Origin: a virus
Length of the DNA: 20,006 nt
IMG/VR virus record: IMGVR_UViG_3300034021_000201
Coordinates: 1-20,006 of that record
Strand: one strand, 5' to 3'
Shown here: positions 1-20,006 of the stretch, one piece after another
Numbering within the stretch: position 1 is the first letter of the stretch
Layout: every line of letters begins with the position of its first letter
The notes under the pieces: model-generated
The model's input: the letters and a program-made list of their open reading frames with translations, nothing else
Told to the model about the DNA's origin: nothing
The model's database searches: none
Made by a program: the position numbers and the translations under genes

Positions 1-4
1 AGCT

Positions 5-28
5 CTAAAACAATTAACTAAGTAATAT
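5..28 (+). promoter_or_regulatory. A/T-rich leader of the first gene, one of three similar leaders
   Basis: The bases before the ATG at 29 read ACAATTAACTAAGTAATAT. Nearly the same string precedes the ATGs at 785 and 1191 (shared core TAACT[AC]AA/G TAA, then a run ending ATATATG). No Shine-Dalgarno sequence is present. It may be a promoter or initiation element shared by the replication genes, or an A-rich Bacteroidota-type translation leader. The role is inference from the repetition only. Confidence 0.35.
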
Positions 29-760
29 ATGACTAAAGAACAGATCATTGAGAAATTAAGAGATGACGACCATTATTATGGTGAATTTGGTAGACAGTTT
101 TTAAGTAATTCAAATATTAAGCAATTACTAGAAGATCCTTTATCTTTTGGTAAAGATACAGAAAAAACTGTTCCAATGCTAGCAGGTGGTTATTTTCATA
201 CTAGAATATTAGAACCAGATAAACTACAAAAGTATAAAATAGTTCAAGCTTCAACTAGAAATACTACAACGTACAAAACAATTACAAATGGTGAATTATG
301 CTTATTAGAACACGAAGTTGATGAATTAGAGTTATTAACTGATACTATATTAGAAAATAACGTTTGTAGAAATCTAATTAGAGAAGGTGAAGTAGAATAC
401 GAAGTACCTAATATTGTAGATTTACACGGAGTAACATGGAAATGTAAAGCTGATATTCTTAATCATTCTGAAAGATTAATAGTTGATTTAAAGACAACAT
501 CAGATATAGACAAGTTTAGATCATCAGCAAATACATACAACTATGACAGTCAAGCATATATATACGAACAAGCTTTTGGTTATAAGTTTGTATTTATAGT
601 TATATGTAAAAAGTCTAGAAGAATAGGTATATTTGATTGCTCAGATAGATTCCTTCAGTCAGGACAGTCAAAAGTCATAAAAGCTGTAGATCAATATGAT
701 TTATTCTTTAAGACAGATGACTTTGACCCAAAACAATATTTTATAACAGAAACCCTTTAA
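29..760 (+). CDS. PD-(D/E)XK nuclease, RecB/Cas4-like (phage exonuclease)
   Basis: This 243-residue protein has the core of the PD-(D/E)XK nuclease superfamily. A GGYFH segment with His57 precedes Glu62. The catalytic set follows: Asp142 in KCKAD, then IVDLKTT with Asp153 and Lys155, and finally Asp173-x-Gln175-x3-Tyr179 in the Q-x-x-x-Y motif typical of RecB, Cas4 and RecE-type exonucleases. Family members degrade DNA ends, and in phages they usually work with an ssDNA-binding or annealing protein in recombination or host-DNA breakdown. That fits here, because the next gene encodes an SSB. The length is normal for a stand-alone phage version such as the DUF3799-type exonucleases. The start is the first ATG after the A-rich leader, and the protein appears intact. 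The superfamily is confident. End resection versus another role is inferred from neighbours. Confidence 0.88.
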   Translation: MTKEQIIEKLRDDDHYYGEFGRQFLSNSNIKQLLEDPLSFGKDTEKTVPMLAGGYFHTRILEPDKLQKYKIVQASTRNTTTYKTITNGELCLLEHEVDELELLTDTILENNVCRNLIREGEVEYEVPNIVDLHGVTWKCKADILNHSERLIVDLKTTSDIDKFRSSANTYNYDSQAYIYEQAFGYKFVFIVICKKSRRIGIFDCSDRFLQSGQSKVIKAVDQYDLFFKTDDFDPKQYFITETL

Positions 761-784
761 ATAGTAACTAAATAAATTTTATAT

Positions 785-1108
785 ATGGCAGTAATTATTA
801 ATGCAAGTATCAATTTGAATGCAATTCCAAAAAACAAGATCATCGATGGTAAAAAAGGTAAATATCTACCTATTACTATTACAGTAAATGATGATGCTGA
901 TAGTTTTGGAAATCAAGGTCCAATAACTGTATCTCAGTCTAAAGAAGAGAGAGAGTCTAAGGAAGCTAAAGTTTATCTAGGTAATGTTAAAGTTGCTTGG
1001 ACAGATGGTAAGATGACAAAGGTTGATGATCCAGGTGCTGCATCTAGGCAAGGAGCTAAAGCAGCAGCAAAACCTACAGTCGTAGAAGAAGACGATCTTC
1101 CTTTCTAA
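785..1108 (+). CDS. Single-stranded DNA-binding protein (SSB-like)
   Basis: This protein has 107 residues. The N-terminal 75 residues alternate hydrophobic and polar positions as in an OB-fold beta barrel. A low-complexity Ala/Lys/Gly linker follows (about 85-98). The protein ends in EEDDLPF, the acidic tip with a terminal Pro-Phe that bacterial and many phage SSBs use to recruit replication and repair partners. It lies 24 bp behind the nuclease and just before the primase-helicase, the expected place for a replication SSB. It is much shorter than E. coli SSB (178 residues) because the linker is short. A hairpin terminator follows at once, so it probably ends the first transcription unit. The assignment rests mainly on the C-terminal tip, size and context. 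Confidence 0.78.
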   Translation: MAVIINASINLNAIPKNKIIDGKKGKYLPITITVNDDADSFGNQGPITVSQSKEERESKEAKVYLGNVKVAWTDGKMTKVDDPGAASRQGAKAAAKPTVVEEDDLPF

Positions 1109-1130
1109 AATAACCTTTATTAGTTAGTTA

Positions 1131-1152
1131 AACCCCACAAGTTGGGGTTTTT
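1131..1152 (+). terminator. Intrinsic terminator after the SSB gene
   Basis: AACCCCA (1131-1137) pairs with TGGGGTT (1143-1149) around a five-base loop. A run of T residues (1148-1152) follows. This G/C-rich stem stands out in very A/T-rich DNA and lies 22 bp after the SSB stop codon. Confidence 0.8.
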
Positions 1153-1157
1153 CTATC

Positions 1158-1190
1158 TATAATTAGTAACAATTAACTCAAATAAAATAT
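1158..1190 (+). promoter_or_regulatory. Possible promoter and leader of the primase-helicase gene
   Basis: Directly after the terminator there is a TATAAT hexamer (1158-1163), then the AACAATTAACT-type leader shared with the genes at 29 and 785, then the ATG at 1191. A gene behind a terminator needs its own promoter or read-through. No convincing -33/-35 element is seen, so this is tentative. Confidence 0.35.
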
Positions 1191-2909
1191 ATGAACATAA
1201 CAGAAATCAATGGCTTTAAGATTAACAAGTTTAATCAATACAGTCTAGAAGAAGGTAAAACACAAGGTCAATGTCCATTATGTTCTTCCGATAGAAAAGC
1301 TGGTAATGAGAAAAAGAAATGTGCATCTTATGATTGGGAAACAGGTATCGGTACTTGTCATAATTGTAACAAAACTTTTCAACTACATACCTTTGAACGT
1401 AAAGGTAAAACAGATAAGGTTTACGTTAAACCACCAGCAAAAGAACATGTAGAAGAAATGCAACTAAGTAAACCTGTTGTTAATTGGTTTACTGCACGCG
1501 GTATTTCTGAAGAAACATTATATAAAATGCAAGTAACAGAAGGCGTAGAATATATGCCTCAAACAAATAAGAATGAAAACACTATTAACTTTAATTATTA
1601 TGTAGGATCTGAATTAGTTAATGTTAAATATAGAGATGGTAGAAAAAACTTTAAATTATTCAAAGGCGCTGAAAAAGTATTCTACAATATTAATAACATA
1701 GCTAACTATGACTGGTGCGTAATTGTTGAAGGTGAATTAGATGCTTTAAGTTTCGTAGAAGCAGGTATTGATAACGTTATATCTGTACCTAATGGAGCAA
1801 CGTTAGGATCTAATAATTTAGAATATTTAGATAACTGTATCGATTACTTCGAAAACAAAACAAAGATCATTATAGCTACAGATAATGATGAAGCTGGTAA
1901 AGCTTTACAGTCTGAGTTGATTAGACGTTTAGGCGCTGAAATTTGTTGGACGTTAAACTTCGGAGATTATAAAGACGCAAATGAATACTTAGTAAATAAC
2001 GGCGCTGAGTCATTAAAAGCTTTCGCGTTACAATCTAAACCATGTCCTTTAGAGAATGTGGTTATGTTAAAAGATATAGAAAATGAAATTGAAGACTTCG
2101 TTCACAATGGTTTCAAACCCGGTTTCCAAATTGGCTTGGATAATTTTGATAATATTTTTTCTACGTACACTGGTCAATTCATTACTGTTACCGGTATACC
2201 ATCTTCTGGTAAGTCTGATTTCGTAGATCAAATGGTTGTTGGTTATAATAATAAGTATGGTTGGAAAACAGCATTTGCTTCCCCAGAAAATCATCCTATA
2301 TATTTACACTCACATAAGTTGATACGTAAAGTTTGGGGTGATATGCCTTCAAAAGATGATATTGGATCAGATAAATGGAATCAAGTTACTAATCATGTTA
2401 ATGACAACTTCTTCTTCATTGACATGGAAAGATATTCATTAGAATCTGTATTAAGAAAAGGCGCTGAATTAGTTAAACGTAAAGGTATTAAATGCCTTGT
2501 CATCGATCCTTTTAATAAGGTTAAACTATTAGAAGCACAGAGTATGTCTATTCCAGATTATACAATGGAATATTTAACTAAAATAGAGATGTTTGCTAAA
2601 AAGTATGATGTATTAGTTATAGTTGTAGCGCATCCTACTAAAATGTATAAGAATCAAACTACTGGAGAAATTGAAGAACCTACCATGTATAATATAAAAG
2701 GTGGTGGCGAATGGTACGATGCTTCTTATCACGGTTTATTAGTACATAGAAATTATACTGATAATACTGTTAAAGCTAAAGTTCTTAAATGTAAGTTTCA
2801 AAACTTAGGTACTAACGGAGCTGAATGTAATTTTAAATGGGATCCAAGGTCAGGTTGCTTTATACCTTTAGCGGTTGTAGAGCATGATGATAAAATGCCT
2901 TGGGATTAA
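1191..2909 (+). CDS. Bifunctional DNA primase-helicase (T7 gp4-like)
   Basis: This 572-residue protein has the domain order of phage T7 gp4. An N-terminal zinc-binding domain uses Cys28-x2-Cys31 and Cys56-x2-Cys59 (Cys44 lies between). A TOPRIM primase core follows, with Glu180 in VIVEGELDAL and Asp231-Asn-Asp233 in IATDNDEAGKA. The C-terminal RecA-fold DnaB-type helicase has Walker A GIPSSGKS at 335-342, Walker B LVIDP at 436-440 and His481 in VVAHPTK. It would unwind DNA at the fork and lay down RNA primers. Zinc, TOPRIM and ATPase motifs are all intact, so both activities are expected. It sits between the SSB and nucleotide genes and probably has its own promoter. The next gene starts inside its stop codon (TAATG), suggesting translational coupling. 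Confidence 0.96.
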   Translation: MNITEINGFKINKFNQYSLEEGKTQGQCPLCSSDRKAGNEKKKCASYDWETGIGTCHNCNKTFQLHTFERKGKTDKVYVKPPAKEHVEEMQLSKPVVNWFTARGISEETLYKMQVTEGVEYMPQTNKNENTINFNYYVGSELVNVKYRDGRKNFKLFKGAEKVFYNINNIANYDWCVIVEGELDALSFVEAGIDNVISVPNGATLGSNNLEYLDNCIDYFENKTKIIIATDNDEAGKALQSELIRRLGAEICWTLNFGDYKDANEYLVNNGAESLKAFALQSKPCPLENVVMLKDIENEIEDFVHNGFKPGFQIGLDNFDNIFSTYTGQFITVTGIPSSGKSDFVDQMVVGYNNKYGWKTAFASPENHPIYLHSHKLIRKVWGDMPSKDDIGSDKWNQVTNHVNDNFFFIDMERYSLESVLRKGAELVKRKGIKCLVIDPFNKVKLLEAQSMSIPDYTMEYLTKIEMFAKKYDVLVIVVAHPTKMYKNQTTGEIEEPTMYNIKGGGEWYDASYHGLLVHRNYTDNTVKAKVLKCKFQNLGTNGAECNFKWDPRSGCFIPLAVVEHDDKMPWD

Positions 2910-3184
2910 TGACTAAGAAATTTGAAAAGTCAAATCCTATGGGCGATTATATTCCAACTAAAAAAGAATATGAAGCATTTAGTTGGTGCATTAATAATGG
3001 AGTAAAAATATATCCATCAGCGTATTCATCTGATTCTAATAATAAATTATGGTATTTAAATATTGAAATAAACAAGCAAACACGTAAAAGTCCTAAGACT
3101 TACGGATCAGTGGAGATCTGGAAAAAACTTTATGAACTATATAAATTTTACTATGACAAAAACAGAATTCAAGACAGCAAGTGA
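2909..3184 (+). CDS. Small hypothetical protein
   Basis: This is a 91-residue Lys/Tyr-rich protein that I do not recognise. The chosen start is the ATG at 2909, which overlaps the primase-helicase stop by one base (TAATG). A TTG at 2900 in the same frame would add three residues but lies inside the upstream gene. The N-terminal part has a short YIPTKKEYEAFSW stretch and the C-terminal part is probably helical. There are no Cys pairs, membrane segments or known motifs. Its end overlaps the next gene by about 30 bases, so the three genes are likely translated from one message. Confidence 0.65.
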   Translation: MTKKFEKSNPMGDYIPTKKEYEAFSWCINNGVKIYPSAYSSDSNNKLWYLNIEINKQTRKSPKTYGSVEIWKKLYELYKFYYDKNRIQDSK

Positions 3185-3803
3185 TGCTTTTAATTATTTT
3201 TATCCTTTGGTATTATTTGAAGGCGAATGGTTCGATAATACTAAAGCTTTATTTAATGTAGGTTTTTATATCGAAGATCCTATGGATAATGCTATACACG
3301 CAAAGTATCGCAATTGGAATCCTAATTATGCTCAGCGCGAGTGGAATTGGTATTTGTCAGGCGATCCATCTGCGGTTGAAATATCTAAATTTGCTCCAAT
3401 ATGGAAAAACATGATGGATCAAGATGGTAATGTTAGATCTAACTATGGTTGGCAATGGAACAGAAATGGCCAATTAGGTAAAGTTATCAGAATGTTAAAC
3501 GATAATCCTAATACTAGAAAAGCCGCAATATCAATATATGATGGCAAAGAGATAGAGACGTATTCTAATGACACTCCTTGCACATACGGCGTTCAATTCA
3601 CAATACGTAATAATAAATTAAATATGACAGTTCTAATGAGATCTAATGATCTTTGGTATGGCTTCTGTAATGATCAATATTGTTTTTCAATGTTGTTGAA
3701 ATTAGTTTACGATGAATTAGTTTTGTTTAACAAAGATTTAACTATTGGTCACTACTATCACTTTGCTCATAATCTTCATTTATATAAAGATCAAATGGTA
3801 TGA
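3153..3803 (+). CDS. Thymidylate-synthase-fold enzyme, probable dCMP hydroxymethylase
   Basis: This 216-residue protein is clearly in the thymidylate synthase/pyrimidine hydroxymethylase superfamily. It has SNYGW (96-100), the catalytic Cys143 in TPCTYGVQF, the phosphate-binding MRSND (162-166) and an LHLY motif near the C-terminus (208-211). In thymidylate synthase, an Asn four residues after the Gly of the LGLPFN loop reads the uracil ring. Here the loop is GFCND, with Asp174 at that place. T4 dCMP hydroxymethylase (gp42), as I remember it, has the same MRSND...GF-x-ND arrangement, and its Asp179 gives cytosine specificity. The enzyme may therefore make 5-hydroxymethyl-dCMP rather than dTMP, from methylene-tetrahydrofolate. 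An in-frame ATG at 3132 would add seven residues. Superfamily is certain; substrate is inferred. Confidence 0.9.
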   Translation: MTKTEFKTASDAFNYFYPLVLFEGEWFDNTKALFNVGFYIEDPMDNAIHAKYRNWNPNYAQREWNWYLSGDPSAVEISKFAPIWKNMMDQDGNVRSNYGWQWNRNGQLGKVIRMLNDNPNTRKAAISIYDGKEIETYSNDTPCTYGVQFTIRNNKLNMTVLMRSNDLWYGFCNDQYCFSMLLKLVYDELVLFNKDLTIGHYYHFAHNLHLYKDQMV

Positions 3804-3808
3804 GGAAT

Positions 3809-3916
3809 ATGATATTAGTTTCTTTATGGACAATCGGTATATTCACTTTTTTTATAATACTAGCATTTATGATCAGTTTTTATAAGAATTTAAAAAACAA
3901 ATATGAAAAAAGATAA
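3809..3916 (+). CDS. Small single-pass membrane peptide
   Basis: This 35-codon ORF starts at an ATG five bases after the hydroxymethylase stop and ends 14 bases inside the next gene. It begins MILVSLWTIG and has one continuous hydrophobic stretch (residues 1-24, rich in Ile, Leu, Phe), then a basic tail with five Lys and one Arg (KNLKNKYEKR). This is the layout of a single transmembrane helix with a cytoplasmic basic C-terminus. Placement between tightly packed genes and the otherwise empty gap support a real gene. The function is unknown: a holin-like, superinfection-exclusion or regulatory membrane peptide are possibilities without direct evidence. Confidence 0.5.
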   Translation: MILVSLWTIGIFTFFIILAFMISFYKNLKNKYEKR

Positions 3917-4736
3917 AAAAATGTATTATTTATACCATATTCCAGGTAAAAAAATTGGAATGACGTGTAATATATATAACAGAGTAATCAAATGTCAAGG
4001 TTATAAACCTGGTGAATTTCAAATATTAGCATCTTCAGAGGATAAAGATGTTATAGAAATAAAAGAAAAACAATGGCAAGATGTCTTTAAGTATAAAAAA
4101 GATCTTAATACTTATACAAACGCTAAAAACAGTAATATTAATAAAATTAAACACAATAAACCTATGTATGTTAATGTAACAAGTCAAACAACAACGTTTC
4201 CAGTTCCAATCAGTGATTTAAAACAGTATTTAAAAAGAGGTATTGGTAGTAGATTTACTACTGATTACGGTCAATATGTAGTAAATGATGAATTAATTGA
4301 TGTGATTTTAGCAAATGCTAGAGAGTCAATGTACAGAAATACCTCATGTTATGTTTATAATAAAGTATTGTTTGAAGAAACTAAAGACAAAACAGATTCT
4401 AAATCTGAATTAATTGATTTGCCAAATATTGACAATCCACCTAATGTTTATGACTTAATTAGACAATGGGCTTCTGATCGTGGTATATACACAAGTGGTG
4501 ATTCTAAGACACAATATACAAAACTATGTGAAGAGTCTGGTGAATTAGCAAGAGCGATACTTAAAAAAGATAGAGCAGAATTAATTGATGCTATTGGTGA
4601 TATGGTTGTTGTATTAACTAATCTTGCTGCTTTAGAAGGTTTAAAGATTGAAGACTGTATTACTTCTGCTTATGACGTAATCAAGTCTCGTCAAGGTAAA
4701 ATGGAAAACGGAACATTTGTAAAACAAACTCTATAA
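3903..4736 (+). CDS. GIY-YIG-like / MazG-like NTP pyrophosphohydrolase fusion
   Basis: This 277-residue protein appears to have two domains. The C-terminal part (about 182-270) is a MazG-type all-alpha NTP pyrophosphohydrolase. It has Glu210-Glu211-x2-Glu214 in EESGELARA, then Glu226, Asp229 and Asp233 in AELIDAIGDMVV, the acidic set that binds Mg and the triphosphate. Such enzymes convert (d)NTPs to monophosphates plus pyrophosphate. The N-terminal part (about 7-65) has YYLYHIPGKKIGMT with Arg27 in YNRV, resembling a divergent GIY-YIG domain found in many phage proteins. YIG is replaced by KIG, so nuclease activity is doubtful. The middle (100-160) is unassigned. Lying after a hydroxymethylase-like enzyme, it could remove an unwanted dNTP such as dCTP, as T4 gp56 does. 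That is inference. Confidence 0.82.
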   Translation: MKKDKKMYYLYHIPGKKIGMTCNIYNRVIKCQGYKPGEFQILASSEDKDVIEIKEKQWQDVFKYKKDLNTYTNAKNSNINKIKHNKPMYVNVTSQTTTFPVPISDLKQYLKRGIGSRFTTDYGQYVVNDELIDVILANARESMYRNTSCYVYNKVLFEETKDKTDSKSELIDLPNIDNPPNVYDLIRQWASDRGIYTSGDSKTQYTKLCEESGELARAILKKDRAELIDAIGDMVVVLTNLAALEGLKIEDCITSAYDVIKSRQGKMENGTFVKQTL

Positions 4737-4739
4737 TAT

Positions 4740-5234
4740 ATGAATATACTAGAACAAGCACGTGGAATTATTTATGATAAGTCTGAAGAAAAAGAAAGAC
4801 AATATGGCGATTTCTTTGAGAACATGGAAGATGCTGCTAAAATAGCTTCTGTTATGTCTAAGAAACAATTAACTGCTGAAGATATATATCATGCTTTAAT
4901 TGGTCTTAAGTTTGCCAGAGAATCATTCACTCACAAACATGACAACATGTTAGATGCTATAGCTTATCTAGCTTCATTACACGAATACAAAGAATCAAAA
5001 TTTGAAAGAATAACACAGAAAATGTTAGATGATATTGAAGTTGTTGATCCAGTTATTGTTAAAGATAAAAAAAAAGATTTGAAGACAACTTCGAAGCGTG
5101 GGAATGGTCGTGGTGATCATTATTCTTTTGAAATAGATGATGACAAACAAAGTCCAGAAGAGATATTAATGAGATGGTGTAATACTAATACAGGGACAGT
5201 TGATATGTCTTTTGCACACATGACAGAAAATTGA
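4740..5234 (+). CDS. DUF6378-like phage protein
   Basis: This protein has 164 residues. The first 85 are mostly helical and match the pattern of the DUF6378 family common in phages: an ILEQARGIIYDKSEEKERQYG opening, a central TAEDIYHALIGLKFAR helix and a DNMLDAIAYLASL closing helix. The family has no firm function that I can name. Its helical make-up and frequent place next to nucleotide genes suggest a relation to all-alpha NTP pyrophosphohydrolases, and here it directly follows a MazG-domain gene. The remaining 80 residues are charged, with a Lys-rich and Gly/Arg-rich linker (about 108-125), and are unassigned. The start is the ATG three bases after the previous stop. The stop overlaps the TTG start of the next gene. 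Confidence 0.75.
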   Translation: MNILEQARGIIYDKSEEKERQYGDFFENMEDAAKIASVMSKKQLTAEDIYHALIGLKFARESFTHKHDNMLDAIAYLASLHEYKESKFERITQKMLDDIEVVDPVIVKDKKKDLKTTSKRGNGRGDHYSFEIDDDKQSPEEILMRWCNTNTGTVDMSFAHMTEN

Positions 5235-5686
5235 AAAGGATAACAAGAAAAAAAGGTCCAGTTATAGCAAAGAAGGTAACATTTGATGGTATCTCCTTTG
5301 CTTCTGGTCTCGAAAAGAAAATGTATATGGCTTTAAAAAAAGCTGGTATAAAAGCAGGATATGAAAGTGAGTCATTTGAGTTATTACCTGGTTTTTTATT
5401 TAAAAGTGAATGCTACGAAAGACAATCTAATAGTAAAGGAGATTTTATAAACAGAGGTCAAAAAAAGATACAGAGTATATCTTATACTCCAGATTTCATT
5501 GGCGAAGACTTTATAATAGAAACAAAAGGTAGAGCTAATGATTCATTTCCTTTACGCTGGAAAATGTTTAAATACTTAATGCATTTAATGAATGATAAAA
5601 GAATGTTATTTAAACCACAAACAGAAAAAGAATGTCAAGAAGTAGTAGAAATAATTTTAAAAAAAAGATTAAATAATGGAGGATAA
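5231..5686 (+). CDS. PD-(D/E)XK endonuclease (endonuclease I / DUF1064-like)
   Basis: This 151-residue protein has a compact PD-(D/E)XK nuclease core: Glu28 in SGLEKKMYMAL, Asp88 in YTPDF, and Glu97-x-Lys99 in IIETKG, followed by a conserved-looking LRWKMFKYLM helix. The order and spacing resemble T7 endonuclease I and the DUF1064 phage nucleases. These cut branched DNA such as Holliday junctions, or act in DNA processing before packaging. The start is a TTG at 5231 that overlaps the previous stop (TTGA). The first internal ATG would remove the catalytic Glu28, so the TTG start is preferred. The next small ORF begins ten bases before its stop. The nuclease fold is confident; junction resolution is inferred. 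Confidence 0.8.
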   Translation: MKRITRKKGPVIAKKVTFDGISFASGLEKKMYMALKKAGIKAGYESESFELLPGFLFKSECYERQSNSKGDFINRGQKKIQSISYTPDFIGEDFIIETKGRANDSFPLRWKMFKYLMHLMNDKRMLFKPQTEKECQEVVEIILKKRLNNGG

Positions 5687-5816
5687 ATTAACTATTAAAA
5701 AGATAATAGAGGTATATGAGTCTATACAAGGTACAGGCAATACTAATTATCAAAACAGATTTTATTTTAAACAACTAAGAAAAATTAAAAAAGCTTATGA
5801 AAGATTGGGAAATTAG
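5676..5816 (+). CDS. Small basic hypothetical protein
   Basis: This 46-codon ORF starts with an ATG inside the end of the endonuclease gene and runs to the TAG at 5814. The product begins MEDKLTIKKIIEVYESIQG and ends in a strongly basic part (FKQLRKIKKAYERLGN), suggesting a small helical, possibly nucleic-acid-binding peptide. I do not recognise it. It fills a stretch otherwise empty of genes and overlaps both neighbours, as real genes do in this run. It is short and lacks a visible ribosome site, so confidence is moderate. Confidence 0.5.
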   Translation: MEDKLTIKKIIEVYESIQGTGNTNYQNRFYFKQLRKIKKAYERLGN

Positions 5817-5958
5817 TTTAGGTATATTTCCAGGTATTGTATTTGGAATTAGAACGTATGAGTATGATCATCAACAGTACGCTGATCACGTTCTTTATTT
5901 TGGTTGTTTCGATATATGTTTAACTATATTTGAAGATAATGATTTCTATATGGGATAA
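5797..5958 (+). CDS. Small acidic hypothetical protein
   Basis: This 53-codon ORF overlaps the preceding basic ORF by 20 bases and the following oxygenase gene by 20 bases. The product starts MKDWEISLGIFPGIVFGIRT and continues with Tyr-Glu-Tyr-Asp-His and a Leu/Phe-rich half. It is acidic and hydrophobic, with no clear transmembrane helix or known motif. It is similar in style to short phage proteins of unknown role. Support comes from the gene spacing and sensible composition only. Confidence 0.5.
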   Translation: MKDWEISLGIFPGIVFGIRTYEYDHQQYADHVLYFGCFDICLTIFEDNDFYMG

Positions 5959-6511
5959 TTTATTAGGCAAACCTACTGTGACTAAAGAACTTGATAGAGT
6001 TATTGCAGAAGGTTTCGATGAACATATAGTTGGAGATAAATCTTTTTATGTTAATATGCCAAGTAAAGAATTTGACAAAAACATAGTAACAACTTTACAA
6101 AGAATACATAGATCAGATATAGACAAAGTACTTAGCTTTATTAGAGTTGCCACTGATAAACTAGATACAGACTGGCGTATACATTCGGATCTTAATATAA
6201 TGGGTCAAAGACCAGATAGAGCCGCTGTGCTATACATGTCACCTAGAGTTATAGATGATCTTCATGGTACAGCTTTTTGGTCACATAAAACTTACGGTAA
6301 TTTTTTACCTAAATACGTTACTGATGAAGAATTTAATAAAATGATAACTTCTGAAGCAAACGAAATGGATCAATGGAAACTAAGATCTGTTATCGGTTAC
6401 GAACAGGATAGATTAGTTGATTATGATGCTAGTTATTTTCATAGCAAATATCCAAACAAAGCATGGGAAGATGGTAGAATAGTATATGTAATATTTTATA
6501 ACTTTAAATAA
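5939..6511 (+). CDS. 2-oxoglutarate/Fe(II)-dependent oxygenase-like protein
   Basis: This 190-residue protein shows the double-stranded beta-helix iron-site pattern of 2-oxoglutarate oxygenases. His82-Ser-Asp84 (IHSDL) is the first ligand pair, His168 (SYFHSKYP) the distal ligand, and Arg180 twelve residues later the likely 2-oxoglutarate anchor. The fold is supported by the beta strands around them (AAVLYMSP, GRIVYVIFYN). It resembles the DUF6445/prolyl-hydroxylase-like oxygenases frequent in marine phages. Targets of these proteins are mostly unknown: protein side chains or modified nucleobases are both possible. It lies in the nucleotide-enzyme run. The ATG at 5939 is preferred over a TTG at 5930 in the same frame. 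The family call is fairly firm; the substrate is open. Confidence 0.72.
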   Translation: MISIWDNLLGKPTVTKELDRVIAEGFDEHIVGDKSFYVNMPSKEFDKNIVTTLQRIHRSDIDKVLSFIRVATDKLDTDWRIHSDLNIMGQRPDRAAVLYMSPRVIDDLHGTAFWSHKTYGNFLPKYVTDEEFNKMITSEANEMDQWKLRSVIGYEQDRLVDYDASYFHSKYPNKAWEDGRIVYVIFYNFK

Positions 6512-6516
6512 ACAAA

Positions 6517-6753
6517 ATGAAAGAAAACGAATTATTAAGAATGAGGAGAGATTTAGATACTGTTGGAGCAATTCTTCAAAAAACTCTAGAAGATAACAAA
6601 AACTTGAAAGATCTTGCTATTGGTACTTTAGAACTTATAAAACAATTTCCTGATTATGAATCAGCGGTAGAGAAACTAAAGCAAAACTACTTAGATGAGT
6701 CTTTAAGAAGAGAAGCAGAAGAAAAAGTTAAAAACGGTAAACTTGAAACGTAA
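6517..6753 (+). CDS. Small coiled-coil hypothetical protein
   Basis: This 78-residue protein is almost entirely charged and helical, with heptad-like Leu/Ile spacing (residues 5-45) and an Arg/Glu/Lys-rich tail. It is probably a short coiled coil that works as an oligomer or adaptor. I do not recognise a family. It starts five bases after the oxygenase stop behind the A-rich leader AAACAAA. Its stop overlaps the next ATG by one base (TAATG), implying coupled translation. Confidence 0.68.
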   Translation: MKENELLRMRRDLDTVGAILQKTLEDNKNLKDLAIGTLELIKQFPDYESAVEKLKQNYLDESLRREAEEKVKNGKLET

Positions 6754-6974
6754 TGAAAGAGAGATATATTGAAATGCGCAATAAAAAGCAAATAGATATA
6801 AACTGGTTTTATGAATACTACGTTCAAAATAGTAAACATAATATATCTATTGAGAATTTTTATCAAACTTTTATGTTTGCCAACGTAGAAGCTGTCATGG
6901 AACATATAGACAAAAAATTTGAATTAACAAAGTTATTAGATAAAAACGGAGAATTTATAAAAATAGTAGAATAA
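6753..6974 (+). CDS. Small hypothetical protein before the reductase
   Basis: This 73-residue Lys/Glu/Tyr-rich protein begins MKERYIEMRNKKQIDINWFYEYY (partial motif: Trp-Phe-Tyr-Glu-Tyr-Tyr). It has a helical middle (ENFYQTFMFANVEAVMEHIDKKF) and no membrane segment or Cys. The family is not recognised. It is linked by a one-base overlap to the coiled-coil gene and followed after two bases by the ribonucleotide reductase, so it may be translated with them. Confidence 0.65.
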   Translation: MKERYIEMRNKKQIDINWFYEYYVQNSKHNISIENFYQTFMFANVEAVMEHIDKKFELTKLLDKNGEFIKIVE

Positions 6975-6976
6975 AA

Positions 6977-8845
6977 ATGAGTTTAACATTAGACAAACAG
7001 ATTTTAAGTGATATTACAGTATATACAAAATATGCAAAGTATTTACCAGAGAAAGAAAGAAGAGAAACCTGGGATGAATTAGTAACAAGGAATATGGAGA
7101 TGCATACTTCAAAGTTTCCAAAAATGAAAGAGTCAATTGAACAAGTTTACAAGAATTTTGTATTTACTAAAAAGGTTTTACCTTCGATGCGAAGCTTACA
7201 GTTTGGCGGTAAAGCTATTGAGCTTAATAACGCTCGCATTTATAACTGTGCTTTCTTACCTATTGATAGTATTCATAGTTTTTCTGAGACTATGTTTCTA
7301 CTTCTTGGTGGAACTGGTGTTGGTTATTCTGTACAAAACCATCAAATCGAAAAACTACCTGAGATCAGAAAACCAAATTATGATCGTAAAAAAAGATATG
7401 TAGTTCAAGATAGTATTATTGGTTGGGCAGATGCTATTAAAGTATTATTTAAATCTTATACAGGTGGATTAACTTCTCATATTGAATTTGATTTATCTGA
7501 TATTAGACCTAAAGGTGCGTTGCTTGTTACTGCCGGTGGTAAAGCTCCAGGTCCAGAACCATTGAGAATTGCTTTAGTTAAAATAGAAGCTATATTAAGA
7601 ACAAAAGAAGATAGATCTAAACTTACTGACATCGAGTGTCATGATATTCAGTGCCATATTGCCGATGCGGTTTTGGCTGGAGGTATTAGACGTGCTGCGA
7701 TGATCAGTTTGTTTGATCTTGATTCTGACGCTATGTTAAATTGTAAAGCTGGTAATTGGTGGGAGAATAACCCACAAAGAGGTAGAGCAAATAATTCAGT
7801 AGTTTTATTACGCCATAAAATTGATAAGAAAACATTTGATAAAGTATGGGAACGTATTGAAGCATCAGGATCAGGAGAACCTGGAATATACTTAACTAAT
7901 GATAAAGATTGGGGAACTAATCCTTGTTGTGAGATTGCTTTAAGACCATATCAATTTTGTAACCTTACAGAGATTAATATGGCAGATATTGAAAGTCAAG
8001 AGGATTTTAATGCTAGAGCTTCTGCTGCATCGTTTATTGGTACATTGCAAGCATCATACGCAGACTTTCATTACTTAAGAGATATATGGAGAAAAAACAC
8101 AGAAAAGGATGCATTGCTTGGAGTATCAATGACTGGTATCGCATCAAAGTCTAACTTAAATTTAAATTATGAAGAAGCTTCTAGAATTGTTAAAGAAACC
8201 AACAGCGTTATTTCTGCTGCCCTCAACATTAACAGAGCTGCAAGAACTACCGCTGTTAAACCAGCTGGCACTACTTCTCTTGTGCTTGGTACGTCTAGTG
8301 GTATTCACGCTTGGCATAACGATTATTATATTCGCCGTATGCGATTGGGTAAGAATGAAGCAATATATACCTATCTTGCAATAAATCATCCAGAATTGTT
8401 AGAAGATGAATATTTTAATCCAACATTGCAATCAGTTATTTCTGTGCCTCAGAAAGCTCCTGATGGCGCGATAACACGACATGAATCAACGTTAGATCTA
8501 TTAGAAAGGGTTAAATTAATTTCTAAAGACTGGGTTAAGACTGGTCATGATAAAGGTAATAACACTCATAATGTTTCTTGTACTGTTTCTGTACGTGATG
8601 ATGAATGGAAGATCATTGGTGAATGGATGTGGGCTAATAAAGAATATTATAATGGTTTATCCGTATTGCCATATCATGGTGGAACATATAAGCAAACTCC
8701 ATTTGAAGATTGTACTAAAGAACAATATGAACAAATGATGTCTACTTTAAAAGATGTTGATTTATCAAAAGTAATTGAAGTTCAAGATAATACTAATTTT
8801 AGTGAATCTGCAGCGTGCGGAGGCGGTAACTGTGAAATAACATAA
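6977..8845 (+). CDS. nrdJ: Class II (adenosylcobalamin-dependent) ribonucleotide reductase
   Basis: This 622-residue protein is a monomeric class II reductase like that of Lactobacillus leichmannii. It reduces ribonucleotides to deoxyribonucleotides using a thiyl radical made from coenzyme B12, without oxygen or a separate small subunit. The active site is visible: Cys91 (IYNCAFLP) and Cys328 (QFCNL) form the substrate-reducing pair. NPCCE (315-319) carries the thiyl Cys317 with Asn315 and Glu319. Cys614 and Cys619 in CGGGNC near the C-terminus form the disulfide shuttle. The 317-to-328 and 614-to-619 spacings match the L. leichmannii enzyme (408-419, 731-736). It is about 115 residues shorter than that enzyme, with no separate ATP cone seen. 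It lets the phage make dNTPs aerobically or anaerobically where cobalamin is available. Confidence 0.95.
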   Translation: MSLTLDKQILSDITVYTKYAKYLPEKERRETWDELVTRNMEMHTSKFPKMKESIEQVYKNFVFTKKVLPSMRSLQFGGKAIELNNARIYNCAFLPIDSIHSFSETMFLLLGGTGVGYSVQNHQIEKLPEIRKPNYDRKKRYVVQDSIIGWADAIKVLFKSYTGGLTSHIEFDLSDIRPKGALLVTAGGKAPGPEPLRIALVKIEAILRTKEDRSKLTDIECHDIQCHIADAVLAGGIRRAAMISLFDLDSDAMLNCKAGNWWENNPQRGRANNSVVLLRHKIDKKTFDKVWERIEASGSGEPGIYLTNDKDWGTNPCCEIALRPYQFCNLTEINMADIESQEDFNARASAASFIGTLQASYADFHYLRDIWRKNTEKDALLGVSMTGIASKSNLNLNYEEASRIVKETNSVISAALNINRAARTTAVKPAGTTSLVLGTSSGIHAWHNDYYIRRMRLGKNEAIYTYLAINHPELLEDEYFNPTLQSVISVPQKAPDGAITRHESTLDLLERVKLISKDWVKTGHDKGNNTHNVSCTVSVRDDEWKIIGEWMWANKEYYNGLSVLPYHGGTYKQTPFEDCTKEQYEQMMSTLKDVDLSKVIEVQDNTNFSESAACGGGNCEIT

Positions 8846-8847
8846 TT

Positions 8848-9012
8848 ATGAAAATAACAATTGAACATAAATTCGAGACATACTCTACCGAGTTTACTAA
8901 TATGGATGTGTCTATGGAGCAGATTGTAAATTCTTTAAAGGGAATGCTTATGAGTTATGGGTTTCATATAGACACTATTAACGAATATTTTAAAACAGAT
9001 GACGACATATAA
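8848..9012 (+). CDS. Small hypothetical protein after the reductase
   Basis: This 54-codon ORF starts with an ATG two bases after the reductase stop and overlaps the next gene by 14 bases. The product begins MKITIEHKFETYSTEFTNMD, a likely beta-rich start, followed by a helix with the pattern MEQIVNSLKGMLMSYGF and an acidic end (DDDI). The helix and Met-rich face suggest a small folded or interaction domain. It resembles short phage proteins of unknown role, and I cannot name a family. Tight spacing on both sides supports it being real. Confidence 0.6.
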   Translation: MKITIEHKFETYSTEFTNMDVSMEQIVNSLKGMLMSYGFHIDTINEYFKTDDDI

Positions 9013-9544
9013 AAACAGATACGGTGATGTGTTTACTTTCACTAAAGATAAAGATAACGACATACTTTGGGAGGGTGATTTTAAGTACTGTAGGTTCGGT
9101 ATGCCTAATGATTATACAAGAGCGTATGAAGCATATTGTAATGATGTACAAATGCCAATGTCATTAGAGGAATTTAAGAAAGCTATTCATGAATACGATA
9201 CCGATATAAAAGAATATAGGTTAGGGTATGGGTATTTAAGCATGGTTGACTCATTAGTTAATGAGATTGATATGGTTGATCCAAGTGGTGGTCCTTATAT
9301 TACTAGAGGTATGTCATTAAATAGTTTTGGATTCAAGAACTATGTAGTAAAAGATTTCAAACGTATTGATACAGGATATAAGATCATTACAGAAAAATGT
9401 ATTGGTTGTAATAAACCAGGTAATGTACATAAAATGTCATGCCCAACCCAAAAAGTTACTGTTTTTATTGATGATGAAGTAAAAGCATACTATGATCAAA
9501 TGGATAAAGAAGTTCATCAAAATGGAAGTAATTTAAATGAATAA
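8999..9544 (+). CDS. Hypothetical protein with a Cys/His zinc-like cluster
   Basis: This 181-residue protein is not recognised as a named family. The N-terminal half has aromatic-rich strands (MTTYKNRYGDVFTF, WEGDFKYCRFGMPNDY) and a PMSLEEFKKAIHEYD helix. The C-terminal part contains Cys134-x2-Cys137-x6-His144-x3-Cys148, a spacing that could bind one zinc ion. Then come a beta strand (KVTVFIDDEV) and a charged tail. It is the last rightward gene. It overlaps the preceding small gene and is followed by the convergent terminator region. The zinc site is a reading of the residues only. Confidence 0.7.
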   Translation: MTTYKNRYGDVFTFTKDKDNDILWEGDFKYCRFGMPNDYTRAYEAYCNDVQMPMSLEEFKKAIHEYDTDIKEYRLGYGYLSMVDSLVNEIDMVDPSGGPYITRGMSLNSFGFKNYVVKDFKRIDTGYKIITEKCIGCNKPGNVHKMSCPTQKVTVFIDDEVKAYYDQMDKEVHQNGSNLNE

Positions 9545-9547
9545 GAT

Positions 9548-9565
9548 TGTATATTATATTATACA
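9548..9565. repeat. AT-rich 18-bp dyad, copy 1
   Basis: TGTATATTATATTATACA has five-base inverted ends (TGTAT/ATACA; six if the flanking T and A are counted) around ATTATATT. It lies four bases after the last rightward stop. The second copy begins 41 bp further on, about four helical turns, with the same core. Confidence 0.6.
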
Positions 9566-9588
9566 AAAACACTAAAAAGCATACAAAA

Positions 9589-9606
9589 TGTACATTATAT
9601 TGTACA
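9589..9606. repeat. AT-rich 18-bp dyad, copy 2
   Basis: TGTACATTATATTGTACA differs from copy 1 only at positions 5 and 14, T to C and A to G. The two changes keep the inverted ends paired. This looks like selection for symmetry: a protein-binding dyad or an RNA hairpin at transcript ends. Confidence 0.6.
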
Positions 9607-9619
9607 GATAGTTATATAG

Positions 9620-9652
9620 AAAAGGGTAGACATAAAAATCTACCCTTTTTTT
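9620..9652. terminator. Bidirectional terminator between the convergent halves
   Basis: AAAAGGGTAGA (9620-9630) pairs with TCTACCCTTTT (9639-9649) around an eight-base loop. T residues continue to 9652 on the plus strand, and the left arm gives a T tract for leftward transcripts. It sits ten bases from the stop of the giant gene and about 75 bases from that of the rightward run, so it can end both. Confidence 0.85.
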
Positions 9653-9662
9653 ATCTTTATAA

Positions 9663-12600
9663 CTATTCTTCTCTATTTTTAATATTAGTCATTTCTGATT
9701 CTTGTGCTTTTCTTTCTTCTAATTCATTAGATATTTTTTCAAATTCTTCTACGTTACTACCTTCTCTTATAGATATATTATTCATTTCTATAAAGTCTTT
9801 AACTGTAAGTGCAGGTTCTACTTTTTTATACTTTTCGAACGTTTTTCTTTGAGACTTACTCAATGGATCTTTAGCCATTTCCTGTTTCAAACGTGGATTA
9901 AATATATTTAACCAAGTTTTCTTATTCTTTTTAGTAGGTTTAACTTTAGGTTCAAGATCTTTCATTTCCATATATTGTTCTTCAGTAAGTGCAGGTTCTA
10001 CTTTTTTGTATGACTCAAAAGTTTTTCTATCACTCTTACTTAAAACATCGATAGGTTCTGATTTTTCTTCTATATTTAAGTTATATTTATTGTAACCTAA
10101 TAACAACATTGTTCTTTGCCAAGTTTCTAATGAACTATCAGAAGCTAATCTTAAGTTTTCTATTTTTTGAAATATTCTATCAGCCGGTATGTTATAAACA
10201 GCTGACAATACTTTTGCCGCTGAACCGTAAGCTGGATTATCTAAAGACCAACCTGCTTCTTGTGATTTTTCTATTTCTTGTTTGTATATAAATGTTCTAC
10301 CAGCACTAACTAGTTTGTTCATCTTACTACTCATGGCTGGAGATATCGATAGTATTTCTAATGGTACCTCTTGTGGATTTTTTCTTCCAGATAACTCCAT
10401 TTCATACCATTTCTGCCACATGTTTTTAGCTGTTGAAGCTATCGCTCCGTACATACCCGATCCTTTTAATAAAGAATCTAATATACCGTCAACTGTAGAA
10501 GCTAATGCTTGATCTTCATATATGCTTTTTTCTTCAGTTTGTTCATCATCATCTCCAAATATAGACGCAAAAAGAGCATTTTGTAAGAAAGAGAATATCA
10601 TATTGTTTATTGCTCCATAGTATATTATCTTAGCAGCATTTTTCTTCCAATCACCTCTTTTATTAGCGATATCTAGAAACGCTCTCTTCATTAATCTATT
10701 ATATTGCATGGAAGTATTACCAAAAGCAAAAACTAATCTACCTATATTAGTTGATTGTATTTGTGATACTTTATCAGGTCTTGCAGATTGGTTAGTTGTT
10801 TCTGTTCTTTCAGACCAATCAGATATAGCTTGATCATGTGCTTCTTCTTCTGTGTATCCTATATCAATATAACGATTATAATGATTTCTATAAAAACTAG
10901 CACCACCTAATGCAGCAGATATAGAGTCGGCATATTTTGTTGGAGCAAAACCTGCTTCGCTGATTTTAGCGATTAGTTTTTTAAATCCATTTTTACCAGA
11001 AGCAGCTGTAGCAATATCATCGGCACTAACATCAAATCTTAAACCTCCACGTCTATCTAAAAGATAATCTTCATTCCATAACATTACAAAGTCTTTCCAA
11101 AACTGTTTTTGATTAGCAAAAGCTAAACCAGCAGCTACTGGATTGTTTATTTCCATGTCTATGTAGTTTATAGTAGCTGTTAACTGTAACAAAGCTGATC
11201 TAGTGTTAAAGAACATGATATTTGCATTAGCACCATTTATCCATTCTAACCATCTATTTGATTTAGCATCTGATTTATTATTTATATTTCTACCAGTTTT
11301 CATTCTATGAAGAGAACTTTCTAAAGCGTTTCTGAAATTCAAACCATATATAGCTTGTACTTTATCTAAGTTCTCTGGACTAAATACTTCGTCAACATGA
11401 CTTTGCCATATTTCTAAATGGAATTCTCTTCTTTCTCCATTCATGTAGTCAATTATATCTGTAGAAATAGTACCACCAAGCCAACTGTTATTATAAGGAA
11501 CGTATCCTAGTTTTCTTTTAGTTATTTTCGCTAACTGTTCTGCGTATTCTTTTAATTCTGGACGAGCTCTTACAAATTCAACTACTATTTCTAGTTCGTT
11601 TTCAGGAATCATTTTTATATCTTCTCCCTGTTTACTCCAAAGATATAATCTTATTGCTTGGTCTACCGTATAATTTGTAGAATAAATAGTAGATCTTAAT
11701 GTAGAGTTCTTTATTCCGCTTACGTTTTTTAACTCTTTATAATCTCTAATCATCTGCATCTTCTCTTTGTCATAATTATTTATAGCAGAAGAGAAAGGTT
11801 GTATTAGATTATCTTGAAAGAAGTTCCAAGCTCTTTCGCCATTTTCACCAAAAGGCAAGAAAGAATATAATAATCCAGAGAAGTCTTCTGCATCTGGAGG
11901 TAAGAAGAATCTAAATCTTCCTTTACCTCTACCTTTAACATACGCTGTAGCAGGTGAATATTTTTCTCCAGTAGGTATGCCTGTTTTCTGTTCTAATATA
12001 GAATTAAATCTAGTACCTAAATCCATAAATGCCCATTGTCCAAAACTAGCTTTTACTCTACTTTTATTTAAATCTTCATCTAATTTGTTTAACTCATCTA
12101 TAATCTTTGTGTTACTCATCTTAGAAACTTGTTCTTTAGAAAAAGCGGTAGAGTTTAAAAGTAATTCTTTGTTAGACATCCTAGCAACTTTTTCAAACAA
12201 CACAATCTTAGCTTTTATAATATAAGATTTTATTTTTTCACTAAAATATTCTATAAATTCTTTGAATTTAGGATTTTTATCTATTAATTTAGATATTAAA
12301 GAATCATACGTGTTTGCTCTTCTTGATATATCAACCATTTGGTTAAGTATACTGATTCCTTGTGAAGCAAATAAACCGTTATCTTTTAACCAATTCTTAG
12401 CCCATAAAGATGCTTTAGTAGTAGGTGTGTCTCTGTCTAATTGTTTAGCTATTTCACTTAAGTAGTTAGGAGCTAATTCGTTACCTAAGAACTCTTGTTT
12501 CTCTTCAAACTTAGATCTAAACTCTTCGTTATTGGCAAATAAATCCATAGTCATATCAAAAGATATTTCTTCTGCTATAGTATCTATCAATGCTGTTTTT

Positions 12601-15600
12601 CTAGTACTTCTAGTTGTTAAACCAACATATTGGCCTAAGAAATAACCATAAAAATAAGCCTTATCTATATCTTTTTTTCTAGTAACTCCATTTCTCCAGC
12701 TCTTACCGTCTTCTTTTATTTGAACAAATTCTTGTCTTCCATAATTATCTAGTACTGGTTCTGTGAATTCCTGGAAACGTTTGTTCATTACAGATATTGG
12801 TAAAGCATCATATAAAACTTTCCAATACTTATTAATGTAATAAGCATAATCTGTTTTAATACCAAACTCTCTTCTTAGTATAGCGGTAATATCTAATCTG
12901 ATTTCTCTTTGCATATACTGTTTAAATTCTTTAGAATTTACGTTTGGTATTTTGCTATTAAGAATTCTTATTAATTTAGTTTCTATATCTTTTACAGTAC
13001 TAGGTTCCATACCCATAGCTTCTGTAAGATCAACTTTTCTTTTAGCTACTTTATCGTGAAGATCTTCTTCTTCTTCAGACATTAACTGTTTAGCTCCTTC
13101 ATCAGATAATTGATTACCAAATGCTCTTTCTTGACCTGCTTTGGTTTTTACAGTACCAATGTTCTCTAAAATACGAGGAATACGTCTAGGTAAAATACCA
13201 TTAAGATACGCACCAAAATTATCATTCTTTTGAGGATCATAAGTACGTATTAATTCAAAGAATTGAAGGATAAGTTCTTCTTTTAAATCGTCTTGAGTAA
13301 ACGCAGTTTCATCTTGTTGATAATCCCAGTAACGTTTAGATAGATTATATATAAGACCCATGTTGTTAGCCAAAAGATCCATTTTTACTTTATCTCTTGT
13401 TCTTTCGTCTGTATTAGGATCTTTAAATATCTTCATTAAAGCAGAGTTTCTTTCAGAAATCTTTTGATTTTTTTCAGAAACGCCTTTTATAGATTCTCCT
13501 TCTGGTTTATTTAAGAAATCATTTATCTCTCTAACTCTAGCAATATTATTGTTTATTGTAGTTTGATCTTCCTCTGATTTAGTTTGACCACTTTTGTACT
13601 TAGAAGCAATATCTGTATTTATTTTTATAAGTTCTCTTTTTTCATCTTGTAAAACAAGTTTATTAAAAGAAAGAGACGCTTTAACACTTACATCAGAAAT
13701 TATATCGTTTAATCTTCTTTCTGTATCTTTTACAGTTACTAAGTTAAGTCCTTCATTAACTGCTTTCATTATAGGATTTTTATCCTCTTCTCTTTCGTTA
13801 ACTATCTCAGCAGCATATTCTATATTTTGATACATTACCCCAACGTTTTCGTCGGATACTTTACCCCAATAGTTTTCTACACCTCTATGTAATTCACCTA
13901 ACAAATCTAAAGCTATATTAGTAGGTATTTTTCTTGGTTTGTTTTCTTGTGTATAATCAGATATAATGCGTAAAGAAGGTTTAACGGTATTATTTATAGC
14001 ATCGTCGATAGATTCATTTACTTCTTTTTTAAACATTTCTGTTTTATAGAAATCATCTAACGAAACAACTCTACCACTTGGCTCGATGTATAGCACATCG
14101 TAGTCTTTACCTACTTTGTAAGAATAATCACTTATCGGAAGTTCATTACCTTTAAATTCTGGACTATAAGCTGTATAACCATCTGCATCAAAAATTTGTT
14201 GGTCATTTTTATTCATTACAAATCCATGATAGTTTTTTATCAATTCATCGTATTTTGACTTAAACTCCTCTATACTTGAACTATGTTTTATATTGTCAAG
14301 CATGTTACTTAAAAACGTAATGCTTTTTAATGGATGTTCGTAGTGAAATTGTTGTACAGACTGTTTTCCAGTTCTTTTACTTGTTTTTATAAAATAACCA
14401 GGAGTTATACTAAAGAATCTAGGAAATGCCAATTGTCTAGAAATAGCGGTTCCATTAGAAGACATTAACGACATTATAGTAGATATAAATCTAAGATAAC
14501 TAAGTTTATCTTCACTATCTAAATATTCGTTAAACAATGTTTCAAAGAAATATGCACCAGCATCTTTAATTGAATCTTCATTACTTTTACTTAAAACTTT
14601 AGAAAGAGCTTCTTTAATATTATTACCAAGTTCTACTTTTTCAGCAAGTGTAAGATCTACCGATGCATTAGTATCAACTTGGCGTTTTTTTATTAATTCA
14701 TCAGCTATTTCTTGTCTTCTTTTATCTATAGCAACTCTTTGTTCTCCAGTAAAATCACTTAAAGTCTTTTGTGTCTCTGTTTTGAATTCTTTCATAACAG
14801 CGTTGTAAGAAGCCGAATCAATATCAATATTATTTATCTTTTGTCTTTTATCAAAGAAATCAGATATAATCTTACCAATATTGTTTTTCATTGGTTCTAT
14901 ACCAACAGCTTTATAATCATCTATTGATTTTAATCTTTTATCGTTTATTACTTTTTTAAACCTAAACTTACTAGAGAACTGTTCATAACTAGTAGGATCA
15001 AATATACCGCCGCTACCTATCGCTATCTTTTTAAGAATATCTGTTTTGTGGAATCTTTCACCAAGTAAGTATGCTAATCTGTTAAGATCTGCTTTGAACA
15101 TCTTAATTTCTCTATCAAATTGAGATTGTTCCATTTTCTTACCTCTTCTAGAACCTTTCTTTAAAACATAAGAAGTAGTGAATACTTTTTCAGCGGATAC
15201 TATCTCTATTGCTAAATTTCTAATATCATCTTCAGATAAATCTTCAAGTTGTTTATCTTTTCTAGTTTTATCTTCTTCTAATATTTCTTCTATCTTACTT
15301 TGAATATCTTGTTCTGATATTGCATCTAATCTACTTTTAGAAAGATCTAATTCAAAATCTTCAGCTAATTTAGTCTGTATTTCTTTGGTAGTAAATTCTT
15401 GATCTCTAACTGATTTTGCTAGATCAAAAAAATAACTTTCTAATTCAGACGTATCAATATTACTATATTTTAAATTGTTTTTAGATATAGTGAAAAATCC
15501 TTTTATTTTTTTTAATAAAAGAGCATCAGCTTTATCTCCAGTTTCTTTACCTAATAAGAAACTAGGTAATCTATTATCAACAAAATCTTTTAAAATCTGT

Positions 15601-18600
15601 GTCTTTCTTTTTAATTCTATAGGATTTTTAGACTTAATTTGAAGGGAAGGTTTAACTATAACATCTGTTTTTTGCTTACTGTCTATGCCTTTTTTTATAT
15701 ATCTATTTAAAAAAACTTGTAAACTTTTAACATCTTTTAAATTATCAACTAATCTAACATTAATAGCACCTTTGTTTTGTTGTTTTATATAAGTTTTGTT
15801 TTTCTCATTCAACATATCTCTAACACTATCTATTTTAGAATACATAGATTTAGTGTCTTCGTTAGATAAATAATCCCAGTATTTTTCTACACTATCTTCT
15901 AATTGATTTATTAAGTCATTAAATTCAGGAGTTGTTAGACCAGTTTTTTGAGTTTTACTTATATGATCTTCAACTATTGTTAAAGAAGGTTTAACTTTTA
16001 TTTCATACTTTGCTTTGAATTTAGATTTTGATTTTTCCATTCCATCAATCTTCTTCACTTCGCTAGTCGATGAAACATTACCAATAACTATAACCTCTGT
16101 AAGTTTACCTACTTTATTACCTTCTGGATTTAATCCGTATCCTTCTGTTTCAGAAAACAATTCCTCGTCTTCGTATACAGATTTCATAAAATGCTCTAAT
16201 ACTTCATCTGCTCTATTATCTTTCATTAAGAAATCAACATTAGGTCCAATTCCATTTCTTAATATTTTTAACCTATACTGTTCATAAGATTCATTAAAAT
16301 TATCATACGTTTTTTTCATCCACGCATAATCATCTTTTATCATTTCTTCGGTTATCTCTGGAAAATCTTCGTTAAAAACACGAGAATAATCACTAGATCT
16401 ATTTATATCTGGTATTATTATAGAACCAGGCATATCGTTTAATGTTGATTCATATATAACTCCGTCTCCATAAGTTGGTTCTGCTTTATCGACGGTAAAC
16501 CAAATAGCTACAGCTTCTTTTTGTTCAAAACTACGTTCTATTCCCTGCGAGCCGCTATGAAATAATTTTTGTTTTTTTAGTTTTTCTGTAAAATTAATAT
16601 ATTCTTTAGAACTTGTTAATTTTGGAAATTTTTCTTCAAAACTACCTTTTAACGAAGCTTTTGTTCCTTGATCAAATTTTATAGTTAAAGGTTTTGTAGT
16701 TTGTTTTGCATTTGGTTTTTTAACCAGTTTACCTTCAACAGAACCTTTTTCTAATGCTGCTTTTACTCCTTTAGATAATTCACCTTTTCTAAAAGTTCTT
16801 CTATATTCTTTTATAAAATCATAAACATCTTTACCAGTATCAAATTTAACTATGTCATCTACGTTTTGTATTTTTAATACTTTTCTTAAAAATTCTTTTA
16901 TCTTTTCCCCTAATCTTTGTAAGAAATTAGGATCCATAGATTCCATGCCTATATTATACTTTTGTAATGCGTCACCAACTACTTGTATTAATTCATCATA
17001 AGCATAATCTTGTTTTGTGTCAATCGCGTGTTGTTGATAAGCCTTCACGCCTGCTAGGATGTATTCTAACGCATTCTTTTCGTTCTGACGTGTAGATTTA
17101 CCAAATAATGTTTTAACATGATCTAACAACGCGTCATGTATCTCTTTGTAATCTTCTGGATTTTTACTTACCAACCTATCAAATATAGAATGACCAGGTT
17201 CGTGAGCAAATACACCTTCGCCTTCTATTCTTTCTTTTATGTTGTATATATAGTCAGTTCCGTTAATGTTTGCATTTACTGCTTCTGCTGACTTTATAGT
17301 TTTTAAAAAAGTTGCTTTCTGTGCTTTAGCTTTTGCTTCTGTTAACTCTCCTGCTTCTACTAATTTAGTTAATAATTTATCATGTTGCTCTATAGCTTCT
17401 TCTATTGTATTAACATTTGTAACTTCAATACCAGATAAACCTTTACTTTTTAATATTTCATTAATAGCGCCAACACCTTTTCCTTGTGTTGTAAACATAC
17501 TATTGATAGCAATATTGTTTTGTTTTTCTCTTATACGTTTTAATTCTTCTTTTTTAATTAATACCTCAGCACCATCTTTACCTTCTATTTCTCTTTCTAA
17601 GTTTTTAGCTTTAACTTCTAAATCGTATAAATCTCTTTTTTCTTGTACAGTATAATTACCATCTAGTTTAGATAGTATTTTTGTTTCTTGTACAAGTTTA
17701 TTTAACTCTCTTTTTTTATTATCGTGTGTTTCTTTAAGATCTTTTATTAACTGCTCTTTATTACTAGAATCACTATTGTATATTTCAGTGGCTTGCATTT
17801 TAAGATCTGCAAGTTCTTTACTTAAATTTATTACTTTGTCATAATCAGAAGGAGGCATATCACCTATTCTCTTAACTAGACCTTTCATAATTTCAGAGCT
17901 ACTATCTGTAAGATCTTTTATTTTCTGCTCTATAGCGGTTGATTCTGCAAAAGATAAACTATTATCTTTTAGAAGATTCATATATTTTGCTATTTTTAAA
18001 GCATTATCTTTTATAGTTAATGTATCGTCTTTTGGTAAAAAAGGTTTTACAGCAGCGCCAATTATATGAGGAGCAGATTGTAACATACCAGTTAACAAAG
18101 CAGTGTCTTTAAATACTCGACCAGTATTATCTAATAAACCTACATTTTGACCAAGTATGAATTTATTTACTGAGTTTTGAATTAAGTTAGTTGCCTGTTC
18201 TGAAACGTTTTCATTCAAGAAATCTATACCTTTGTCTTTAAAGAAATCAACTGATCTTTGTTTCAATGTCTTCTGTACAAAGTTAGTATCTCCTTTTAAT
18301 AAAGCATCTAATGTTCTACCTGAACCTTTTAATATATCAACCGTTACTTTTTCACCTAAAGCTTCTGCATATCCCCAAAGTAATGACGAAGCAACCATTT
18401 GTATAGGATTATAATTAGTTTCACCTATATCATTTGATCTAACGTTTTCTAAGTATTTTCCACCAGCACTACCAGCAGCCATTAATTGAAGACTTGGATC
18501 TAACGCCATTTTGTTTATCGTCCAACTAGCAGCTTTTTTTAAAGTAGATTTAGCAGTTTGTTCAACAACTACTTTACCGACAACTTCTGCCGCAACAGTT

Positions 18601-20006
18601 CTAGCGGCTGCAGAACCACCGCCAGACAAAGCCATTAATGTTAAATTTGGTAGTTGATTTGCTATTAAATCAAAAGAATATTCTCCAAGACTTTCAGCAT
18701 CTGTTATCTCTACAGTTTTTTGAAAATAATTATTCCAAAATTCTTCGCTATATTGATTATACCTTGCTATTGTTTTAGTTGTGTCAGAAACATATTCAAA
18801 ATCATCATCTCCAATCGTTTTAGAATATAAATATCTACCAGGTATAGTCGAAAAATCTGCTACTAAAGAACCAAACCCAATTATCTGAGTAAATAAAGAT
18901 TTAAAAGCTGCTGCTGGTTTTAGTATTAAGTTACCAGCACCATAGTGTCTTTTAAATACGTCAAATTCTTGTTCTGCTGTCTGTAAATCTTCCTGTGATT
19001 TATCTAAACTTTTTAAGTTTTCTTCCTGTGCATATTGTAATCCTACTACAGTATTACGTAGATCGTTATAATAATTAAACTTTGATTTGTATTCTTCGTA
19101 TTCTTCTTTACTTTTGAATTTGTAATCTTTAGTATACTGTTTTAAAGCATCTCCTGCTGCTTGAAGTCTAGGTATTGCTGCTTTTACATTTTTTTCAATG
19201 CGTTGATTTAATAATGCTTTGTATTTTGTTTGTTTAGCAGCATTAATAGATGCTTCTTCAGATGCTTTTTTTAACTCTGCTTGTTCTTCATCAGTAGCAT
19301 CTTCCATAAAATCCTTAGCGTTGTTATCATATATAGAAGCTAACTTTTTCTTTCTATATCTTTGAACAGCTAATTTGCGTATTGCATCGTCATTATACTT
19401 ATCTAATGTTTGACTTTTCTTTAACTCAGCTATTATCTCTGCTTTTTCAGTTGAAAACGCGGTATATTTAGTTTTAACAGTATATGGCGCCTGAAAGTCA
19501 CTTTTAGGAACGTATGTAGTTTCTTTTATTTCACCGTCTCTTGACAATTCATTTTTAATTTCTAAATCTAATTCTGACAACTGTTCTTGATTAGGTTTAG
19601 TGTACTGTAAAAACCTAGCGTGTGCTTCTGATTTTTTTCTACGTCTTACAGCAGCAGCAGCATGTTTTGCCTCCCATTCTGCTTCGTCAAGGGCTTTCTG
19701 TTCATTTAAAGCTTTATTTTTTTTAATTTGTTGGTCTTTATATTCATCAGACCACATCATAGATACTTGATCCTCTTTTTTTGGATTTATTTGTTTATCA
19801 AGATATGCTCCAAAGTCATTAACACCAGGAATTATCTTAAGACTATTGTTTAATGACGCCGAAGAACCAGTTGCCTTTTTGGATGCCCCATTTTTTTGAC
19901 CTGTTGCGACAGCACCCTTTGCAGCAACAGTTTTCTTCTTTCCCGGCGTTACTGGAACATCTTCTTGAATATTACCTTGTTCTTTTATACCAAATTGTTT
20001 AACTGC
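9663..20006 (-). CDS. Giant multidomain polyvalent (probable ejected virion) protein, 5' partial
   Basis: The gene runs leftward and its frame stays open to the window edge, so its start is missing; at least 3447 codons are present. Numbering here is from the first Met in the window (19760); 82 more codons precede it without a Met. Parts in order: charged helices (1-280), a hydrophobic Gly/Ala-rich region (about 280-576), a coiled coil (590-790), a zincin motif HEPGH (853-857), an ADP-ribosyltransferase-like domain (1034-1256), a module found twice (1257-1369 and 1927-2026), a sigma-70 region 2-like part (2127-2206) and a long C-terminal half with a hydrophobic helix near 3040-3070 and a tandem repeat. 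This mix is typical of phage polyvalent proteins that are packaged in the head and ejected with the DNA. No single enzymatic role can be given. The frame is intact throughout. Confidence 0.88.
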   Translation of the reverse strand, partial: AVKQFGIKEQGNIQEDVPVTPGKKKTVAAKGAVATGQKNGASKKATGSSASLNNSLKIIPGVNDFGAYLDKQINPKKEDQVSMMWSDEYKDQQIKKNKALNEQKALDEAEWEAKHAAAAVRRRKKSEAHARFLQYTKPNQEQLSELDLEIKNELSRDGEIKETTYVPKSDFQAPYTVKTKYTAFSTEKAEIIAELKKSQTLDKYNDDAIRKLAVQRYRKKKLASIYDNNAKDFMEDATDEEQAELKKASEEASINAAKQTKYKALLNQRIEKNVKAAIPRLQAAGDALKQYTKDYKFKSKEEYEEYKSKFNYYNDLRNTVVGLQYAQEENLKSLDKSQEDLQTAEQEFDVFKRHYGAGNLILKPAAAFKSLFTQIIGFGSLVADFSTIPGRYLYSKTIGDDDFEYVSDTTKTIARYNQYSEEFWNNYFQKTVEITDAESLGEYSFDLIANQLPNLTLMALSGGGSAAARTVAAEVVGKVVVEQTAKSTLKKAASWTINKMALDPSLQLMAAGSAGGKYLENVRSNDIGETNYNPIQMVASSLLWGYAEALGEKVTVDILKGSGRTLDALLKGDTNFVQKTLKQRSVDFFKDKGIDFLNENVSEQATNLIQNSVNKFILGQNVGLLDNTGRVFKDTALLTGMLQSAPHIIGAAVKPFLPKDDTLTIKDNALKIAKYMNLLKDNSLSFAESTAIEQKIKDLTDSSSEIMKGLVKRIGDMPPSDYDKVINLSKELADLKMQATEIYNSDSSNKEQLIKDLKETHDNKKRELNKLVQETKILSKLDGNYTVQEKRDLYDLEVKAKNLEREIEGKDGAEVLIKKEELKRIREKQNNIAINSMFTTQGKGVGAINEILKSKGLSGIEVTNVNTIEEAIEQHDKLLTKLVEAGELTEAKAKAQKATFLKTIKSAEAVNANINGTDYIYNIKERIEGEGVFAHEPGHSIFDRLVSKNPEDYKEIHDALLDHVKTLFGKSTRQNEKNALEYILAGVKAYQQHAIDTKQDYAYDELIQVVGDALQKYNIGMESMDPNFLQRLGEKIKEFLRKVLKIQNVDDIVKFDTGKDVYDFIKEYRRTFRKGELSKGVKAALEKGSVEGKLVKKPNAKQTTKPLTIKFDQGTKASLKGSFEEKFPKLTSSKEYINFTEKLKKQKLFHSGSQGIERSFEQKEAVAIWFTVDKAEPTYGDGVIYESTLNDMPGSIIIPDINRSSDYSRVFNEDFPEITEEMIKDDYAWMKKTYDNFNESYEQYRLKILRNGIGPNVDFLMKDNRADEVLEHFMKSVYEDEELFSETEGYGLNPEGNKVGKLTEVIVIGNVSSTSEVKKIDGMEKSKSKFKAKYEIKVKPSLTIVEDHISKTQKTGLTTPEFNDLINQLEDSVEKYWDYLSNEDTKSMYSKIDSVRDMLNEKNKTYIKQQNKGAINVRLVDNLKDVKSLQVFLNRYIKKGIDSKQKTDVIVKPSLQIKSKNPIELKRKTQILKDFVDNRLPSFLLGKETGDKADALLLKKIKGFFTISKNNLKYSNIDTSELESYFFDLAKSVRDQEFTTKEIQTKLAEDFELDLSKSRLDAISEQDIQSKIEEILEEDKTRKDKQLEDLSEDDIRNLAIEIVSAEKVFTTSYVLKKGSRRGKKMEQSQFDREIKMFKADLNRLAYLLGERFHKTDILKKIAIGSGGIFDPTSYEQFSSKFRFKKVINDKRLKSIDDYKAVGIEPMKNNIGKIISDFFDKRQKINNIDIDSASYNAVMKEFKTETQKTLSDFTGEQRVAIDKRRQEIADELIKKRQVDTNASVDLTLAEKVELGNNIKEALSKVLSKSNEDSIKDAGAYFFETLFNEYLDSEDKLSYLRFISTIMSLMSSNGTAISRQLAFPRFFSITPGYFIKTSKRTGKQSVQQFHYEHPLKSITFLSNMLDNIKHSSSIEEFKSKYDELIKNYHGFVMNKNDQQIFDADGYTAYSPEFKGNELPISDYSYKVGKDYDVLYIEPSGRVVSLDDFYKTEMFKKEVNESIDDAINNTVKPSLRIISDYTQENKPRKIPTNIALDLLGELHRGVENYWGKVSDENVGVMYQNIEYAAEIVNEREEDKNPIMKAVNEGLNLVTVKDTERRLNDIISDVSVKASLSFNKLVLQDEKRELIKINTDIASKYKSGQTKSEEDQTTINNNIARVREINDFLNKPEGESIKGVSEKNQKISERNSALMKIFKDPNTDERTRDKVKMDLLANNMGLIYNLSKRYWDYQQDETAFTQDDLKEELILQFFELIRTYDPQKNDNFGAYLNGILPRRIPRILENIGTVKTKAGQERAFGNQLSDEGAKQLMSEEEEDLHDKVAKRKVDLTEAMGMEPSTVKDIETKLIRILNSKIPNVNSKEFKQYMQREIRLDITAILRREFGIKTDYAYYINKYWKVLYDALPISVMNKRFQEFTEPVLDNYGRQEFVQIKEDGKSWRNGVTRKKDIDKAYFYGYFLGQYVGLTTRSTRKTALIDTIAEEISFDMTMDLFANNEEFRSKFEEKQEFLGNELAPNYLSEIAKQLDRDTPTTKASLWAKNWLKDNGLFASQGISILNQMVDISRRANTYDSLISKLIDKNPKFKEFIEYFSEKIKSYIIKAKIVLFEKVARMSNKELLLNSTAFSKEQVSKMSNTKIIDELNKLDEDLNKSRVKASFGQWAFMDLGTRFNSILEQKTGIPTGEKYSPATAYVKGRGKGRFRFFLPPDAEDFSGLLYSFLPFGENGERAWNFFQDNLIQPFSSAINNYDKEKMQMIRDYKELKNVSGIKNSTLRSTIYSTNYTVDQAIRLYLWSKQGEDIKMIPENELEIVVEFVRARPELKEYAEQLAKITKRKLGYVPYNNSWLGGTISTDIIDYMNGERREFHLEIWQSHVDEVFSPENLDKVQAIYGLNFRNALESSLHRMKTGRNINNKSDAKSNRWLEWINGANANIMFFNTRSALLQLTATINYIDMEINNPVAAGLAFANQKQFWKDFVMLWNEDYLLDRRGGLRFDVSADDIATAASGKNGFKKLIAKISEAGFAPTKYADSISAALGGASFYRNHYNRYIDIGYTEEEAHDQAISDWSERTETTNQSARPDKVSQIQSTNIGRLVFAFGNTSMQYNRLMKRAFLDIANKRGDWKKNAAKIIYYGAINNMIFSFLQNALFASIFGDDDEQTEEKSIYEDQALASTVDGILDSLLKGSGMYGAIASTAKNMWQKWYEMELSGRKNPQEVPLEILSISPAMSSKMNKLVSAGRTFIYKQEIEKSQEAGWSLDNPAYGSAAKVLSAVYNIPADRIFQKIENLRLASDSSLETWQRTMLLLGYNKYNLNIEEKSEPIDVLSKSDRKTFESYKKVEPALTEEQYMEMKDLEPKVKPTKKNKKTWLNIFNPRLKQEMAKDPLSKSQRKTFEKYKKVEPALTVKDFIEMNNISIREGSNVEEFEKISNELEERKAQESEMTNIKNREE
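9774..10049 (-). repeat. Tandem protein repeat at the C-terminus of the giant protein
   Basis: Residues 3238-3269 (bases 9954-10049) and 3298-3329 (9774-9869) are the same motif, exactly 60 residues (180 bases) apart. The first 22 positions share 19 residues, including LSKS, RKTFE and YKKVEPALT. A Lys-rich linker lies between. It may be a binding motif used twice, for example for packaging or a virion partner. Confidence 0.9.
13143..13382 (-). other. Sigma-70 region 2-like domain within the giant protein
   Basis: Residues 2127-2206 follow the sigma-70 region 2 pattern. NNMGLIYNLSKRYWDY corresponds to the first helix, then comes an acidic helix (FTQDDLKEELILQFFELIRTY), then YDPQKNDNFGAYLNGILPRRI, equivalent to the FDP-KG-x-FxTYA segment of sigma factors. 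In real sigma factors this part binds the core polymerase clamp and the -10 element. The match is by eye; no region 4 was recognised after it. Confidence 0.55.
13791..13982 (-). repeat. Duplicated protein module, copy B
   Basis: Residues 1927-1990 begin KPSLRI and contain GVENYWGKVSDENVGVMYQN. They align without gaps with copy A 670 residues earlier. Eleven of 31 positions in the core (1960-1990) are identical. Confidence 0.75.
15801..15992 (-). repeat. Duplicated protein module, copy A
   Basis: Residues 1257-1320 begin KPSLTI and contain SVEKYWDYLSNEDTKSMYSK. Both copies start with K-P-S-L, and both have the Val-Glu-x-Tyr-Trp signature exactly 34-38 residues after the Lys. The module runs about 110 residues to the next K-x-S-L tetrapeptide (1370). 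Confidence 0.75.
15993..16661 (-). other. ADP-ribosyltransferase-like domain within the giant protein
   Basis: Residues 1034-1256 have the layout of phage ART-like domains: FHSGS with His1068 in the first motif, IWFTVDKAEPTYGDG with Phe1088-Thr1089 in the second, and VIYESTL just after. Such enzymes move ADP-ribose from NAD to host proteins. The final catalytic Glu is not securely identified. The domain starts at a KASL tetrapeptide and ends at KPSL. Confidence 0.5.
17190..17204 (-). other. Zincin motif HEPGH within the giant protein
   Basis: His853-Glu-Pro-Gly-His857 in VFAHEPGHSIF matches HExxH, the zinc-binding and catalytic helix of zinc metallopeptidases. Glu-containing helices follow about 70 residues later and could give the third ligand. 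Such domains are common in polyvalent phage proteins. Protease activity is plausible but not shown. Confidence 0.6.

What the first reader, a model, noticed from the sequence alone, without database searches (positions are those of the whole stretch)
3153..5234. Possible T4-like cytosine-modification route
The thymidylate-synthase-fold enzyme has Asp174 in GFCND, where a true synthase has Asn. In T4 gp42 this Asp gives dCMP specificity, and the MRSND...GF-x-ND string matches my memory of gp42. It is followed by a MazG-domain enzyme and a DUF6378-like protein. In T4 a dCTP pyrophosphatase of the all-alpha class removes dCTP and supplies dCMP to the hydroxymethylase. This phage may therefore carry 5-hydroxymethyl-dC or a derivative. 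A dHMP kinase is not visible in the window.
Basis: partly seen in the sequence, partly recalled or inferred. Interest (0 to 1): 0.68.

Follow-up and report, generated by a model that had tools for sequence, protein, structure and literature searches.

The report
Phage dCMP hydroxymethylase with MazG partner
This aquatic phage encodes an enzyme that, by every residue test available, makes hydroxymethyl-cytosine building blocks as phage T4 does, but its complete relatives lack T4's kinase and sugar-adding genes, so cytosine is probably modified by a shorter, host-assisted route; sister phages carry the same enzyme inside a cassette that may attach amino acids to cytosine.

Summary
ORF 3153(3132)-3803 is a thymidylate-synthase-fold enzyme whose best solved relative is T4 dCMP hydroxymethylase. 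It has every published signature residue of that class (T4 numbering Ser94, Tyr96, Arg123, Asp145, Ser169, Asp179; no C-terminal tail). These are invariant in 80/80 relatives, whereas true synthases and dUMP hydroxymethylases in the same alignment differ. A dCMP hydroxymethylase is well supported.

A MazG pyrophosphohydrolase with an intact active site follows it in 71 of 72 relatives. The full "T4-like route" is only partly met. No dNMP kinase was found in 30 related records, two of them closed by exact terminal repeats, and no glycosyltransferase or DNA polymerase was recognised in the complete relative surveyed. Phosphorylation and polymerisation are probably left to the host. Whether virion DNA carries 5hmC is unmeasured.

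Unexpected link: in sister phages the DUF6378/hydroxymethylase/MazG core encloses an SGNH-like gene, an amino-acid:DNA-transferase-like gene and a PLP enzyme (order intact in at least 47 of 80 loci; the dCMP-type Asp in 69/69). This suggests amino-acid-hypermodified cytosine there. Those extra genes were not found in the window group.

The window's own system is a new member of a known kind.

The parts
3153..3803 (+). dCMP 5-hydroxymethylase (alternative in-frame start 3132). T4-equivalent residues in genome coordinates: Asp145 = codon 3570-3572, catalytic Cys148 = 3579-3581, Asp179 = 3672-3674
   Evidence: PF00303; T4 gp42 top PDB hit; signature residues invariant in 80/80 relatives; residue classes against references
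3800..3916 (+). 38-aa single-pass membrane-like peptide, overlapping the hydroxymethylase stop (ATGA) and the MazG start; function unknown, suggests translational coupling
   Evidence: read; conserved in L002, L003, L004/L053 only
3903..4736 (+). MazG-type NTP pyrophosphohydrolase, C-terminal domain about residues 181-274, with an N-terminal beta-beta-alpha-beta-alpha domain; candidate dCTPase
   Evidence: PF03819/PF01503; active-site acidic residues invariant; downstream of the hydroxymethylase in 71/72 loci; structure
4740..5234 (+). DUF6378 protein; function unknown, recurrent companion of the hydroxymethylase
   Evidence: PF19905 5e-10; near the hydroxymethylase in two phage backbones
1191..2909 (+). 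DNA primase/helicase (context: replication operon)
   Evidence: phrog_239 9.3e-86
6977..8845 (+). ribonucleotide reductase, B12-dependent type (context: dNTP supply)
   Evidence: phrog_367 1.9e-130; PF02867, PF21995

Best explanation
The ORF encodes a dCMP 5-hydroxymethylase. By analogy with T4 gp42 it binds dCMP and methylene-tetrahydrofolate: the catalytic Cys attacks C6, the Asp179 equivalent recognises cytosine, and the Asp145 equivalent activates the water that adds to the exocyclic methylene, giving 5-hydroxymethyl-dCMP. The MazG encoded just downstream most likely hydrolyses dCTP to dCMP, which feeds the enzyme and removes the unmodified competitor. 5hm-dCMP is then probably phosphorylated by host nucleotide kinases and incorporated by the host replicase, since no phage kinase or polymerase was recognised in complete relatives. 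The virion DNA would carry 5hmC or a derivative and resist host nucleases. Shown from sequence: enzyme class, the conserved pairing with MazG, and the absence of known kinase families in related genomes. Inferred: MazG acting on dCTP, use of host kinase and polymerase, 5hmC in virions, protection.
For: T4 gp42 is the best PDB relative. All signature residues named in PMC6400193 and PMC5175136 are present and invariant in 80/80 relatives. At T4 positions 94/145/149/179, ThyA reads P/L/H/N, dUMP hydroxymethylases A or G/D/N/N, gp42 and the window S/D/T/D. PMC8670742 ties Asp at this site, and the neighbouring position 147, to contigs with modified cytosine, and reports co-occurrence of thymidylate-synthase-family genes with PF01503. 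MazG downstream in 71/72 loci with conserved catalytic residues. A cyanophage MazG prefers dGTP and dCTP (PMC6850273). A D-type homologue in Lactobacillus phage ATCCB sits next to an annotated beta-glucosyltransferase. No second PF00303 gene, no ThyX, and dCMP deaminase in only one of 35 records, so a thymidylate role is unsupported.
Against: No phage dNMP kinase was found, which T4 needs. No glycosyltransferase was recognised, though many genes of the complete relative are unassigned. The join of the window group with gp42 is only 87/83 and involves long branches. MazG substrate and base content are unmeasured. The window record is only 20 kb.
Confidence: 0.8

Rival explanations
1. It is a dCMP methyltransferase that makes 5-methyl-dCMP, as reported for phage XP12-type enzymes and for Asn-to-Asp mutants of thymidylate synthase.
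For: Asn to Asp at this site switches E. coli thymidylate synthase to dCMP and gives 5mdCMP (PMC8670742). The XP12 enzyme could not be compared.
Against: The Asp145 equivalent that activates water is present where synthases have Leu, with Ser94 and Tyr96, and the synthase C-terminal tail is missing.
Confidence: 0.06
2. It is a dUMP-acting enzyme, either a thymidylate synthase or a dUMP hydroxymethylase serving thymidine modification.
For: Same fold; Pfam and PHROGs call it thymidylate synthase.
Against: Asp instead of Asn at position 179 in 80/80; Thr after the catalytic Cys instead of His or Asn; ThyA separated at 100/100 and the dUMP enzymes at 99/94 in the tree.
Confidence: 0.04
3. It hydroxymethylates the ribonucleotide CMP, like MilA and BcmA.
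For: MilA is a close PDB match (8.3e-15) and also has the Asp.
Against: The ribose-selecting Lys133 and Ala176 of MilA are Arg and Ser here in 80/80 relatives; phage replication context.
Confidence: 0.02
4. The enzyme is active on dCMP but the product is not built into phage DNA; with no phage kinase, hydroxymethylation and MazG would deplete the host dCTP pool or favour a low-GC phage genome.
For: No dNMP kinase in related records, including two closed genomes; low GC of about 0.30; the cyanophage MazG was proposed to serve an AT-rich phage.
Against: In sister phages the same core is joined to transferase-like and PLP genes of a type used in DNA hypermodification, and Asp-type enzymes are associated with modified contigs.
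Confidence: 0.08

Closest known systems
Phage T4 gp42, dCMP 5-hydroxymethylase (PDB 1b49, 6a9b, 6l18)
   Same: Fold, catalytic residues, cytosine-specific Asp, water-activating Asp, no C-terminal synthase tail
   Different: Low overall identity; the genomic setting lacks the dNMP kinase and recognisable glucosyltransferase and DNA polymerase genes, and is paired with MazG and DUF6378
Deoxycytidylate 5-hydroxymethyltransferase of Bacteroides phage BF486P2 (OP172667)
   Same: Closest isolate relative, 47% identity over 93%, same signature residues
   Different: 53-kb phage of a gut host with a second divergent TS-fold gene and a dUTPase nearby
Modified-contig thymidylate-synthase family genes of MetaGPA (PMC8670742)
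   Same: Asp at the specificity site and co-occurrence with PF01503 pyrophosphohydrolase
   Different: No carbamoyltransferase in the window group
Cyanophage S-PM2 MazG (PMC6850273)
   Same: Phage MazG-family pyrophosphohydrolase; preferred substrates dGTP and dCTP
   Different: The window MazG is fused to an extra N-terminal domain and is tied to a hydroxymethylase
Phage PaMx11 gp46 glycinyltransferase and the thymidine hypermodification systems (relevant only to the sister cassette)
   Same: The sister cassette joins a TS-fold hydroxymethylase to an amino-acid:DNA-transferase-like protein; PaMx11 gp46 is the top solved neighbour (Z 7.4)
   Different: The hydroxymethylase is dCMP-type in 69/69 loci; the window group lacks the transferase

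Membership tests
dCMP 5-hydroxymethylase (T4 gp42 type) | Thymidylate synthase fold with catalytic Cys and Glu60 | tested here: met
   PF00303 1.2e-20; Cys148 and Glu60 in query and 80/80 relatives
dCMP 5-hydroxymethylase (T4 gp42 type) | Asp179 for cytosine instead of Asn | tested here: met
   Asp in query and 80/80; Asn in ThyA and dUMP enzymes
dCMP 5-hydroxymethylase (T4 gp42 type) | Hydroxymethylation signature Ser94, Tyr96, Asp145 | tested here: met
   All present and invariant in 80/80, signature defined
dCMP 5-hydroxymethylase (T4 gp42 type) | Deoxyribose-type residues Arg123 and Ser169 | tested here: met
   Arg and Ser in 80/80; contrast with MilA
dCMP 5-hydroxymethylase (T4 gp42 type) | No C-terminal synthase tail | tested here: met
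   216-223 aa, ends just after the alignable core; E. coli ThyA 264 aa
dCMP 5-hydroxymethylase (T4 gp42 type) | Phylogenetic grouping with known dCMP hydroxymethylases | tested here: inconclusive
   Grouped with gp42 at 87/83 with long branches; outside ThyA (100/100) and dUMP enzymes
[quoted passage not shown]
   Needs an enzyme assay
T4-like 5hmC DNA pathway | dCTP-hydrolysing enzyme | tested here: inconclusive
   MazG with conserved catalytic residues is linked in 71/72 loci; its substrate is not known
T4-like 5hmC DNA pathway | Phage dHMP/dNMP kinase | tested here: not met
   No PF21448 or PF02223 in 30 related records and no small Walker-A protein in near-complete ones; the window's own record is a 20-kb fragment
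T4-like 5hmC DNA pathway | Glucosyltransferase or other 5hmC-modifying enzyme | tested here: inconclusive
   No carbamoyltransferase and no glycosyltransferase recognised in G002; many genes unassigned
T4-like 5hmC DNA pathway | 5hmC in virion DNA | not testable with these tools
   Needs nucleoside mass spectrometry
MazG pyrophosphohydrolase | MazG domain with EExxE and D...D catalytic residues | tested here: met
   PF03819 1.9e-7; E210, E211, E214, D229, D233 invariant in 19 homologues; MazG-fold neighbours
All-alpha NTP pyrophosphatase (for DUF6378) | Profile similarity to MazG or to solved pyrophosphatases | tested here: inconclusive
   hhalign probability 0.1% to MazG with shallow profiles; no meaningful PDB match

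The most novel reading that the evidence does not exclude
The window holds the stripped core (DUF6378, dCMP hydroxymethylase, MazG) of a widespread aquatic-phage cassette that elsewhere reads DUF6378 - SGNH-like - amino-acid:DNA-transferase-like - PLP enzyme - dCMP hydroxymethylase - MazG. There the cassette would make 5hmC and then attach an amino acid to it in DNA, a cytosine counterpart of the thymidine hypermodification known from phages such as PaMx11 and ViI. The window phage would use the same 5hmC supply with no second step, or with one not yet recognised.
Probability: 0.4. Interest if true: 0.78.

Novelty: new member of a known kind. Interest (0 to 1): 0.5.

Why it matters
It extends T4-type cytosine hydroxymethylation to GroEL-encoding phages whose packaging genes are closest to Flavobacterium and Cellulophaga phages, and the enzyme is common in aquatic viral contigs (506 encoded relatives from one query). 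The missing kinase makes a clear question testable: how does 5hm-dCMP reach DNA without T4's gp1? The linkage of the same core to a transferase-like and a PLP gene in sister phages points to a cytosine hypermodification that nucleoside mass spectrometry could confirm or exclude directly.

Tried and rejected
Thymidylate synthase and dUMP hydroxymethylase: rejected on residues and tree. CMP hydroxymethylase: rejected on Arg/Ser. Carbamoylated 5hmC: no PF16861 in 30 records. Kinase elsewhere in the genome: two families and a Walker-A scan, none found. ThyX or dCMP deaminase as a thymidylate supply: none, except one deaminase in G027. DUF6378 as an all-alpha pyrophosphatase: hhalign against MazG and against the small KYG-containing protein that takes its place in relatives gave no support, with shallow profiles; no PDB match. 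XP12 methyltransferase as a reference: accession not held. Papers on amino-acid:DNA transferases and Iyer 2013 were not held or not found.

Full report
Observation. The ORF at 3132/3153-3803 is intact and under purifying selection (43 synonymous against 9 non-synonymous codon differences to L002). It is a thymidylate-synthase-fold protein (PF00303 1.2e-20). Phmmer against the PDB ranks T4 dCMP hydroxymethylase first (5.5e-16), CMP hydroxymethylase MilA next (8e-15), and true thymidylate synthases only from 4e-10. With the start at 3153 the Asp is residue 174.

What distinguishes the class. A structural study of T4 dCMP hydroxymethylase (PMC6400193) names Asp179 for cytosine recognition, Asp145 three residues before the catalytic Cys for activating the attacking water, Ser94 and Tyr96, and the lack of the synthase C-terminal tail. 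The MilA study (PMC5175136) names Arg and Ser as the deoxyribose-type pair. MetaGPA (PMC8670742) found that positions 177 and 147 (E. coli numbering) separate contigs with modified cytosine from the rest. I aligned the window protein with relatives and references. At T4 positions 94/145/149/179 the ThyA proteins read P/L/H/N; SPO1, ViI and Montesquieu enzymes read A or G/D/N/N; T4 and Aeromonas phage 25 read S/D/T/D, and so does the window. Across 80 IMG/VR relatives of 57-96% identity, E60, W82, S94, Y96, R123, D145, C148, S169, D171 and D179 are invariant, and Thr149 is present in all 24 relatives checked. The protein ends where the synthase tail would begin. A maximum-likelihood tree sets ThyA apart at 100/100 and the dUMP enzymes at 99/94. 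The join of the window group with gp42 is only 87/83 with long branches, so the residues carry the argument, not the tree.

Partner genes. In 71 of 72 relatives with enough flank, a MazG-domain gene follows on the same strand, often overlapping or within 30 bases. Its catalytic acidic residues are invariant in 19 aligned homologues. In the window's group it is fused to an N-terminal domain whose predicted order is beta-beta-alpha-beta-alpha; the C-terminal domain resembles MazG and DCTPP1 structures, at weak E-values. A cyanophage MazG prefers dGTP and dCTP (PMC6850273), so dCTP hydrolysis is plausible but not shown here. DUF6378 (4740-5234) recurs near the hydroxymethylase in two different phage backbones; its function could not be assigned. 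In the window and its closest relatives a 38-aa membrane-like peptide overlaps the two main genes.

The rest of the pathway. The window is a 20-kb record. Thirty related records were searched; about twenty are 61-72 kb, and two (65.8 and 65.3 kb) end in exact 127-bp terminal repeats and so look complete. Each has exactly one PF00303 gene. None has PF21448 or PF02223 kinases or the PF16861 carbamoyltransferase, and no small Walker-A protein that could be a nucleotide kinase was seen in the genomes read in full. In the complete relative G002 the recognisable genes are a MoxR-like ATPase, sigma factor, ERF, exonuclease, primase-helicase, hydroxymethylase, MazG, RNR, terminase, portal, crAss-type muzzle, GroEL and GroES; no polymerase or glycosyltransferase was recognised, although many genes are unassigned. 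The nearest terminases in isolates are from an uncultured podovirus and from Flavobacterium and Cellulophaga phages. That uncultured podovirus, MW202828, has ThyX and no annotated hydroxymethylase. So the front end of the T4 route is present, its kinase step is not, and host kinase and polymerase are the natural inference.

Unexpected context. In other phages (L050, L044, L042, L023 and others; hydroxymethylase 63-66% identical to the window's, different terminase and structural genes) the hydroxymethylase-MazG pair is preceded by DUF6378, an SGNH-like protein (my reading of a GDSH motif; phrog_13881 of unknown function), a 300-aa helical protein and a PLP enzyme (PF00291 4.9e-11). The helical protein has no Pfam match and no tblastn match in isolates. 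Its predicted structure (mean pLDDT 79) matches viral models named amino acid:DNA transferase (6e-10), and its best solved neighbour is the glycinyltransferase gp46 of phage PaMx11 (Z 7.4; a middling Z for a helical protein, but first in the list). A profile search found 210 relatives. In the best 80 loci the order DUF6378-SGNH-transferase-PLP-hydroxymethylase-MazG is intact in at least 47, and 69 of 69 alignable hydroxymethylases have the dCMP-type Asp. The transferase profile finds nothing in the window group. This suggests a cytosine counterpart of thymidine hypermodification, with the window carrying only its core.

Verdict. The enzyme identity is well supported. That the virion DNA carries 5hmC or a derivative is likely but unmeasured. 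The system in the window is a new member of a known kind; the sister cassette is the part that may be new.

Noticed in passing
L050:7053-10925, L044:7071-10943, L023:220-4146, and loci L139-L210: Conserved cassette DUF6378 - SGNH-like - amino-acid:DNA-transferase-like - PLP enzyme - dCMP-type hydroxymethylase - MazG in aquatic phages; candidate cytosine hypermodification.
   Followed up: partly
window 3800-3916: 38-aa single-helix membrane-like peptide overlapping both the hydroxymethylase stop and the MazG start; conserved only in the closest relatives.
   Followed up: partly
window 5930-6511: ORF with an invariant HxD...H...R pattern in 11 homologues, looking like a 2OG-Fe(II) dioxygenase; present in relatives with the B12-type RNR. 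No PDB profile match.
   Followed up: partly
window 9663-20006 (-): Giant protein of at least 3365 aa with no Pfam match; by eye it contains an HExxH-like motif (HEPGHSIFD) and a sigma-70 region-2-like stretch.
   Followed up: no
L083:17156-17917 (Bacteroides phage BF486P2): Second, very divergent TS-fold gene with Asp179 but Leu at the Glu60 position, next to a dUTPase; a long branch in the tree.
   Followed up: no
L136:550-1779 (Lactobacillus phage ATCCB): Asp-type hydroxymethylase directly followed by an annotated beta-glucosyltransferase; candidate glucosylated 5hmC outside T4-like phages.
   Followed up: no
L123:8958-9632 (MW202828): A terminase relative (65% identity) of the window group encodes ThyX (PF02511 4.9e-30) and has no annotated hydroxymethylase.
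   Followed up: partly
L088:2208-4748 (G002), also in G007 and G008: MoxR-like AAA ATPase next to a weakly VWA-like protein, an unusual pair in a phage genome.
   Followed up: no

Follow-up and report, generated by a model that had tools for sequence, protein, structure and literature searches.

A sigma2-like domain in a giant, probably particle-borne protein of a marine bacterial virus

The giant gene and its surroundings

The window, by which we mean the whole analysed stretch of 20,006 nucleotides, is the entire source record (IMG/VR record IMGVR_UViG_3300034021_000201), which is too short to show a stand-alone sigma gene of its own. More than half of it is occupied by a single gene on the minus strand, P0001, which encodes a giant protein. 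Its frame runs open as far as the edge of the window, so that the 5' end of the gene lies off the window and the protein has at least 3,447 residues. A relative, L002, is 87% identical to P0001 over the first 1,106 residues, the N-terminal third, and the alignment starts at L002 residue 33, which places approximately 29 N-terminal residues of P0001 outside the window. The remainder of the window carries, on the plus strand, a replication and nucleotide gene cluster that encodes an exonuclease, a primase-helicase (nearest match in Cellulophaga phage phi10:1), a thymidylate synthase, MazG, an endonuclease-like protein and a ribonucleotide reductase. Amid the nucleotide-metabolism genes lies 5930-6511, which received the PHROG label minor coat protein and a weak Pfam match to DUF6445; by eye, the end of its product (FHSKYPNKAWEDGRIVYVIFY) looks like that of a 2-oxoglutarate oxygenase type protein.

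An earlier note on this DNA had flagged 13143-13382 as resembling sigma-70 region 2. The stretch is real: both motifs quoted for it are present on the minus strand, and its plus strand is interrupted by stops. The residue numbers given with it (2127-2206) had been counted from an internal ATG (19760, minus strand) and were corrected; true numbering is approximately 111 higher, since the frame is open to the edge and, by the L002 alignment, continues beyond it. In the open-frame numbering used here, the flagged stretch corresponds to P0001 residues 2209-2288, approximately, and the structural domain delimited below, of about 106 residues, is larger. The features of the giant gene are as follows.

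9663..20006, minus strand: giant protein gene P0001, a single open frame, 3,447 aa in the window
17187..17204, minus strand: HEPGHS, a zincin-type HExxH motif (motif position)
13155..13472, minus strand: sigma region 1.2-2.4-like domain, P0001 2179-2284 (AlphaFold2 model, VIA-align, sub-threshold Pfam and NCBIfam matches)
13326..13367, minus strand: NNMGLIYNLSKRYW, equivalent of the region 2.1 helix (motif position; alignment A5)
13242..13295, minus strand: acidic helix, equivalent of region 2.2, P0001 2238-2255
13191..13241, minus strand: YDPQKNDNFGAYLNGIL, equivalent of the FDP-x-G-x-F-x-TYA segment (end of region 2.2 to region 2.3)
13035..13154, minus strand: linker, P0001 2285-2324, mostly disordered (pLDDT mostly <50)
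12429..13058, minus strand: partner domain of no known family, P0001 2317-2526
9870..12122, minus strand: all-helical, strongly conserved C-terminal domain with a predicted fold as in phage polyvalent proteins

Resemblance of the domain to sigma region 2

Sigma70_r2 (PF04542) was the Pfam family found at the flagged place, over residues 2214-2275. Its E-value varied with query length, from 0.019 (3,447 aa) through 2.4e-3 (451 aa) to 1.7e-4 (100 aa), and the best score of P0001, 21.7 bits at the last of these values, lies under the gathering cut-off of 24 bits. The NCBIfam sigma70-ECF model matched the domain with E 1.4e-3, and SigI and FliA/WhiG models gave weak matches as well; every single-sequence score for the P0001 domain is under the curated cut-offs. 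The lowest-E matches in a tblastn search of phages with the window domain were Bacillus phage sigma factors (E 0.1). A Streptomyces phage Abafar match from tblastn (E 0.8), in a gene that adjoins an NlpC/P60 gene, was rejected as chance. Sigma factors were absent from a phmmer search of the PDB with the single window domain. The single-sequence evidence was thus weak, and a family profile was needed.

With just the sigma-like part as query, scans of viral contigs returned zero relatives. The conserved C-terminus as query yielded 49 related giants and then many more, and the lineage is large, with at least 586 IMG/VR stretches that encode the C-terminal domain. A working set of 139 giants (138 relatives and the window protein) was used, and domains were counted with iterated HMMs seeded on the window copy. 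The sigma2-like domain was detected in 80/139 giants and the partner domain in 74/139. Both were found in 51 proteins, always in the same order, with the partner domain C-terminal of the sigma2-like domain and a spacing of 23-67 residues in 48 of the 51. Because HMM iteration can drift, this fixed position relative to a separately modelled partner is the main check on the counts. Among the 126 proteins longer than 1,800 aa, 101 carry at least one of the two domains and 25 carry neither. The partner domain has 210 residues and a GTRK motif, and matched nothing by PDB profile or NCBIfam. Region 3.2 and region 4 had been suspected by eye in the linker and partner domain; the suspicion was dropped because the profile tests were empty: neither the PDB profile nor hhalign nor NCBIfam gave the partner domain a match to region 4.

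When a profile of 73 copies of the sigma2-like domain was compared with all PDB sequences, the five best matches were sigma factors (E 0.004-0.03), and with an earlier profile of 32 copies a sigma factor ranked first (E 0.002). Control profiles made from the C-terminal and partner domains of the same giants returned no sigma factor from the PDB. Sigma models accounted for 10 of the 11 best matches of the family consensus in NCBIfam. Taken singly, only the window copy and a few others scored with Pfam (5/73 members). An hhalign comparison with an alignment of stand-alone phage sigma factors gave E 3.4e-4, in register, at a probability of 38%, compared with E 0.08 and 0.25 for the controls. Descent from a stand-alone phage sigma was considered; the profile similarity is real, and a recent duplication is not shown by it.

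An AlphaFold2 model of P0001 2160-2535, built from a 50-sequence alignment, had a mean pLDDT of 84, with most of the sigma-like part (model residues 20-125) above 90; the linker came out disordered and the partner domain confident. Model residues 20-125 span regions 1.2 to 2.4, in that region 1.2 is followed by the three-helix sigma2 core (2.1, 2.2 and 2.3-2.4). All 50 of the 50 entries listed by VIA-align were sigma or sigma-complex entries, with Z-scores of 8.8-11.1, a measure that is inflated for helical domains. Typical rmsd values were 2.2-3.3 over 92-105 residues with identity up to 26%, and the isolated SigA domain 2 (4x8k) matched with Z 9.5 and rmsd 2.3 over 97 residues. Foldseek also ranked sigma chains first, though weakly (E ~0.1), so that the sigma2-like assignment rests on the agreement of several weak-to-moderate lines. 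These results indicated that residues 2179-2284 are a domain that folds, in the predicted structure, like sigma regions 1.2-2.4. The resemblance to sigma region 2 claimed in the earlier note is thus upheld by a profile match, a structural match and an acidic helix that is kept as a property in homologues.

The segment D2240-Y2256 corresponds without gaps to D403-F419 of E. coli sigma70, and D2240, E2243 and E2244 align to D403, Q406 and E407, which are core-binding residues of sigma70. Columns 2240, 2243 and 2244 are 57, 51 and 42% acidic, respectively, against a domain mean of 14.5%. They make up the most acidic i,i+3,i+4 triple of the domain (rank 1/64), are poor in K/R, and have an acidity reached by 30 of 200,000 random triples of exposed columns. 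An acid occupies the D403 equivalent in just 45/80 copies, so that the acidic face is kept as a tendency and not as fixed residues. The equivalents of F419 and Y430 are aromatic in 80/80 copies, and the most conserved positions are core residues. In sigma70, W433, W434, Q437 and T440 serve -10 recognition; their equivalents are not conserved among the 80 copies, and of the -10 reading and melting set (these four and Y430) the Y430 equivalent alone is kept, as an aromatic residue. Retention of the acidic triple and loss of the -10 residues indicated that conservation favours the polymerase-binding side over the promoter-reading side. A region 2.2-like acidic surface is present, and binding to the beta' clamp helices is predicted from it. 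We refer to the region as a sigma2-like domain and not as a sigma factor, since its scores stay under the curated cut-off and it does not retain the residues for -10 reading.

The giant as a particle protein and the transcription machinery of its relatives

In a relative with a 63.7 kb record (G012), the late operon encodes terminase, portal and capsid-type proteins, and the giant is its last gene, bar three short frames. The portal and structural proteins are akin to those of Cellulophaga phages phi38:1 and phi40:1, Flavobacterium Elemovirus, and Tenacibaculum and Maribacter phages. The last gene of the corresponding operon of phi40:1, gp101, is annotated as a structural protein from experimental MS/MS. 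In blastp comparisons (E-values down to 4e-35), several giants proved to be related in their N-terminal parts to gp101 and to the giants of Elemovirus and ctfjg026; the link of the window copy to gp101 runs through its relatives. By HMM, the sigma2-like, partner and C-terminal domains are all missing from gp101 and from the giants of Elemovirus and ctfjg026. Together with the 25 long giants that have neither of the first two, the phi38:1 and Elemovirus giants indicate that the module is not essential to this type of phage.

The C-terminal domain (alignment A3) gave no Pfam or cultured-phage match by sequence, despite its presence in hundreds of uncultured viral contigs. Its structure model matched the predicted structures of phage polyvalent proteins in BFVD (E ~1e-7 to 1e-4, beyond its own close relatives), and the best VIA match, the PhiM1 ejectosome (Z 5.5), is weak and suggestive in kind. 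An HExxH motif is found in 119/139 giants, and in the window copy the zincin assignment is by motif only. Polyvalent proteins have been proposed to enter the host together with the DNA (PMC5512222). The suggestion that the giant is probably ejected has therefore gained indirect support, from synteny with an MS/MS-detected virion protein, the HExxH motif and the polyvalent C-terminal fold. We infer that the giant, which is probably carried in the particle, serves a short-tailed Bacteroidota phage as an ejection protein of the polyvalent type.

A separate sigma factor of approximately 250 aa is encoded in 16 of the 18 larger records of relatives. A T7-type polymerase (PF00940) was not detected in these 18 records, in a search run without a positive control. 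The possibility that the giant itself is a polymerase found no support in a motif search of the 139 giants, in which no conserved polymerase motif was seen; DxDGD occurs in four of them, near the C-terminal end, and is not conserved. With a stand-alone sigma in the relatives and no T7-type polymerase detected, host core is the obvious partner, and the lineage most likely works through host core RNA polymerase.

Two further observations concern the stand-alone sigma factors. In most copies of this conserved protein (L142-L157; for example G012:C1:44485-45234, minus strand), the C-terminal tail ends in ...SQVLDYL, similar to bacterial beta-clamp binding motifs of the QLxLF type and reminiscent of T4 gp55. 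In the 18 records, no beta clamp of phage origin scored over the cut-off, so that the host clamp may be the partner of the stand-alone sigma. One stand-alone sigma gene (G005:C1:65743-66500) is spread over two frames, has a TAA inside and thus looks frameshifted or misassembled.

Possible roles of the domain and comparison with known systems

Phages that depend on the host RNA polymerase are known to begin with the host sigma factor or to inject modifiers, for example T4 Alt. With a sigma2 module, an ejected giant would grip the core enzyme directly from the first moment of infection, and the presence of the module suggests that the particle could deliver a handle on the host transcription machine along with the DNA. 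The best explanation of the whole, to which we give an even chance of being correct, is that the module docks the ejected giant on the host RNA polymerase core. After ejection, the domain would grip the beta' clamp helices of host core by way of its acidic 2.2 face, in the manner of sigma2 and T4 gp55. Docking would set the ejected complex and the incoming DNA beside a polymerase, and the gain would be early capture of host core at the entering genome. The captured core could then be put to early transcription or DNA pulling, or host sigma could be excluded from it, and the separate phage sigma that relatives encode would serve the later phage genes. The sigma2 domain of gp55 binds clamp helices outside a conventional sigma factor (PMC7892883), and T7 gp16 has been described as a recruiter of host RNA polymerase at DNA entry (PMC12633501). 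Binding to host core polymerase and the transcription switch, both suggested in the earlier note, are predictions, since region 4 was not found and the residues used for -10 recognition are not conserved.

Alternatively, the domain, perhaps with the partner domain, may be a virion-delivered promoter factor, which would guide host core to the early promoters of the phage. The sigma2 fold includes region 1.2, the Y430 equivalent is invariably aromatic, the partner domain is conserved in constant order, and T4 gp55 has a sigma2 domain that can recognise a -10-like element although a conventional region 4 is missing (PMC7892883). However, the W433, W434, Q437 and T440 equivalents are not conserved and the partner domain has no region 4 match, which makes promoter-specific initiation by the domain alone less likely, and we regard a promoter factor as rather unlikely. 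There is a comparably small chance that the ejected giant works as a tethered sigma2 and sets host RNA polymerase to transcribe the first phage genes, with a free phage sigma, produced inside the cell, acting later; such a particle-delivered sigma would correspond, on the side of the host polymerase, to virion and non-virion RNA polymerases.

It is also improbable that the domain is a decoy for host shut-off, which would occupy the beta' clamp and block the host sigma holoenzyme while starting no transcription. Retained acidity of the clamp face together with loss of the -10 reading residues would fit a decoy, and polyvalent proteins have been proposed to act on host systems (PMC5512222). Early phage genes would need host holoenzyme too, however, unless it were spared, and few copies of the giant per virion would be expected against thousands of polymerases. 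Reuse of the sigma2 fold as a helical building block in a threaded protein, where it makes no contact with polymerase, would agree with conservation that is strongest at core residues (the F419 and Y430 equivalents) and with accessory modules that vary among giants and a domain that phi38:1-type giants lack. Yet no triple in the domain is more acidic than the one at the clamp-binding positions, and K/R are scarce there, which the fold alone does not demand; structural reuse is unlikely. Chance resemblance of an unrelated helical domain is very improbable: the single-sequence matches all fall under curated cut-offs, but a single register emerges from the sequence profiles, the consensus, the structure model and the residue pattern, and the controls are silent.

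The domain shares with sigma-70 regions 1.2 and 2 (SigA, RpoS, RpoD) the predicted fold, the helix order, an FDP...Y-like segment and the acidic 2.2 helix, and differs in that it sits in a giant virion-type protein, scores under the Pfam cut-off, and lacks the -10 aromatic pair, Q437/T440 and a detectable region 4. T4 gp55 likewise has a sigma2 homology domain without conventional region 4, and its acidic helix contacts the clamp helices (PMC7892883); gp55 is small and free and has a tail that binds the sliding clamp, whereas the domain described here is part of a predicted particle protein. Virion RNA polymerases (N4 vRNAP, crassvirus gp47/49/50 and the P23-45 tape-fused RNAP) are comparable as giant virion proteins that address transcription at entry, but no conserved polymerase motif was seen in the giants described here, and their partner would be the host polymerase. 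Also comparable are gp101 of Cellulophaga phi38:1/phi40:1 (Callevirus) and the Elemovirus giant structural protein, each the last late-operon gene with a related N-terminus, which differ in the domain content described above. A search of the accessible papers, largely outside the subscription literature, turned up no report of a sigma domain within an ejected virion protein.

The polyvalent proteins of phages and plasmids (PMC5512222) resemble the giant in their giant multi-domain build, zincin-type HExxH, C-terminal fold and, in relatives of the giant, kinase/Zeta-type cassettes. The word 'sigma' is absent from the text of that study, so that a sigma2-like domain is not among the polyvalent domains described there. 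Peptidase_M78, Zeta_toxin and AAA_33 domains occur in the giants of some relatives. Between the partner and C-terminal domains (alignment A2), relatives carry exchangeable cassettes of the Zeta-toxin/AAA_33/polynucleotide kinase type, and a DFDxT...LTARP stretch in the A2 consensus has the look of a HAD phosphatase.
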